A stretch of DNA of 64,000 bases, taken from NCBI GenBank assembly GCA_002683825.1, contig NYUD01000072.1, positions 1 through 64,000 of the forward strand, read 5' to 3'. The stretch comes from Planctomycetota bacterium. GTDB lineage: Bacteria > Planctomycetota > UBA1135 > GCA-002686595. The notes under the pieces are model-generated. The model did no database searches. It was not told the DNA's origin and was given only the letters and a program-made list of their open reading frames with translations. Within the stretch, counting starts at the first letter, position 1. Each line of letters opens with the position of its first letter. The translations under genes and the position numbers were made by a program. Positions 1-64,000 of the stretch are shown here, piece by piece.

Positions 1-81
1 AAGAAGGAGACCGGGGCGAGCAAAGCCAAGAAGGGGACCGGGGCGAGCAAAGCCAAGAAGGGGACCGGGGCGAGCAAAGCC
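1..81 (+). repeat. 27-bp tandem repeat, 3 copies, in topA 5' region
   Basis: Three head-to-tail 27-bp units (1-27, 28-54, 55-81). The last two are identical and the first differs by one base (GAG for GGG). They stay in the topA reading frame and encode 9-residue units ending in GASKA with flanking lysines. More copies may lie upstream of the window. Confidence 0.9.
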
Positions 82-2457
82 AAGACACGGAAAGCCCCCC
101 GGAAGAAGTCGTTGGTCATCGTGGAGAGTCCGGCCAAGGCGCGCACCATCAACAAGTACCTGGGCTCCGATTTCGTCGTGAAGGCTTCGATGGGTCATAT
201 TCGCGACCTTCCGAAGGGCAAGTTCGGGATCGACATCGAGCACGGATTCGCGCCCGAGTACACCACGATACGCGGCAAGGGCAAGATCATCTCCGAGCTG
301 AAGAAGCTGGCCAAGGGCGCCGAGGCCGTTTACCTCGCTCCCGATATGGACCGCGAGGGAGAGGCGATCGCCTGGCACCTCTCGGAGCTGCTTGAGGTCC
401 CTGAAGAGCGCGTCTTCCGCGTCGTCTTCAACGAGATCACAAAGCGAGCCATCGAAGAGGCCTTCAAGAAGCCCGATCGGTTGGATATCGACAAGATCGA
501 AGCCCAGCAGGCGCGTCGGGTCCTGGACCGGATCATGGGCTACAAGTTGAGTCCGCTCCTCTGGTCCAAGATCGCCAAGGGTTTGTCCGCCGGTCGGGTC
601 CAATCTGTGGCCGTGCGTCTCATCGTGGAGCGCGAGAAAGAGATCCGAGCCTTCACCAGCGAGGAATACTGGCGCGTCACAGCTCACTTCAAGCAGAACG
701 AGAAGGACTTCAAGGCGGAACTGCGGCGTCTGGGCGAAACGCGGATCGAGAAGAATCTGGACGCGCAGACAGCCAAGGACCTCGTCTCGCGAATAGGCTC
801 CGACCCGTTGGTCCTGAGCGAGCTGGAGCAGAAGCCCAAGACCCGACGTCCCACCCCGCCGTTCACGACCAGCCAGCTCCAACAGAAGGCGTCGACCTTG
901 CTGCGCTTCGGCGCCAAGCGCACGATGATGATCGCCCAGCGGCTCTACGAGGGGAAGGATGTAGGGGATGAAGGGTCGGTCGGTCTCATAACCTACATGC
1001 GCACCGACTCGACCCGCGTGGGCGATGAGGCGTTGGCGCAGGTGCGCACTGTCATCGAGAATGACTACGGCAAAGAGTACGTGCCCGCCAAACCTCTCGT
1101 GTACAAGGCCAAGGCGAAGGGGGCGCAGGAAGCCCACGAGGCGATCCGTCCCACCGATGTCACGCGCACGCCCGAGATGCTCGAAAAATGGTTAAGGGAC
1201 GATGAGTTGAAGCTATACCGCCTCATCTGGCGGAAGTTCGTGTCCAGTCAAATGCTGCCGGCGCGCTTTACCGTGACGACGGCCGTTTTCGAGCATCCCG
1301 ATCCGGACGCCTCGACCAATGACCCGAAGGCGCGTTTCGTCGCCCAGGGCGAGGTGATGGAGTTCGACGGCCACCTGCGCGTCTTCTCTCCGGACCGCGG
1401 CGATCGTGACGAACAGGCCTTGCCCAAGGGCTTGAATCAAGGCGATTCTTACAAGCCCGAGAAGCTGGAGGAGACCCAGCACTTCACCCAGCCACCCCCG
1501 CGCTTCACGGAGGCGACGCTGGTGAAGGAGCTCGAGAAGAAGGGCATCGGCCGTCCGTCGACGTACGCGTCTATCATCTCGACGATTCAGGATCGCGGAT
1601 ATGTCACGCTCGAAACCCGGCGCTTCACTGCGACCGAGCTGGGCGAGGTCGTCAACGACCGCCTGGTCGAACATTTCAGCCGCCTGATCAATACCGACTT
1701 CACGGCGGAGATGGAGAACGATCTCGATGCCGTAGAGAACGGCGAGTCCCGCTGGGAAGATGTCGTAGGGCGCTTCCACAAGCTCTTCGCCTCGGACCTC
1801 GAAAAGGCCCAGACGGACATGGTGAGCATCAAGCAGAACCCCGAGCTAACGGACATCAAGTGCGAAAAATGCGGGTCGCCAATGGCGGTGCTGTTCAACA
1901 AGCGCGGCAAGTTCCTCGGTTGTTCGAAGTATCCTGATTGTCGCAATACGATGTCCGCCGATGGACCGCGCGAGAAAACGCCTGTCATCGAGACCGATCA
2001 CAAATGCCCCAAGTGTGAAAGCGCGATGGTGATTCGTGAGGGGAGTCGCGGGCGCTTTCTTGCATGCACGGCTTTCCCCAAGTGCAAGAGCACGGCTTCG
2101 GTGGACGAGAACGGCGAAATCGTCGTGCCGAAGAAGACGGGCATCGACTGCGACAAGTGTGGAAGCGACATGGTCATCAAGGGATCGCGCCGCGGACCGT
2201 TCCTGGCCTGTTCGGGCTTTCCGAAGTGCCGAAACGCCAAGCCGCTGCCGGACGAGCTGCGTGAAAAGCCCAAGGAAACGGACGAGATTTGCGACAAATG
2301 CGGCCAGACGATGGTTATCAAGCAGAGTCGCTGGGGGAAGGAGTTCCTGGCCTGTTCGGGCTATCCCGAGTGCAAGAACGCCCGCAATCTGGAGGAACCC
2401 GGAGAAGGCGAGACGGCTTCCGACGGGGCCGAAGTCCGCGTAGAAAACCCCTCCTAG
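1..2457 (+). CDS. topA: DNA topoisomerase I, 5' end outside window
   Basis: Type IA topoisomerase that relaxes negatively supercoiled DNA through a 5'-phosphotyrosine intermediate. The TOPRIM domain opens with VESPAKARTINKYLG and carries the acidic metal motif DMDREGEAIAWHL. The catalytic tyrosine lies in GLITYMRTDSTRV. Four C-terminal C4 zinc modules follow (first CEKCG, last CDKCG to CSGYPEC), giving a full-length enzyme. The ORF track starts at a TTG (112), but the same frame is open back to base 1 and encodes a Lys/Ala/Gly-rich repeat (KKGTGASKA). The true start is therefore probably upstream of the window, and the protein has a basic N-terminal tail unusual for TopA. Stop TAG at 2455. 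Identity is certain; the start is unknown. Confidence 0.97.
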   Translation, partial: KKETGASKAKKGTGASKAKKGTGASKAKTRKAPRKKSLVIVESPAKARTINKYLGSDFVVKASMGHIRDLPKGKFGIDIEHGFAPEYTTIRGKGKIISELKKLAKGAEAVYLAPDMDREGEAIAWHLSELLEVPEERVFRVVFNEITKRAIEEAFKKPDRLDIDKIEAQQARRVLDRIMGYKLSPLLWSKIAKGLSAGRVQSVAVRLIVEREKEIRAFTSEEYWRVTAHFKQNEKDFKAELRRLGETRIEKNLDAQTAKDLVSRIGSDPLVLSELEQKPKTRRPTPPFTTSQLQQKASTLLRFGAKRTMMIAQRLYEGKDVGDEGSVGLITYMRTDSTRVGDEALAQVRTVIENDYGKEYVPAKPLVYKAKAKGAQEAHEAIRPTDVTRTPEMLEKWLRDDELKLYRLIWRKFVSSQMLPARFTVTTAVFEHPDPDASTNDPKARFVAQGEVMEFDGHLRVFSPDRGDRDEQALPKGLNQGDSYKPEKLEETQHFTQPPPRFTEATLVKELEKKGIGRPSTYASIISTIQDRGYVTLETRRFTATELGEVVNDRLVEHFSRLINTDFTAEMENDLDAVENGESRWEDVVGRFHKLFASDLEKAQTDMVSIKQNPELTDIKCEKCGSPMAVLFNKRGKFLGCSKYPDCRNTMSADGPREKTPVIETDHKCPKCESAMVIREGSRGRFLACTAFPKCKSTASVDENGEIVVPKKTGIDCDKCGSDMVIKGSRRGPFLACSGFPKCRNAKPLPDELREKPKETDEICDKCGQTMVIKQSRWGKEFLACSGYPECKNARNLEEPGEGETASDGAEVRVENPS

Positions 2458-2618
2458 GCGTGTTCAGGAGGCCTTTTGGGCCCCCTTGCGCCGTCCACTG
2501 CCTAGACTTGCGCCCAGGGATGGTTTAGGCTAGATGGCGCTACCGCAGGGTCTGTGAGGGTGCGTCGAAGGGCTCGGGAAGAGCAAGAACGACCCTGGCA
2601 GGCGGACCTCTCGATAGG

Positions 2619-3710
2619 ATGCCGCAAAAAAACTGCATGGAAATCTCGGAGATTCAGGTCGACGGCTACGAGAAGGTCGTCCGGTGTCGGGACCAGTCGA
2701 CGGGGCTGCACGCGATTGTTGCGATTCACGACACCACCCTCGGCCCGGCCCTCGGCGGAATGCGGATGCTCCCCTACGTCTCGGAGGACGAGGCTCTCTA
2801 TGACGTTCTGCGGCTCGCCAAGGGAATGACGTACAAGTCCGCCGTGGCGGACACCGGCTTGGGTGGAGGGAAGGCCGTTATCCTCGGTGAACCGGCCAAG
2901 ATAAAGAGCCCCGCTCTCTTCCAGGCCATGGGCCGTTTCATTGAAAGTTTCGAGGGTAGCTACATCACCGCTGAGGACATGAATATCAGCGTGGCCGACC
3001 TTGAAGATGTGCGTCGCTCCACCCGCTGGGTCGTCGGCCTTTCCCGCGCCATGGGTAGCTCCGGCAACCCGAGCCCCTACACAGCACGTGGTTGTTTCAT
3101 GGGCATGCGGGCCGTTCTTGAAGATGTGTGTGGCTCCGACGACTTCACGGACCGACGCATCCTTCTCCAGGGGGTTGGCGCCGTGGGCGGCGATCTCGCC
3201 GTGAGGCTAAAAGAACACGGCGCCCACGTCATCATCTGCGATATCAACGAAGAACGCGTCGCCCAGCTTGTCCGCGGGCACGGTTTCGAAGTTGCCGAGC
3301 ACGATGGCCACGTGGGGATCGAGTGCGACATCTACGCGCCGTGCGCCCGCGGCGCCGGGATCAACGATCGCACGATTCCCAAGCTACGCTGCAAGGCGAT
3401 AGCTGGTTGTGCTAATAACCAGCTCGAAAAATCCGAACACGCGGTCGTACTGAAGGAGCGAGGGATCCTGTACGCGCCGGACTATGTGTTGAATGCGGGC
3501 GGCATCATCAACGTAGCCCAGGAGCTCCAGAAAGAGGGCTACGTCGAAAAGAGAGCCCTGAAATGGATCGATGGGATCTACGACCAGCTCAAGCTGGTCT
3601 TCGAGATCTCGCGCATGAAGGACATAGATACGCACGAGGCCGCGGCGCACCTGGCCGAGGTGCGCCTGGAGCAGGTCCGCGAAGACCAGGGCAAGGTCGC
3701 TCGCAGCTAG
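2619..3710 (+). CDS. Leu/Phe/Val-type amino acid dehydrogenase
   Basis: NAD-dependent oxidative deaminase of branched-chain or aromatic amino acids (Glu/Leu/Phe/Val dehydrogenase superfamily); 363 residues is the normal leucine dehydrogenase length. The substrate domain contains GPALGGMRM and the catalytic-lysine segment GMTYKSAVADTGLGGGKAV. The Rossmann nucleotide site is LQGVGAVGGDLA. The ATG at 2619 lacks a strong Shine-Dalgarno; an in-frame ATG at 2637 (MEISEIQ) is an alternative. It stands alone, 160 bp after topA and convergent with the next kinase gene. Leucine versus phenylalanine or valine specificity cannot be settled by eye. Confidence 0.9.
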   Translation: MPQKNCMEISEIQVDGYEKVVRCRDQSTGLHAIVAIHDTTLGPALGGMRMLPYVSEDEALYDVLRLAKGMTYKSAVADTGLGGGKAVILGEPAKIKSPALFQAMGRFIESFEGSYITAEDMNISVADLEDVRRSTRWVVGLSRAMGSSGNPSPYTARGCFMGMRAVLEDVCGSDDFTDRRILLQGVGAVGGDLAVRLKEHGAHVIICDINEERVAQLVRGHGFEVAEHDGHVGIECDIYAPCARGAGINDRTIPKLRCKAIAGCANNQLEKSEHAVVLKERGILYAPDYVLNAGGIINVAQELQKEGYVEKRALKWIDGIYDQLKLVFEISRMKDIDTHEAAAHLAEVRLEQVREDQGKVARS

Positions 3711-3741
3711 CCTACCTCTGCGCGGGCCTTGCCCTTACGCG

Positions 3742-4668
3742 TCACTCCTTGCGTAGGAACTCCACGAGGTCCGTTTCGAGTTCCGCCAGCCCGTAGTCCA
3801 TCACCGTCATGCACCGGTAGGTGATCTTCTCGAGCACCTCGGGCGTATTGGGGTTGAGACTGCGCGGCGGGGGGTAGGAGAGGAAGTAGGACAAGCTCAA
3901 GCGCTCGACCTCGCCACCCTGTTCGCGACCTGCGTATTGCCACGGAACATCGTCGAAGGGCAGTGTGCCCGTGAGGATCTCGTAGAGCATCACTCCGATA
4001 CCCATGACGTCCGCTTTGTTGGAGCGCAGGAGTAAGGGGTTGTAGTGGGGCGTCGTCGAGATCAATGTGCGACGGGCCGTTCTCAGGGCCGGGTCGATCA
4101 TGACTACGCTGCCCGAGGGCTTGATGATGATGTTTTCGGGCTTGAGGTCGCCGTGGTAGTCGAGGGTGCCTTCATCGTGCATCTTTTGAAGCGCACGAAC
4201 GATGGCCAGGAACCAGTTGAGGCGGATGCCTTCGAGGGCACGGATCTTTTCGCGGAGAGTTTTGCCGCGCGCGTAGTCCATGACGATGACCGGACGGCCT
4301 TCGATGTCCATGACGTTGCGGACTTTGACGAGGTTCGGGTGACGGACCTCGGCGAGAAGTTCACCTTCGCTGCGGATGAGCGTGTCGATTTCGTGCATGT
4401 CGAGGAAATCGATACGCACGCCATCGGGGCGGAAGAACACGGCTTCGCCCGGAGTTTCGTCAGGACTGATCCACTCCTGTGAGCGTTCGTCGGTGATCTC
4501 GACAAAGCGGGTAACGTAGCGTCCGCCACCGGCAACGTCGCCGACCTTCAACGCTACCTTGCGGCCTTGAGTGTCCTCTGCGAGGTAGACATAAGCGAAG
4601 CCACCGCGTCCCAGGAATTTCTGTACGCGGTAGGAACCGAGGTGCTCGCCGACTTGTAGCTTGATCAT
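3742..4668 (-). CDS. Divergent Ser/Thr protein kinase
   Basis: Single-domain, apparently cytosolic Hanks-type kinase of 308 residues. The glycine loop is GRGGFAYVY and the ATP lysine sits in VALK. The catalytic loop is HGDLKPEN (HGD in place of HRD) and the DFG metal site reads DPA, keeping the Asp. The activation segment has no APE; TPHYNP followed by ADVMGIGV appears instead. Essential Lys and Asp residues remain, so activity is plausible. The ORF is open to 4776, but those 36 extra residues are low-complexity, so the start at MIKLQVGEHLGSY is preferred. No membrane segment or sensor domain. The substrate is unknown. Confidence 0.8.
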   Translation of the reverse strand: MIKLQVGEHLGSYRVQKFLGRGGFAYVYLAEDTQGRKVALKVGDVAGGGRYVTRFVEITDERSQEWISPDETPGEAVFFRPDGVRIDFLDMHEIDTLIRSEGELLAEVRHPNLVKVRNVMDIEGRPVIVMDYARGKTLREKIRALEGIRLNWFLAIVRALQKMHDEGTLDYHGDLKPENIIIKPSGSVVMIDPALRTARRTLISTTPHYNPLLLRSNKADVMGIGVMLYEILTGTLPFDDVPWQYAGREQGGEVERLSLSYFLSYPPPRSLNPNTPEVLEKITYRCMTVMDYGLAELETDLVEFLRKE

Positions 4669-4795
4669 TTGGGAGGACCTAGTACGCCCCGGGGAAGGGG
4701 AATCTTGGGGGAGATGGTTCCTTCTTTCGAGCATTGCCGGTCTCTGTCTGGAGTGAATCGAGGAGGTGTTAGGCACCTCGGTTTTGGGAGCAGAA

Positions 4796-5242
4796 TCAGT
4801 TTCTTTGTGACTGCGTGGGGGCGGATTTCTCGGCGGTGAAGAGCGAACGAGCAGGACTTTCCGGGAGGGAAACTTCCTGCATGATCGGCTGGGACCTGGT
4901 TTTCAGGATTCGGTGCACGCCCCGGAGGATCGAACCGGAGCCAACCCACGTGGGTTTTTCTTCGTGCGGCTGATAGCGGAAGGCTCGCCCCAGGGCATCG
5001 ATGACGCCCAGATCCTGCTGGTGTAGGTTGCGAACGACGTAGAGGGCTTCTTGAGGTGAGGCGGTGGCCTCAAAAAGCACCACGAAGCCTTGCGGACCCC
5101 GTTCGTCTTGGACCTCGAACATCCGCGTCGGGGGAGCCGTTCGCACCGGCTCGGAACGATAGATCGGGCGCTTGGTCTCGATCGTCCGGCACGCAGCGGT
5201 CAGTCCGCACAGTACCAGCAGGGCTCCTATACACACTCTCAT
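4796..5242 (-). CDS. Putative small lipoprotein
   Basis: 148 residues starting with a signal peptide that ends in a lipobox-like LTAAC, so probably lipid-anchored. The rest (FEVQDERGPQGFVVLFEA, QDLGVIDALGRAFRYQPHEE) matches no family I recognise. It lies upstream of, and on the same strand as, the divergent kinase, about 130 bp away, and may be co-transcribed. The composition is coding-like, but the function is unknown. Confidence 0.6.
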   Translation of the reverse strand: MRVCIGALLVLCGLTAACRTIETKRPIYRSEPVRTAPPTRMFEVQDERGPQGFVVLFEATASPQEALYVVRNLHQQDLGVIDALGRAFRYQPHEEKPTWVGSGSILRGVHRILKTRSQPIMQEVSLPESPARSLFTAEKSAPTQSQRN

Positions 5243-5379
5243 GGGGAGCTTCAGTCATCGGTCGGATTCCCCTTCTCCCTTAGCTTCGAGGGGAAGGGTT
5301 TTCCGATTTCGAGGCCTGGGGCTCTGGAGAGGTAGAGAGTCTCTGCACACCCTGTCCGGAGCCGTATACTCTCCCACCC

Positions 5380-6273
5380 ATGGACGCCTACGCCATCGAT
5401 TGTCATCGCCAGGCCGCGCGCATCGCCAAAGATTGCCGCGAGTGGGCCGTCCAGAACATCCGCCCCGGGGTCGAGGTGCGTTACATTCTCGAAAGCATCG
5501 AGAGCACCATTCGCGATCGCGGAGCCCATCCTGGATTTCCCGCGCAGTCGAGCCGTAATCACATTGCGGCTCACTACTGCTCCGCCCCAAACGATGAGCT
5601 TACCTATCAGGTAGGGGACTGCGTGAAAGTGGACCTGGGAGTCCATGTCGACGGCTACGTCGCCGACACGGCGGCTTCTGTCGATCTGTCCGAGGATGGT
5701 CGCTGGGCTCCCCTGGTAAAGGCGTCGGCGGATGCTCTGGCCGCCGCCATCGCCACCGTAGGCTCGGGCGTACGGGTCGGGGAGATCGGGGCGGCGATCG
5801 AAGAGACGATTGAAGCGGCCGGTTTTCAACCCGTCCGCAACCTGACGGGACACGGCCTGGGGCGCTGGAAGGTCCACACGCCCCCCCAGATTCCCAATTA
5901 TGCCGACGGTTCCGGCCCGGAGCTGCGGGAAGGGATGGTGTTCGCCATCGAGCCCTTTGCCTGCAACGGCAAGGGATACATCCGGGAATGTGGCCGTGCC
6001 GAGGTTTTCATGATGGTCCGCCCGCCCAAGAAGGCCAAGGGGCTCGACCGCGAGCTTCTCAAGGCGATCGAGTCATGGCGGGGCCTGCCCATAGCGCGCA
6101 GATACTTCCAAAATCACGACGAACAGGCCCTGGAAGACACGATAGGCAAGCTTGCGCGCCAAGGATCGCTCATGCGCTACCCCCCCTTGGTCGAAGAGGA
6201 GGGAGTTATGGTTGCCCAGACCGAACACACGATGTATCTGGGCCCTGATGGAGTCGAAGTCTTGACGGCCTAG
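5380..6273 (+). CDS. map: Methionine aminopeptidase, type II (archaeal/eukaryotic-like)
   Basis: Removes the initiator methionine from new proteins. All five dinuclear metal ligands are visible: D85 and D96 (VDLGVHVDGYVADTA), H158 (LTGHGLG), E191 (AIEPF) and E282 (AQTEHTM). Ligand spacing matches that of type II enzymes such as the Pyrococcus one. The insert between H158 and E191 and the roughly 60-residue helical insert before the last Glu are type II hallmarks; bacterial type I enzymes are about 250 residues and lack them. A TATACT sequence lies 9 bases before the ATG and could be a -10 box giving a very short leader. Whether it is the only MetAP in the genome is not visible. Confidence 0.88.
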   Translation: MDAYAIDCHRQAARIAKDCREWAVQNIRPGVEVRYILESIESTIRDRGAHPGFPAQSSRNHIAAHYCSAPNDELTYQVGDCVKVDLGVHVDGYVADTAASVDLSEDGRWAPLVKASADALAAAIATVGSGVRVGEIGAAIEETIEAAGFQPVRNLTGHGLGRWKVHTPPQIPNYADGSGPELREGMVFAIEPFACNGKGYIRECGRAEVFMMVRPPKKAKGLDRELLKAIESWRGLPIARRYFQNHDEQALEDTIGKLARQGSLMRYPPLVEEEGVMVAQTEHTMYLGPDGVEVLTA

Positions 6274-6295
6274 CCCGGGCCGTTTCATCCCTGAC

Positions 6296-7969
6296 GTGAA
6301 GATCGCCCTCATCACCACTCCCCCCTCGGTTCGCTCCGGGATCGGGGACTACACGCGCCATCTCCTGCCGTACCTGTCGGAGCATTGCGACGTGCGGTGC
6401 TACGTAGAGCACGGGCACGATGAAGACGCCTGGGGTGACATAGAGGCCGCTCCGGTCGCCGATCTGAACCCGCGCAACTACGACCAGGTCCTCTATCAGC
6501 TTGGCAACGAGCTTGCGCACAGCTTCATGCCGCGCATGATCCGCGCCGTCGGAGGCACGGTGGTGCAGCATGACTGGGTTCTCTTCGACATGGCCATGAA
6601 GGCCTTCCCCGGGCTTTTCCGCGGCGGTGCGAAGGGGCTCGTGTTGGCGCTGCGTGAAGGAGGGCTTCAACAGGCGGGCATCTACACACGGAACTGGATG
6701 GACCGGCGGCGGCAACGGATGCACCCGATTCCCGCCGTCAATGACGAGAATCTCGACGGCGTCATTCTGGGCGGCTGGTTCGAGCCGGAGCGTTCGGGAC
6801 GCTGGACTTCGGACTACGCGACGTTCCGAGTTCCATCGGAAACCGTGAGCAAGGTCGAGATCGAACTGCACGCCGATGCCGGTAGACGCGTTCGCATCTA
6901 CCACCAGGACAAGTGCTGCTCCGAAGGGGGGGCCGGTACACACACTTTCCGGCCCGCGGAAAACCGCCCGCTCGTGACGATCGAGACGAAAGGGATCCGT
7001 GTCACCAAGGAGCAGCGCAGTTTCGGCGACTCGCGTCGCATAGGAAGCTTCGTCTACAAGATTCGCTATGAAGACGAGAAAGGCCAACATGAGATCGATC
7101 TGTCGGAGACGCCCGCGGTCGCCAACGTTTCGATTTCCCTCTCACGCGATCGTTTTAGTCTGCCGTTGAACCGTTCGGTCGTGCGCTTTGCCGATTCGTT
7201 TATCGTTCACAGCAACTACGTCGGCAACCGGATTCTGGACGAGCGCAACGCCAAGACACCTATCGGCGTCTTGCATCACGGCTCGGAATCCCGTTGGCGC
7301 GACGGAGATCGCAAGGAAATGCGCCGCAAGCTCGGCCTGCCCCGAGAATGGATCGATTCGTTCATGGTCGTGAGCTTTGGTGGCGTACAGCCGCACAAGC
7401 GCACGGACAAGGCCCTCCTCGCCCTGGCCGAGGCTCGCAAGGAGCGGAGTGACATAAGACTCGTGCTCGCGGGATCCAAGCATTCTGACGCGTTTGATCC
7501 GGTGGCGATGGTCAAGGCCCTCGGGTTGGAGGATGTGGTCCATTTCACCGGCTTCATCTCCGAGGAGGTCGCCTGGGATTGGCTGCACGCCGGAGATTTC
7601 TCACTGAACCTACGCGGCCCCAGCTCAGGCGGTACGTCCGGGGGCATCTTCCAGTCCTTCTCAGTCGGCCGTCCCGTCATTGCCAGCGATGCGTGCGAGC
7701 AGGTTGAACTCCCCGATTCCTGCGTCGTAAAAATTCCGCTCGACGAAAAGGAGGTCGGGGCACTGGCCCGGACCTTGATCAAATTGCGGGACGATTCCGA
7801 GCGGCGAGCCGCGTTGGAATCCGCCACGCGGCACTTCGTCGAAAACGAATGTCACTGGGGAATTGTCAGCAAGCAGTACGTCGACTACATGAGAGACTTC
7901 CCGAGGCCGCGCTGCTCACGCAAGGGCGTGGTCGCGATGCGACTCGCCTTGCGTCGCTCGGCGTTGTAA
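6296..7969 (+). CDS. Glycosyltransferase family 4 with inserted domain
   Basis: GT-B retaining glycosyltransferase of 557 residues. The N-terminal half starts MKIALITTPPSVRSGIGDYT. The C-terminal donor domain has FGGVQPHKRTDKAL, LVLAGSK and the phosphate-binding GTSGGIFQSFSVGRPVIAS. About 120 residues (from FEPERSGRWTSDY to roughly SLSRDRF) interrupt the acceptor domain before PLNRSVVRFADSFIVHSNY. This insert is rich in alternating beta-strand patterns and looks like a small sugar-binding-type sandwich. Start is GTG, 22 bases after map. It probably acts in cell-surface glycan synthesis; donor and acceptor are unknown. Confidence 0.85.
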   Translation: MKIALITTPPSVRSGIGDYTRHLLPYLSEHCDVRCYVEHGHDEDAWGDIEAAPVADLNPRNYDQVLYQLGNELAHSFMPRMIRAVGGTVVQHDWVLFDMAMKAFPGLFRGGAKGLVLALREGGLQQAGIYTRNWMDRRRQRMHPIPAVNDENLDGVILGGWFEPERSGRWTSDYATFRVPSETVSKVEIELHADAGRRVRIYHQDKCCSEGGAGTHTFRPAENRPLVTIETKGIRVTKEQRSFGDSRRIGSFVYKIRYEDEKGQHEIDLSETPAVANVSISLSRDRFSLPLNRSVVRFADSFIVHSNYVGNRILDERNAKTPIGVLHHGSESRWRDGDRKEMRRKLGLPREWIDSFMVVSFGGVQPHKRTDKALLALAEARKERSDIRLVLAGSKHSDAFDPVAMVKALGLEDVVHFTGFISEEVAWDWLHAGDFSLNLRGPSSGGTSGGIFQSFSVGRPVIASDACEQVELPDSCVVKIPLDEKEVGALARTLIKLRDDSERRAALESATRHFVENECHWGIVSKQYVDYMRDFPRPRCSRKGVVAMRLALRRSAL

Positions 7970-8426
7970 TCGGACACTCGGCGTAAAGGACTGACAGGGC
8001 CATGTTCCGGCCCGCCAGGAACTCCGGGCGATACGCAGGTTGCGGTGCCGGGCTGTGTCTCGACTCCCGACTCCTGCTTTCGAACACCCAACACACCGCC
8101 ACCGGGGAAGACAACCGTACTCCGATGGTGCGGTCGACACGACCGGCTGTCGTCCCTTCGTCGGGGGCCGGATGGACCCTTCCCGGGACTTCTCAGGAGC
8201 CGGGGATTCGGTGGACAGGCCGATCCGACCGAATGTCCTTCGATGGACCGGACAACGCTTCGGGGCGCCTCCGCCCGCCCTACAGGGTTTGGGTTGGCTC
8301 CGGTGGGGTCGAGCTCCCCGCGGAATCAAGCGGGAGGCTCTCTCGAAACCGAGCAGCTGAGAATCCTGGATCCTCTCGAGCCTTCCTGTAGAGTTCAGAG
8401 GGAGGTTGCAGAGGCCTTCAACGTCG
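7970..8426. other. Intergenic region, 457 bp
   Basis: Lies between the glycosyltransferase and the first TPR gene. Several overlapping ORFs of about 100-170 residues cross it in different frames, but none has a recognisable domain or ribosome site. A short GGGCC/GGCCC hairpin just after the glycosyltransferase is followed by no T-run. It is presumably the leader or promoter region of the TPR-UnbV cluster. Confidence 0.5.
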
Positions 8427-9902
8427 ATGGCGAAGCGCAGGAAAGGCAACCCTGGGAGGGCGCGCGAGGGAGGGGCAAAGCCTGCGGGTGGCGCTGCACG
8501 TGGGGTCGGGCGTTGGACTCCACTCTTGTTGCTCGTGATCGGTGGGGTGGCGTTCGTTCTTTGGAGTGAACTACGTCCTGCCCCGGAACCGGTCGAGCCG
8601 ATGGACTACGCCCAGGTCGATCCGGAGGTGCGTTCGATCCTGCGCAAGAAGCTGGAGGAAGCGCAAGAGGATTCTAGGTCGGCGGAAGCGCACGGAGCGC
8701 TCGGCATGGTCTACGAGGCGAACGGACTCTGGACCGAGGCGGCGCGGTCCTATGTCAACGCCTCGAAGCTCGCTCCGTCCGATCCCCGCTGGCTCTTCCA
8801 TCGGGGTGTCGTCCTGGCCAAACTCGGGGCCTTCGACGAGGCTCTGGCCCTCTATGAGAGCGTCTCAGAGGATCGTCCAAGCGCGGGGGCCGCGCACTAC
8901 AGAAGCGGCGAAATTTTTATGGACACCGGACGCGTCGCGGAAGCAGAGGCGAGCTTTCAGAAGGCGTTGCTGCGCCTCCCCCGACGCGCGGAAGCTCACG
9001 CCGGACTGGCTTCCGTGCTCTTGCGTCAAGGGAACTACGCCGAGGCCGAGGCGCACCTGGAGAAGGCTCTCGAGCTCGATTCCGGATACAAGCAGGCGCA
9101 CTACCTTCTCGGCCTGGCCTATCGCGGTCAGGGGCGCGCCGAGGATGCCAGGCGCGAACTGTCGGAAGGGGTAGCTGCGGAGCGGCGCTATCCACCCGAT
9201 CCACTGTCGCTGCAGATCGCGGGCTTTCGGGTCAACATCGCCGCGCAAATCGAGCGTGCTCAGGTGCTGCTTGATTCCGGGAAGGTCGACGCGGCGCTCC
9301 GCCTCTTGGAAAACTTGAACAGGCGGCGTCCGGACGATACGCAGGTCTTGAATAACCTCGCCATCGCTCACATGCGCGGCGGCAGGAACGAACGCGCTTT
9401 GGAGTTCCTCGAAAATGCCGAGAAGAAACGGCCCGACGAATTCGCCACCTGGATCAACCGTGCCGGTTGTCTCTTGGCGCTCGAACGCCGCGATGAGGCG
9501 CTGTCGGCTGCGGAACGAGCATGTGAACTTGCACCCCAGATCGGCGCGGCGCACCTCTTGTGCGGCAAGATTCTTGCTCTCGAGGGGCGCCTGGCCGAGG
9601 CCTATCCGTATCTTCAGACCTCGGTCGGATTGGATGGCGGTAACGCGGATGCACACTTCCTTTTCGGTGAGGTGTGTGCTGCCCTCGGCAATTATCCCGA
9701 GGCCAAGTCCAGTTTTGAAATGGCGACGCGGATCGCTCCGAACCACCTCATGGCTCAGGTCAAGTTGTGTCGCGTCTATATTGGACTCGGTCTCTTCGAT
9801 GAAGCGGAAGAGTCCCTCGCCAGGGCGCGACGGCTGTCGCCGCGTGCTTCCGCGGTTGCAGCTGCCGGAAAATTCCTGGCCGAGCGACGGCCGGGAAGAT
9901 GA
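8427..9902 (+). CDS. Membrane-anchored TPR protein (UnbV partner 1)
   Basis: 491 residues: a basic N-terminus, one hydrophobic helix (WTPLLLLVIGGVAFVLW), then about ten tetratricopeptide repeats such as AHAGLASVLLRQGNYAEAEAHLEKALELD. Topology suggests a periplasmic TPR scaffold. The track start is a TTG at 8406; the ATG seven codons later (MAKRRKG) is preferred. It overlaps the following UnbV gene by ATGA, indicating translational coupling. It is paralogous to the TPR protein at 57091-58503, sharing LGMVYEAN followed by a W/Y-AAR-Y pattern near the N-terminus. Similar TPR/CRTAC1 pairs are common in planctomycetes and acidobacteria, without a settled function. Confidence 0.85.
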   Translation: MAKRRKGNPGRAREGGAKPAGGAARGVGRWTPLLLLVIGGVAFVLWSELRPAPEPVEPMDYAQVDPEVRSILRKKLEEAQEDSRSAEAHGALGMVYEANGLWTEAARSYVNASKLAPSDPRWLFHRGVVLAKLGAFDEALALYESVSEDRPSAGAAHYRSGEIFMDTGRVAEAEASFQKALLRLPRRAEAHAGLASVLLRQGNYAEAEAHLEKALELDSGYKQAHYLLGLAYRGQGRAEDARRELSEGVAAERRYPPDPLSLQIAGFRVNIAAQIERAQVLLDSGKVDAALRLLENLNRRRPDDTQVLNNLAIAHMRGGRNERALEFLENAEKKRPDEFATWINRAGCLLALERRDEALSAAERACELAPQIGAAHLLCGKILALEGRLAEAYPYLQTSVGLDGGNADAHFLFGEVCAALGNYPEAKSSFEMATRIAPNHLMAQVKLCRVYIGLGLFDEAEESLARARRLSPRASAVAAAGKFLAERRPGR

Positions 9903-11605
9903 TGCGTACTGAAATGGGATGTCTTCGGGCGCATCAGAAATGTGCTCTCGCGAGCGCTCTTCTCTTTCTTGTCGCCGGGTGTGGGGGTGAGGGCGATGTT
10001 TCCGGCAGCGAAGCGACCCCTGCGGACAACCCGTCTTCGAGCGAGGCCTGGTTTCGGGACGTGACAACGGATGCGGGCATACGGTTCAAGCACGAGGCGT
10101 TGCGCGAGCGGCGCTTTTGGTTCCCAGAGATCATGGGCAGTGGGTTGGGTTTCGGCGATGTCGATGACGACGGATATCTCGATCTTTACCTTGTGCAAAG
10201 CGGAGTGCTTGGGGAGAGTTCGGACAACGCGCAGACCAACCGGATGTTGCGCAACCGAACCGACGGCACCTTTGAAGACGTGACCGGCTCGTCAGGTACC
10301 GGGGACCAGGGTTATGGGATGGGATGTGCTTTCGGGGATGCCGACGAAGACGGGGATCTCGACCTCTACGTGACCAACGTGGGGCCGAACGCTCTCTTTC
10401 AAAACGAGGGTGATGTGGTGTTCACCGACGCAACGGAGGCCGCCGGCGTCGGCGAGGGGCGCTGGGGAACGAGCTGCGGCTTTCTCGACTACGATGCCGA
10501 CGGGGATCTGGATCTCTTCGTCGTCAACTACCTGAACTGGTCGAGCGACCGCGAACTTCCATGCAGCTCGGCCTATGGGCTCGAGGACTACTGCAATCCG
10601 AACAACTACAACGCTCCCGCCTCGGATGTGCTCTATCGAAACGAAGGTGGAATGCGTTTCACCGACGTCTCCGAAGCGACAGGGATCGCACGCGTTTTCG
10701 GCAACGGCCTGGGGGTTGCGACGGGCGATTTTGACGGCGACGGGAGGGTCGACATTTACGTAGCCAACGACCTCATGGCCAACCAGTTATGGCGCGGACA
10801 GGCGGACGGCACTTTCGTGGACGACGCGCTACTGGCAGGTTGCGCGGTCGCCCTGGATGGCGGGGTGGAGGCCGGCATGGGCGTTCTGGCCATGGACATG
10901 GAAAACGATGGCGACCTGGATCTGTTCATGACGCACCTGCGAGAGGAGTCGAATACCTTCTACCTGAACGAGGGCGAGCTCTTCATCGACAACACGGCGA
11001 TGATGGGGCTTTCGAGCCCGAGCTTCCCGTTCACAGGTTTCGGAGTGGGGGCCGCCGACTTTGACAAGGACGGCTACCAGGACCTCTACGTGGCCAACGG
11101 TCGCGTGACCTTCGGCCGGCCTCTCTTCGACGCCGACGATCCATTCGCCGAGCCGAACCAGCTCTTCCGCGGCGTCGAGGGAGCGGGGTTCGAGGAGGTT
11201 CTACCCCGTGGGGGAGTTCGACCGGCGATCATCGGGAACAGCCGCGGGCTCGCGCTCGGCGACTACGACAACGATGGCGACGTGGACTTGGCGGTGCTGG
11301 ACAACGGCGGGGGTGTGCACTTGCTCGAAAACGTTCTCGAGAGACAGGAGCATTGGATTCAGATCCGCGTCTGTACGAAGAACGGGCGCGATGCGTACGG
11401 AACTCTCGTCGGCGTAGGCGATGTGAAGCGCCGGTGGCGCCAGGTTCAGGCGGCCTACAGCTATTGCTCGAGCAACGATCCAAGGGTCCACTTCGGCCTG
11501 GGTTCCGCTTCCGGTCCGGTCGAGGTTGAAGTGGTTTGGGACGGTCGTAAACAGCGTTTCGGTCCACTGGAGATCGACCGCATTCACACACTGCGAATGG
11601 AATGA
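9899..11605 (+). CDS. FG-GAP/VCBS repeat lipoprotein with ASPIC/UnbV domain (copy 1)
   Basis: 568 residues. The signal peptide ends in the lipobox LVAGC. At least seven calcium-binding-type repeats of the form GDxDxDGxxDLY follow ([45 protein letters not shown]), predicting an integrin-like beta-propeller. The C-terminal ASPIC/UnbV domain has [18 protein letters not shown] and ends shortly after [10 protein letters not shown]. It is probably displayed on the cell surface or in the periplasm. It forms a coupled pair with the preceding TPR gene; an ABC exporter follows 19 bp later. The substrate or ligand is unknown. Confidence 0.9.
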
Positions 11606-11624
11606 GAGGTCCCGGGGCCGCAGG

Positions 11625-13403
11625 ATGAAGGCGTCTTTTCAGGGCACACCGTTCAGGCGGCTATTGGCGTACGGGCGACCCCATCGAAGGGTCATCCGGA
11701 AAGCGTCGTTGTTTTCGGTCCTCAACAAGATCTTCGACCTGGCTCCGCCGGCCTTGATCGGTGCGGCGGTGGACATTGTCATCGAGCGAGAGAACTCACT
11801 GATCGCGAAGTTCGGGTATTCCGATGGCTGGACTCAGCTACTGATCCTGACATTCCTGACGCTTGTGATCTGGGGACTCGAGTCGCTCTTCGAATACAAG
11901 CAGTCCGTCGCCTGGCGCAACCTGGCACAGACCGTGCAGCACGAGATGCGTTTGGACCTGTATGGACACGTTCAAGAAATGGAGTTGGCCTTCTTCGAGG
12001 ATCGAAGTACCGGCGGTCTGATGTCGGTGATGAATGATGATGTGAACCAACTCGAACGCTTTCTCGACACGGGGGGGAACGAAATCCTCCAGGTCGCGAC
12101 GACGGTCATCGTGATCGGGGCCGCGTTCTTCGTTCTGGCCCCTGAGGTGGCCTGGATGTCGATGTTGCCGATGCCGTTCATTCTCTGGGGGTCGCTGGCT
12201 TATCAACGGTTGCTGGCACCCCGGTATGCGAAGGTGCGCAAGGAGGTCGGGCTTCTGAATGCTGACCTCGCGGGGAACCTGGGTGGAATCGTGACGATCA
12301 AGAGTTTCACCGCCGAAGATCGCGAACGCCGTCGCATTTCGGAGCGAAGCGATACCTATCGCCTGTCGAACCAAAGCGCGATAGCGCTCAGCTCCGCCTT
12401 CTCCCCGCTGATCCGTTTCGTGATCCTCCTGGGGTTTTGCGGCACCTTGCTGTTCGGTGGCAAGATGGCCCTCGGGGGCGAGTTAGCCATCGGCGCGTAT
12501 GCCGTGATGGTCTTCATGACCCAGCGGTTGCTCTGGCCCCTGACCCGGCTGGGCGCGACGTTTGACCTGTATCAACGTGCCATGGCCTCGACCACCCGTA
12601 TCCTCGATCTTCTGGACGTGCGGCCCGCGATCCTCGGAGGAAGAAAGCGACTCGCGATGGAGGCGGTCCGCGGTCGCATGTGCTTCGAGGGAGTGCACTT
12701 CCAGTACTCGAACGGGACGACGATCTTCGACGGTCTCGACCTCGAAATTCCGCCGGGAAAGACGACAGCATTCGTCGGCGTGACCGGTGCCGGTAAGACC
12801 ACGCTGGTCAAGTTGCTACTGCGCCTGTACGACCCGACGGGCGGAACCATAACCCTGGATGGGCACGACCTCTGCGATCTAGAGCTTGCCGATCTGCGCC
12901 GCGCGATCGGATTGGTGGCTCAGGATGTCTTCTTGTTCCACGGTTCCGTCCGCGAGAACGTGGTCTACGGTCGTTCCGACGCTAGCGAGCATGAGCTCGT
13001 GCAAGCTGCACGGTTGGCGGAGGCTCACGATTTCGTGCGCGCCCTGCCGCAGGGCTACGACACGGTCGTCGGCGAGCGAGGACAGAAACTCTCCGGCGGG
13101 CAGCGACAACGGCTCTCGATCGCGCGCGCCGTGCTCAAGGCGCCGCCCGTATTGGTTCTCGATGAGGCGACGTCGTCGATCGACAATGAAACGGAAGCCG
13201 CGATTCAACGCTCCCTCATGCGAATGAGCATCGATCGGACGATGATTGTGATCGCCCACAGGCTATCGACGATCCGACATGCCGATCACATCCACGTGCT
13301 GGAGGAGGGTCGCATCGTTGAGAGCGGGACGCACGACGAGCTGGTATCGAAGAGCGGTCTCTACGCCGGTCTCTGGAGGGTGCAGACGGGCGAGGCTCGC
13401 TAG
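11625..13403 (+). CDS. ABC exporter, fused TM and ATPase domains
   Basis: 592-residue half-transporter of the MsbA/lipid-and-drug exporter type. An N-terminal six-helix membrane domain (about residues 20-330) precedes the nucleotide-binding domain. The NBD has Walker [10 protein letters not shown], signature [10 protein letters not shown], Walker [11 protein letters not shown] and H-loop IAHRLST. The ORF is open to 11526 inside the UnbV gene; the ATG at 11625 (MKASFQG) is chosen because it avoids overlap and gives the normal N-terminus. It probably works as a homodimer. It may share a transcript with the TPR-UnbV pair; the exported substrate is not evident. Confidence 0.92.
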
Positions 13404-13556
13404 TGCATGCGACTTCGCCCGCGTCGGTGCTCGCCTACGTGCCGAACGACTGCCGCCGGGAACTCGTCAAGCGGCGGACATTCTTGGCCAAGGCCGAGGA
13501 AAAGGCCGTCCAAGGGGTGCATGAAGCCACGCACCAGCGCCCGCTGAGGCCGGCCG
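13404..13556. other. Intergenic, convergent ABC exporter/mutS
   Basis: 153 bp between two convergent genes. I see no convincing hairpin with a T-run on either strand and no ORF worth calling. Confidence 0.5.
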
Positions 13557-16226
13557 TTACAGCTTGTCCTTGAGTTCCTGGAGCAATGTCAGGGCACGCA
13601 GCGGCGTCATGGAGTCCAGGTCCGCGCTGCGGAGCGCTTCCTCGATCGGACTCGGAGCAGCAAAGAGGCCCAACTGCACTCCGGCCCCTTGCCTTTCCAG
13701 GGGCGCCGCGGCTGCGGCGGGCGCTTCCGAGAGGATGCGTTGTGCCAACCCCTCTTCGTCGCGTTCAAGATCCCGGAGAATCGCCTTGGCGCGATCGATC
13801 ACCTCTCGCGGTACGCCGGCCAGGCGCGCGACGTGAATGCCGTAAGAACGATCCGTTCCGCCCACCAGGATCTTGTGCAGGAAGACGATTTCGTCTCCCA
13901 TTTCGCGTACGGCGACGTTGCGGTTGACAGCCCCCGGGTAGCGCGTCGAGAGATCGGTCAGCTGGTGGTAGTGCGTTGCGAAGAGCGTGCGCGCCGCGAC
14001 GTGTTCGTGGAGGTGTTCCGCGATCGACCAGGCCAGGGCCAGCCCGTCGAAGGTTGAAGTTCCGCGACCGACCTCATCCAGGATGATCAGGGAGCGAGCG
14101 CTGGCGTTGTTCAGGATGTTGGCGATCTCCACCATTTCGACCATGAAGGTCGAGTCGCCCCGGCTGATGTCGTCGCCCGCTCCGACGCGCGTGAAGATAC
14201 GATCGACCACACCTATACGCGCGCTGTCCGCGGGGACGAACGAACCGATTTGCGCCAGTAAGGTGATCAAGGCGACCTGGCGGATGTAGGTCGACTTGCC
14301 GGCCATGTTCGGTCCGGTGAGGATCGTCAAGCGATGGCTGTCGCGGTTGAGCCTGGCGTCGTTGGGCACGAAATTTTCGCACGAGCTGGAACCCTCGAGC
14401 ACCGGGTGACGCCCCTCTGTGATGTCGAGTTCGTCCGAGTCGTCCACCTCCGGTGCGACGTAGCGGTTCTGCGCCGCGACCTCCGCCAGAGATGCGAGTG
14501 TGTCGATCCTTGCCACCGCGTGTGCTGATTCCAGGACCCGGCGCACCTCTGCGGCAACCTCTTCCTTGAGCTCACAGAAGAGGACATATTCCCGTTCCTG
14601 CGAGAGCTCCTCGGACTTCAGAACCTTGGTCTCGAATTCCTTGAGCTCGGGCGTGATGTAGCGTTCGGCCGTCTTGATCGTCTGCTTGCGCACGTAGTGT
14701 TCGGGCACACGCTCGATCTGGCCGCGTGGCACTTCGATGAAGTAGCCGAAAACCGAGTTGAAGCCGATCTTCAAGCCGGGAATCCCGCTGCGCTGGCTCT
14801 CTTCCGTCTGGAACCGAGCCATCCACGACTTCCCGTCGCCGGCGATCTGGCGCAGTTCGTCCAGCTCGGGGCAGATGCCCGAGCGGATGATGCCGCCTTC
14901 CTTGATCGTCATGGGCGGTTCGTCCACCAGGGTTTCGTCGATCCGCTTCGTCAGGTCGTCCAGCGGGTCCAGATCGTCGCGTAGCTCGCCGAGAACGGAC
15001 GAAAGCGAGCTGTTCAGCTTTTCGCGCAGCGGCGGCAACTGCCGCATCGAAGCGGCCAGGGACACCAGATCGCGCGCGTTGCAACGCCCCGTCGAGATCT
15101 TTCCGACGAGTCTTTCCATATCCAGAACGTCGTGCAACAGATCGCGAATGTCCTCGCGCAGGACGGTCGATTCGACGAGTTCCGCCACACCCTGTTGGCG
15201 GTGGCGGATACGGGCGACGTCGCACAGCGGACTCAGCACCCACTCTCGCAGAAGCCTCGAACCCATCGGTGTGCGTGTGTCGTCCAGCACCTCCAAGAGC
15301 GTGCCCTCGCGCCGACCGTCGCGCTGCGTCTGAACCAGCTCGAGGCACGTGCGCGTCGCGCGGTCCAAAACAAGGTGGTTCTCCGTCGAGACCTTTTCGA
15401 TCCGCAGAATGTGTGCGCACCTCGCTTGCTGCGTCTCGGAGATGTATTCGAGCAGCGCCCCCGCCGCGGGGATGACGGCCGAATTCTCCTCGATGCCGAA
15501 GCCGTCCAGTTTCAACACGCCGAAATGTTTCGTCAGCGACCTGCGTGCGGTCTCGCCATCGAAGCGCCAGGGCTCCCGTTCGGTCACCGACAACCCCATG
15601 CGCTCCGTGATCTCGGTGCCCCAGCCCGGTTGCTGATCCAGGAGTTCGGGCGAAAGCAGGAGCTCGGCAGGTTGAATGCGACCGAGTTCATCCAGCACGC
15701 GCTTTGGTGAGAGTTCGGCGGCCAGCAAGCGTCCCGTCGACAGGTCGACCCATGCGAGACCCGCTTCCGTGCGTCCGACCGCCAGGGCCGCCAGGTAGTT
15801 GTTCGAACGGGCGTCGAGCGCGTTCTCTTCCGTCAGGGTTCCCGCCGTCACGATGCGCACGATGCCGCGCTCGACGATCCCCTTGGATTCGCGGGGATCG
15901 GTCAGCTGTTCGCAAATCGCGACCTTGAAGCCCTTCTTCACCAGCCGCATCAGGTACGTATCGAGCGACTTTACGGGGATTCCCGCCATGGGGATGGGGG
16001 AGGCGCTGCCCTTCGACCGCGAGGTCAATGTCAGGCCGAGATGGCGCGCCACCGTGACGGCATCGTCATGGAATAGTTCATAAAAATCGCCCATGCGGAA
16101 GAAGAGCAGGGCCCCGGGCGCCTCCTTCTTGGCGCGCCAAAACTGCTCCATCATGGGCGTGTCTTTGCTCGACGAGCCTTTCGCCTTGGCCGAGCGTGCG
16201 ACGATGCGGGTGCTACGGGGTGCCAT
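13557..16226 (-). CDS. mutS: DNA mismatch repair protein MutS
   Basis: 889-residue MutS1, the mismatch recognition ATPase. The mismatch-binding Phe-x-Glu appears in FFRMGDFYELFHDD near the N-terminus. The C-terminal ABC-type ATPase has Walker A GPNMAGKSTYIRQ, the D/E motif IILDEVGRGTSTFDG and ATHYHQL. Length and domain order are normal; a basic Ser/Lys-rich N-terminal extension of about 22 residues precedes the recognition domain. No mutL is nearby. Start ATG at 16226, 60 bp from the divergent lipoprotein gene. Confidence 0.98.
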   Translation of the reverse strand: MAPRSTRIVARSAKAKGSSSKDTPMMEQFWRAKKEAPGALLFFRMGDFYELFHDDAVTVARHLGLTLTSRSKGSASPIPMAGIPVKSLDTYLMRLVKKGFKVAICEQLTDPRESKGIVERGIVRIVTAGTLTEENALDARSNNYLAALAVGRTEAGLAWVDLSTGRLLAAELSPKRVLDELGRIQPAELLLSPELLDQQPGWGTEITERMGLSVTEREPWRFDGETARRSLTKHFGVLKLDGFGIEENSAVIPAAGALLEYISETQQARCAHILRIEKVSTENHLVLDRATRTCLELVQTQRDGRREGTLLEVLDDTRTPMGSRLLREWVLSPLCDVARIRHRQQGVAELVESTVLREDIRDLLHDVLDMERLVGKISTGRCNARDLVSLAASMRQLPPLREKLNSSLSSVLGELRDDLDPLDDLTKRIDETLVDEPPMTIKEGGIIRSGICPELDELRQIAGDGKSWMARFQTEESQRSGIPGLKIGFNSVFGYFIEVPRGQIERVPEHYVRKQTIKTAERYITPELKEFETKVLKSEELSQEREYVLFCELKEEVAAEVRRVLESAHAVARIDTLASLAEVAAQNRYVAPEVDDSDELDITEGRHPVLEGSSSCENFVPNDARLNRDSHRLTILTGPNMAGKSTYIRQVALITLLAQIGSFVPADSARIGVVDRIFTRVGAGDDISRGDSTFMVEMVEIANILNNASARSLIILDEVGRGTSTFDGLALAWSIAEHLHEHVAARTLFATHYHQLTDLSTRYPGAVNRNVAVREMGDEIVFLHKILVGGTDRSYGIHVARLAGVPREVIDRAKAILRDLERDEEGLAQRILSEAPAAAAAPLERQGAGVQLGLFAAPSPIEEALRSADLDSMTPLRALTLLQELKDKL

Positions 16227-16286
16227 GCAGAGGAGTTTACAAACCGCGGCGGGCCCTTGAGCGGTAGGATCCCCATCTCTGGTTCC

Positions 16287-17612
16287 ATGCGTATTCTCTT
16301 TCCGCTGCTTTCCCTGGCCGCGTGCGCGTCCTACCCCGAAAAGGTCTCCGGAGCCCTCGGGAATTTCGAGGCCGGCCGCTTCGACGACGCCATGGCGGTC
16401 CTGAGCGATGAGGATCGCCTGGGGTCCGCGTTTCTCGCGGGCGCCGAGGCGGGGACCGTGGCCTTGGCCGCCGGCTATTGGGACCTGGCGCGATCCTATT
16501 TCGAGCAGGCGGCCGCCGCGTCGGCCGACATCGAGGAGCGCGCCCTGGTGGGACCGGAGGCCCTCGGAGAGGCGCTAGGCTCGTGGGTGCTCAGCGATGG
16601 CGTACGCTCCTATGAGGGCGAAGGCTTCGAGCGCGTCTACGTGCATACGTCCCTGGGGTTGACGTATCTGGCCCAGGGGCTCCTGGACGATGTGTATGTC
16701 GAGGCGCGGCTCGCCAATCGGCTCCTCGAAGCCGAGGAGAAGCTCTACGAGACGAAATACAAGGCCGGCGGATTCGGCCATCTGCTGTCGGCGCTGACCT
16801 ACGAGCTCCTCGGACAGCCCGATCAGGCCTACATCGACTACGAGCGGATGGAGGCCAAGGGTCTCGGCACGGCCCTGGCGGGTCGGGCGCTCGTGCGACT
16901 GGCGAAAGTCCTGGGACGAACGGAGGAGCTCGGGCGCTGGGAGGAGTCCTTCGGCAAGGACGTGGAACGTCCCGCCGGCGCGGCCGGCATCGTGGTTCTG
17001 GCGGGCGTCGGCATGGGGCCGTACAAGGTGGAGAACTCGCTGAACGTGTACACGCCCGACGGGCTGTTCCGCATAGCCGTACCCAAGTACCGTTCACGGC
17101 CGCAGGTCGTTTCCGATCTGCGCTTGATCGACGAAGAGAGCGGCGTCAGTCTCCGCACGGAGCGCGTCGAGGACGTCACCGCGGTCGCGCACAAGAACCT
17201 CAAGGATCGCCTGGCCTGGTTGACCGCCAAGTCGGCCCTGCGGAGTGCGGGGAAAATGGTGCTGACCAACCAACTGGAGGAGAAGTACGACGGAGCCGGC
17301 TTTCTTGCCGGAACGCTCTTCACAGCCATGACCGAACGCGCGGATTTGCGTGCCTGGATGTCCCTGCCCGATTCCTGGCAAGCTTGCAGACTCTTCGTCC
17401 CGCCGGGCACGCGCACCTTCACGCTCGAGGCGATCGGCGGTCACACCGTTTCGCTAGGCAGCTACCAGCTCGAACCCGAGGAAACCATGTTCGTGTTTGT
17501 CCGCACCCTGGGGCCCGATATCTACGCCCACGTGGTAGGTGGGCAGCGGGTCGAACCACCTATCGGCGAGCCCTCCGGGTTCGAATCGAACCGAGAAACC
17601 AACTCCCCATGA
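16287..17612 (+). CDS. COG3014-like lipoprotein, LpoB operon partner
   Basis: 441 residues with a short signal peptide and lipobox (LAACAS) when started at the ATG at 16287; the track start at 16257 is a TTG that would spoil the signal peptide. The N-terminal half is helical and TPR-like (GNFEAGRFDDAMAVL, YELLGQPDQAYIDYERM). The second half contains a beta-rich region ending SLGSYQLEPEETMFVFVRT. It resembles uncharacterised COG3014 proteins, which are often found next to LpoB-type genes. It overlaps lpoB by ATGA, so the two are translationally coupled. It probably sits at the outer membrane in an envelope-biogenesis role (inference). Confidence 0.7.
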   Translation: MRILFPLLSLAACASYPEKVSGALGNFEAGRFDDAMAVLSDEDRLGSAFLAGAEAGTVALAAGYWDLARSYFEQAAAASADIEERALVGPEALGEALGSWVLSDGVRSYEGEGFERVYVHTSLGLTYLAQGLLDDVYVEARLANRLLEAEEKLYETKYKAGGFGHLLSALTYELLGQPDQAYIDYERMEAKGLGTALAGRALVRLAKVLGRTEELGRWEESFGKDVERPAGAAGIVVLAGVGMGPYKVENSLNVYTPDGLFRIAVPKYRSRPQVVSDLRLIDEESGVSLRTERVEDVTAVAHKNLKDRLAWLTAKSALRSAGKMVLTNQLEEKYDGAGFLAGTLFTAMTERADLRAWMSLPDSWQACRLFVPPGTRTFTLEAIGGHTVSLGSYQLEPEETMFVFVRTLGPDIYAHVVGGQRVEPPIGEPSGFESNRETNSP

Positions 17613-18247
17613 AAACAGCAACCGCTTCCACACTGGCCCTCACCGCCCTTCTTTCCTTCACGACCCTCGGTTGTAGCTCGATGGGCTACCAGGACCCCTC
17701 CAAGTCCGAGCTGGTCACGATCGACTTCGGTTCGACCGATCTGCAGACCCTTGCAGGAGACATGATGGTCTCGCTCGAAGAAGCCCCGGCCTTGATGTAC
17801 ATGGAGAATCCCGGCAAGGACGCCGACAAGCGCGTCATCCTCTTCATCGGTGACGTCGAGAACCGCACGGCCGAGCACATCGACACTGCGGCCATTACCG
17901 ACAAGATTCAGACCCAGCTTTTCAAGAACGGTAAGTTTCGTCTCGTCGCTGGAAAGCAAGGCCAGGCCCAGATCTCTGACCAGGTACGCTTCCAGCAATC
18001 AGGGGCGGTGCGCGAAGAGATGATGCGTACCGTGGGGCGCCAGCTCGGTGCCGACGTGGTGCTGTACGGGAGTTTGCGTTCCATCGACAAGAAGCGCAGC
18101 GCTTCCCTGGAAAGCGCTGGGCGCACCACTCGGGACAAGTACTACCAGTTCATTTTGCGCTGCGTGAATATCGAGACCGCTGAGATCCTCTGGCAGAACG
18201 AGGTCGAGTTGCGTAAACGCTCGAAAACCGGGGTCTTCGGTCGCTAG
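17609..18247 (+). CDS. lpoB: LpoB-type penicillin-binding protein activator
   Basis: 212-residue outer-membrane lipoprotein (lipobox TLGCSS) of the COG3417/LpoB family, which in enterobacteria stimulates PBP1b. Family signatures include VILFIGDVENRTAEHIDT, DKIQTQLFKNGKFRLV and LGADVVLYGSLRSI. The track ORF starts at 17384 inside the upstream gene; the ATG at 17609 overlapping the upstream stop gives the signal peptide. Its presence suggests a peptidoglycan synthase regulated from the outer membrane. The family also has distant CsgG-like members, so the partner is uncertain. Confidence 0.82.
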   Translation: MKTATASTLALTALLSFTTLGCSSMGYQDPSKSELVTIDFGSTDLQTLAGDMMVSLEEAPALMYMENPGKDADKRVILFIGDVENRTAEHIDTAAITDKIQTQLFKNGKFRLVAGKQGQAQISDQVRFQQSGAVREEMMRTVGRQLGADVVLYGSLRSIDKKRSASLESAGRTTRDKYYQFILRCVNIETAEILWQNEVELRKRSKTGVFGR

Positions 18248-18305
18248 CGCGGGCGACCCCGCGATTCGCGGCAACGAGCCCCTCACCTCGGTGCCCTGCT
18301 CCGTA

Positions 18306-19709
18306 CTACTGCGCGGCCGCGCGTAGCTCGGCGCGTCGTGGCGGTTCGATCCGAAAGGCCTCGAAGACGAGTTCATCGATTTCACGACAGCTGCGTTCAA
18401 AGCCCTCGTCGGGAAGTTCCCTGACGCGCTGAACGATCTCATCGTGCAGTTGTGGAGCACTGGCTCGCTCAAGAAACGGGAAGGGCTGCGTGCGCAGATG
18501 GCCGATCTTCACCTGAGGGAAGTTTCTTTGGTTCGCTTCGAGAAACGACAGTCGGTGCCACGCGCCGGCGACCGACGCGTTGAGTACCGCGACGCAGAAC
18601 TCAGGGGCCAGGCTCGACGGTGGCGAGCAGCCGAGGAGGCTGTTGCGAAAATACGTGGGATCGGTGTGCAACGCGGCGATCGGACGCGAGGCCGTTTGAC
18701 GCAACAGGATAGGCACGCTCGTATACCGCTCGAGTTCTCCGTGGCGAAACCGCTGTTCGTCGGTCGGCTGGAGAGTGACGTCGAGGCTGTGGCGCGGGCT
18801 CGCCAGACGGAAGGGTGTCAGGTCGCGCCCCTCGCGCAGAGCTGGGAGAAAAGGATCGAGATCGAGCACCAGAAGCCTGGCCGAATTTCCCGTGTGGACC
18901 CCCAGGTCTCGGAAGCTCTTGGGTGGCAGGCGTGGAAAGTTCCAGAGCCCCTCGAGCCGTTCGGCGCGCCCGGGATCCAGACAGGCCCAGGGTTCTTCGG
19001 ACCCTGCGCCGGCCGAGGCCCGAGGGGTCAGGGTCAAGAGCAGACCAGGGACCGACACGCCCGGGAAGCTCGTTTCGCGGAGGAGCTCCGGCGGCTCGTC
19101 CAGTTGCGCCAAGCGCGTCGTTTCGGCCCGCAGTGGAGCGTAGCCCTCCTGCTCGGCGATCGAGGCCGGCAGAAGGATACGGGCGGGCCGCCGCTCGCTC
19201 GCCACGTGGGCCGCGATCCGGGCCAGGAAGGCACCGTGCAACGAGGGCCAGCGCCCGACCGCCTTTGCGGCTTCCTGATGGCGTCGCAGGTGGCTGGCCC
19301 CCTTCGGAGCCGCCTCCCGCCCCGAAAAGCTGACCCAGGGAGGGTTGGCAAGGACGGCCGTTCCCCGCTGCCATTCCACCTCGAGGGCGTCCTGGTTCTC
19401 GATCCGGCTGAGTTCGGCTCCGAAGGCCTGGTCGAGCCGGGTGCGGGCGACCGCCGCCCGGTCGGGGTCGATCTCGATCCCGATGAGTTCGAAGGGACGC
19501 CCCTCGGCTTTCAAGAGGCGCCCCGCCGCCAGGAGCAGCGCGCCCTCTCCGCAGGCGGGGTCGAGGAGTCGGACGGGGTCCCCACGGCTCCCCTGGGGCC
19601 CGTCCAGTCGCGAAATCAGCCCCCGACCCAGGTGTCGAGATAGCTCGGGCGGCGTGTCGACGACCCCCGGCCCCCTGCTCCCCGCTCGACCTGCTGAAAA
19701 AACCTCCAA
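18306..19709 (-). CDS. Orphan N6-adenine DNA methyltransferase (TaqI type)
   Basis: 467 residues. The SAM-binding motif I is LLDPACGEGALLLAA and catalytic motif IV is ANPPW, the gamma-class N6-adenine order. The C-terminal half resembles the TaqI-like target-recognition domain, including EFCVAVLNASVAGAWHRL and NFPQVKIGHLRTQPFPF. The predicted start is TTG at 19709. No endonuclease gene adjoins it, so it may be a solitary regulatory methylase or what is left of a restriction system. It is convergent with lpoB. The recognition site is unknown. Confidence 0.8.
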   Translation of the reverse strand: MEVFSAGRAGSRGPGVVDTPPELSRHLGRGLISRLDGPQGSRGDPVRLLDPACGEGALLLAAGRLLKAEGRPFELIGIEIDPDRAAVARTRLDQAFGAELSRIENQDALEVEWQRGTAVLANPPWVSFSGREAAPKGASHLRRHQEAAKAVGRWPSLHGAFLARIAAHVASERRPARILLPASIAEQEGYAPLRAETTRLAQLDEPPELLRETSFPGVSVPGLLLTLTPRASAGAGSEEPWACLDPGRAERLEGLWNFPRLPPKSFRDLGVHTGNSARLLVLDLDPFLPALREGRDLTPFRLASPRHSLDVTLQPTDEQRFRHGELERYTSVPILLRQTASRPIAALHTDPTYFRNSLLGCSPPSSLAPEFCVAVLNASVAGAWHRLSFLEANQRNFPQVKIGHLRTQPFPFLERASAPQLHDEIVQRVRELPDEGFERSCREIDELVFEAFRIEPPRRAELRAAAQ

Positions 19710-19811
19710 ACTTCGCCGCCTTTCCCGTTCGCTCGGGGACCCTTCTCCGCTGAGAGGGCAGAGACTGACCCTACGGGGTTGTAACTTTTAGAACTAGCTC
19801 TCTCTTCTAAC

Positions 19812-19910
19812 ATGCCATCCCGTCGCAGGGGACGGGTGGAGTTCAGGGAAGCTGTAGTCCTTCCTCCAGCGGGCGCCGGAATTTCCTGGCGCCCGCTTCT
19901 CTTTTATCTT
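19812..19910 (+). ncRNA. Candidate structured small RNA or leader
   Basis: Between the divergent methyltransferase and epimerase genes. Three consecutive hairpins can be drawn: CCA(T)CCCGTC pairing with GACGGGTGG around a GCAGGG loop; GGAAG/CTTCC; and a 10-bp terminator-like stem. No gene on the plus strand lies upstream for 1.5 kb, so the terminator would end a transcript starting locally. It could also be an attenuator in the epimerase leader. It does not match an RNA family I know. Confidence 0.4.
19869..19910 (+). terminator. Rho-independent terminator-like hairpin
   Basis: Perfect 10-bp stem AGCGGGCGCC / GGCGCCCGCT with a 10-base loop that is itself self-complementary (GGAATTTCCT), followed by a T-rich stretch TCTCTTTTATCTT. 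It ends about 40 bp before the epimerase start. Confidence 0.65.
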
Positions 19911-19951
19911 CTTCGAGTTGAATCGCTCGCCGGGCCGATAGCATCTTCTGC

Positions 19952-20911
19952 TTGGCTCTCTATCTCGTCACCGGCGGTGCCGGCTTCATCGGCTCCCACA
20001 TCACGACCGCCCTCGTCGCCCGCGGCGACCGCGTGCGCGTTCTCGACAGCCTCGTATCCGGAGCGAGCGAAAACCTCGAACACCTCGAGGTCGATGGCCT
20101 CGACAGCGGCGCCCCGGTCGAGTTCTTGCGTGGAGACGTCCGCGATGAGGCGAGTTGCGAAGAGGCCTGCCGGGGTGTGGTCGGCGTCTTCCACGAGGCG
20201 GCGCAGGTCTCGGTTCCGGCCTCGGTGGAGGATCCCGAGGAGAGCTTCGCCGTCAACGTGACCGGTACCCTGCGTATTCTCGAAGCGGCCCGTGCCGCCG
20301 GGGTCGAGCGCGTCGTCTTCGCCGCTTCCTCTGCGGCCTACGGAGACGATCCGAGCTTGCCCAAGGTCGAGAGCCAGATCCCCAACCCCCTCTCGCCGTA
20401 CGCTGCCGGCAAGGTAGCCGGCGAATCGTTGATGTCGGTCTGGGGCAGCGTCTACGGAATGAAGACCGTATCCCTGCGCTACTTCAACGTGTTCGGTCCG
20501 CGCCAAGCCGACGACAGCCCCTATTCCGGAGTGATCGCGATCTTCGCGCGGCGGCTCCTGGAGGGGAAACTGCCGGCGATCCACGGTGATGGCGAACAGA
20601 CCCGCGACTTCGTTTTCATTTCCGATGTGGTCCGGGCCAACCTGGCGGCCATGGGCACCGACTGCGAGCCCGGTGAGGTGTTCAACGTGGGCACCGCCCA
20701 CAGCATCAGCGTGAACGAGCTGTTGCGCACCATGGCGGAGATCGCCGGGCTAGAGGGCGATCCCGAGCACCTTCCGAGCCGCTCGGGCGACGTGCGCCAC
20801 AGTCGGGCGTCGATCGACCGCATACGATCCAGGCTCGGCTACGAGCCCGAAACAGACCTGCGCGAGGGTTTGGAGGAAACCCTGGCCTGGTACCGCGCCC
20901 GCGTCAGCTGA
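19952..20911 (+). CDS. NAD-dependent sugar epimerase/dehydratase
   Basis: Extended short-chain dehydrogenase of 319 residues. The NAD site is VTGGAGFIGSH, the catalytic Ser region is FAASSAAYGD and YxxxK is in SPYAAGKVAGE. The segments LRYFNVFGPRQ and GDGEQTRDFVFISDV are typical of UDP-glucose 4-epimerase-like enzymes, including UDP-GlcNAc and UDP-glucuronate epimerases. Start is a TTG. It supplies a nucleotide sugar for surface glycans; exact substrate unresolved. Confidence 0.85.
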   Translation: MALYLVTGGAGFIGSHITTALVARGDRVRVLDSLVSGASENLEHLEVDGLDSGAPVEFLRGDVRDEASCEEACRGVVGVFHEAAQVSVPASVEDPEESFAVNVTGTLRILEAARAAGVERVVFAASSAAYGDDPSLPKVESQIPNPLSPYAAGKVAGESLMSVWGSVYGMKTVSLRYFNVFGPRQADDSPYSGVIAIFARRLLEGKLPAIHGDGEQTRDFVFISDVVRANLAAMGTDCEPGEVFNVGTAHSISVNELLRTMAEIAGLEGDPEHLPSRSGDVRHSRASIDRIRSRLGYEPETDLREGLEETLAWYRARVS

Positions 20912-21206
20912 CTTGCCGCTGCGGGTCGGGTTCGCTCGTGGCGGGGCGAAGTTCCGTTCCGGGGACGGTGGCGAACTCGATGTGATCGCAGTACGGCTCG
21001 GGGCAGGTCAACGCGATGATGCTACGCTTGGTTCCTCTTACCGAATGGACCGGCAGGAGGGGGTAGTGGCAGCGCGGACAAACATGTACTTCCCTTTTCT
21101 TCTTCATCTTGCTGGGGCTCTCTTCGACCAGACCGGCCGAAAACTCGATGGTTGCAGGGAAGAGATTTCTCTCATCGGTGGAGGTTTCACGTGGGGTTTG
21201 CACCAC
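20904..21206 (-). CDS. Small zinc-ribbon protein
   Basis: 100 residues (or 67 from the internal MKKKREVH start). It contains two cysteine pairs, CPRC and CPEPYC, about 30 residues apart, forming a probable zinc ribbon. The basic stretch KMKKKREVH precedes it. It overlaps the end of the convergent epimerase gene by 8 bases. I do not recognise the family; nucleic-acid or protein binding is plausible. Confidence 0.5.
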   Translation of the reverse strand: MVQTPRETSTDERNLFPATIEFSAGLVEESPSKMKKKREVHVCPRCHYPLLPVHSVRGTKRSIIALTCPEPYCDHIEFATVPGTELRPATSEPDPQRQVS

Positions 21207-21413
21207 ATACGCCGTCAGGCACCCCGTGTCGTCCGGCGAGAATCAAGGGAAAAGCCCGTCATTGCGGGCAAGAAGGGCTCTGTCGGCCTTGTTAGGGGGT
21301 GAAGGGGCCGGTAACCTCCTCGGATTCTCTTGCGCGAGCCGAACCCCGGTCTCCCCGTACTCATGCGCCCCTACAGCGGCCGATTCAGGTCGCCGCGACC
21401 CTCTCTCGATTCC

Positions 21414-23066
21414 ATGGATTACGTAGCCGCTCTCGACCAGCTCCTCGGGCTCAAGAACGTTCGATACAAGTACAACCTGTCGAAAGAGGAACTCTTCCAC
21501 GAAGCGATCGCAAACGATCGCGGGCGGATCAAGAAGGACGGACCGGACGACGATCAGAAGGCCTATCCGACCAAACTCGGCGTCGACGGCCCGCTCGTCT
21601 ACTACACCGATCCTACCTGTACGGGCCGTCCGGTTCAGGACACGTTCGGCGTCGCGTGGCCCGAGATCGACGACAAGGTCTGGTGGAAGAAGGACTATCA
21701 GCGCTTCGATCCCGACAAGTACCAGGGTCTTCTCGAGCGCGTGGTCGAGTACCTGAACCAGAAGGGCGGAACGCTCTACGTCAAGGACGTCTTCTGCGGA
21801 GCGGATCCCTCCTACGCCGTGCCCTATCGCTTCGTCGGCGAATACGCGACCCACGCGATGTTCGCGCACAACATGTTTCCCAAGGACGTGGCGGGCATCG
21901 AGAATCCCGAGGCGCGGCGCTGGACGATGCTGAACGTACCGAGCTTTCACTGCCAGCCCGACCGCGACGGGACCTTGACCGAGCGCGCGGCCATCATGGA
22001 TTTCAAGAACAAGATCGGCCTGGTCGTCGGCCGTGCCGACTACTGCGGCGTCGTCAAGAAGACCATGTTCACGGTCATGAACTACCTTCTGCCCGAGATG
22101 TCCGAGATGTCGATGCACTGCTCGGCCAACGTCGGCAGTCGGGGAGACTGTGCGATCCTGTTCGGCCTGTCCGGCACGGGCAAGACGACGCTCTCTGCGG
22201 ATCCGGACCGCAGGCTGATCGGCGACGATGAACACGCCTGGACGAAGGACGGGATCTCCAACTACGAGGACGGTTGCTACGCCAAGCTGATCGATCTCGA
22301 CAAAGAGGCCGAGCCCGTCATCGCCGCGGCGATTTCGATGAAGGGCACGATCATCGAGAACGTACCGCCGCTGGCGGGCAAGCGTATGGAAGAGCTCGAT
22401 CCGCAGGAGCTCGACCTCAACGACCGTTCCCTCACCGAAAACACGCGCTTTTCCTATCCGCTGGACTGCAATCCCAACGTGATGGAAGGGGCGCGGGGTG
22501 GACATCCCGAAACGATCGTTCTGTTGACCGCCGATGCGTTCGGTGTCTTGCCTCCGATTTCGATTCTCGAGGGCAAGGAAGTGATGTACCACTTCGTCTC
22601 CGGATTCACCGCCAAGCTCGCCGGCACCGAGGTCGGCATCACCGAGCCGCAGGCGGCCTTCAGTGCGTGCTTCGGCGCGCCGTTCATGGCCCAGAAGCCG
22701 CCGGTGTACGCGCGACTGCTCGCGCAGAAGATGGAGCAGCAGAACGCGCGTTGCATCCTGTTGAACACCGGCTGGTCCGGTGGTCCCTACGGCGTCGGCA
22801 AGCGCATCTCGATCGGCCATACGCGCGCGCTCTTGAACGCTGCGCTCGATGGCGAGTTCGACGACGCCGAGACGGAGCTGCACCCGCTCTTCAACCTGCG
22901 TATGCCGAAGAGTGCCCCGGGTGTGCCCTCCCGGATCCTGAACCCGCGCAATACGTGGTCGGACACGGCGGCGTACGACGCCCAGGCGACCAAGCTGCGC
23001 GACCTCTTCCGCACGAACTTCGAGGAGAAGGGTTTCGGCAGCCTGGGGATCGAGCCCGTCATCTAG
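21414..23066 (+). CDS. pckA: Phosphoenolpyruvate carboxykinase (ATP)
   Basis: Catalyses oxaloacetate + ATP to PEP + CO2 + ADP at the entry to gluconeogenesis. The kinase-1a loop is GLSGTGKTTLS, the metal motif is IGDDEHAW, and GGHPETIVLLTADAFGVLPP and FSACFGAPFM are ATP-type PEPCK signatures. The start at the ATG at 21414 (MDYVAALDQLLG) gives a normal 550 residues; the track adds 28 residues of arginine/proline-rich sequence. A small TPR gene follows after 5 bases. Confidence 0.97.
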   Translation: MDYVAALDQLLGLKNVRYKYNLSKEELFHEAIANDRGRIKKDGPDDDQKAYPTKLGVDGPLVYYTDPTCTGRPVQDTFGVAWPEIDDKVWWKKDYQRFDPDKYQGLLERVVEYLNQKGGTLYVKDVFCGADPSYAVPYRFVGEYATHAMFAHNMFPKDVAGIENPEARRWTMLNVPSFHCQPDRDGTLTERAAIMDFKNKIGLVVGRADYCGVVKKTMFTVMNYLLPEMSEMSMHCSANVGSRGDCAILFGLSGTGKTTLSADPDRRLIGDDEHAWTKDGISNYEDGCYAKLIDLDKEAEPVIAAAISMKGTIIENVPPLAGKRMEELDPQELDLNDRSLTENTRFSYPLDCNPNVMEGARGGHPETIVLLTADAFGVLPPISILEGKEVMYHFVSGFTAKLAGTEVGITEPQAAFSACFGAPFMAQKPPVYARLLAQKMEQQNARCILLNTGWSGGPYGVGKRISIGHTRALLNAALDGEFDDAETELHPLFNLRMPKSAPGVPSRILNPRNTWSDTAAYDAQATKLRDLFRTNFEEKGFGSLGIEPVI

Positions 23067-23071
23067 TCTCG

Positions 23072-23452
23072 ATGTCTGACGCGGCACTCGAGCACTACAA
23101 GGGCGGGCTTGCGCTCTACGGCGAAGGCAAGTACACGCTGGCCGTCGTCGAGTACGACAAGGCGCTGGCGCTCAAACCGGAATGGAGCGACGTCCTCCAG
23201 GCCAAGGGCATGGCCCAGATGCACAGCGGCAAGCTCGAGCAGGCGCTGGCCACCCTCAAGCGCGTCACCGAGCTGGCTCCCGAGGATCCGCTGGCTTTCA
23301 CCAGCCTTTCGATGGCCTACGTGCGGCTCGAGAACATAGAGGAGGCCGAGAAGGCCCAGGCCCAGGCTCGCTTGCTTTCCTGGAAGCAGGAGTTGAAGAC
23401 GAATCCGGACGCACCTCGTCCCGATGACGGCGGGATGGCCGTGCAGCAGTAG
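23072..23452 (+). CDS. Small TPR protein
   Basis: 126 residues made of about two and a half tetratricopeptide repeats (ALEHYKGGLALYGEGKYTLAVVEYDKAL and the next two units). There is no signal peptide, so it is cytosolic. The ORF track shows a 392-residue frame from 22274, but its first part is the shadow of pckA; the ATG at 23072, 5 bases after the pckA stop, is the likely start. Probably co-transcribed with pckA; partner unknown. Confidence 0.75.
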   Translation: MSDAALEHYKGGLALYGEGKYTLAVVEYDKALALKPEWSDVLQAKGMAQMHSGKLEQALATLKRVTELAPEDPLAFTSLSMAYVRLENIEEAEKAQAQARLLSWKQELKTNPDAPRPDDGGMAVQQ

Positions 23453-23467
23453 GGCTCTGCGCCCGGA

Positions 23468-23788
23468 CTACTCGGCCGGCTGGGGCTCTTCTTCGATCCC
23501 GAGGATCTTGCGTCCCTCGGGGCTGATCCTCTGGGGCGACCACTGCGGCTCCCAGACGATCTCGATCTCGCAAGCATCCACGCTGTCGATGCCGGTCACA
23601 CGCCGCTCGACGACCTCGGGGATCGTCTTGGCTTCCGGACACATCTTGGATGTGAGCGTCATCTTGATGTTGCAGGTGGCGCCTTGCAGCTTGACGTCGT
23701 AGATGAGGCCCAGGTCGACGATGTTGACCGGGATCTCGGGGTCGAAGACCTGTTTCAGCTCACCGTAAACGTCCTCTTCGCTAGCCAT
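23468..23788 (-). CDS. MIP18/DUF59 (SufT/PaaD-like) Fe-S assembly protein
   Basis: 106-residue COG2151 family protein. Hallmarks are DPEIPVNIVDLGLIYDV and the conserved Cys in LTSKMCPEA. Family members (SufT, PaaD, eukaryotic MIP18) act in maturation of Fe-S proteins. It is unlinked to suf genes here; the kinase gene follows 49 bases downstream on the same strand. Confidence 0.88.
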   Translation of the reverse strand: MASEEDVYGELKQVFDPEIPVNIVDLGLIYDVKLQGATCNIKMTLTSKMCPEAKTIPEVVERRVTGIDSVDACEIEIVWEPQWSPQRISPEGRKILGIEEEPQPAE

Positions 23789-23837
23789 TTCTTCGTTTCC
23801 TTGGTTTCAAAGACAGCCCCGGAGTCTAGCAGAAAAA

Positions 23838-26186
23838 TCAGCCGGATCCGCGAACCATGAACGTGACCTCGGCGGTCCAGATGCCCTCTTTGTCCTGGTG
23901 CAGGTCAAAACCCGAGACCACCGAGGCTTCGCTCCTCGCCTCCATGGAGGCGATCCAGGCGGCGAACGTTGCGAGCGAGCGTCGTTTTGCAACTTCTGCG
24001 GTCTCTTCATTCTGCATGTGAATGGAGTAGGACAGGTCACCGATTTTGTTTACCTGGCGCGTCTTGACGTCGACCTCGCCGATGCCGCTCTCGGTCGCGA
24101 TCATGCGTAGCCACGAGGTGAGATCCCGCGACGAGTAGTTGACCGGGATGGGGATCGGCGGGTTGGCGGTACGGACATCCAGCAGCAAGTTACCTACACG
24201 GATGCCGCGGCCGTCCGGCAAGACCGTGGTGCTTCTCCTTTGGACCTTTGCCCCTGGGATCTCCCCCAGTTGCTTCGACAGTTCATCCAACCACGTCGTC
24301 GCCCGTTGCGCGTCCGCGGCGACAATGGATCCGTCGATGTCTAGTTTTACCTCGTTCCCCCGGGAACTCCTGGATTGGATCGACCTCAAACGGAGCTCTT
24401 CAGTGTCCGACTGTGCCCGATCCACGGCGGTGAGAAAGGCCTGGAATGCCGGATACGCCGAAGGAGCCAGCGGTTGGAACATCTGCTCCCAGTGGTTCAG
24501 AAGATGCGGCGGGAGTACGTCGTAGGTCTCGACCACGGTCTTCTTCCCGGGGGCCGTGATCGTGCACTCATATACTCCATCGTCGAAGCGAATCTCGTAC
24601 ACCTTGGATTCCCGACCGTCGTGGAAGAGTCCCGTATGCAAGGGATCCTGCGCGACAAGCGCCTCGAAGGCAATTTCACTCAAGAGTGCCCTCGCCCGGC
24701 GCAAGAACTGGTTCTGGAGGCGCTGGTCTTCCTCGGGAAACCCGGTGATCGTTACGCGCGCGGTCTTACCCTCGGTCTCGTAGTGGGTGTTGCTCTCTAG
24801 CAGGACAGTATACTCATCCCAGATGTCATACATGGTGGAGGTGAGGTCCTCTGCGACGTCGTCGCGGACATCGAAGACCTCGCGGAAGGGAAGGCTCATC
24901 TTGCGGGGTCCCTTCATGGGGCCCCCGTCAAAAACGTCGATCCCCCCGAGCTTGTCGAAGAGAGGATCGCGAATTACCCGGTCCCTTTCAGAAGCTTCTT
25001 GCTGCATCCTCGCGTCGCGCGCTTCCGCATCGTCTTCGGCAAGGCGGGGCGCCACCACAAGGCCGAACACACCGGTGAAGATCACCGACATCACGAGCAG
25101 AAGAAAGAACACGGCGGCGGTGATCGCGATCCACTTTCCAGCTTTCGACTTGCCCCGCGCGGAGCCGTCCGGCTCCCCGCCCACGGCGCCTGCCGCATGG
25201 ACCGGGGAGTGGCCGGACGCGGCCCTGCCTGCCGCGCCCGAGCCGGGGTTGCGAACGTGGTCGATCTCGGTCTTGACCGCGCTCGCCGTCTGATAGCGCA
25301 GCGACGGCTCCTTCTCCAGGGCGCGCAGCACCACCTCGTCCAGCTTCACATCCACCTGAACCTTGGCCGAGGGCGGCGCGAAGCGGCCCAGAGGCAGTTC
25401 GCCGGTCAAGAGTTCGTAGAACACCACGCCCAGCGAAAAGATGTCGGCGCGGTGGTCGACGTCCATCGGGTGCTCGACCTGCTCGGGTGCCATGTAGTGC
25501 GGCGTGCCCATGACCTGATGCGTCATGGTCAACCCCGTCAATCCGTCCTGGCGGCCCAGCATCTTGGCCAATCCGAAGTCCGTGATCTTCAGGTTACCTT
25601 TCCGATCCAGGAGGATGTTTTCGGGCTTGATGTCCCGGTGCACGATCCCCTGGTCGTGGGCGTATTGCAAAGCATCACAGATCTGAGCGATGATCTGCAG
25701 GGCCTGTTTGGGCGCCACCTTCTGTGTGTGCAGGAGCTGGCGCAGATTCACGCCGTCGACGAACTCCATCGACAGGAAGTAGTGCTCGCCCGCCTTGCCG
25801 AAATCGAAGACCGTCGTGATGTTGGGGTGGTTCAGACTTGCAAGGGCTCGCGCTTCGCGTGCAAAGCGTTCGGCAAAGGCCGGATCGCGCCCCGCCTTGG
25901 CGGGCAACACCTTGAGCGCCACCGTTCGTTCCAGGCCCTTTTGCCGCGCCCGATAGACGACGCCCATCCCGCCCTGGCCCAGGAGCGACTCGATCTCGTG
26001 GTTCGGAAACAGGGGCTGGAGCTCGGCCGGCGTCGGCGGGGGTGCCGGAGGTTCGGACGTCCCCGTGATGACCACGTGGGCCTCCTCTTCGAGACCCAGC
26101 TCCAAAAGGCAGCTCGTGCACATTCCCTGGAGGATTCCGCCGGGCGTCAGGTGCGCTCCACAGCGTTTGCAGGTCGAGTCGGTCAT
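23838..26186 (-). CDS. Transmembrane Ser/Thr protein kinase with zinc ribbon
   Basis: 782 residues. An N-terminal C4 zinc ribbon (CKRC then CTSC) precedes a Pro-rich linker and a canonical Hanks kinase domain: GQGGMGVVY, VALKVLP, HRDIKPEN, DFG and MAPEQ. A membrane helix (WIAITAAVFFLLLVMSVIF) comes near residue 370. About 390 further residues without a recognised domain are predicted outside the cytoplasm and may be the sensor. The gene lies just downstream of an ECF sigma factor on the same strand, an arrangement frequent in planctomycetes and verrucomicrobia, suggesting that the kinase modulates or is controlled by that sigma factor. Confidence 0.9.
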   Translation of the reverse strand: MTDSTCKRCGAHLTPGGILQGMCTSCLLELGLEEEAHVVITGTSEPPAPPPTPAELQPLFPNHEIESLLGQGGMGVVYRARQKGLERTVALKVLPAKAGRDPAFAERFAREARALASLNHPNITTVFDFGKAGEHYFLSMEFVDGVNLRQLLHTQKVAPKQALQIIAQICDALQYAHDQGIVHRDIKPENILLDRKGNLKITDFGLAKMLGRQDGLTGLTMTHQVMGTPHYMAPEQVEHPMDVDHRADIFSLGVVFYELLTGELPLGRFAPPSAKVQVDVKLDEVVLRALEKEPSLRYQTASAVKTEIDHVRNPGSGAAGRAASGHSPVHAAGAVGGEPDGSARGKSKAGKWIAITAAVFFLLLVMSVIFTGVFGLVVAPRLAEDDAEARDARMQQEASERDRVIRDPLFDKLGGIDVFDGGPMKGPRKMSLPFREVFDVRDDVAEDLTSTMYDIWDEYTVLLESNTHYETEGKTARVTITGFPEEDQRLQNQFLRRARALLSEIAFEALVAQDPLHTGLFHDGRESKVYEIRFDDGVYECTITAPGKKTVVETYDVLPPHLLNHWEQMFQPLAPSAYPAFQAFLTAVDRAQSDTEELRLRSIQSRSSRGNEVKLDIDGSIVAADAQRATTWLDELSKQLGEIPGAKVQRRSTTVLPDGRGIRVGNLLLDVRTANPPIPIPVNYSSRDLTSWLRMIATESGIGEVDVKTRQVNKIGDLSYSIHMQNEETAEVAKRRSLATFAAWIASMEARSEASVVSGFDLHQDKEGIWTAEVTFMVRGSG

Positions 26187-26210
26187 TACAGCAGTGTCTC
26201 TTTCCAGGGG

Positions 26211-26240
26211 GCGATGCAGGGAAACCCTTCGGGGGTTACA
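26211..26240 (-). promoter_or_regulatory. Possible ECF-type promoter for kinase gene
   Basis: On the minus strand, TGTAACC is followed after 16 bases by GCATCGC, about 25 bases before the kinase ATG. The AAC core at -35 is typical of ECF promoters. This would let the upstream sigma factor drive its own kinase. The motif is short, so this is only suggestive. Confidence 0.3.
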
Positions 26241-26275
26241 GCCATTTGAAGAAAAATCATGTGTTGGCGCGCCAC

Positions 26276-27001
26276 TCAGGCGCCAAGGGCCTCGAAGAGC
26301 CTGCGCAGCTCGTCCTCCACGTCCCCGGCCTGCGCGACCGTGTCGGCCACCTCCTGGCGCAGGTGCCCGCGATAGCGCGACCGCATGCGGTGGACCGCCA
26401 CCTTGATCGCACCTTCGCTGAATCCCAGTCGGGCCGCCAGCTCGGCATAGGGGGTTCCTTCGCCGCCGCCGAGCTCGTCCTTCAAGGCGTCGAAGAGCTC
26501 TTTTTTTTGTCGCGCGTCATAGTCCCGCCGCAGCCGCTCCAGGGCGCGCTCCAGGACCGATTGGGCCCAGGTGCGCTCGAAGGTGCGTTCGGGCGTCTCG
26601 CCGTCCACGGCCTCCAGCATCTTGCGGTCCGCCTCGCCCGCGTCGAAGGACACCGGTGACCGGCCGCCACCCCTCTTGAGGGCCCGCTCGCGCTCCTCCT
26701 CGTTGACCAGGAAGTTTTTGAGCGCGGTCAACAGAAAGGAGCGAAACCGTCCCCGCTCCGGCGAAGCGCTCGATACGTCGTGTCGTTCGATCAACCGCAC
26801 GAAGAAGCCCTGGGTGAGATCGCGTGCCGCTTCCTCGTCGTATCCCCGACGCCTGACGTAGGCGTACAGCGGGAACCAATAGCTTTCCGCCAGTCGCTCC
26901 AACGCCTCGCGCGCTTGCTCCTGTATCTGACCCTGCGGGTCGGTCTTTCCTGCGCGTAGAACCACGCTCCATCGCGTGGTCAGGAATCGCCCGTCGCCCA
27001 T
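26276..27001 (-). CDS. ECF-family RNA polymerase sigma factor
   Basis: 241 residues, starting with the planctomycete/verrucomicrobial signature FLTTRWSVVL. Region 2 includes EEAARDLTQGFFVRLIE. A long linker of about 60 residues precedes region 4, whose helix-turn-helix is YAELAARLGFSEGAIKVAVHRMRSRYR. No anti-sigma gene is adjacent; the zinc-ribbon kinase gene follows 89 bp downstream, so phosphorylation rather than an anti-sigma factor may control it (inference from ECF/kinase pairs in related phyla). Confidence 0.88.
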   Translation of the reverse strand: MGDGRFLTTRWSVVLRAGKTDPQGQIQEQAREALERLAESYWFPLYAYVRRRGYDEEAARDLTQGFFVRLIERHDVSSASPERGRFRSFLLTALKNFLVNEEERERALKRGGGRSPVSFDAGEADRKMLEAVDGETPERTFERTWAQSVLERALERLRRDYDARQKKELFDALKDELGGGEGTPYAELAARLGFSEGAIKVAVHRMRSRYRGHLRQEVADTVAQAGDVEDELRRLFEALGA

Positions 27002-27300
27002 GTGTGCAGGCTAACCTCTCGGTGCGACAGGCAGATCGTCGGCATGGAAAAGGAGATCGCCGACGGGGTCATCTCTTCGGCCCCGCCAGTCACTCACGCC
27101 GCAAAGACAGCGGCGCCACCTTCGTTCGGGCGGCGGCGGCCAGGCTCCGCGTGCCCGTTCTCGCCACCTCGCCCGGCGGGAGAGGCCCTCCAGGAGCGGA
27201 ACTTTCAAGGGCAGGGGGCCCTCGCCCGGCCGGGCGAGCCTTTCGCCTCGCCGGCCTCCAGCTCGGCCCCTTTCAGGAACGATGAAGGGTCCGCAAGACC
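27002..27300. other. Intergenic region, divergent sigma/oxygenase
   Basis: 299 bp. It contains a perfect 18-bp palindrome without spacer, CTCGCCCGGCCGGGCGAG, at 27221-27238. No T-run follows, so it is more like an operator than a terminator, though GC-rich palindromes arise easily in this composition. Short ORFs across it look like noise. Confidence 0.45.
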
Positions 27301-28119
27301 ATGAGCGCCCCCCAAGAGATCCTCCAGCCGATCGACGTCGAGTCCCTGGCCCGTGGATTCCTCGCCGCCGAACCCACGCGCTTTTTCGTCATCGACGATT
27401 TCTTGAAGCCCGATTTCGCGCACGAGGTCGCCGAGTGCTACCCCACCTACGAGCAAGCGCTCGCCATCGGCCATCAATTCAAGGCGGTCAACGAGAACCT
27501 CAAGGTGCAGATCACCGAGAGCGAGCGCTTTCCCGGCCCCGTGCGTCGGCTCAACGATGCCCTCGCTTCCAGGGCGTTCATCGACTCGGTGGTTTCCATA
27601 ACGGGGATCCCAAAACTGCTAGCTGACCGCGATCTATCCGGTGGCGGGATGCACGTCATGGGCTCGGGCGGTCGCCTCGACGTGCATGTGGATTTCAACC
27701 TGATCCGCGAGCGGGGGTTGTACCGCCGCTTGAATATCCTGGTTTTCTTCAACGAGGAATGGGACGAGCGCTGGGGCGGCGCCTTCGAGCTGTGGGATTG
27801 TGAGGTCAAGCGCTGCGTCTTCTCCGCCGCACCCCGCTTCAATCGTTGCGTGGTCTTCAACACGACCGAGTCGAGCTTTCACGGAGTCAAGCCCATCAAG
27901 GCCCCCGCCGGCATGACGCGCAACTCCTTCGCGTCCTACTATTACACCCGCGAAGCGCCCGAAGGCCTGGGTGACTTCCACTCCACGGTCTTCAAGGCCC
28001 GCCCGGACGAGTGGTGGCGCGAGCACTTTCTCCTGCCGGCAGAACGCTCGAGCCGGTTTCTTCGTAAGAAACTCGAGCGCCTGCGCCGTCCCTTCCGGCG
28101 CGACGGGACCGACGGTTAG
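27301..28119 (+). CDS. 2-oxoglutarate/Fe(II) oxygenase, prolyl-4-hydroxylase-like
   Basis: 272 residues with the double-stranded beta-helix iron triad: HxD in DVHVDFN, distal His in SSFHGVKPI, and the 2-oxoglutarate Arg in GMTRNSFASYY. FVIDDFL near the N-terminus and LNILVFFNEEWDERWGGAFELWD are typical of the prolyl hydroxylase-like group. The basic C-terminal tail (RRPFRRDG) is not conserved. The substrate may be a protein, a nucleotide sugar or a lipid. Confidence 0.85.
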   Translation: MSAPQEILQPIDVESLARGFLAAEPTRFFVIDDFLKPDFAHEVAECYPTYEQALAIGHQFKAVNENLKVQITESERFPGPVRRLNDALASRAFIDSVVSITGIPKLLADRDLSGGGMHVMGSGGRLDVHVDFNLIRERGLYRRLNILVFFNEEWDERWGGAFELWDCEVKRCVFSAAPRFNRCVVFNTTESSFHGVKPIKAPAGMTRNSFASYYYTREAPEGLGDFHSTVFKARPDEWWREHFLLPAERSSRFLRKKLERLRRPFRRDGTDG

Positions 28120-28159
28120 GGGCCGAGCGGCGCCCCGCTCGATCCGTTAGAATGGTCCC

Positions 28160-29041
28160 GTGATTCAATACGAGGGCCAGCTCTACCGTCCACCGTCCGA
28201 GGCGAACAGCCTGATCCTGCAGGCGACGATCGGGTGTAGCTACAACGAGTGCACGTTTTGTGCGATGTATCGCGACAAGCGCTTTCGCGTGCGGCCGCTG
28301 GACGAATTGCGCGCGGAGATCGCCTGGGCGCGCGATCACCTGGGGGACGAGGTGCGCAAGGTGTTTCTGGGGGACGGAGACGCGTTGGTCGCCAAGACCT
28401 CGTTCATGGCCGGGCTGCTCGACGAACTGAACACAGCCTTCCCCAACCTGCGGCGGGTCTCGGTCTACGCCTCTCCCCAGGCCCTACAGGTTCGTTCGGT
28501 CAAGGACATGGCGTTGCTGCGCGAAAAAGGCCTGACGCTCTATTACCTGGGTATCGAAAGCGGTAGCGATACGGTCCTGGCGGACCTCGAGAAGGGGGTC
28601 GACTCGGCGGAGATGATTCGCGTGGCGAACAAGGCGACCGAGGCCGGCGTGGCGCTGTCCACGATGATTCTCCTGGGTGCTTCCGGAAGGCAGGGGTCCG
28701 CTGCACACGCCGCCGAATCGGCTCGCGTGGTCAACGCGATCCAGCCGCGCTTTGTCAGCACCCTGGTCATGACCCCGGTGGAAAACACGCCGCTCGGGGC
28801 CAAGGACGCGCGCGGTGAGTTCGACCACTTGAACCCGATCGAACTGGCCCGCGAGTTGCGAAACTTCGTAGGCGCCCTGAACCTCAAGGGCTCGGTTTTC
28901 CGCTCGAACCACGCCAGCAACTACCTGGCGCTGGCCGGAACCTTGCCCAAGGACAAGGAGCGAATCGTCGCACAGTTGGATGCGGTCCTGGAGCGGCCGG
29001 AAAACGCTCGCTTCGTCCCGGAGTGGCTCCGCGGTCTTTGA
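28160..29041 (+). CDS. Radical SAM protein
   Basis: 293 residues, GTG start. The 4Fe-4S cluster motif is CSYNECTFC (Cx4Cx2C), the spacing seen in the 'GCSxNxCTFCxMY' group of Elp3-like radical SAM proteins. FLGDGDAL and YLGIESGSD fit the SAM-binding barrel. The reaction is unassigned in the family. A TAGAAT sequence lies 6 bases before the GTG, so the mRNA could be nearly leaderless. Confidence 0.88.
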   Translation: MIQYEGQLYRPPSEANSLILQATIGCSYNECTFCAMYRDKRFRVRPLDELRAEIAWARDHLGDEVRKVFLGDGDALVAKTSFMAGLLDELNTAFPNLRRVSVYASPQALQVRSVKDMALLREKGLTLYYLGIESGSDTVLADLEKGVDSAEMIRVANKATEAGVALSTMILLGASGRQGSAAHAAESARVVNAIQPRFVSTLVMTPVENTPLGAKDARGEFDHLNPIELARELRNFVGALNLKGSVFRSNHASNYLALAGTLPKDKERIVAQLDAVLERPENARFVPEWLRGL

Positions 29042-29112
29042 AAGGGCTGCGACGAAATCAACCGGCGAAACGGGTCTCGACATGGCCTGTGTCGGCCTGA
29101 CGCGACGCCCCG

Positions 29113-29994
29113 CTAGTCCTTCTTTTTCTTGAAGAGGTCCCGTATGCCCTTGTCGAGTTCGCCCTTGCCTTTGTCCAGGAGGCCCTCGAGAAGCTGACCC
29201 GCTTCGGGACCGAGCTTTTCGGTGAGTTCGTCCAGCTTGTCCTCCGCCCTGTCGTAGAGGTGGTCCGAAGCTCCCTCGAGCCGGCCCTGAAGGTCGGTCA
29301 GGAGCTGTTCGGGCATCAGGTCGTCGCCCAGTTCCAGCGAGGCCTCCAGAAGGCTATCGAAGACCAGGTGGAACACATCCGAGAGCGTCATTGGCTCGCG
29401 GCCCAGACCCGTGATGAGGATCTCGGGAATCATTGCCGAGGCGGTGGATGAAGGCCCCTTGCCGAAGAGATCGACCGAGGTCGTGATGTCGCGCAGGATG
29501 ATCTCTTCGAAGAAGAACTTCTTTTTCTTTCCGGCGCTCTTGCTCTCATTTCCGCCTTGCTCGCCCGGCGACTCCAAGCGCTCGAGGTGATCCAGGACAA
29601 TGGCGTAGTTCATTCCGCCCGTCCCCTTCTGCAGGAGCAGTGAAATTCCAACGAGTTCCAGCTTCGGCGCGACGATTTCGTCTTTCAGGAGCGTCGGTAG
29701 GGATACCTCCAACCCGCCCTCGCGCAACTTGAGGATGTGTTCACCTTTGAAACCCTCGGGGTTTGCGATGCTCAGCTCTTCCAGGGTTAACCGTCCCGAG
29801 AGGAGCCCGACATCGGCTGTCTTCAATTCCGTGGGAACGCCGAGGGCGTAGGTTCCGCCCGCCTCGATTCCCCGCCGGACGATGGCGTCGATCGAGACGA
29901 TCGCAGCGACGGCCAGACCGACAGCGAGGGCAAAAAGGAGCAAGAGCAGGCGCCTGATCTTCATGCGGATAGTGATGTTACGGAATCTGGTCAC
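29113..29994 (-). CDS. AsmA/DUF748-like membrane-anchored protein
   Basis: 293 residues: an N-terminal membrane anchor (IRRLLLLLFALAVGLAVAAIVSI) followed by the AsmA-type pattern TADVGLLSGRLTLEELSIANPEGF. A charged C-terminal helical region ends in a Lys-rich tail (DLFKKKKD). Internal ATG at 29964 (MKIRRLL) is an alternative start. AsmA-like proteins act in envelope lipid transport; a specific role here is unproven. Divergent from the DUF1294 gene with only 8 bases between the called starts. Confidence 0.65.
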   Translation of the reverse strand: MTRFRNITIRMKIRRLLLLLFALAVGLAVAAIVSIDAIVRRGIEAGGTYALGVPTELKTADVGLLSGRLTLEELSIANPEGFKGEHILKLREGGLEVSLPTLLKDEIVAPKLELVGISLLLQKGTGGMNYAIVLDHLERLESPGEQGGNESKSAGKKKKFFFEEIILRDITTSVDLFGKGPSSTASAMIPEILITGLGREPMTLSDVFHLVFDSLLEASLELGDDLMPEQLLTDLQGRLEGASDHLYDRAEDKLDELTEKLGPEAGQLLEGLLDKGKGELDKGIRDLFKKKKD

Positions 29995-30002
29995 GTAACA
30001 TC

Positions 30003-30293
30003 ATGGGCGTGTTGAAGCTTCTGATGGTGTTTCTGGTGTCGGTCAACCTCGCGGCGTTCCTCGCCTTCGGGCTGGACAAGTGGTTTGCGCGCCGAGGGAT
30101 GCGCCGTATTTCCGAAGGCAGACTCTTGCAGTTCGCCACGTACCTCGGAGGTCTCGGGGCCTTTGCCGGGTCGAGGGTGTTTCACCACAAGACCCGAAAG
30201 CGCGGCTTCCTGCTGCGGCTTTACCTGGCGCTGGTGCTGAACCTCTTGGTTCTATCCGGCGCGCTGTGGTTGTTTCTTCGCGGTCTCGGTTAG
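30003..30293 (+). CDS. DUF1294 family membrane protein
   Basis: 96 residues with two to three hydrophobic segments and the DUF1294 core: LAFGLDKWFARRGMRRISEGRLL followed by HHKTRKRGFL. Family proteins are small inner-membrane proteins of unknown function, often fused to cold-shock domains elsewhere; no such domain is present here. Confidence 0.85.
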   Translation: MGVLKLLMVFLVSVNLAAFLAFGLDKWFARRGMRRISEGRLLQFATYLGGLGAFAGSRVFHHKTRKRGFLLRLYLALVLNLLVLSGALWLFLRGLG

Positions 30294-30304
30294 GCGAGGC
30301 CTCG

Positions 30305-31510
30305 TTAGACGAACAACTCCATCGGCCTGAGGTCCATGGACGTCTGGACGCCCATCCAGTCCTTTTCGACGGCCGTGTAGATCGATCGGAAGTCCGTCGT
30401 GAAGGGGACGTCACCGTCTTGCAGCGCCTCCAGGTCGGGCGGCGTGCCGTGCAAGCCCGGCCGGACCCTGGAACCTACCAGAAGTACGGGGCCCGCAGCG
30501 CCATGGTCGGTGCCTCTGGATCCGTTCTCCGCCGCCCGCCGTCCGAACTCACTGAAGACCAAGGTCGACACCCTGTCGTCGATGCCGCGGGCTTCCAGAT
30601 CCAGCTGGAACGCGCTGAGACTCTCGGACAGCTCCTCCAGAAGAGCCCCGTGCAGGCGGCCTTGCTGTGCGTGCGTGTCGAAGCCCGTCAGTTCGAGGTG
30701 GAGCACGCGCAGGCCGAAACCGGCCTCGATCAGACCGGCGACGAGTCGCAGCCGTTGAGCCAACCCGTATCCCGGCGTATCGGCTTTCTCGGAACGTTCG
30801 AACGCTCTGGAGAACCGTGTGGAAACGCGATAGCTCTGTTCCGCAACGGCGCGCAGGTAGGCCGACTCCCGCGCTTCGCCAGTTCGCGATCCGGTCATGC
30901 CATTGCGCAGCGATGCAAATCCCTGCAGTTCACGTAATTGCAGTCCGCGCGCGTCGGTGATCGCGGTGGGGTCGCTGGTTTCTCCGCGGAGCGCGAGCGG
31001 GATCTCCCGGCCGCCGACATGGATGGCTCCCATGGAAGCACGAGCGGGGTCTTCGCAAGAGCGATCCAGGAGTTTTCCGAGCCAGCCGTGATCCCTTACC
31101 CGATTCACCGGATCCGCCGTGTGCCAGATTTCCATCGAGCGGAAGTGCGAGCGGTTCGGTATCGGGTAGCCCACACCGTGAATCGCCGCGACCTTGCCGG
31201 CTTCGAAGAGCCTGGCGAGGGCACCCATCTGCGGGTGGAGTCCGAATCCACGACCGAGCGCGTGCAGGCGATCGCGTCCCAGAGCGAGGGTTGGGCGTGC
31301 GCGGTAGTAAGCATCCTGGCGGTGGGGAACCAGCATGTTCAAGCCGTCGTTGCCGCCGCTCAGCTGAACCACGACGAGGGTGCGTTCCAGAGGAAGCTTC
31401 CCTCCTACCTTCCCCTTCCGGAGCGCCGATTCCTTCATCAGACCCAGGAGGGACAACGAGCATGCCACCTGAATTCCGTTGACCAGAAAGTCTCTGCGAT
31501 CTGTGACCAT
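30305..31510 (-). CDS. DUF1501 family secreted protein
   Basis: 401 residues. The N-terminus DRRDFLVNGIQVACSLSLLGL resembles a twin-arginine-type signal though only one RR is present. The family signature LSGGNDGLNMLVPH is followed by SHFRSMEIWHTAD, and SEFGRRAAENGSRGTDHG marks the alkaline-phosphatase-like fold. DUF1501 proteins nearly always follow DUF1800 genes, as here (4-bp gap). Secreted hydrolase activity is suspected but not established. Confidence 0.92.
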   Translation of the reverse strand: MVTDRRDFLVNGIQVACSLSLLGLMKESALRKGKVGGKLPLERTLVVVQLSGGNDGLNMLVPHRQDAYYRARPTLALGRDRLHALGRGFGLHPQMGALARLFEAGKVAAIHGVGYPIPNRSHFRSMEIWHTADPVNRVRDHGWLGKLLDRSCEDPARASMGAIHVGGREIPLALRGETSDPTAITDARGLQLRELQGFASLRNGMTGSRTGEARESAYLRAVAEQSYRVSTRFSRAFERSEKADTPGYGLAQRLRLVAGLIEAGFGLRVLHLELTGFDTHAQQGRLHGALLEELSESLSAFQLDLEARGIDDRVSTLVFSEFGRRAAENGSRGTDHGAAGPVLLVGSRVRPGLHGTPPDLEALQDGDVPFTTDFRSIYTAVEKDWMGVQTSMDLRPMELFV

Positions 31511-31514
31511 GGCA

Positions 31515-32792
31515 TCAAACCAGATGGAATTCGGGTGAAGTCAGGACGAGGGCCGCAGCAACCGCTATGGACGTGGGCGTGTCCGCGGCCTCGGCAAGGG
31601 CTCGACCTACTGCATCGTCCAGCTGCGGCGTATGGACATTCGCCAGCAACTCCTCGCGCATGGCCTCAGCTGTGGCGTGCCGCGGTGCATCACTGTCGAT
31701 CGTCGAGCGTTTTGCTTCCGCCACCTCGACCATGGCATTGTGGCGTGCGATCCAGGTGCCGACATTGACCCAGGCCTCGTGTCCGTCCCAGCCCTTGACA
31801 TTCGGAGGACGGAAGAGCGCCTGACCCATCTCCGCGCACAGCTGGGCCGCGCGCTTCGGAGCGAAGGGAACTCCGAGGGCACGTACGCTGAAGGCCATCA
31901 ATTCGACCGGGCTTGCGATACGAGCGCGCCTGACCTCATCGGAGAAGAAGAGCGTCGAGGCAAACAACGTGGCGAGCGTCGCGCCGATGTCCCATCGATT
32001 CGAGATCAGTTCCTCGGCCAGGGCGTCGACCCACTCCTGCCGTGGTCGGGGGGCGACGAATTCCTTCAGGAGCCTGTGAGCGACGTGGCGCGCACAGGCG
32101 GGGTGGTCGAGCACCGCGTCGATCACATCCGCGGCATCGAGTGTGCCCTTCATCCCCAGGACCTCTTTCATTCCCGCGTCGTGATGTTTTTCGCGGAAGA
32201 CACTCGATCTCCCCCTCGTGCCCCATCCTGTGAACCCGCGGGCGGCCTCCAGGACGTCGCCTTCGGTGTAGTTGCCGATGCCCAGTCCGAAGAGCTCCAT
32301 CACCTCGCGAGCGAAATTCTCGTTGGGATGGGACTTGAGATTGTCGCCTCCATCCAGCCAGAGAAGCATGGCCGTGTCCCGGGCGACCGCGTGAAGCAGA
32401 CGGCGAAAGTCCCCTAGCCCCTCCCGCCGGAAGAGCTCGTTTTGGCGGTGCATCAGGCGCACGTCGTCGACCTTGTCGAAAGACGTCGCGAAGTGATTGT
32501 GCCAGCAAAGTGCGGTTCGCTCGCGCAGCGGTGCACCACCAGCCAGAATCAAAGCCATCCACCAGGCTTGCAGGGTCGAGACCTCGCCCTGCGCGAGCAA
32601 GGGTTCGATTCCGCGGTACAGCTCTTCAGCGTGCGTGTCGGTTGTCAGGACGGTCTCCACGGCGCCGCTCAGGCCGAGCTCCAGCATCTGACGAACCTGC
32701 CCCTTTTTCGGTCCGAAGCCCGCGCGCCTGAGCAGATGGGTCGCCGCCTGGTCGTTCCATTCGCCTGGGCGCGGCTGCCAGGGGCGTAGCAT
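31515..32792 (-). CDS. DUF1800 family protein
   Basis: 425 residues with the family patterns HLLRRAGFGPKKGQVRQML, CWHNHFATS and NENFAREVMELFGLGIGNYTE. No obvious signal peptide at the chosen ATG. It sits between a secreted protein gene (sharing one base, TGATG) and DUF1501, making a three-gene operon. The molecular function of DUF1800 is unknown; it partners DUF1501. Confidence 0.92.
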   Translation of the reverse strand: MLRPWQPRPGEWNDQAATHLLRRAGFGPKKGQVRQMLELGLSGAVETVLTTDTHAEELYRGIEPLLAQGEVSTLQAWWMALILAGGAPLRERTALCWHNHFATSFDKVDDVRLMHRQNELFRREGLGDFRRLLHAVARDTAMLLWLDGGDNLKSHPNENFAREVMELFGLGIGNYTEGDVLEAARGFTGWGTRGRSSVFREKHHDAGMKEVLGMKGTLDAADVIDAVLDHPACARHVAHRLLKEFVAPRPRQEWVDALAEELISNRWDIGATLATLFASTLFFSDEVRRARIASPVELMAFSVRALGVPFAPKRAAQLCAEMGQALFRPPNVKGWDGHEAWVNVGTWIARHNAMVEVAEAKRSTIDSDAPRHATAEAMREELLANVHTPQLDDAVGRALAEAADTPTSIAVAAALVLTSPEFHLV

Positions 32793-34594
32793 CAGCGAAC
32801 TTCCTCGGGATTCGCCGTTTCGGAGGCGAGCTCCGCGCGCAGGGAAAACACGACGCGATCCTTGCCGGACGAAGGGAGATCGATCCGCAGTGTTCGCAGC
32901 GAGTGCGCGAGCATCTCCAGCCCGCCGATCTCTTCACGAGCCTTCTCGATCGAAACGCCGTCCTCCAGGACCTTGTTCATGACGAGAGCCTCGAAGTTGG
33001 CCTGGATCAACTCGGCGAGCGCCGGTCCGTCAATGTGCAGGCTTTCTGAGGCCGCCGTGGCGGGCGAGTGCAGGCTTTCCAGCTCGCGTATCAGCTCGCG
33101 CACGAGCTCTTCGTGCGTTCCCAGTATCAACGCGTCGCCGACGATCGCGCAGGCGGGGCGCAGGTTGTAGCGCATGTCGATACCGTCGCCTTCGTACGGA
33201 TCGAGAAAGCGCGCCACGCTGATCGGGATCCGCCCCTCCTGTCCCACGGAAAGCAGGAACGGGCGTCCCTGCTTCTGGGCCTGATCGACGCCGATGACCG
33301 AAACGATGCTTTGAAAGGCTGCGAGAAACTGGGGGCCGGAGCGCTCCGGCTGCTCGAGTTTGCCTATGAGCGCGAGTCCGGGCAGGGGGATCTCGGGTTT
33401 CGGCCCCGTCGAGAAATTCAGCGGACGCGAGATCAGGCGCAACCACGGGGAGAGGTGGGGCAACACCTTTTCGCCCACCTCCTGTCCGCCGAAGAAGAGC
33501 GACAGCTGGGACTCGGCCTCCGCCAGCTTGGGGACCTTGCGTGGCGAAAAAAGGTCGCTGCCCTGGGTCAGGATGGCCGCGAAGTCACGATAGATGAGGC
33601 CGTTGACGAGATCGTCTTCGGATTCCAGAGCCGGCGGGATCGGGGCGGAATTCTGCGGTAGGAGCGTCGCCGCGCCGTCGGTGTCGAAACCCCTCACGCT
33701 CAAGTGCAGCTCGTTCGCACCCAGAGACAATTCCGCAGTCACCGTTTGCGCGGTCGCGAGGGCCCCGAGTTGAGAGCCCAAGAGTGTGTGGACGGCGGGA
33801 TCTTCGTTGCCGGCTGCTAGCTGATGCAGTTCGGTGTCGAATGACTGTTCGATCGCCCGGCGGTCGGCGTAGGCCCAGAGCAGGCCGGCTTCGGAACGCG
33901 CTCCATAGAGGTCGCGAAACCCTTCCCGTGACACGAGATTCCGCTCGCCACTTTTTTCCGAACACGCATCGATCGCCAGCGCGTAGTCCCTCGAGTTTCC
34001 GAAGATGATCTGCGCTCCTCGCTGGACGACCAGAGCTTCCCCGATGTTCCAGAAACTCGCACCATCGAGTGTGGCGTGCGGGCGATCGAGCGCGCCGGGG
34101 TGATCCGTCTTGTCCTCCAGTAGATTGAAGATGTCTTCTCGAATGTCATCGGCAACCCCCGCGCTTTCCGCGCAAAGAACGAGAGCGGCTTGCGGATCTT
34201 CTTTGTCGCCGGCGAGTCCGAAGGCGACACCGTTTGCAGTGAGCTCTGCGAGACCTTCTAACGCCGACCGTCCGAGCGTGGAATTGACGAAAGCCAACCA
34301 ATCTTCCGGGGAGGCGGTGCTCGTCAGCGTGCGTCCGAGTTTCGTTGCGAAGAATGCTTGTACAAAGGGGTGCCCGAGTCCGTCGTCGAAAAGCTCCGAC
34401 AGGCCTGTTCCCTCGACGTACAGCACGGTCCCCTCCGGGAACCGCCGCGCGAGGCCGGGGCTCTGGTCCGGCCCTTGGCCCCAGGCCTCGGCCTCTGCGG
34501 TGAGAAGGGCCGGCACGAGACTCAGGATTCCGGTAAGGAAGAGGGGTGCTCGCGGCATACGAGGAGTCCCACAGTGGTTTCGGGTCGCTTGCAT
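32792..34594 (-). CDS. Secreted protein of unknown family, DUF1800 operon
   Basis: 600 residues from the ATG at 34594, preceded by an AGGAAA ribosome site; the track ORF extends 92 residues further without support. An internal start (MPRAPLF, 34558) puts the signal peptide PLFLTGILSLVPALLTAEA at the N-terminus. The mature protein starts FPEGTVLYVEGTGLSELFDD and has a globular alpha/beta pattern; it loosely recalls DUF3352-type secreted proteins, but I cannot assign it. Coupled to DUF1800 by a one-base overlap. Confidence 0.7.
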   Translation of the reverse strand: MQATRNHCGTPRMPRAPLFLTGILSLVPALLTAEAEAWGQGPDQSPGLARRFPEGTVLYVEGTGLSELFDDGLGHPFVQAFFATKLGRTLTSTASPEDWLAFVNSTLGRSALEGLAELTANGVAFGLAGDKEDPQAALVLCAESAGVADDIREDIFNLLEDKTDHPGALDRPHATLDGASFWNIGEALVVQRGAQIIFGNSRDYALAIDACSEKSGERNLVSREGFRDLYGARSEAGLLWAYADRRAIEQSFDTELHQLAAGNEDPAVHTLLGSQLGALATAQTVTAELSLGANELHLSVRGFDTDGAATLLPQNSAPIPPALESEDDLVNGLIYRDFAAILTQGSDLFSPRKVPKLAEAESQLSLFFGGQEVGEKVLPHLSPWLRLISRPLNFSTGPKPEIPLPGLALIGKLEQPERSGPQFLAAFQSIVSVIGVDQAQKQGRPFLLSVGQEGRIPISVARFLDPYEGDGIDMRYNLRPACAIVGDALILGTHEELVRELIRELESLHSPATAASESLHIDGPALAELIQANFEALVMNKVLEDGVSIEKAREEIGGLEMLAHSLRTLRIDLPSSGKDRVVFSLRAELASETANPEEVR

Positions 34595-34823
34595 GATGTG
34601 TTTCCTGCCGTGTTCGGAAGAGACCGACGCCCGACGCTCCACCGCGTGAAAGGGAATCGGCCGCAATTCCGGACGATTCGCCGCTCCGGTAACGTGGCTT
34701 GGTCCCGCAGCTGACGCAACCCTTATCCCGAGCGAGTGGCCGGATCCGCACCCAGCGTGCAGAATGGTATCCGGGCGATGCATCGCCTTTGAGACTCCCA
34801 TCCCCACAGGCCCGGAGGAGGGC
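34595..34823. other. Divergent intergenic region, 229 bp
   Basis: Separates the DUF1800 operon from the amidohydrolase operon and should hold both promoters. I see no clear -35/-10 pair, sigma-54 site or strong palindrome. The plus-strand gene has an excellent ribosome site, GGAGGAG, 4 bases before its ATG. Confidence 0.5.
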
Positions 34824-36713
34824 ATGCCCCACACCTTTTCTCGATCCATCCTCGTCGCTCTTCTCTTCACCTCCGCCCTGACTTCGAGCGGTTCTTCGCA
34901 ACGAGCCTTGCGACCTGAAGCGACGTTGATTCAGGACGTTTATGTCGGTCGCGAGCGTGACGAAGCGAAGAAGTTCAGCCTGCTCCTGCGCGACGGCGCG
35001 ATCGAGAAGGTCCTGGAAGCCGGAACGCCTCCTCCTCCGGGTGTCCGTGTTGTCGACGGACGCGACCTCATCTGTCTCCCCGCCTTTCTCGATGCCTATT
35101 CGAACACGGGTTGCGAAACACCAGAGCCGACGAAGGACCAGGACGTTCCCGTCGATGTGAAGTCGGATGTGCGTATCGACATGCGGCTCGCGAACCGCAA
35201 GGGAGTGCAACCGTCGTTCCGTGCTGTCGACGCCTTGGCGATGTCCAAGGAGAACTCAGCAGCGTGGCGCGAGGCCGGTTTCGGCACCGCTCTGATCGCG
35301 CCGGAGGGCGAGTTGTTGTCGGGGACCAGTGTGCTCGTGGCAACGGGTGAAGCAGCCGTGCGCGATCTCGTCATTTTGCCTGACGTCTTTGGGCATGCGG
35401 CGTTCGCGGCGAACGGTCCCGGCTATCCCTCGACGTTGATGGGGTACTTGGCCCAGCTGCGCCAGTTCTTCAACGATTCGAAGTATCTGGACGAGCTCGA
35501 GCGACGCCATGAGCAGGGGCGCCCGGGGTTGCGACCTCCCCACGACGAAGAGCTTGTCGCCGGCGGAGCCTTGCTCGCGAAGGGGCAGGTGCTGGTTTGC
35601 GAAGCCCAGAGTTCGCGCGACATGGAGCGCTGGTTCAAGTTGGCCGACGAGTTCGGGTTGCGTATCGGGTTCAGCGGAGGACTCGAGGCCTGGCGGGTTG
35701 CCGACGAGCTGTCGAACCGGGATGTGCCCGTGGTTCTGACTCTGGACTGGGGCAAGGAGGTCAAGGATCCCCTGGCGAAGGAGGAGAAGAAGAAGGACGA
35801 GGCCGAGGAAGGCGAACCGGAAGAGAAGGCGGCGGCCGAGGAGGCCCCGGATGTCGAGGAGGAAGCCGTCGAGAATGAGGACGCCGAGGAGAAGGCAGAC
35901 GCCGAGGAGGATGAGGACGCCGAGGAGGAGGATGAGGACGCCGAGGAAGAGTCCGTCTGGGAGTACACCGAGCCCTTGGGCGTGCGGGTCGAGAAACGCA
36001 GGCGTTGGGAGGAGAAGCGCGACTGCGCCATCCGCCTCACGGAGGCCGGAGTGCCCTTCGCCTTCGGCACGAAGGGCCGCGAGCCGGACAAGCTCCTGGG
36101 GGACGTGCGCAAGCTGGTTGAAGCCGGACTGTCCGCCGAGGCTGCCCTGGGTGCCCTGACCACCGAAGCCGCACGGCTCCTGGGGGTGTCCGATCGCCTG
36201 GGGCGCATCGCGGCTGGCCACAACGCCACTTTTTGTCTGTGGACCGACGACCCGCTGACCGACGAGAAAGCGCAGGCCTTGTGGGTGTTCGTCGACGGTT
36301 TTCCCACGGAGTACGAACGGAAGAAAGTAAAGAAGAAGAGCTCCGGCGAAGGCCCGGAGGAAGGACTCGATCTCACCGGGACCTGGAAGGTCGAGTTCCT
36401 CGACGCCGAAGGCATCGACGAGGCCAAGCTCGTCCTGGTGATGGACGAGCAGGGCGACATCACCGGGTCGATCTTCGTCGAGAGCCCGCGGGATGAGACC
36501 GAGGTCGAGGCTTCGATCGAGGGAACTCTAACGGGCACGGAGTTCTTGATGGATGCGAGCCTGGCCTTCGGCGAGTTCGCGATCGACGTCAGCTTCAGCG
36601 GAACCCTCGAGAAGAAGAGACTCGAGGGTGAGTCGACCTTCTCGGCGCCCTTCATGAGCGAACCGAGTTCCAATGATTTTATCGCCACGCTTCAACCCGA
36701 AAAAGTTCGCTAG
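34824..36713 (+). CDS. Secreted amidohydrolase-like protein lacking metal motif
   Basis: 629 residues; the ATG at 34824 after GGAGGAG gives a signal peptide (SILVALLFTSALTSSGSS). The fold is amidohydrolase-like: a composite beta domain (IQDVYVGRE) at the start, and LGVSDRLGRIAAGHNATFCLWTDDPL at the end of the barrel. Where active enzymes read PGLIDxHxH, this one reads LPAFLDAYSNTG, so the metal-binding HxH is absent. About 60 residues of Glu/Asp/Ala/Lys low complexity (around 315-375) interrupt the barrel, and a lipocalin-like beta domain (LTGTWKVEF) is appended. It is probably a non-catalytic partner of the next gene. Confidence 0.75.
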   Translation: MPHTFSRSILVALLFTSALTSSGSSQRALRPEATLIQDVYVGRERDEAKKFSLLLRDGAIEKVLEAGTPPPPGVRVVDGRDLICLPAFLDAYSNTGCETPEPTKDQDVPVDVKSDVRIDMRLANRKGVQPSFRAVDALAMSKENSAAWREAGFGTALIAPEGELLSGTSVLVATGEAAVRDLVILPDVFGHAAFAANGPGYPSTLMGYLAQLRQFFNDSKYLDELERRHEQGRPGLRPPHDEELVAGGALLAKGQVLVCEAQSSRDMERWFKLADEFGLRIGFSGGLEAWRVADELSNRDVPVVLTLDWGKEVKDPLAKEEKKKDEAEEGEPEEKAAAEEAPDVEEEAVENEDAEEKADAEEDEDAEEEDEDAEEESVWEYTEPLGVRVEKRRRWEEKRDCAIRLTEAGVPFAFGTKGREPDKLLGDVRKLVEAGLSAEAALGALTTEAARLLGVSDRLGRIAAGHNATFCLWTDDPLTDEKAQALWVFVDGFPTEYERKKVKKKSSGEGPEEGLDLTGTWKVEFLDAEGIDEAKLVLVMDEQGDITGSIFVESPRDETEVEASIEGTLTGTEFLMDASLAFGEFAIDVSFSGTLEKKRLEGESTFSAPFMSEPSSNDFIATLQPEKVR

Positions 36714-36725
36714 GAGGACCACGCC

Positions 36726-39302
36726 ATGAAATTCACAGCATTCTCCCTCCTAGCGCTGACCCTGGGTGGCGGCGACGACAACCCCTTCTCGCATCCCTTC
36801 GAGACCGATGCGCATCGGGCCGTAACGCTCGACGTCTCGGCGGGAGCGTTGATTCAAAACGTCACGATTCACTCCGCCGTCAAACCTGCGTTCATCGGCG
36901 ACATTCTGGTTCAAGGGGGCGACATTCAGGCGATCGGCGCCGATCTCGGAGCCCCTGAAGGGGTGGTCGTCATCGACGGATCGGGCAAGCATCTGGCTCC
37001 CGGCGTGATAGACACGCACTCGCATATGGCGATCGAACGCGGCATCAATGAGGGCACGCTTTCGATCACCGCGGACTGTGACATCACAGACGTCATCAAC
37101 GCCGACGATCTCGGGTTGTATCGCGCTCTCGCCGGCGGAACGACCACAATTCAGTGCCTGCACGGTTCGGCCAACGCCATCGGCGGTCGCAGCGAAGCCC
37201 TGAAGCTGCGCTGGAAAAAGACGGCCGACGAACTGCGCTTCCCAAACGCCCCCCAGGGCATCAAGTTCGCGCTTGGCGAGAACCCCAAGCGTTCGAACTC
37301 CGGGCGCGCAGGCCGGCGCTTCCCTGCCACGCGCCCCGGCGTCGAATCGATCTACTTTCGAGCCTTTGCACGAGCACAGGAATACGAGAGCGAATGGAAG
37401 CACTACGCCGAGCGTCTCGCTCGAGGCGGCGATCCTCAGCCGCCGCGCCGCGACGTACGCCTGGAGGTTCTCGTCGGAATCATGGATGGCGACGTGAAGG
37501 TTCACTCGCACTGTTATCGCGACGACGAGATTCTGATGCTCATGCGCGTGGCCGAGCACTTTGGATTCCGCATTCAGACGCTGCAACACGTGCTGGAGGG
37601 CTACAAGGTCGCCGCCGAGATCGCTGAACACGGCGCCGGCACCTCGACCTTTGCCGATTGGTGGGGTTACAAGCAGGAGGCCAACGACGCCATTCCACAA
37701 AACGCGAGCCTGCTGGACGAAGCGGGGGTCGTTTCCACGATCAATTCCGATTCGGGCGAGCTGGTGCGTCACCTCTATCACGAGGCGGCCAAGTCGGTGC
37801 GCTACAGCGGCATGGATCCGGTCGCCGCCCTGCGGCTCTGCACGCTCAATGGGGCCATCCAACTGGGTGTCGACGACCGCGTAGGCTCGATCGAGGTCGG
37901 CAAGGACGCGGATCTCGTGCTTCTGAACGCCGATCCTTTGTCGGTTTACTCGAAGGTCGAATGGACGATGGTCGACGGTCGGATCGAGTTCCAGCGTCGT
38001 GACGCCTTTGAGTTGGATCTTGAGCAGGCGCCGGTGCGTGTGCTGGAACGCAAGGTCCCCGCAGCCGTTCTTCTAGAAGCCTCGGCCGGCAAGAAGCAGG
38101 CGGACCATCTTGCGATCGTCGGTGGCACGATTCATCCCGTCGAAGGCGAGGACATCGAAGACGGGACGCTCCTGATCCGCGACGGTCGAATCGCCGGGCT
38201 TGGAAGGAGTGTGGACGTTCCACCCGGCTCGCAGATCATCGACGCCGAAGGGCTTCACGTTTGGCCGGGAATGATCGCGCTCAATACCCCTCTGGGGCTG
38301 CAGGGGGTGCGTTCGGTACGTGGGACCATGGACACCTCCGAGATTGGCGGCAACCAACCCGACCTGCGCGTCGCCAGCTCGATTCACGCCGCATCGGCTC
38401 ATATTCCCGTGACGCGTACGAACGGCATCACGCGTTCGCAGACCACACCCCAGGGCATGGGGCCGATGAGCGGCCAATCCGCCATTGTCCGCTTGAGCGG
38501 TGATACGTGGGAGGAGGCGTTGATGGTGGACAAGGACATGCTCCACATCCGTTTCCCGCGTATCAGCAACACGGCCGAGAAAAAGGAAGAACCCAAAGAG
38601 ATCGAAGGGGTGCGTGAGCTCCTCAAGCAGGCGCGCGAGTACGCGCGCCTGCTCGCGGAAGCGCAGGAGTTCGGGCTGCAGGGCCCGGCCTTTGATCCGC
38701 GCTTGGCAGCCCTCGTGCCCTATGCGCAGGGCACAGCTCGTGTGGGTATCCACGCCTCCAACGCCCAGACGATTCTCTACGCCATCAAGTTTGCAAAGGA
38801 GCAAGAGCTCGACGCGGTGCTCTACGGCGTCAAGGAGGGCTGGAAGGTCGTCGAGGCCATCGAGACTTCCGGCTTTCCGGTGGTCGTGGGCCCGGTCCTG
38901 ACGGTGCCCCGCCTCGCGTACGATCCCTACGATGCGAGCTACGCGAACGCCGCGGTGCTGCATCGTGCGGGGATCCCCTTTGCCATCATGGCGGCGGATG
39001 GGAGTAATACGCGCAACACACCGTTCCACGCCGGCTTCGCCGCGGGCTACGGTTTGCCCTATGAGGAAGCGCTGCGCTCAGTGACCTACTACGCGGCGGA
39101 GATCCTCGGGATCGAGGACCAGCTGGGCAGTCTGGCTGTCGGCAAGATCGCCGATGTCGTCGTCACGGACGGCGATCTGCTCGAGGTGACGACCCGGGTA
39201 AAGCACATCCTGATCGACGGTGTGCCCATGGACGTGGGGAACCGACAGACGGAACTCTACGAGTACTACCGCAATCGTCTGCATCGTCTTCAGAAGGACT
39301 AG
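36726..39302 (+). CDS. Tandem amidohydrolase-fold protein
   Basis: 858 residues with ribosome site AGGAGG before the ATG. The first module (about 30-440) has the metal ligands HxH (PGVIDTHSHM), His in VHSHCYR, His in TLQHVLEGY and Asp in INSDSGEL, ending VGSIEVGKDADLVLLNADP. The second module (about 460-858) has the same composite domain and ending (LGSLAVGKIADVVVTDGD) but replaces HxH with WPGMIALNTPLG. So one catalytic and one degenerate module are fused. A weak hydrophobic N-terminus may be a signal peptide. Cyclic amide or dipeptide hydrolysis is typical of the family; substrate unknown. Confidence 0.82.
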   Translation: MKFTAFSLLALTLGGGDDNPFSHPFETDAHRAVTLDVSAGALIQNVTIHSAVKPAFIGDILVQGGDIQAIGADLGAPEGVVVIDGSGKHLAPGVIDTHSHMAIERGINEGTLSITADCDITDVINADDLGLYRALAGGTTTIQCLHGSANAIGGRSEALKLRWKKTADELRFPNAPQGIKFALGENPKRSNSGRAGRRFPATRPGVESIYFRAFARAQEYESEWKHYAERLARGGDPQPPRRDVRLEVLVGIMDGDVKVHSHCYRDDEILMLMRVAEHFGFRIQTLQHVLEGYKVAAEIAEHGAGTSTFADWWGYKQEANDAIPQNASLLDEAGVVSTINSDSGELVRHLYHEAAKSVRYSGMDPVAALRLCTLNGAIQLGVDDRVGSIEVGKDADLVLLNADPLSVYSKVEWTMVDGRIEFQRRDAFELDLEQAPVRVLERKVPAAVLLEASAGKKQADHLAIVGGTIHPVEGEDIEDGTLLIRDGRIAGLGRSVDVPPGSQIIDAEGLHVWPGMIALNTPLGLQGVRSVRGTMDTSEIGGNQPDLRVASSIHAASAHIPVTRTNGITRSQTTPQGMGPMSGQSAIVRLSGDTWEEALMVDKDMLHIRFPRISNTAEKKEEPKEIEGVRELLKQAREYARLLAEAQEFGLQGPAFDPRLAALVPYAQGTARVGIHASNAQTILYAIKFAKEQELDAVLYGVKEGWKVVEAIETSGFPVVVGPVLTVPRLAYDPYDASYANAAVLHRAGIPFAIMAADGSNTRNTPFHAGFAAGYGLPYEEALRSVTYYAAEILGIEDQLGSLAVGKIADVVVTDGDLLEVTTRVKHILIDGVPMDVGNRQTELYEYYRNRLHRLQKD

Positions 39303-39304
39303 CT

Positions 39305-39610
39305 TTGGCCGAAAAGAAAGACGCCCGGGTCGTCTGCCCCTGCTGCAACAGTCGCATCGAAGTCGACGTGCGGACCGGGAAGATCCTGCGCTGGCGTCGT
39401 CCCGAAGAGCTGGACGAGACCGGGAAACCCATCATGCGCGACAGCGATTGGAACGACGCCAGCCAGCGCGTCTCGGGGCGCTTGGGCGAGGCGCAGGGCA
39501 GGTTTGATTCCAGCTTCGATAAGGAGAAGAGTCGCGAGCGGGATCTCGACGATCTGTTTCGCAAGGCCCAGGACAAGTTGCAGAAGAAAAAAGAAGAACG
39601 CCGAGAGTAA
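39305..39610 (+). CDS. Small zinc-ribbon, coiled-coil protein
   Basis: 101 residues from TTG, supported by AGAAGGA eight bases upstream and a two-base gap to the amidohydrolase stop. The N-terminus holds CPCC (half a zinc ribbon). The C-terminal third is highly charged and helical (KEKSRERDLDDLFRKAQDKLQKKKEERRE). No family recognised. Confidence 0.6.
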   Translation: MAEKKDARVVCPCCNSRIEVDVRTGKILRWRRPEELDETGKPIMRDSDWNDASQRVSGRLGEAQGRFDSSFDKEKSRERDLDDLFRKAQDKLQKKKEERRE

Positions 39611-39616
39611 TCCGCG

Positions 39617-40789
39617 ATGGGCATCAAGCGTCTGACGATGCGCGCCCTGATAGCGGTGGGTGTGTTGCTCGTTGCGGATCAGATCGCGTTCTACACGGTT
39701 CTCCGTGACGGTTTATTCTTCGGCAGGCCGGTCGCGCCGTTCGATCCCCCGCTTTTTTCGCCGGCCCAGATGGAAGGCCTGGCACGCATCGAAAGGGCCC
39801 TGGCGACGGGCGACCCGGATCCGAAGAAGCTGCGATTCGATGCCGAGCTGGGTTGGCACAACCTCCCAGGTGGTGGGTTTGGCGAATTTCGCTACGACTG
39901 GGCGGGGTGTCGCATCGGTGCTCGGCCGCTGTCTCGAACCAAGGAGCCGGGGGTCCGCCGGCTGGTGGCCGTGGGATGTTCGATGACCCACGGCGATGAA
40001 GTGAAGGCAACAGAGACGTGGTGTGCCCAGCTGGACGAAGCCCGGTCGGACCTCGAGGTTGCCAATCTGGGCGTGTCCGCATACGGCATCGATCAAGCGT
40101 TGTTGCGTCTGCGACGCGACGGTCTCCCCCTGCAGCCGGACGTCGTTTGCCTGGGACTTCTCCCAGGAGCGGTTTTGCGCCTGACGTCGCTATACCGCCC
40201 GGCCCTGCGCCACTGGTCCCGGGACGTGGCGTTCAAACCGCGCTTTCGACTGGACGCGAGCGACGAGCTCGAGCTCGTGCCCAACCCGGCCCGCACGCTG
40301 GCGGATATCCCGCGACTGATTCGCGATCAGAGAGCTTTCCTCGAGGCCTTTTCCGAGCACGACCATTGGCTGCGACGCGCCCGCAGCGCGTATGCGCCCC
40401 GTGGAACGCACTGGATGCATGCTCTCTTCGCGACACGGGTGGGCCTTAGTCTGTACGAGGCCGGCGGCCGCGACACGCAAGCTTGCTTCAAGAATCCCGC
40501 GCACGGTATCTATCGCTTGCTGAAGGCCGTCGTTCTCGAAACCCGGGCGGTCGCTTCCGAAGCGGAGGCCGAATTCCTGTTCTTGATTCTCCCGGGCCGC
40601 GCCGTCCTGTCGGTTGGCTCCTACTGGGACGGGTTTGTGCAGGAATTGCGCTCGGAGGGGGTCGAGGTGCTCGACTTCAGCGAGATCCTGCGCGGGGCGC
40701 CTCCAGATCGGCTTTTCGCACCCCTCGGCCACTATGGTCCCGAATTTTCGCGCATTGTCGCAGAGACCCTCGCGGAGCACCTGCGCTAG
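39617..40789 (+). CDS. SGNH/GDSL-like hydrolase, membrane-anchored
   Basis: 390 residues. One N-terminal hydrophobic segment (RALIAVGVLLVADQIAFY) is a probable anchor. SGNH block I is LVAVGCSMTHGDEV (Ser in GCS), block III resembles NLGVSAYGIDQALL, and the terminal catalytic His may be in FAPLGHYGPEF. Members often act as esterases or O-acetyl transferases/hydrolases on surface polysaccharides. Six bases after the preceding gene, so likely one operon with the amidohydrolases. Confidence 0.75.
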   Translation: MGIKRLTMRALIAVGVLLVADQIAFYTVLRDGLFFGRPVAPFDPPLFSPAQMEGLARIERALATGDPDPKKLRFDAELGWHNLPGGGFGEFRYDWAGCRIGARPLSRTKEPGVRRLVAVGCSMTHGDEVKATETWCAQLDEARSDLEVANLGVSAYGIDQALLRLRRDGLPLQPDVVCLGLLPGAVLRLTSLYRPALRHWSRDVAFKPRFRLDASDELELVPNPARTLADIPRLIRDQRAFLEAFSEHDHWLRRARSAYAPRGTHWMHALFATRVGLSLYEAGGRDTQACFKNPAHGIYRLLKAVVLETRAVASEAEAEFLFLILPGRAVLSVGSYWDGFVQELRSEGVEVLDFSEILRGAPPDRLFAPLGHYGPEFSRIVAETLAEHLR

Positions 40790-41018
40790 CTTTCCGAAGA
40801 AGCCGGCAAGTGAATTGAGTTCCAGGGCTCGGCCCTGAAGGGTTCGTTTTGTGGGGTCGAGGTGAAGCCCCGCTGGTCATTGGAGAGGGCGATGGCGGCA
40901 AGTTTTTCCGACCTGCCTGTGAACTTTGCCTTTGCCTGCAGGTGCTGTAACCAGAGGACCGATAGGGCAGGCTCCCGACCTTCCCTCTTCTCCACTTTCG
41001 TCGGCAGGAGTCCAGCCC
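40790..41018. other. Intergenic region, 229 bp
   Basis: Contains a weak terminator-like hairpin CAGGGC-TCG-GCCCTG (about 40832-40846) followed by a modest T-rich stretch, possibly ending the amidohydrolase operon. No gene seen; the region also has the AGGAG ribosome site of the DoxX-like gene. Confidence 0.4.
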
Positions 41019-41591
41019 GTGGCAGTAACCCTCGTAATCCGAATGGCGCATGTGGTCTTTTTGATCCGCATGCTGGTTGGTGCAACCCTTGTGCTCTTTG
41101 GCCTCAACGACTTGATGGAACTCTTTGAGGTCGACTACGGTTCAAAGGCGAATGCGTTTCTGCAGGACATGGAAGGCAGCGGGTACCTGCAAGAGGTGCG
41201 CGGCGGCCTGCTGATCCTCTGCGGCATCATGTTCGTCATTGCGCGTTGGGTTCCCTTGGCCTTGATTCTCTTCGCGCCGATCATCCTGAACATCCTGGTC
41301 TTCCACGCCTTCCTGGCCCCGACGAAGATCGCGGCTGCAGCGGCCCTGGGTGTCGCCCAGGTCTTCCTCGCGTACTGTTACTGGCCGTACTTCAGGTCGG
41401 TATTCGTGATGAACACACCTTCGCGGTACGGAACGGTTCGCAGACGCGGCGGTGGCGGGATGAGCCGCCCTGCGGCAGCGTCGGCCCAGCGCCCGCCCGC
41501 GCAACGGCCCCCGTCCGCGCAACGGCCCCCGTCCGCGCAACGGCCCTCGTCCGCGCAACGGCCCTCGTCTGCTCAGCGTCCTACCCCGTAG
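41019..41591 (+). CDS. DoxX-like membrane protein with SAQRPP repeat tail
   Basis: 190 residues from GTG at 41019, chosen for AGGAG 8 bases upstream; an ATG at 41043 is the alternative. Four hydrophobic helices with DoxX-like patterns: IRMLVGATLVLFGLNDLMELF and FVIARWVPLALILFAPIILN followed by LVFHAFLAP. The last 40 residues are a Gly/Arg stretch and tandem SAQRP(P/S) units, probably a disordered cytoplasmic tail. Function of this subgroup unknown. Confidence 0.75.
   Translation: MAVTLVIRMAHVVFLIRMLVGATLVLFGLNDLMELFEVDYGSKANAFLQDMEGSGYLQEVRGGLLILCGIMFVIARWVPLALILFAPIILNILVFHAFLAPTKIAAAAALGVAQVFLAYCYWPYFRSVFVMNTPSRYGTVRRRGGGGMSRPAAASAQRPPAQRPPSAQRPPSAQRPSSAQRPSSAQRPTP
41481..41588 (+). repeat. 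18-bp tandem repeat in DoxX-like gene
   Basis: Four near-identical 18-bp units (CGCGCAACGGCCCCCGTC; the last two have one C-to-T change) flanked by degenerate copies, in frame and encoding 6-residue SAQRPP/SAQRPS units. Confidence 0.85.
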
Positions 41592-41605
41592 GGGGAAAGC
41601 GGCTT

Positions 41606-42394
41606 TCACCGCGCCAACACGTCGACAAGTTGCGTCGCTGTCGAAAGCGCGATCGCTGACGGCTCCTTCGAGCCGCGGCTGACTCCGATCGGGCAGGTCA
41701 CCTTATCGATCGCTTCGGGGCTGTATCCCCTTTGCTCGAGACGCTTTCGGAAACGTACCCACTTGCGCTCGGACCCGATCAAGCCCACGAAGGCAAACCT
41801 CCCGCGCTGTAGCACGCGCTCGATGATCTCGAAGTCAAGAGCGTGGCTGTGGGTCATGACGACGATCGCTGCGTCCGAGGGCAACAGATCGATCTCGCCT
41901 GCGGGGGCGTCCACGCAGATGAGTTCGTAGGGGCGGTCGGCAGGGATGCGGGGCCGGATGAGAGCTTCCTCACGGCTGTCGATGACCATCACGTCCGCGC
42001 CCATCCACGGGGCCAGACCTCCGAGGGCCTGGCCGACGTGGCCGGCACCGAACACCGCGATGGACTTTCGCTGCCAACGGAACGGTTCAAAGAAGAGCGT
42101 TACGGCCCCGCCGCAACATTGCCCGGTCTTTTCGGCGAGGGGGAAGTCGACGCATTCCGAGGCACCGTCGTCCCGGCCGAGAAGCCTGGTCGCGTGTTCG
42201 ATCGCTTGTAGCTCCAGGTGGCCACCGCCTATCGTTCCGTGCGCCAGCTCGCCGTCGGCGCCGACCAACATGCGCGCTCCCGCTTCGCGCGGCGCGCTGC
42301 CGCGAACTTCGGTGACGACCACCATGACACAGGCGCGGCCCGCCATGCGGAACCCGCCCAGCGCTTCGATCCAGTCCTGGCCGCCTTCACCCAT
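41606..42394 (-). CDS. xdhC: XdhC/CoxI family molybdoenzyme accessory protein
   Basis: 262 residues. The N-terminal XdhC_CoxI domain has VRGSAPREAGARMLV, GTIGGGHLE and GQCCGG. The C-terminal Rossmann domain is IAVFGAGHVGQAL and IVVMTHSHALDFE. In the family it inserts sulfurated Mo cofactor into xanthine dehydrogenase-type enzymes. No xdhA/B genes are in the window, so the client enzyme lies elsewhere. It shares the strand with the sulfatase-family gene, which ends 30 bases upstream. Confidence 0.9.
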   Translation of the reverse strand: MGEGGQDWIEALGGFRMAGRACVMVVVTEVRGSAPREAGARMLVGADGELAHGTIGGGHLELQAIEHATRLLGRDDGASECVDFPLAEKTGQCCGGAVTLFFEPFRWQRKSIAVFGAGHVGQALGGLAPWMGADVMVIDSREEALIRPRIPADRPYELICVDAPAGEIDLLPSDAAIVVMTHSHALDFEIIERVLQRGRFAFVGLIGSERKWVRFRKRLEQRGYSPEAIDKVTCPIGVSRGSKEPSAIALSTATQLVDVLAR

Positions 42395-42423
42395 CGAGAC
42401 AGGATAGGCGACAAGAGCCCTCG

Positions 42424-44184
42424 CTAGTAAGGCGGGACATCAGGGGCGATCTTCGATTTGCGAAGTCGGATCTCCTCCGGCGGAAGTTTGGGGGGATAGA
42501 GAACGAGGTCATCACCTTCCAGGGCCCCGATACGGGCCTCCTGTTCCACGTAGCCAAGTCCGGACAGGGCGGACAGAACGTCGCCGGTGACGGCGACCCT
42601 TCCCGGGGACCGACGTTGCCCGAGAAAGGTCTGGTAGGCCCGTCGGAAATCTTCCAGGGCTTGCGCTTCCTCTTCGTGTTCGAACTCCTGCCACAGCTTC
42701 TTCTCGTCCGGAGAAGCGTCGAGAAGGGTCCAGTTCAGCGCCTCGTTTGCGAGCATGTCCAGCCGCAGATCGTCGATCACGATTGTGAGTTTGTCGGAGG
42801 TCTTTTCGGTCGGTTGGATCCAGCTGATCTCACGAAAGATCTTGATTCGGCCCTTGCGAAAGGATTCCAGAACGCGCGTGCGGGCTCCGGACAGAGGCGG
42901 GTCGACGACGGCCAAGGGAGTCTCTTGCGTTGTCACGATGCGTCCGAAAACCGGGCCGGGAGAGCGGCCGCCGAGGATCGCTTGCAGGCCGACTCCGGAA
43001 AGACCGCTGACACGGGTCCCGGCGGCGAGGAGGATTGTCGGAGCGATCTCGATCGAGGATAGCGGTTGCTCGATCCTGCTTCCCGGTGGAAAGGCCCTCG
43101 GATAACGCACGATCAGGGGGACGCGTACGAGTTCTTCATACAGCGTGCTGCGGTGTCCGATCGAGCCGTGTTCGAAGAACTCGTCGCCGTGATCGGAGGT
43201 GATGATGACCAGCGTATCTTCCGCCAGCCCCAGCTTCTCCAGACGGTCGAGCACGCGTCCGATCTGCGAATCGGTCCAGGCGACCTCGGCCTCGTAGAGT
43301 GCCCACAGGTGCTGCAGCCCGCGTTCGTCCACCACCCGTGTCCGTCCTCCAGGGCGGATGTGCGAGATGGCCGGGTTGCGAATGAAGTCCGTCGCATCGA
43401 GATCGCCGGAATAGTCGGGATCGAAGGTCCGAGCGAATTCCTCCGGAGGCGCGTAGTCGTAGTGGGGATCGAAGAAGTGTCCGAAAAGGAAAAAGGGGCG
43501 ACCTCGCGCGGGCTTGTTCAGCTCCTCGATCAGCGCATCGGCCACAAGCTCCGAGCTGCGGTCGCGGTGGGAGGCGGTTTCGACCGCCTGCTGGGCCCTG
43601 GCGTGGCTCGCCAGCGCCGTGTACAGCTCGCCTTTCTTCCCCCGCTTTTCCGCCTCGTCCAACGCGGCCTGGGAGCGGCGTAGGTCCTCCATCGCGAAAC
43701 GCAGGTCGTCGCCATAGCGCGCCTCGTACGTATCGAAGCCTCGTCCGAATCCAAAGGCCGGATCGAGGTACGGGCCCGAATAGAACCCCGCGGTTCGATA
43801 GCCCTCCGCCTTCAGTGTTTCGCTGATCAATGGCAGGGATGCGTGGATCTCGTGTCCATCCTGTTCGACTCCGTGCACGAGTTCCGGGTGTCCCGTGAAA
43901 ATCGAGACATGGGAAGGCAGGGTCCAAGATGAAGTCGCATGGGCCTGTTCGATCAAGAGCCCCTCGCGGGCAAGCTGATCGATCCGCGGGCTGGGCGACG
44001 CGTCTCGAAAACGAGATCGATGGCCATAGGCGCCCAGTACATCGGCGCGCACGCTATCCAGCGTGATCAGCAGGATGTTGGGAGCCTCCAAGGGCCGGGT
44101 TTCTCTCTCCTCTGAACAAGCCCCCAACCCGAGGCCGATGCCCATGAGGGAAACGAGCAGTGCATCCTTCCGCGCGGGGTTCAT
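42424..44184 (-). CDS. Sulfatase-superfamily lipoprotein hydrolase
   Basis: 586 residues with a lipobox (GLGACSEE). The metal-binding start is NILLITLDSVRADVLGAYG and late metal residues are in IITSDHGDEFFEHGSIGHRS. At the nucleophile position the sequence is SSWTLPSHVSIFTG, i.e. TxPSH rather than the Cys/Ser-x-Pro-x-Arg of formylglycine sulfatases. This Thr form is seen in phosphodiesterase/phosphotransferase-like members, so true sulfatase activity is doubtful. Possibly cleaves phosphate or sulfate esters in the periplasm. Confidence 0.85.
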   Translation of the reverse strand: MNPARKDALLVSLMGIGLGLGACSEERETRPLEAPNILLITLDSVRADVLGAYGHRSRFRDASPSPRIDQLAREGLLIEQAHATSSWTLPSHVSIFTGHPELVHGVEQDGHEIHASLPLISETLKAEGYRTAGFYSGPYLDPAFGFGRGFDTYEARYGDDLRFAMEDLRRSQAALDEAEKRGKKGELYTALASHARAQQAVETASHRDRSSELVADALIEELNKPARGRPFFLFGHFFDPHYDYAPPEEFARTFDPDYSGDLDATDFIRNPAISHIRPGGRTRVVDERGLQHLWALYEAEVAWTDSQIGRVLDRLEKLGLAEDTLVIITSDHGDEFFEHGSIGHRSTLYEELVRVPLIVRYPRAFPPGSRIEQPLSSIEIAPTILLAAGTRVSGLSGVGLQAILGGRSPGPVFGRIVTTQETPLAVVDPPLSGARTRVLESFRKGRIKIFREISWIQPTEKTSDKLTIVIDDLRLDMLANEALNWTLLDASPDEKKLWQEFEHEEEAQALEDFRRAYQTFLGQRRSPGRVAVTGDVLSALSGLGYVEQEARIGALEGDDLVLYPPKLPPEEIRLRKSKIAPDVPPY

Positions 44185-44334
44185 CGGCTTGAGGATACCG
44201 GGCTACAGAGGAGAAGAAGACCCCCCCGGCGCCGAACTCGCCGTGGCCGCCGGCGATTTCCGACCGGCGCACGCCGTGGGCCCGTTGCAGCCCGGTGTCA
44301 CGCTTTCCTCGCTGCGCCGCGGCCAGATCCGGTT
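44185..44334. other. Short intergenic region
   Basis: 150 bp between the sulfatase-family gene and the AHSA1 gene. The plus-strand ORF 44063-44338 crossing it looks like a shadow. No clear signal. Confidence 0.4.
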
Positions 44335-44835
44335 CTAGCTCGAGCCGTCGGGAGCCCCCGCGTTCCTGGTCCGCTCGCCTGTTTCAGCATAGGGCTTCAA
44401 GCAGTCGCGCAGGAGCAACGTCCAACCGCTCTCCAGAGACTCACGCGTCTCGTCGCTGATACGCCCGAAGATCGAGTGTTCGAAGCTCAAGCGCGTCGCC
44501 TCGCCCTCGCTTTTCAACCGAATGGTCATGATGCCTCGCGAGGGACCGCCCCAATCCTTGTCGGAGTCCCCGGCGATCTGCAGGAACTCAGGGGCCTTGA
44601 CACCGTTGACAAGGCCCCAGATCTGTCCTTCGCCGTCGCCCCAATCCTCATACATCCAGCCGCCCAGCTTCTGTTCGATGCGAAATTTCCCGAGCCCCGG
44701 TCGCGTGAAGAAATCCTCGTGCCACCACTCGGAAGTGTCGACGACAAGCGTCTCCCAGACCCGTTCCCTTTGGACCTCGATCAGGACCTCGACCAGGACG
44801 CTTGTCACCGTGATGTCGGTCGATTGCTTACTCAT
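44335..44835 (-). CDS. SRPBCC/AHSA1 domain protein
   Basis: 166 residues with the AHSA1-type pattern: IEVQRERVWETLV at the start, GWMYEDWGDGEGQIWGLV, and the terminal helix LESGWTLLLRDCLKPYAE. Such START-like proteins have a hydrophobic ligand cavity. It overlaps the upstream ArsR gene by 8 bases, the standard regulator/AHSA1 arrangement. Confidence 0.87.
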   Translation of the reverse strand: MSKQSTDITVTSVLVEVLIEVQRERVWETLVVDTSEWWHEDFFTRPGLGKFRIEQKLGGWMYEDWGDGEGQIWGLVNGVKAPEFLQIAGDSDKDWGGPSRGIMTIRLKSEGEATRLSFEHSIFGRISDETRESLESGWTLLLRDCLKPYAETGERTRNAGAPDGSS

Positions 44836-45190
44836 CGTTCTTCGTCTTCTCCTCTTCCGCGAGGGCCTTCAACCGCAGGAGCCGGTCCGAGAGCGGTTCC
44901 TCGAAGGGCCGGATCCAACGCCGGTAGATCTCGCGAATGGGCAGAGGGTTCAAGTGATTCCAGCGCTCGCGGCCGCGCGTCTCGACCACCACCAGGCCGG
45001 CCTTCTCGAGGACCCTCAGGTGCTTCATGACTCCGAAACGGCTCATGTCGAAGCTCCGGGCCAGCTTGCCCGTGGTCTTCGGGTTGCGGCGGAGCTCGTC
45101 GAGCATCCGCCGACGGCTAGGATCGGCCAGGGCCCTCCAGACCGCATTCGCGGGGCCGGAGGTCGGTACCGGTGAGGGGCTGGAACTCAT
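44828..45190 (-). CDS. ArsR-family winged-helix repressor
   Basis: 120 residues. The helix-turn-helix spans ALADPSRRRMLDELRR to FDMSRFGVMKHLRVLEKAGLV. It lacks the metal-binding cysteines of ArsR/SmtB sensors, as usual for the AHSA1-linked subgroup. Probably represses its own two-gene operon through the palindrome over its start codon. Confidence 0.9.
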   Translation of the reverse strand: MSSSPSPVPTSGPANAVWRALADPSRRRMLDELRRNPKTTGKLARSFDMSRFGVMKHLRVLEKAGLVVVETRGRERWNHLNPLPIREIYRRWIRPFEEPLSDRLLRLKALAEEEKTKNDE

Positions 45191-45208
45191 GTGACGATTA
45201 GGTCACAT
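45189..45208. promoter_or_regulatory. ArsR operator palindrome on the start codon
   Basis: Perfect 7-bp inverted repeat ATGTGAC-N6-GTCACAT that overlaps the arsR ATG. Winged-helix ArsR dimers bind such imperfect or perfect dyads, and the position would block transcription directly. Confidence 0.6.
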
Positions 45209-45225
45209 ATGGCCAAACAGGGCAA
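45197..45225 (-). promoter_or_regulatory. Possible arsR promoter, leaderless
   Basis: On the minus strand TTGCCC and CCTAAT are 17 bases apart. The start of transcription would fall at or next to the A of the arsR ATG, giving a leaderless mRNA and placing the -10 box within the operator. Match to consensus is only moderate. Confidence 0.35.
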
Positions 45226-45329
45226 CCCCGGGAAGTTGGAGTTTGGGTTTCTGCCCGAGATCCCGAAATCTATCTAGATCCAGGCCCACACGACAGGCCA
45301 CATTCTCCAGAGCACGCGCCTCCTACCCC

Positions 45330-48300
45330 ATGTCACCGACCCCCCTGAATGTGCCCCCGCGAGGGCCGCACTTCCAGACCACCACGCGCTCGCGTGGAGA
45401 ATCCTATTTCAAGGAGGGTCGCGTCGAGCTCGAGGCCCTGGGGGGGGACTCGGCCCGTTTTCGCGTGCAGGACGACGAGGTCTATCCGGTCGAGCTCTCC
45501 TGGAACCTGAACGGCTGGGACGGAATCTGCGCGTGCCCGGCATTCGCCCGCTACGGTCCCTGCAAGCACGTGCTTGCGGCGGCGCTCTACCTCGCTGCGG
45601 ACGGAACCGCTTCGGCCGAGATCGTGGAGCAAACCCGCGCTCGCTGGCGGGAAACCCTGGCGGGAATCGCGAGACAGATCAGGCGCGTTCTGCCCGCCCC
45701 CCGGACGGACGCGGAACAGACACGCCTGGTTCTCTGTCTGGTTCACGGGTTCGGACAGGCGGAGCACTTCGAGATCGAGATCCGGCGACAGGATCGTCGC
45801 AGGGATGGGCGCTTGGGTATTCCACGTCGCATCGTGGACTGGTCGGAAGATTTTTACGAAGAGTTTGAACCGGCGGATCGGGAGCTGCTCGAGCGGCTCG
45901 AAGGAGCGCGCGAGCCTTTCACGGTTTCGCTTCTGGAGGGAGGTTCGGCGCGTCGCGTCCTATCGGGGGCTCTCGCTCGCGAACTCCTGCCGCAGGCCGC
46001 GCGTACCGGCCGGCTGATGCGCGAGACCGTCGCGGGGGGATCCGTCACACCCCTCGAATGGGATGACGGTGAACCCTGGAGACGAGTTTTTTCCATCCGC
46101 GAGATCGGAGGCGGCGAGATTCACATCGTGCCGCTGCTCGCACGCGGCGACGAGCAGCGCGAAGTGCGGGACGCCGATGCCTTCTATGAGGAACAGGGCT
46201 TGGCGATCGTCGACGGAGTGCTCGGGAACTACGTCGTCGAGCCGGGACACGAGCGCCTCGGGACAGCGGCGCTCGGCCGCGGACTTCGCGCAGCGGGAGA
46301 GGATGCTGTTGAGTTCGTCAAGTCCGTCACGGCTCTGGTCGGGGATGCCTTGATCGAGGCGCCCAAGCTCGAGTGGGTCGAAGGCATGCAGCCCCGGCCG
46401 CTCTTGCACGTGTCCGGGTGGGCCGTGGCGAGCTCTATGGGAGGAGAGGCCGGACAGGGCCTTTCCTGCGAACTGGGTTGTGTCTATGGCAAGGAGGAAG
46501 TGACCGCACTCGAGCTGCCGCCCCTGGGTGTGTGCGTGGAAGAGGGACGCTACGCGCTTCGCGATCTCGCTGCGGAACGGGCGTTGGTCGACGAGTTCGT
46601 CGAACTGGGCGGCGAACGGAGCGCGCTCGATGCCTCGCGGGGCAAGAGCCGGGGCGGCCTGCGCGCCGCCGGGTTCGTTCTCCTCGCCCGCAAGCTGATG
46701 GACGCGGGCTGGGTCATCGTGGCCGATGGAAAGGTGGTGCGTTCGCCGACCAGCTGGAGCGTGGCGGTCAAGAGCGGGCAGGACTGGTTCGACCTGGAGG
46801 GTGGGGTCGCCTTCCATGAGGAGACCGTGCCGATCCCGGCGCTCCTGGAGGCGGCGCGGCGGAGCGGTGGATTGGTGCACCTGGGCGATGGGAAGATAGG
46901 GCTCTTGCCCGAGCGCTGGTTGGATCAATGGGGACTCCTGGAACTCGCCGAGAAACAGGACGGAGGGTCGCTCCGATTCCGGCGCAGCCAGGGGATCCTC
47001 CTGGACGCTTTTCTGTCCGAGCGCGAAGTCGAATTGAGGGCCGATGCCGGGTTCCGTAGCCTGCGGGAAAACATCGAGCGCTTCACAGCGGTCGCGCCTA
47101 TCCACGAATCGAGTTCGTTCCACGGCGAGCTTCGTCCCTACCAGAGGGTCGGTCTCGGTTGGCTGGGTGCCTTGCGTGAGCTCGGTTTGGGCGGGTGCCT
47201 GGCGGACGAGATGGGCCTGGGCAAGACCGTCGAGGTGTTGGCGCACATCCTGCGCATCCGCGAGCACACGACCGATCGTCGCCCCGTGCTTGTCGTGGCC
47301 CCGCGTTCGCTGTCGTTCCAGTGGATGGCCGAGGCCGAACGCTTCGCTCCCAGCTTGAAGGTCCTCGACCACCGCGGTACGACCCGCAAAGTCTGTTCGG
47401 TGACCTTCGAGCAGTACGACATCGTCATCACGACCTACGGCACGCTGCGTGCCGACATCGAGCATCTGAAGGAGTTTGTGTTCGATACGGTCGTTCTCGA
47501 CGAAGCCACGGCGATCAAGAACGCGTCCAGCCAAACGGCCAAAGCGGCACGGCTCCTGCGCACGGCGAATCGCGTGGCGCTGACAGGAACTCCGGTCGAA
47601 AACCACCTGGGCGAACTCTGGTCGCTTTTCGAGTTTCTGAACCCGGGTATGCTCGGCCGGGTGGGCCGCTTCCGAGAAATGCTCAAGCGCGACACCAGGG
47701 CACTGGCGGAGGTTTCAGAAACGGACGAGGCCGGGGAGCCCCAGCGCTTTCTCGAAGGCGTTCACCGGGCGATCCAGCCCTTTCTCTTGCGGCGGCTCAA
47801 GCAGGACGTCCTGGCGGACTTGCCCCCGCGTACCGTCGAGACCATCTACGTCGAGCTGGGCCCGACCCAGCGGCGCGAGTACGACCGCCTCAAGGCCCAC
47901 TTCCAGGGCGCTCTTCTCGGCAGCGACGAAAAGAAGCTTCAGCGGATGAAGGTGCAGGTACTCGAGGCACTGCTGCGGCTACGCCAGGCCTCCTGTCACC
48001 TGGGTCTTTTGGATGAGTCGTACAAGAAGGAGAGCTCCGCCAAGTTCGACGCCCTGTTCGAACGCATCGACCTCATGCTGGAGGAGGAAGAAGGCAAGAC
48101 TTTGATCTTCTCGCAGTTCACAAGCCTGCTCGATCTCGTGCGAGTACGGCTCAAGGAACGAGGGATCGATCACGAGTTTCTCACCGGACGCACGCGTAAA
48201 CGCTCGCAGTGCGTCTCGCGTTTCCAGGAGGATCCCAACTGTCGGTTGTTCCTCATCAGTCTCAAGGCAGGCGGTCATGGCCTCAACCTGACGGCGGCGG

Positions 48301-48545
48301 ACACCGTGTACCTGCTGGACCCTTGGTGGAACCCGGCCGTGGAGGATCAGGCGATCGACCGCACTCACCGCCCGGGGCAGACGCGGCCCGTGTTCGCCTA
48401 TCGCCTGATCGCCCGCGACACGGTGGAAGAGACGGTCGTCGCCCTGCAGGCCAAGAAGCAGGCGCTGAGCCAGGCGATCCTCGGGTCGGCGAAGTCGCTC
48501 CTCGGCGATCTGACCCGGGACCAGCTGGAAAAACTCCTGGCGTAG
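45330..48545 (+). CDS. SWIM-domain SNF2-family helicase
   Basis: 1071 residues from ATG at 45330. An N-terminal SWIM zinc finger has the CxCx8CxH ligands C67, C69, C78 and H80 (ICACPAFARYGPCKH). A middle region of about 450 residues precedes the Swi2/Snf2 ATPase: GLGKT in DEMGLGKTVEVL, DEAT box (VLDEATAIKN) and the C-terminal lobe LKAGGHGLNLTAAD to DRTHRPGQTRPV. This is the bacterial HepA/Snf2 family associated with RNA polymerase or DNA remodelling. Convergent with clpB. Confidence 0.93.
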   Translation: MSPTPLNVPPRGPHFQTTTRSRGESYFKEGRVELEALGGDSARFRVQDDEVYPVELSWNLNGWDGICACPAFARYGPCKHVLAAALYLAADGTASAEIVEQTRARWRETLAGIARQIRRVLPAPRTDAEQTRLVLCLVHGFGQAEHFEIEIRRQDRRRDGRLGIPRRIVDWSEDFYEEFEPADRELLERLEGAREPFTVSLLEGGSARRVLSGALARELLPQAARTGRLMRETVAGGSVTPLEWDDGEPWRRVFSIREIGGGEIHIVPLLARGDEQREVRDADAFYEEQGLAIVDGVLGNYVVEPGHERLGTAALGRGLRAAGEDAVEFVKSVTALVGDALIEAPKLEWVEGMQPRPLLHVSGWAVASSMGGEAGQGLSCELGCVYGKEEVTALELPPLGVCVEEGRYALRDLAAERALVDEFVELGGERSALDASRGKSRGGLRAAGFVLLARKLMDAGWVIVADGKVVRSPTSWSVAVKSGQDWFDLEGGVAFHEETVPIPALLEAARRSGGLVHLGDGKIGLLPERWLDQWGLLELAEKQDGGSLRFRRSQGILLDAFLSEREVELRADAGFRSLRENIERFTAVAPIHESSSFHGELRPYQRVGLGWLGALRELGLGGCLADEMGLGKTVEVLAHILRIREHTTDRRPVLVVAPRSLSFQWMAEAERFAPSLKVLDHRGTTRKVCSVTFEQYDIVITTYGTLRADIEHLKEFVFDTVVLDEATAIKNASSQTAKAARLLRTANRVALTGTPVENHLGELWSLFEFLNPGMLGRVGRFREMLKRDTRALAEVSETDEAGEPQRFLEGVHRAIQPFLLRRLKQDVLADLPPRTVETIYVELGPTQRREYDRLKAHFQGALLGSDEKKLQRMKVQVLEALLRLRQASCHLGLLDESYKKESSAKFDALFERIDLMLEEEEGKTLIFSQFTSLLDLVRVRLKERGIDHEFLTGRTRKRSQCVSRFQEDPNCRLFLISLKAGGHGLNLTAADTVYLLDPWWNPAVEDQAIDRTHRPGQTRPVFAYRLIARDTVEETVVALQAKKQALSQAILGSAKSLLGDLTRDQLEKLLA

Positions 48546-48554
48546 GGGTGCGGT

Positions 48555-51110
48555 TCAGGCCACGGCGGCGTGCTGCTCCACCGTCGCCTTCGAAACCTCC
48601 AGCACGTAGCCGCTCTCGCTAAAATCGATCCGCGCCGTGTCGCCGGGGGCGAGCTCTCCGGAGAGGATTGCGTCGGCCAGTCGGTTTTGGACGCGGCGCT
48701 GGATGCAGCGCTTCAAAGGCCGAGCGCCGAACTCCGGATCGAAGCCTTCTTCAGCCAGTGAGTCCTTCGCTTTCTGCGAGAGTTCGATCGAGATCTCCTG
48801 TTCGGCCAGGTGCTTGGCGAGCCGCTTGAGCTGTACGTCGACGATGCAGTGGATCTGAGCCTTTTTGAGAGTGCTGTATTCCAGCACCTCGTCCAGGCGG
48901 TTCAGGAACTCCGGCCGGAAATGTGCCGACAGGGTGTCCTTGCCCCTCAGATTGCTCGTCATCAGGACCAGCGTGTGTGTAAAGTCGATCTGGTGGCCCT
49001 GACCGTCGGTCAACCGGCCGTCATCGAGGATTTGCAACAGGACGTTGAAGACGTCGGGGTGCGCCTTTTCGATCTCATCCAGAAGGATGACCGAGTGCGG
49101 TTTGCGGCGCACGGCTTCGGACAGAGCGCCGCCCTCTTCGTAACCCACGTAGCCCGGAGGCGCGCCGAGCATGCGCGAGACGGAGTGCTTCTCCATGTAC
49201 TCGCTCATGTCGAGGCGTATCATCGCGCTCTCGTCGTCGAACAGGAACTCAGCCACCGCGCGGGCGGTCTCCGTCTTACCTACCCCGGTCGGCCCAAGGA
49301 GCAGGAACGATCCCAACGGGCGGGTCGTTTCCTGGATGCCGGCCCGAGCGCGGCGAACGGCTTCTGCGATCCGCGCCAGGGCTTCGTCCTGACCCACGAC
49401 CCGTTCGGCGAGGCGTTCCTCCATGTGCAGGAGCTTCTCGCGTTCGGTTTCCAGCAAGCGCTGGGCGGGAATGCCCGTCCAGCGCCCGACCACACCGGCG
49501 ATCCCTTCAGCTTCAACCTCTTCGGGCAGCAGGGCGCCCGTGGCTTGCGCCCGCTGCAACCTCTCCCGTGCGTCGCGCACGTCGAGCTCGGAGTCGGGGA
49601 TCTCGCCGTAGCGAATCTGGCTGACGCGCTCGAGGTCCCCCTCGCGCTCGCAGCGGTCGGCTTCCGCGCGCAGGCTCTCGATCAGGGCCTTCCCCGCGCG
49701 AATGCGCGTGATGAGGTCCTTTTCCGCCTGCCAGCGCGCTTGCAGCGCGCTGCGAGCCTCGACCAGGTCCGCCAGCTCGGCCTCGATGGCGGCGAGACGC
49801 TGGGTTTGTGATCCCTCTTTTTGAAGGGCCTTCTTCTCGATCTCCAGCTGGCGAATCCGACGCTCGAGGTTGTCGATCTCCGGTGGCATCGAGTCGATCG
49901 AAATCTTCAATTGAGCGGCCGCCTCGTCGACCAGGTCGATGGCCTTGTCCGGCAGGAAGCGCTCGCTGATGTGCCGATCGGACAGTCGCGCGGCGGCTAC
50001 GAGGGCCTCATCGGTGATGCGCACGCCGTAGTGTGTCTCGTAGCGCTCCTTCAAACCGCGCAGGATCGCGATCGTGTCCTCGACGGTGGGTTCATCGACC
50101 AGGACGGGCATGAAGCGCCGCTCGAGGGCCTTGTCCTTTTCGATGTACTTGCGGTACTCCTCGAGGGTCGTTGCGCCGATGCAGTGCAGCTCGCCCCGCG
50201 CCAGCGCGGGTTTCAGCATGTTGGCCGCATCGATCGCGCCTTCTGCACCGCCGGCCCCGACCAGTGTGTGCAGCTCGTCGATGAAGAGGATCACGTCGCC
50301 GTTTCCCTCGGCGATCTCCTGCAGGACCGACTTCAAGCGCTCCTCGAATTCGCCGCGATACTTCGCGCCGGCCAGCATCGAGCCGAGATCCAGCGCCATG
50401 ATGCGTTTTTGCTTCAGGCCCTCGGGCACATCCCCCGCGACGATGCGGTTGGCGAGGCCCTCGGCGATCGCCGTCTTTCCGACACCGGGATCGCCCATGA
50501 GGACGGGGTTGTTCTTGCGTCGGCGCGAGAGCACCTGCATGACGCGCCGAATCTCGTCGTCGCGGCCGATGACCGGGTCGAGCTTGCCCGCCCGCGCGTC
50601 TTCTGTGAGGTCCCGGGCGAATCGCTCGAGCGATTCGAACGTCGCTTCGGGGTCCTGCGTCGTCACGCGGCTTTGGCCGCGCGCTTCGACCAGGGCGGCC
50701 TCGATGCGTTCGCGTGTCAACTGCCGTGCGGCGAAGAGCTCGCTGATCCCGTGCCCGCCCTTCTCGACCAGAGCGAGCAGCAGGTGTTCGGTCGAGACGT
50801 ATTGATCCCCGAGTCGTTTCGAGTGTGCGCAGGCTGCAGCGAGAACCCCGGCGAGCTCGGCGGAGACCGGCGGCTGGGCTCCGGTTCCGCTCGTCGTCGG
50901 GAGCTTTTTCTCCAGCCGCTCGAGTTCGGTGACGAACAGGGCGGGCTGGCTATCCAGTCGGGAGAAGAGCGCCGCCAGGAGCCCCTCGACGTCGCTCAGG
51001 AGAGCGTGCGCGACGTGGAGAGAGGTGAGCTCGGCGTGGCGCTGTTCGAGGGCGCGGCCGACGGCGGCCTGGAGGATGGATTGGGTCTTTCGGGTGTATG
51101 CGTCTTGCAT
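48555..51110 (-). CDS. clpB: ClpB disaggregase chaperone
   Basis: 851-residue Hsp100 AAA+ protein that works with DnaK to recover aggregated proteins. N-terminal Clp repeats are followed by AAA1 (Walker [19 protein letters not shown]), the coiled-coil M domain ([15 protein letters not shown]) and AAA2 ([24 protein letters not shown]). The middle domain separates it from ClpA and ClpC. It has a GAGGAG ribosome site and, unusually, a -24/-12 sigma-54-type promoter about 20 bases before it, with a palindrome further upstream. No CIRCE-type element was found. Confidence 0.97.
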
Positions 51111-51139
51111 GGTGGTATAGCTCCTCTCGGGGTAGGAAG

Positions 51140-51155
51140 AGCAAGCACGGTGCCA
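51140..51155 (-). promoter_or_regulatory. Sigma-54 (-24/-12) promoter of clpB
   Basis: Minus strand TGGCACCGTGCTTGCT matches the consensus TGGCACG-N4-TTGCW at every position but the G at position 7, with exact GG-to-GC spacing. Transcription would start near 51129, leaving a short leader that contains the GAGGAG ribosome site just before the clpB ATG. The coherent geometry strengthens the call. Confidence 0.65.
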
Positions 51156-51208
51156 AGCCCAAAAGGCCCCTTCCTGCCACCAGAGACGCCCACGTCTGGG
51201 GGGGGCGC

Positions 51209-51241
51209 GGCCATAACGGCAGATGGACTGCCATTATGGCC
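51209..51241. repeat. 14-bp inverted repeat, candidate enhancer upstream of clpB
   Basis: GGCCATAACGGCAG and CTGCCATTATGGCC are reverse complements with a single mismatch, separated by ATGGA. The centre lies about 96 bp upstream of the predicted clpB start of transcription, the usual distance of a sigma-54 activator site. In an alternative reading it is a dapA 3' hairpin, but no T-run follows. Confidence 0.6.
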
Positions 51242-51288
51242 TCTCAGGGGTCGGCTCCGCGGCCGGGTACTTGCCCGGGGGCCCGGCG

Positions 51289-52170
51289 CTAGAGCAGTTC
51301 GCACGCCCCGAGCGCTCGCTCGAGGCGCTCGGCGTTCTCGCTCTCGATCTCCACCAGGGGCAAACGCAGTTCCGGGGTGCAATGGCCCAGACGCGCCAGG
51401 GCGGTCTTCAGCGGGGCGGGATTCGTTTCCAGCGCGAGCGCGCGAATCAAGGGCCGTACGGTCTCGAGCGTGTGGGCGGCTCGATCGTCGTCCCGGCCGA
51501 TGGCTTCGATCAGGAGAGCGATCTTCCCGGGCATGAGATTGCCCACGACCGAGACCGCTCCGACGGCTCCGGCCTGGATGCCCTCCACGATCCCATCGTC
51601 GTCTCCGCACAGGGTGTCGATTCCGCGCTCGGCCAGGGCCCTGATCTCTTCGACGCCCGCCGATTCCTTGACGGCGACGACGTTCCCGCAACGCTCACGC
51701 ACCCTCGACACCGTCTCCGGCTCGAGCGCGACGCCCGTTCTCTTGGGAATGTCGTAGAGAATGACCGGCAGCGGCGTGGCGGCTGCAACGGCGCAGAAGT
51801 GCTCGACGATGCCTCGCTGGGGCGGCTGCACGTAGATCGGGGTGGTCACGAGAAGCCCGTCAGCTCCCGCGCCGTGGGCCTCTTGCGCCATTTGGACCGC
51901 CGACCGGGTGGAAGAAGAGCCCACGCCGGCGATGACCGGAATGCGGCCGGCCGCCGCCCCGACGCCGAAGGCGACCACCGACGTTCTTTCCGTACGGCTG
52001 AGTGAGGCCCCCTCGCCCGTCGAACCGGCCAGGACGACGCCGTGGCTTCCACCTTGAACCTGCAGGTCGATGAGCCGGTGCAGGCTATCGAAGTCCACAC
52101 GCCGGTCCCGGAAGGGCGTGGGAAGCGCAACCAGGCTGCCCCGAAAGGGGTTTTCGAGCGTGCCCGTCAT
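51289..52170 (-). CDS. dapA: 4-hydroxy-tetrahydrodipicolinate synthase
   Basis: 293-residue class I aldolase of lysine/diaminopimelate synthesis. Schiff-base Lys in VVAVKESAG, catalytic Tyr in ILYDIPKRTG, and the pyruvate/acceptor loop GSTGEGASLS (Ser replaces the usual second Thr of GTTGE). Track ORF extends 63 residues upstream into pdxJ; the ATG at 52170 (MTGTLENPFRG), overlapping the pdxJ stop by ATGA, is the start. The Ser substitution leaves open a related N-acetylneuraminate lyase/DapA-like activity. Confidence 0.9.
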   Translation of the reverse strand: MTGTLENPFRGSLVALPTPFRDRRVDFDSLHRLIDLQVQGGSHGVVLAGSTGEGASLSRTERTSVVAFGVGAAAGRIPVIAGVGSSSTRSAVQMAQEAHGAGADGLLVTTPIYVQPPQRGIVEHFCAVAAATPLPVILYDIPKRTGVALEPETVSRVRERCGNVVAVKESAGVEEIRALAERGIDTLCGDDDGIVEGIQAGAVGAVSVVGNLMPGKIALLIEAIGRDDDRAAHTLETVRPLIRALALETNPAPLKTALARLGHCTPELRLPLVEIESENAERLERALGACELL

Positions 52171-52889
52171 GCCACCGTCCTGCCCATCCGACGGAGCATG
52201 TCGCGCACAGCGGTTTCCACGCCACAGAAGACGGCGCGGGAGACGATCGAATGGCCGATGTTCAGCTCTTCGAGGTGGGGGAGATCGAGCACTCCCTGCA
52301 CGTTGTCGTAGCTGAGCCCGTGGCCCGCGTTGACACGCAAACCCAGCTCGTGCGCACAACGGGCGCCCCCACGGAGTCGTTCCAGCTCCTCTTCGAGCGC
52401 CCCTTCGCTCGCGTTGGCGTAGCTACCCGTGTGCAGTTCGACGAACTCCACGTTCAGGGCACGGGCCACCTCGAGCTGGTCGGGTTCGGGGTCGACGAAC
52501 AGGCTGACCGGCATACCGCGTTCACGAAAGCGCGGGACTGCCTCCGCCAATCGGCCGCGTTCCGCGATCGCATCGAGTCCACCCTCGGTCGTGATCTCCT
52601 GGCGGTTCTCCGGAACGATGCAGATCTCGTCGGCGCCGCTCGCGAGCGCCAGGCCGACCATCTCCTCGTCCAGAGAGACCTCCAGGTTGAGGAGCGTCGT
52701 CACGGCCTTTCGCAGGGCGACGAGATCCGTGTCCTGGATGTGGCGACGGTCCTTGCGCAGGTGGCACGTGATTCCGTCGGCCCCGCCACCCTCCACCGCC
52801 CGGGCCCAGGCGACCGGATCCGGCTCGATCCCGCGGCGTGCCTGACGCAGGGTGGCGACGTGATCGATGTTGACGTGGAGTTTCAGCAC
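52167..52889 (-). CDS. pdxJ: Pyridoxine 5'-phosphate synthase
   Basis: 240 residues; condenses 1-deoxyxylulose 5-phosphate with 3-amino-2-oxopropyl phosphate in the DXP-dependent vitamin B6 route. Signatures: HVNIDHVATLRQAR, CHLRKDRRHI, ELHTGSYAN, NAGHGLSYDN and ELNIGHSIV. Start is GTG at 52889 (VLKLHVNIDH); the longer track ORF to 53552 is a shadow of xrtH. Coupled to dapA by a 4-base overlap and divergent from xrtH. Confidence 0.96.
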   Translation of the reverse strand: MLKLHVNIDHVATLRQARRGIEPDPVAWARAVEGGGADGITCHLRKDRRHIQDTDLVALRKAVTTLLNLEVSLDEEMVGLALASGADEICIVPENRQEITTEGGLDAIAERGRLAEAVPRFRERGMPVSLFVDPEPDQLEVARALNVEFVELHTGSYANASEGALEEELERLRGGARCAHELGLRVNAGHGLSYDNVQGVLDLPHLEELNIGHSIVSRAVFCGVETAVRDMLRRMGRTVA

Positions 52890-53042
52890 AGGTGCGAGGG
52901 CAAGGATGCGAAACGACTTTCGTCGCTTCCAGCGCTCAGCGAGTATTCGGGCCGAATGGGCCCGTCGAGTCACGTGGCCCGCATCGAAGCCCTGGTGTAT
53001 CCTGCGCACCTCGTGGTCCACCCCGAGAGACGATAAGGGCGC

Positions 53043-53663
53043 ATGGGAAGCAGCAAGAAAAAGCGGCGCGAGAAAAAGCGAGCCGCGCCGGAGGTCGTCT
53101 CCCGAGGGGAAGCCGGTTCGTGGTACGCCGCCAAGAGACCCGCCCTGCGCTTCCTGTTGATCGTGGGGGGCTTCATGCTCCTGTTCTACGCGATCTTCTA
53201 TACGTCCCCGCAGGACAGCCCCGGGGTCCATGCGGCGATCGAGGCCTATCTGGGGATCTACGCCTCGGTCGCGGGCTTCGTCTTCGATACCTTCGGCTTC
53301 GACGTGCGCGTTTCGAGCACGATGATCTTTCTCGAGGGCCGGGCGGTGAAGGTCGTGCGGGGCTGCGACGCGATGGAGCCGATCGCGCTCTACATCGCCG
53401 CCGTGATCGCCGTGGAGGCCGGCAACGTGCGTTCCAAGCTCATCGGTCTCGCCGTCGGCGTTTCGATGCTCGTTTTCGCGAACCTCCTGCGCATCATCGC
53501 CCTGACCTACATCAACGTGCGCTTCTCCTCGTTCTTCGACACGGCGCACCACACGGTGGGCCAGACGCTCTTCATCCTGTTCACCCTTTCCCTGTGGTTC
53601 GCCTGGGTGGTGTGGGCTTCGAGAGAGGGGAAGGAGCCTGACGATGCCGGTGCTGCCGACTAG
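53043..53663 (+). CDS. xrtH: Exosortase H, IPTL-CTERM-specific
   Basis: 206-residue integral membrane transpeptidase. Cys108 (VVRGCDAMEP), Arg150 (ANLLRIIAL) and His169/170 (TAHHTVGQT) form the exosortase catalytic set; about five membrane helices. The Lys/Arg-rich N-terminus is cytoplasmic. The call as XrtH rests on the small size and on its neighbours: an associated membrane protein overlapping by 20 bases and an IPTL-CTERM protein next. It would cleave the sorting signal and transfer the protein to an envelope acceptor. Confidence 0.87.
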   Translation: MGSSKKKRREKKRAAPEVVSRGEAGSWYAAKRPALRFLLIVGGFMLLFYAIFYTSPQDSPGVHAAIEAYLGIYASVAGFVFDTFGFDVRVSSTMIFLEGRAVKVVRGCDAMEPIALYIAAVIAVEAGNVRSKLIGLAVGVSMLVFANLLRIIALTYINVRFSSFFDTAHHTVGQTLFILFTLSLWFAWVVWASREGKEPDDAGAAD

Positions 53664-54225
53664 GCGTATCGCGATCTTCGCCCTGCATTTCGTCCTGATC
53701 TACAGCGCTCTGATCCTCTCCTGGCCGCTCCTGCGTCCGGTCTACCGACCGCTCTACTGCACCTTCGGAAACCTCGTTTTCCAGGGCGGCAGGGCCTCCA
53801 CCACCTTCCGTGAGCGGGAGGGGGACGAGGAGCTGGACATCGCCCTGCGACTCGAAAAGCGCGGCAGCGGCGTCTGGGCGGAGATGGAAACCAATAGCCG
53901 CCTCATCGGCTACCTGCCCACGGTGAGTCTGATCGCCTTCGTGCTGGCCACCCCGATCCCGTGGAAGCGCCGCCGCAAGGCGCTTCTCCAGGGGCTCCTT
54001 CTCGTCAGTCTATTCGTGGCCCTGCGCATGGCCATTCCCCTGTGGCGCGACTTCAGCCGTCCCGATGCGCTGCAGGTCTACCACCCGGGCCCACCGGGGC
54101 GGTGGTTTCTGGGAATCCTCGAACGGGCCTTCCTGAACGCTCCGGCCAGCTGGTTTGTGGTCCCCATCTTCGTCTGGGTCGCGGTCGCGTTCCGTCGCGC
54201 GGACTGGGAAATCGTGGAAGAGTGA
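53644..54225 (+). CDS. Exosortase H-associated membrane protein
   Basis: 193 residues with about four membrane helices (LHFVLIYSALILSWPLL; TVSLIAFVLATPI; LLQGLLLVSLFVALRMAI; SWFVVPIFVWVAVAF) and a periplasmic loop with a YxxLxxxLVFQG-type segment. It overlaps xrtH by 20 bases, so the two are translationally coupled. Proteins in this position accompany XrtH in other genomes; the role is not known and may be in substrate or acceptor handling. Confidence 0.78.
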   Translation: MPVLPTRRIAIFALHFVLIYSALILSWPLLRPVYRPLYCTFGNLVFQGGRASTTFREREGDEELDIALRLEKRGSGVWAEMETNSRLIGYLPTVSLIAFVLATPIPWKRRRKALLQGLLLVSLFVALRMAIPLWRDFSRPDALQVYHPGPPGRWFLGILERAFLNAPASWFVVPIFVWVAVAFRRADWEIVEE

Positions 54226-54250
54226 CGGTCTGCAACGGGCCACCAAGGGG

Positions 54251-54271
54251 ACGTTGCACCCTGCAACGTCA
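54251..54271. repeat. Perfect 9-bp inverted repeat after xrtH operon
   Basis: GACGTTGCA and TGCAACGTC separated by CCC. A further TGCAACG occurs about 20 bases upstream, so the heptamer appears three times in 45 bp. No T-run follows on the plus strand; it may be an operator or a weak terminator. Confidence 0.5.
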
Positions 54272-54333
54272 AGGTAAGTGCCTGTTGTTTCAATGCGTTA
54301 GGGCGTTGGAAAGAACTTCCGGGTGCAGGGACC

Positions 54334-54391
54334 GTGTATTCTGCACCACCTGACCCGGGAGCCGTTTCCTGCGGGGCCCGGTGGAATACAC
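54334..54391. promoter_or_regulatory. Inverted repeat upstream of IPTL-CTERM gene, candidate enhancer
   Basis: GTGTATTC at 54334-54341 pairs perfectly with GAATACAC at 54384-54391, and inner CACC/GGTG copies extend the symmetry. The centre is about 100 bp upstream of the predicted sigma-54 transcription start. Suitable as paired sites for a NtrC-type activator. Confidence 0.5.
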
Positions 54392-54435
54392 CCAACTTAT
54401 TATAGATAAGGCACTTATGTGCTTCTTGCCTGGCC

Positions 54436-54451
54436 TGGCCCGGGGTTTGCA
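54436..54451 (+). promoter_or_regulatory. Sigma-54 (-24/-12) promoter of IPTL-CTERM gene
   Basis: TGGCCCGGGGTTTGCA matches TGGCACG-N4-TTGCW with one substitution (A to C at position 5) and exact spacing. Predicted start near 54462, leaving a leader of about 77 bases before the ATG at 54539. Proteobacterial PEP-CTERM genes are also known to be sigma-54 regulated, which supports the assignment. Confidence 0.65.
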
Positions 54452-54538
54452 CTAAACCCCCAGGCGCAGGGCCCTCCCGGGATTCGGCCTTGCACACCCT
54501 TCACCCCCACAAAAGCAAGTAACGAGAGCTAGCTCACC

Positions 54539-55228
54539 ATGAAGAAGACCCTGATATTCGCAACCTGCCTCGCCGTCGCCTCGACGGTCGCGGCCCAGAA
54601 GAACGCAACAGCTCCCCCGACGCTCGCCTCCGGCAGCGGTACCGACCACACGGGACAGACGATCGTCCCCGCGACGGTCATCTCCTCGAGCACCTTCGAC
54701 GGCAGCACAGAGACGGTCGTCAGCGTCGCCGGCGAGCAGAGCTGGGACCTCCAAGGCGATCCCTCCAACACCGTTCTCTCCCTCGACATCGGCGCGGGCG
54801 AGGCCGTCACGGGCCTCGGCTGGGACGTCAGCTGCACGACCGTCGGCGGTAGCTGGTTGAACGAGGCCCAGTTCGCGTTCGGCCCCAACGGCGGCGCCGT
54901 CGAAGTGTTCCTCACTCCCTCCCCGACGGGCGGTCCCGGCACGGAATCCAACTCGAGCCCCGTCCTCATTCTCGCTGATCTGGGAATTCCGGACATCGTC
55001 TGCCCGGATGGAACGCTGCTGATCGAGCTCGACGAGACCTTCGACGACGCGGCCGACGCGGTCGACGCCGACTGGACAGCCGGTGGGGTCACCATTCAGC
55101 ACACCGGCGGCGGCGGTGGCGGCGGTGTTCCGACGGTCAGCCAGTGGGGTCTCATGATCCTTACAGCCCTCCTGTTCGGCGGTGTCGTCTGGCGTAGCGT
55201 CAGCCGCAAGACCGCCACGGCGAGCTAG
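54539..55228 (+). CDS. IPTL-CTERM sorting-domain surface protein
   Basis: 229 residues. N-terminal Sec signal (KKTLIFATCLAVASTVAAQ), a Thr/Ser/Gly-rich, acidic beta-type body with few Cys, and a poly-Gly spacer. The C-terminal sorting signal follows: VPTVSQWG (residues 197-204), a hydrophobic helix and a basic end (VVWRSVSRK). This tripartite tail is the IPTLxxWG-CTERM class recognised by exosortase H. It lies 313 bp downstream of the xrtH pair with its own sigma-54-type promoter and a strong terminator, i.e. monocistronic. Probably an abundant secreted or surface-anchored protein; function unknown. Confidence 0.9.
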   Translation: MKKTLIFATCLAVASTVAAQKNATAPPTLASGSGTDHTGQTIVPATVISSSTFDGSTETVVSVAGEQSWDLQGDPSNTVLSLDIGAGEAVTGLGWDVSCTTVGGSWLNEAQFAFGPNGGAVEVFLTPSPTGGPGTESNSSPVLILADLGIPDIVCPDGTLLIELDETFDDAADAVDADWTAGGVTIQHTGGGGGGGVPTVSQWGLMILTALLFGGVVWRSVSRKTATAS

Positions 55229-55283
55229 TCTTCGCTCGCTCCGGTTTCTTACCCGAGGTTGGGGGAAACCGAGTTCATCCGCA

Positions 55284-55323
55284 CGCGCCCTGGTCCTGGC
55301 GGCCAGGGCGCGTTTTTTTTTTT
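55284..55323 (+). terminator. Strong rho-independent terminator
   Basis: Perfect 10-bp stem CGCGCCCTGG / CCAGGGCGCG, loop of 9 bases, then 11 consecutive T. It closes the IPTL-CTERM transcript. It also rules out the TTG track start of the next gene. Confidence 0.92.
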
Positions 55324-55348
55324 GCCCGTGCTCTGCCCGAAGCGGCCC

Positions 55349-57094
55349 GTGGGTACGATCACACGCGCCTTGGATTCTCGCGTTCTTCCTGGGGTCGCAA
55401 TCGCCCTGGCCCTGGCCCCCGGCTGCGGGGGGTCCTCCACCCCGCCCCCGGTGTATGAACCGGCGAACTCGGCGAACTCGGCCGACGAGGCCAGCGGCTC
55501 CCCCTGGTTTCGCGAGGTGCACGAAGAGGTCGGGATCGACTTCGTTCACGTGTCCGACGCGGGGGGAGCGCTGCGACGCTTTCCCGAGATCATGGGTGGC
55601 GGTGCGGCACTGGCCGATCTCGAGGGCGACGGCGACCCCGACCTGTACCTGGTGCAGTCCGGGGAACTGGATGGGCCCGCGCCCGGCTCGCCGGTCAACC
55701 GGCTCTTTCGAAATGGGGGCGCAGGTCGGTTCACCGACATCACCGAAGAGAGTGGCAGCGGCGATCCCGGGTACGGCATGGGGGTCGCGCTGGGGGACGT
55801 CGACAACGACGGTGCTCTCGACCTCTACGTCACGAACGTGGGGCCCAACGTGCTGCTCTTGAACCGCGGCGCCCTCACCTTCGAGGACCGCTCGGAACGG
55901 GCCGGGGTCGACCAGCGGGCCTGGAGCACCAGCGCGGCGTTCTTCGACCTCGACGTCGATGGCCGGCTGGATCTCTTCTGTTGCAACTACGTCGACTGGT
56001 CGCTCGGGGGGGAGCTGGCGTGTTCGACCGCGGCGGGACGCCCCGACTATTGCAGTCCCAATAGCTACGATGCACCGGTAGCCGATTCCCTCTATCGCAA
56101 CGAGGGCGGCGGGCGCTTCACGGATGTTTCCGCGGCGGCGGGTCTCTTCGCGCGACGGGGGAACGGACTGGGCGTGGTCTGCGGCGATTTCGACGGGGAC
56201 GGCGCGATCGACATCTTTGTCGCCAACGATCAGATGGAGAACCACCTCTGGCACAACGGGGGCGATGGGACGTTCACCGACATCGCGGGAGCCAGCGGCT
56301 GTGCGGTCGATCAGCACGGCCAACCGAAGGCGGGCATGGGGACGCTGGCCGAGGATGTGGACGGCGACGACGACCTCGACGTGCTCGTCGTCAATCTACG
56401 GGCACAGGCGGATTCCTTCTTTCGCAATGAAGGCGCCTACTTCAACGACGACACGGCGGCCGTAGGGCTCGGCGGGGCGAGCCGCCCCTTTACGCGCTTC
56501 GGTGTCGGCTGGGTGGATTTCAACAACGACGGCTTCTTCGATCTCTACCAGGCCAACGGCCGCGTCGCGATATCCTCCGAGCTCCATGCGCGTAGCGACG
56601 ACCCCTACGCGGAACCCAACCTGCTCTTCACCGGCCAATCCGGTGGGCGCTTCGATGTTTCCGAACACGAAGGAGGTGTTCCTTCCGGACTTGAACTCGT
56701 GCACACGAGTCGCGCCGCAGCCTTCGGGGACATCGACGGCGACGGCGGGATGGACGTCGTCGTGGTCAATCGCGATGCGTTTGCTTACGTCCTGCGCAAC
56801 GTGGTGCCCGATCGGGGGCATTGGGCGCGATTCCGCGTGCTGGACGGCAACGGCCGCGATGCGCTGGGCGCCGAGCTGCGGATCGAGATCGAGGGGCGCA
56901 GCCTGCGGCGCGACGTGAAGTCGGCCTACAGCTATTGCGCAGCCAACGATCCACGCGTGCACGTCGGGTTAGGAGACGTCGCGAACATCCGCCGCGTGCG
57001 CGTGCGCTGGCCGGGGGGTCGTGAGGAATCCTTCGGTCCCTTCGAGGTCGACCGCGATCACATCCTGCGGGCCGGCGAAGGTACAGAGCGATGA
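55349..57094 (+). CDS. FG-GAP/VCBS repeat lipoprotein with ASPIC/UnbV domain (copy 2)
   Basis: 581 residues from GTG at 55349, the start that lies after the terminator and gives a lipoprotein signal (ALALAPGC). The propeller repeats ([61 protein letters not shown]) and the C-terminal SAYSYCAANDPRVHVGLG match copy 1 and copy 3. It overlaps the following TPR gene by ATGA. The start is the least certain part; TTG at 55370 is an alternative. Confidence 0.87.
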   Translation: MGTITRALDSRVLPGVAIALALAPGCGGSSTPPPVYEPANSANSADEASGSPWFREVHEEVGIDFVHVSDAGGALRRFPEIMGGGAALADLEGDGDPDLYLVQSGELDGPAPGSPVNRLFRNGGAGRFTDITEESGSGDPGYGMGVALGDVDNDGALDLYVTNVGPNVLLLNRGALTFEDRSERAGVDQRAWSTSAAFFDLDVDGRLDLFCCNYVDWSLGGELACSTAAGRPDYCSPNSYDAPVADSLYRNEGGGRFTDVSAAAGLFARRGNGLGVVCGDFDGDGAIDIFVANDQMENHLWHNGGDGTFTDIAGASGCAVDQHGQPKAGMGTLAEDVDGDDDLDVLVVNLRAQADSFFRNEGAYFNDDTAAVGLGGASRPFTRFGVGWVDFNNDGFFDLYQANGRVAISSELHARSDDPYAEPNLLFTGQSGGRFDVSEHEGGVPSGLELVHTSRAAAFGDIDGDGGMDVVVVNRDAFAYVLRNVVPDRGHWARFRVLDGNGRDALGAELRIEIEGRSLRRDVKSAYSYCAANDPRVHVGLGDVANIRRVRVRWPGGREESFGPFEVDRDHILRAGEGTER

Positions 57095-58503
57095 GCCGGC
57101 GCTCCATCCTCGTTGTGGCTGCGCTGCTCTTGTCGGCGGGGGGGGGCGGCTATCTGGCCTACCAGCGGGCCGGACCCATGCCAAAGCCGCCGGCGGACAT
57201 CGAAACCCTCGACCCCCTGCTGCGCCGACGCATCGAGCAAGAGCTTGTCCGCGTCGGGAACCGTCGCCGTTCCACCCCGGCCTGGCGGCGTCTCGGCATG
57301 GTTTACGAGGCGAACGCCCTGTATGGGGATGCGGCGCGGTGCTACGAGCACATCCTGTCGGAGCGGCCGAACGACGGCGAGAGCTTGCACCGCCTCGCCC
57401 GCGTGCAGGAGCGCATGGGCGATCTTTCCCGCGCCCGTTCGACCATGGAGCGCTCGGCCCTGGCGGAGCCCGGCTATGCCGCTTCCTGGTGCCGACTCGC
57501 GCTGTGGTCGCTCGATCTCGGCGAGCACGAGGCGGGGGCGGCGGCACTCGAGAAGGCGCGTGCGTTGACACCCGATGACCCCACGATTCACTTCATCGAC
57601 GTACGCCTCGCGCTCGCGCGGCGATCGCCGGACACGGCCATCTCTCTCCTGGAACGCGGGGGGCTTCTGGAAGGAGCTCAGGCGCCGTACGGTTTTCACC
57701 TCCTGTCGAATGCCCGCAGACAGGCGGGCGATATCGAGGGGGCGGCTGCGGCCCATGCGAAGGGTGACGGCAGCCGCCTGCGTTTCTCGGACCCGTGGAC
57801 GCAAGAGATGCAGCGCTGGCAAACGGGCTATGCGGCGATGCGTCGCAGCGCCGGTAGGCACGTCCTGGCGGGGCGCTTCGCCGTCGCGCAGCAACTCCTG
57901 GAACAGGTGCTCGCCGAGGACCCGCTCGATGTGCGCAGTCTCAACATGCTCGCGGTCTGTCGAATAGAGCAGGGAGATCCGGGCGCTGCGATGGAGATCC
58001 TGACGCGGTTGCTCGCGATCGACCCCGTACATCACGACGGCGCCTTGAACTTCGTTCGCGCCCTTCTGCGCCACGGCAGCGCGGACGGCGAAGTCTCTCG
58101 CGCGGCCTTTGAGCGTTTGCAGCGTGCGCTGGAGCTGCGTCCCTCCGAGAGCATGGGGTGGCGTCTCATGGCGTCCCTCGAGGAGGCGCTAGGGCGTCCC
58201 GACGAGTCACTCGAGGCCATGGAGCGGGCGATGGCGCTCGAACCCGCGGCGACCGACATCCGTTTGAAAGCCGGCTACACCGAACTCAAGAAGGGCGCAT
58301 TCGACGATGCGCTGGAGCGCTTTCGCGGTTTGAAGGAAACCCATCCCGAACTGACCGAAGCTTGGTTCGGAGAAGTGGCGACCCTGGTGTACGCGGGACG
58401 GGCGAGCGCAGCCCGCACGGCCCTGGAAGAACTGTCGCAACGATCGGACGCGGACCCAGAGCGTCTTGCGCAACTCGCAAGCGCCGTGGCCGGGCTGCGG
58501 TGA
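57091..58503 (+). CDS. Membrane-anchored TPR protein (UnbV partner 2)
   Basis: 470 residues with an N-terminal signal-anchor (ILVVAALLLSAGGGGYLAY) and TPR units throughout, e.g. GMVYEANALYGDAARCYEHILSERP. It is a paralogue of the TPR protein at 8427-9902: same anchor layout, same GMVYEAN segment, and a similar central DP-rich junction. Here it follows its UnbV partner, whereas in copy 1 it precedes it. Convergent with the response regulator. Confidence 0.85.
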   Translation: MSRRSILVVAALLLSAGGGGYLAYQRAGPMPKPPADIETLDPLLRRRIEQELVRVGNRRRSTPAWRRLGMVYEANALYGDAARCYEHILSERPNDGESLHRLARVQERMGDLSRARSTMERSALAEPGYAASWCRLALWSLDLGEHEAGAAALEKARALTPDDPTIHFIDVRLALARRSPDTAISLLERGGLLEGAQAPYGFHLLSNARRQAGDIEGAAAAHAKGDGSRLRFSDPWTQEMQRWQTGYAAMRRSAGRHVLAGRFAVAQQLLEQVLAEDPLDVRSLNMLAVCRIEQGDPGAAMEILTRLLAIDPVHHDGALNFVRALLRHGSADGEVSRAAFERLQRALELRPSESMGWRLMASLEEALGRPDESLEAMERAMALEPAATDIRLKAGYTELKKGAFDDALERFRGLKETHPELTEAWFGEVATLVYAGRASAARTALEELSQRSDADPERLAQLASAVAGLR

Positions 58504-58608
58504 CAACCGCACCCCGCTCGTCGGGCGGCTCGGGAGCTTCCTCGCGCCGACCGGCCGGCACCGGACGTTCAGAGCGGTTTGCGATCCATGCGCGCTGACG
58601 AGCCCGCG

Positions 58609-59943
58609 TTACTCTTCTCCGTCCTTGTCCGGGTGCTCTCGGGACGGCATCGCCGCGAGCTTGCGCCACAGGGTCGAGCGATCGATGCCGAGTGCCTGCG
58701 CCGCTTTCCCCCGATTGCCGCCGGCGGCCTCGAGAGCGCTCAGAATCGCGTTTTGCTCGATCTCGCGCAGCGTAAGGGCTTGCGTCGCGGACTTGTGTTG
58801 TTCCGTGGACGTCGCACCGCCCAGGGATGACTGGAGGTTCATGTGCTGGGGCTCGATCTTGCCTTCGCCTGCAAAGACGAGGGCGCTTTGCACGACGTTC
58901 TTCAGCTCGCGCACGTTGCCGGGCCAATCGTGCCCCTCGAGCACGGCTACCGCTTCAGGTGTGAATCCGGGCGCTCCTTCCGAGAGGAAGTGCTGGACCA
59001 GGTCGGCGATGTCCTCCCGTCTTTCGCGCAGAGGGGGCAGAAAGAACTCGATGCCACGCAGACGGTAGTACAGATCTTCGCGGAGCTTGCCGGATCGCAT
59101 CATCTCGGCCGGAGGCTGATTCAGGGCGGCGAAGAAACGCACCGAAACGCGGCGGCTTTTCTGCATACCGACGGGGCGCACCTCGCCATCGTCGATGACG
59201 CGCAAGAGCTTGGCCTGGTGCTCCATGGCCATCGAACTCAGCTCGTCCAGAAACAACACACCGCCGTCGGCCGCTTCGAGCAGGCCGACGTGATCCTGGA
59301 CCGCGCCCGTGAAGGCGCCCTTCTTGTGTCCGAAGAAGTGGCTCTCGAAGAGCTCGGGAGGCGTGGCCGCGCAGTTGTGGGCGATGAAGGGGGTGTCGGC
59401 GAACTTGCCGCTCTTGTGGACGGCCCGGCTGACCACTTCCTTCCCCGTACCCGTCTCTCCCGTGATCAAAAGGTTCACGTCACAACGCGCTGCGAGCGTG
59501 ACGAGGTGACGAACCTCCACGAGCGCCGGGCTGCGGCCGCGGATCGTGGCTGCGGCGCTCTTCGGCTCGGCCTTGTCGGAACGCGGCGTCAGGAGGGCCC
59601 TCGCCACGGCGTTGGAAATCGACTCGGGGGTGAAGGGCTTCAGGACGTAGTTGTGGGCGCCCTGGCGGATCGCCTCGACGACAAGTACCACGTCCTCCTG
59701 CACCGAGACGACGATGACCGGTAGCTCGGGCCATCTCTGGCGGACGCGGCTGAGCAGGCCCATTCCGTCGAGCTTCGGCATCTGCAGGTCGCTCACGATG
59801 AGATCGGGCACCTGCTTCTCGATGCAGAGCAGGGCCTCGATGCCGTCGGTCGCGGTGCGTACGGCGTGTCCCTCCCCTTCCAGGGTGAGTCGTGCGTACT
59901 CGAGACTCGAAGGATCGTCGTCGACAGCCAGGATCAGCGCCAT
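58609..59943 (-). CDS. Sigma-54-dependent NtrC-family response regulator
   Basis: 444 residues: receiver domain with acidic pocket VDDD and phospho-Asp52 (VSDLQMP), an AAA+ domain with GETGTGKE, sigma-54 contact loop GAFTGA and DGGVLFLDEL, and a Fis-type helix-turn-helix (NRGKAAQALGIDRSTLWRKL). The ATG at 59943 is one base after the stop of the sensor kinase. It activates transcription from -24/-12 promoters; the two such promoters in the window (IPTL-CTERM gene and clpB) are natural candidate targets. Confidence 0.95.
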   Translation of the reverse strand: MALILAVDDDPSSLEYARLTLEGEGHAVRTATDGIEALLCIEKQVPDLIVSDLQMPKLDGMGLLSRVRQRWPELPVIVVSVQEDVVLVVEAIRQGAHNYVLKPFTPESISNAVARALLTPRSDKAEPKSAAATIRGRSPALVEVRHLVTLAARCDVNLLITGETGTGKEVVSRAVHKSGKFADTPFIAHNCAATPPELFESHFFGHKKGAFTGAVQDHVGLLEAADGGVLFLDELSSMAMEHQAKLLRVIDDGEVRPVGMQKSRRVSVRFFAALNQPPAEMMRSGKLREDLYYRLRGIEFFLPPLRERREDIADLVQHFLSEGAPGFTPEAVAVLEGHDWPGNVRELKNVVQSALVFAGEGKIEPQHMNLQSSLGGATSTEQHKSATQALTLREIEQNAILSALEAAGGNRGKAAQALGIDRSTLWRKLAAMPSREHPDKDGEE

Positions 59944-59944
59944 G

Positions 59945-61213
59945 TCATCCGGTCGATAGTTTGGGCCGCGAGTCGGGTAAGGCAATTCGGAACGATGCGC
60001 CCGCATCGCAGGGAGAAAGGGAGAGGCTTCCCCCTAGAGATTCCATGAGACTGCGCGCCAGGTAAAGCCCCATCCCGTGTCCATTCGACTTGGTGGAATG
60101 TCCCGGTCGGAAGATGTGGCTTTCCATTCCGACGGCGATCCCAGGTCCCGTGTCGGTAACCAGGATTTCAATGCCGTGGCTCGCTTTTACTACGTGCACA
60201 CCCACCTCGCCTGTGCGATTCATCGATTCGGCTGCATTGAGGAGCAGGTTCGAAAGGACCTCTCTCAACACCTTGGCGGGCACGCGCAGGGCTTCTTCCT
60301 GCTCCCAGACGACGCGGCAACGAACCTCCGGATGGCAGAGCGTGAGCTCCGCGGTGGCCGCGTCCAGAACTTCGCGCAGATCGCTGTCAGCCTGCTCACA
60401 GGTCTCCGCTTGATCGTCCTGCGGCGGCTGTGCCTTCGATTTCAGGGTATCGAGGGCGAGTCGCTCGAGTTGGTCGATGGAGTCCTTCAGACCCCGCAGG
60501 GCAGCGTTGTCGCTCGCGGAGACGTCCTTGCCTCTCTCGATCAGGGAGCTGAAACCCCGCAGGCTGTGCACGGCGTTCTTGAGCCCATGACCGATGCGCG
60601 CGGTCTGGGCCCCGAGATCGGCCAGGGTCTGGGCGTCCGCGAGTTGCCCTTCGATGGCCTGCAACCTGTCTTGCTGTTCGACGAGCCGGGAAGAAAAGCT
60701 CTCCTGCCCCCTGACCCAGCTTCGCCGGACCCAGGCCGTCGCTGCTCCGACGATCACGAGGAAAGAGGTTTGCAGAACCAGGGGGGCGAGGATGTCTGTG
60801 AACCCCAGGAAGTACTGCTGGGCGAACAAGGCGAAGGCGCTCGCCAGCGTGACGCAGACCACGCTCAGAACGGAATGCCCGACCGCGGAGAGCAGGATCT
60901 CGAACCAGAAGCCGACCAAAAGGAGCGAGGTGCCGACGCCTCCCCCGAGGTAGGTCAAGACCGCCCAGGTCACGATGCCCAGCAGAGGGGCCAGTCGATT
61001 CGCGACCGGGTGCAAGGAGCGTGGCCCGGTCCGGACGAAGACGAAGGTGGCGAGGTTGATCAGGGCCGCCGCCCCGAGAACCACGAGGGACCCCGGCCCG
61101 GCCTGCAGCCACCCGGCCTGGACGTAAAGGAAAAGGCAGGCTTGAAAGAGAAAACTCGTCAAGCAGCGGAGACGAAGCCCCCGCTCGATCACATCTTGAG
61201 AAGCGTTCACCAC
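59945..61213 (-). CDS. Sensor histidine kinase, NtrB-like
   Basis: 422 residues from GTG at 61213, preceded by GGAGGAGG ten bases upstream; the much longer track ORF is a shadow of the opposite sulfatase gene. About five to six membrane helices fill residues 15-165. The phospho-acceptor H209 is in ARIGHGLKNAVHSLRGF and the HATPase has NLLLNAAESM, DTGPGI and GHGMGLYLARSL. No periplasmic sensor domain, so the stimulus is probably sensed in or at the membrane. Operon with the response regulator. Confidence 0.88.
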   Translation of the reverse strand: MVNASQDVIERGLRLRCLTSFLFQACLFLYVQAGWLQAGPGSLVVLGAAALINLATFVFVRTGPRSLHPVANRLAPLLGIVTWAVLTYLGGGVGTSLLLVGFWFEILLSAVGHSVLSVVCVTLASAFALFAQQYFLGFTDILAPLVLQTSFLVIVGAATAWVRRSWVRGQESFSSRLVEQQDRLQAIEGQLADAQTLADLGAQTARIGHGLKNAVHSLRGFSSLIERGKDVSASDNAALRGLKDSIDQLERLALDTLKSKAQPPQDDQAETCEQADSDLREVLDAATAELTLCHPEVRCRVVWEQEEALRVPAKVLREVLSNLLLNAAESMNRTGEVGVHVVKASHGIEILVTDTGPGIAVGMESHIFRPGHSTKSNGHGMGLYLARSLMESLGGSLSLSPCDAGASFRIALPDSRPKLSTG

Positions 61214-61300
61214 GCGATCCGCACCTCCTCCATCCCACCACGAAACGGGGAATCCTTCAATCCGGCCCAGCTTTGATAGATTCTCCTGGACGCGCCCGCG

Positions 61301-62878
61301 ATGCTCAAACTCCGCTTGCTTTCCACCCTGCTCGCCGCCCTCCTCGGGTCCTGCGGTGGACAGGCGGGAAAAGGGCATTCGGTCCTTCTGATCACGCTGG
61401 ATACGACCTCTGCGGGGGCTCTCTCGTGTTACGGGGCCTTGCCCGGCCTCACGCCGCACCTCGATCGTCTGGCGCGCGAGGGGGTCGTCTACGACAACGC
61501 GCGCACGGTCGCCCCCCTGACCGGGCCCGCGCACGCATCGATGCTGACGGGGCTCTATCCGCCCCGCCACGGGGTTCGGGTGAACGCTTCGATGGCCTTG
61601 CCGGAGGCCGCCAGGACCCTGGCAGAGGAGGTCGGGCCGCGGGGGGTGGCGACCGGGGCGGTCATCGCCGCTGCCGTCCTGGACCACAGCCTCGGATTCT
61701 CCCAGGGCTTTGCGGAATACGACGAGCCCGATGGGGAGGCCGGCGCTCCGCGGCAGGCAGCCATGGTCGCGCGCGGGGGGATCCGCTGGCTTCGAAAGAA
61801 GCCCGTCGGCGAGCCGTTTTTCTTGTGGCTGCACTTCTTCGATCCGCACCATCCCTACGAGCCGCCGCGGGCTTTCCTGGAGCGGGCGCAAGGGGACCCC
61901 TATCTCGGTGAAGTGGCCTACATGGATCACCACATCGGGAGGGTGCTGGAGGTTCTCGAGCAAGAGGGCCTTTTGGACGAGACCTTGATCCTCGTGGTCG
62001 GCGATCACGGCGAAGGGCGTGGGCTGCACGGAGAGGATACGCACGGCAACTGCGTCTTCGACTCGACCTTGCGGGTGCCGCTGGTGGTTCGCTACCCCGA
62101 CGGTTGGGGTGGGGGAGAGCGATATTCAGAGCCGGTGAGCGTGGTGGATGTCCAGCCCACCGTACTCGAGGCCTTCGGATTGGCCGCGCCTTCCAATGTC
62201 GATGGACGCAGCCTGTATCGGACTCTTCCGGACCCGGAGCGCGGCGTGTATTTCGAGAGCTATCTCGGCCACGTTTCGTTCGGGTGGAGCCACCTGGTCG
62301 GTTGGGCGGATCGAAAGGGCAAGTTCATTCACGGCAGTTCGCCCGAGTTCTACGTCTTGATGGACGATTCGCAGGAGCACAAGAACCGGATCTCCACGGT
62401 GGGCTCGGACGTCGGTCCTTACCGACGGAGCCTCGGAGAGGTGTGCGGTCGAGGGCGTCTCGAGCGGGGCGAGTTGCAGGACTCCCCCGAAGATCTCCAG
62501 GCGCAGATCGCGGATCTGGGCTACGCCGGAACGGATTCGGAAGTGACGCAGCTGCCGGACCCTCTGGACGGAAGCGACCGACCGAGTCCCCATGCGCGCA
62601 TCACAGAGGCGCGGGAGTTTCAGAAGGCGCACCTGCTGGTGAGTCAGGGCCGTTTCGCAGAAGCGCTTCCGATCCTCCTCGAGATGACCGAGGAGGACGG
62701 GACCAACCCCACCGCTCTCTATCTTCTTGGGCGCTGCCTGATGAAAGCGGAGAGATATCACGAGGCGATCGCGGCCTTCGAGCGAGCCATCGACCTGCGC
62801 GACGGGCGCTTCAGCGCCTGTCGCCTGAGGCTCGCGCGTTGCTACGAGGCCATCCGCATCACCGGCGAAGCTCGATAA
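61301..62878 (+). CDS. Sulfatase-superfamily lipoprotein with C-terminal TPR
   Basis: 525 residues: lipobox LLGSCGG, sulfatase/alkaline-phosphatase fold with LLITLDTTSAGALSCYG and LVVGDHGEGRGLHGE. The nucleophile segment APLTGPAHASMLTG has Thr-x-Pro-x-His instead of Cys/Ser-x-Pro-x-Arg, as in the other family member at 42.4 kb. The last 90 residues form TPR units (EFQKAHLLVSQGRFAEALPILLEM). Its 3' end overlaps the convergent UnbV gene by 20 bases. Substrate unknown. Confidence 0.85.
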   Translation: MLKLRLLSTLLAALLGSCGGQAGKGHSVLLITLDTTSAGALSCYGALPGLTPHLDRLAREGVVYDNARTVAPLTGPAHASMLTGLYPPRHGVRVNASMALPEAARTLAEEVGPRGVATGAVIAAAVLDHSLGFSQGFAEYDEPDGEAGAPRQAAMVARGGIRWLRKKPVGEPFFLWLHFFDPHHPYEPPRAFLERAQGDPYLGEVAYMDHHIGRVLEVLEQEGLLDETLILVVGDHGEGRGLHGEDTHGNCVFDSTLRVPLVVRYPDGWGGGERYSEPVSVVDVQPTVLEAFGLAAPSNVDGRSLYRTLPDPERGVYFESYLGHVSFGWSHLVGWADRKGKFIHGSSPEFYVLMDDSQEHKNRISTVGSDVGPYRRSLGEVCGRGRLERGELQDSPEDLQAQIADLGYAGTDSEVTQLPDPLDGSDRPSPHARITEAREFQKAHLLVSQGRFAEALPILLEMTEEDGTNPTALYLLGRCLMKAERYHEAIAAFERAIDLRDGRFSACRLRLARCYEAIRITGEAR

Positions 62879-64000
62879 TGCGATTCACGCCCGGCACCTG
62901 GATCTTCTCGCGCGTTCCATCGATCCATCGCACCTCGAGCGACTCGACCTTCGTGTGCTCTCCCAACCCGAAGTGCACGCGTGGATCGCTCGCCGAACAA
63001 TAGCTGTAGGCGCTGCGGACCTCGCGCAGGACGGTTCGGTCGGCGAGTCGGAGCGTGAGCGTGGCGCCCAGGGCGTCGCGCCCATGTTCGTCGAGCACGC
63101 GGACAAGGAGCCAGTTGCCGGAGGCTTCCACCGCATTGAAAAGGACGTACGCAGGTGCGTCCCGGTTTGCGACCACGATATCGACCCGCCCATCGTTGTC
63201 GAGGTCGCCGAACGCCGCCCCGCGCGAGGTATGAATGAGCGGCGGATACGTGCCCCCGCGCGGCGAGACCTCCTCGAAGGATCTAGGCCCTACTCCGCGG
63301 AAGAGAAGGTTCGGCTCCGCCAGAGCATCGTCGTCATCGTGCCCATCCACATCGCTCGCCACGCGACCGTTGGCCTGGTACAGATCCAACCTGCCATCGT
63401 TGTCGAAATCCGCCCAACCGGTCCCGAAGCGCGTGAAAGAGCGACTCACCGTGCCCAATCCCGAGATCGCGGTGATGTCGGTAAAGAACCCCCCGTCGTT
63501 CATGAAGAGCGAATCGGATTCGCGGCGCAGGTTGCTGACGAGCACGTCGAGGTCCCCGTCGTCGTCGATGTCCGCGGCGGTCACTCCCATCCCCGCCTTG
63601 GGCTTGCCGTCCTGGTCGATGGCGCAGCCCAAGAGCATCGCCTGGTCCTTGAAACGGCCGTTCCCCTGGTTCACCCACAGCTGATCCGGCCGCCCGTCGT
63701 TGGCGACGAAGATGTCGACCTGCCCGTCGCCCGTGAAGTCGCCGCACACGACCCCCAAGCCCGTTCCGAAGGCCGAACGAATCCCGGCCTCCTGGGAAAC
63801 ATCGCTGAAAGCGCCGCTCCCGTCGTTGCGGTAGAGCACGTCGACCGCGGGAGCGTTGTAGACCGCGGGAGCGCAGTAATCCCGTTGCCCGAGCGTGTTC
63901 CAGCAGTCCTTCTCCGTCCCCGTGGACCAGATCAGGTAGTTTGCGACGAAGAGGTCGAGATCGCCGTCCGCGTCGTAGTCGACGAAAGCGGCGCTGCTTG
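62859..64000 (-). CDS. FG-GAP/ASPIC-UnbV protein (copy 3), 5' end outside window
   Basis: The frame stays open from the track start (63839) to the window edge, encoding [17 protein letters not shown] and YCAPAVYNAPAVDVLYRND, so the N-terminus is cut off. The repeats (CGDFTGDGQVDIFVAND, AADIDDDGDLDVLVSN) and the terminal [18 protein letters not shown] match copies 1 and 2. A TPR partner, if any, would be upstream outside the window; the overlapping convergent sulfatase-TPR may play that role. Confidence 0.9.
   Translation of the reverse strand, partial: SSAAFVDYDADGDLDLFVANYLIWSTGTEKDCWNTLGQRDYCAPAVYNAPAVDVLYRNDGSGAFSDVSQEAGIRSAFGTGLGVVCGDFTGDGQVDIFVANDGRPDQLWVNQGNGRFKDQAMLLGCAIDQDGKPKAGMGVTAADIDDDGDLDVLVSNLRRESDSLFMNDGGFFTDITAISGLGTVSRSFTRFGTGWADFDNDGRLDLYQANGRVASDVDGHDDDDALAEPNLLFRGVGPRSFEEVSPRGGTYPPLIHTSRGAAFGDLDNDGRVDIVVANRDAPAYVLFNAVEASGNWLLVRVLDEHGRDALGATLTLRLADRTVLREVRSAYSYCSASDPRVHFGLGEHTKVESLEVRWIDGTREKIQVPGVNRIIELRR

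Follow-up and report, generated by a model that had tools for sequence, protein, structure and literature searches.

Bacterial heat-shock control is classically exerted by σ32 or by the repressors HrcA, HspR, and CtsR. A 2025 study in PLoS One (PMC12316311) reported that predicted σ54 promoters are enriched at chaperone genes in the Planctomycetota and the Bacteroidota; in the Planctomycetota, the available part of that paper lists GroEL, GroES, IbpA, GrpE, DnaJ, DnaK, and COG0542 among the enriched categories. That prediction is statistical, was made at the level of COGs, and covers the Planctomycetia and Phycisphaerae. The same part of the text cites Studholme and Dixon (2004) on the enhancer-binding proteins (EBPs) of Pirellula and describes no operator or activator, the string "upstream activat" being absent from the whole text. 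In Myxococcus xanthus, the HsfBA pair, consisting of a histidine kinase and an NtrC-like regulator, directly activates the heat-shock gene lonD (Ueki and Inouye 2002, as cited in the available part of PMC9109919). Finally, heat shock of Rhodopirellula baltica was reported to raise the chaperones but not the σ factor genes, the rpoN transcript being unchanged, which the authors read as pointing to a different cascade (PMC2754498).

A predicted σ54 promoter and paired operators upstream of clpB

The window, meaning the whole 64,000-nucleotide stretch of planctomycete DNA analyzed here, carries on its minus strand clpB (48555..51110), which encodes an 851-residue ATP-dependent disaggregase. The protein gave its best match, over its full length, to TIGR03346 (ClpB) with 1203 bits, slightly under the cut-off of 1232, and contains the Pfam domains Clp_N, AAA, AAA_2, and ClpB_D2-small; COG0542 is the category that covers ClpA/ClpB. 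The next gene upstream is dapA (51289..52170, minus strand; PF00701). By eye only, we also noted in the window a gene for an exosortase-like membrane protein (53043-53663) and one for a secreted protein with an IPTL-CTERM-like PTVSQWG tail (54539-55228).

A preliminary description of this DNA had placed a −24/−12 box directly before clpB and assigned the gene a σ54 promoter. Scored against the consensus TGGCAC-N5-TTGC (−24 GG/−12 GC, 10-bp spacing), the predicted promoter TGGCACCGTGCTTGCT (51155-51140, minus strand) agrees at 11 of 11 positions. It is the sole exact TGGCACN5TTGCW in the window and one of four exact consensus boxes in the 5.4-Mb genome, and 29 nt separate its end from the clpB ATG (51110, minus strand). 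With the usual σ54 spacing, transcription would start ∼12 nt past the −12 element, at about 51130, leaving a leader of ∼20 nt that would hold the Shine–Dalgarno region GAGAGGAG (51120..51130, minus strand). In ∼11 relatives the box lies merely 27 to 30 nt from the clpB start codon, such that the transcript would have little or no leader. The genome contains two rpoN genes, each matching PF04552 (C60:82556-83032 and C114:174094-174567), and no σ70 promoter was found in the clpB upstream region.

A search for ClpB succeeded in 61 genomes. The comparison drew on 47 upstream regions, which came from the window's own family and from additional families in its order. Boxes were counted if they contained GG-N10-GC, agreed with at least 9 of the 11 consensus positions, and lay no more than 170 nt from the start codon. 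Such a box precedes clpB in 44 of the 47 relatives; in 300 rounds of dinucleotide shuffling the mean was 1.28 (maximum 5), and the opposite strand had 0/47. Outside the box, the 170-nt region shows 47% identity versus 44% when shuffled. Because the remaining upstream sequence can hardly be aligned, retention of the box indicates selection and not recent common descent. The preliminary description had set lack of the box in close relatives as grounds for rejecting the promoter; the promoter instead proved to be conserved, and on this evidence σ54 dependence of clpB is very likely.

The preliminary description had also reported a 14-bp inverted repeat upstream of clpB, which it took for an enhancer-like palindrome. 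The repeat is indeed present (51209-51222/51228-51241, 93% complementary), and a predicted upstream activator site is conserved at this place, but the segment 51209-51241 is better described as two tandem TGCCA-N3-TGGCA operators with centers 20 bp apart. The pair resembles one long palindrome because each copy is itself nearly palindromic. The distal predicted operator, GCCATAATGGC (51240-51230, minus strand), is centered at −93 from the −12 G, and the proximal one, GCCGTTATGGC (51220-51210, minus strand), which carries the conserved motif, at −73. In 48 clpB upstream regions we counted 86 sites that matched TGCCA-N3-TGGCA in at least 8 of 10 positions, whereas scrambled palindromes of equal composition averaged 9.4 in the same regions and never exceeded 23. 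The relatives often have the operator in two copies separated by ∼20 bp, at positions near −93 and −72 relative to the −12 G, and in the window's family the operators are mostly found 70 to 150 bp upstream of the −12 element. In family f5 (eight loci), the operator lies just ∼29 to 59 bp upstream of the −12 G, an unusually short distance for a σ54 enhancer. As dapA was detected upstream of clpB in just 6 of the 47 relatives, the operators track clpB and not dapA, which is outside the regulon described below.

The promoter and operator pattern at other chaperone genes

We scanned 61 genomes of the family for the combination of operator and box, using a search that was blind to gene function. 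Matches were obtained in 49 of these genomes, with ∼80 rows compared to 10 for the reversed pattern. Among the 65 places read, 56 precede chaperone genes (groEL2, 20; clpB, 16; the small heat-shock protein gene hsp20, 11; a receiver–groES–groEL operon, 8; dnaK, 1), and the remaining 9 are as many as expected by chance. The association with chaperone genes is thus nearly exclusive, and because the scan took no account of gene function, this functional coherence provides the strongest evidence.

Within the genome from which the window derives, the tandem operator pattern has one other clear site, before a 10/11 box and an hsp20 gene. All five of its chaperone units (clpB, hsp20, dnaK, receiver–groES–groEL, and groEL2) have two operators and a box of at least 10/11, with scores of 11/11 for clpB and 10/11 for each of the others. 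The dnaK box ends in TTTGTT instead of TTGC, GT replacing the −12 GC. No strict operator was present within the loci of the three other exact consensus boxes of the genome. The preliminary description had called σ54 control of clpB unusual. The gene does not stand alone, since the predicted promoter and operators recur at dnaK, the receiver–groES–groEL operon, hsp20, and the second groEL; these data support the view that clpB belongs to a chaperone regulon with a common predicted σ54 promoter and operators. That such control would be unusual is correct for bacteria generally, but enrichment of predicted σ54 promoters at chaperone genes had already been reported for the Planctomycetota (PMC12316311).

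Two features of the groEL units were also observed. The gene that heads the groES–groEL operon under its predicted σ54 promoter encodes a single-domain receiver, a possible phosphorelay feedback element; this arrangement is found at ∼110 kb on contig C92 of the same genome and at six further loci. Several relatives (four loci) have, upstream of the second groEL, whose product begins MAKQMVFE, a CAAGT...ACTTG-type inverted repeat that lies between the operator and the box and may be another operator.

The genomes were also searched for established heat-shock regulators. HrcA was found in 0/61 genomes, and RpoH, as represented by the proteobacterial model TIGR02392, exceeded the cut-off in 0/61. 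The subthreshold TIGR02392 matches are σ70-family factors, and these genomes may therefore contain an unusual heat-shock σ factor. CIRCE, HAIR, CtsR, and σ32 sites occurred at background level in the five chaperone units of the genome and in the relatives' clpB upstream regions, and control through any of these sites was rejected on this basis.

A candidate activator encoded beside dnaK and alternative readings

Thirteen genes in the genome encode a well-scoring σ54 activator domain. Four groups of these activators (EBP groups A to D) have orthologs in all six further genomes checked, one of which is only 2.4 Mb. Group D alone has operators adjoining its gene, in 7/7 genomes. Indeed, in all seven, which represent two families, the order is histidine kinase gene, EBP-D gene, operators, and dnaK, with the operators directly downstream of the EBP-D gene. 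The kinase gene that precedes EBP-D encodes a soluble NtrB-like protein. EBP-D itself, an enhancer-binding protein of the NtrC type, consists of a receiver domain (PF00072), a σ54 AAA+ domain (PF00158), and a Fis-type HTH (PF02954), and the GAFTGA motif is present. Its scores fall under the NCBIfam equivalog cut-offs for AtoC (442/714), NtrC (417/558.6), and ZraR (385/760), and by this test it is not an NtrC, AtoC, or ZraR ortholog proper. Its named relatives are from Planctomycetota MAGs, with 62 to 73% identity; at the loci of three of them, and at that of a more distant one, the linkage to dnaK with operators is preserved. Among the EBP groups, the HTH of EBP-D (LGIGERTLYRK) shows the strongest conservation, and its sequence is largely kept across the phylum. 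Taken with the linkage, this conservation makes EBP-D the best activator candidate, and a protein that probably binds the operators.

Other activators were considered and set aside. Groups A, B, and C have no adjoining operators, and for group B the frame read contains no HTH either. The window itself encodes an EBP of receiver–AAA+–Fis type (58.5 to 60 kb, minus strand; C92:59050-59541), for which no reciprocal best match was found in six relatives; a role for it as clpB activator is unlikely. A conserved σ54 activator of ∼300 residues, in which the frame read shows no HTH, was also observed; each of the seven genomes compared has it.

Beyond the order, one Planctomycetia MAG has the strict pattern before both dnaK and hsp20, and a Thermoguttaceae MAG has it before hsp20. 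In the Phycisphaerales MAG OFTM74, the pattern precedes clpB and hsp20, which diverge from a common operator, each with its own σ54 box. The strict pattern was absent before chaperone genes in the Brocadia, Scalindua, Gemmatales, and Rhodopirellula genomes tried. EBP-D homologs are present in genomes of this kind, those four included, so that either the link does not hold throughout the phylum or the pattern demands too close a match.

If the regulon is real, its activator could still be another EBP, either the receiver-type group A or the FHA/GAF-type group C, and the signal would then not pass through the dnaK-linked kinase/EBP pair. Both groups possess Fis HTH domains and are retained throughout the seven genomes, and the distance between the group A gene and the nearer of the two rpoN genes is ∼3 kb. 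We consider this unlikely, however, as it is the group D loci, and no others, that the operators adjoin, before dnaK in every one of the seven genomes, and as the group D HTH is the one best preserved.

The remaining alternatives concern the upstream elements themselves. Palindromic operators near chaperone genes are a classical repressor design, and TGCCAN3TGGCA could be the target of a heat-labile repressor, akin to HrcA/CIRCE, acting on some other promoter, with GG-N10-GC incidental. The short spacing of ∼29 bp between the upstream operator and the −12 element in family f5 would suit such a repressor. The distance of most operators in the window's family from the box argues against this, as do the conservation of the box in both position and sequence and the failure to find a σ70 promoter or HrcA, and the repressor model appears quite improbable. 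The inverted repeat follows the dapA stop at a distance of 48 nt and has the potential to fold into a hairpin, as expected of a dapA terminator, but it lacks a T run, no terminator was predicted there, and the operators persist in relatives in which dapA is not upstream of clpB. This explanation was rejected, and we regard it as highly improbable. A consensus match that fell by accident beside a random palindrome might be suspected from the window alone, which has 31 matches with two or fewer mismatches where 20 are expected. The recurrence of the box in the relatives, far above the shuffled expectation, together with the return of chaperone genes by the blind scan, refutes chance and leaves it a negligible probability.

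Proposed mechanism and comparison with known systems

In the model that we favor, the gene immediately preceding that of EBP-D supplies a soluble histidine kinase of the NtrB-like kind, which would control EBP-D. The latter, with its receiver, AAA+, and Fis-type HTH domains, would bind the tandem TGCCAN3TGGCA operators 70 to 150 bp upstream of −12. By looping, EBP-D would then remodel the closed σ54 complex at the −24/−12 box. The targets would be clpB, hsp20, dnaK, receiver–groES–groEL, and groEL2, and the signal would be heat or misfolded protein, heat being suggested by the target genes only. The phosphorelay may in turn receive feedback from the small receiver protein that is produced together with GroES/GroEL. 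That a chaperone regulon is served by σ54 polymerase and the EBP-D/kinase pair at tandem operators is, as judged from sequence comparison, a likely reading; under it, σ54 would truly transcribe the chaperone genes and EBP-D, not another EBP, would occupy the operators. A broader proposal is that the whole chaperone response (clpB, dnaK, groESL, groEL2, and hsp20) of a large planctomycete lineage, and perhaps more widely in the phylum, is run by a dedicated two-component σ54 system next to dnaK that replaces RpoH and HrcA, with the coexpressed receiver as feedback. To this we lean, though only slightly.

If true, textbook control would have been replaced and the planctomycete heat-shock response would be mechanistically different, with core chaperones apparently under an ATP-dependent, off-by-default σ54 switch with kinase input. 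The conserved kinase/EBP pair would gain a function, and heat shock without HrcA or recognizable RpoH would be explained. The analysis names specific predicted operators and promoters, as well as a candidate regulator. The unchanged rpoN transcript in R. baltica counts against the model; the level of σ54 need not change, however.

The idea of σ54 control of planctomycete chaperones is already published (PMC12316311), and that study, like this one, predicts σ54 promoters at chaperone genes; in the available part of that paper the analysis is one of COG-level statistics. What is added here is the operator, the candidate kinase/EBP module by dnaK, conservation at the level of individual promoters, the absence of HrcA, and a predicted unified regulon. 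Our literature search returned no description of an activator of this kind. The regulon shares its target genes with σ32 (RpoH) and HrcA/CIRCE systems but, unlike these, is found in genomes lacking HrcA, RpoH above cut-off, and CIRCE or σ32 sites above background. It resembles HsfBA in the pairing of a histidine kinase and an NtrC-like regulator on heat-shock genes, a fit that here rests on gene arrangement. As described in the available part of PMC9109919, however, HsfBA uses a hybrid kinase and targets lonD, secondary-metabolite, and pilus genes, whereas core chaperones are the predicted targets here and the kinase and regulator genes precede dnaK. Similar to NtrB/NtrC, a soluble kinase gene is followed by that of a receiver–AAA+–Fis EBP, with tandem operators upstream of the promoter; the system differs in its TGCCAN3TGGCA operator, its chaperone targets, and an EBP that falls under the NtrC, AtoC, and ZraR cut-offs. 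We class the predicted regulon with those of the EBP/σ54 kind; its targets are unusual and form a coherent group.
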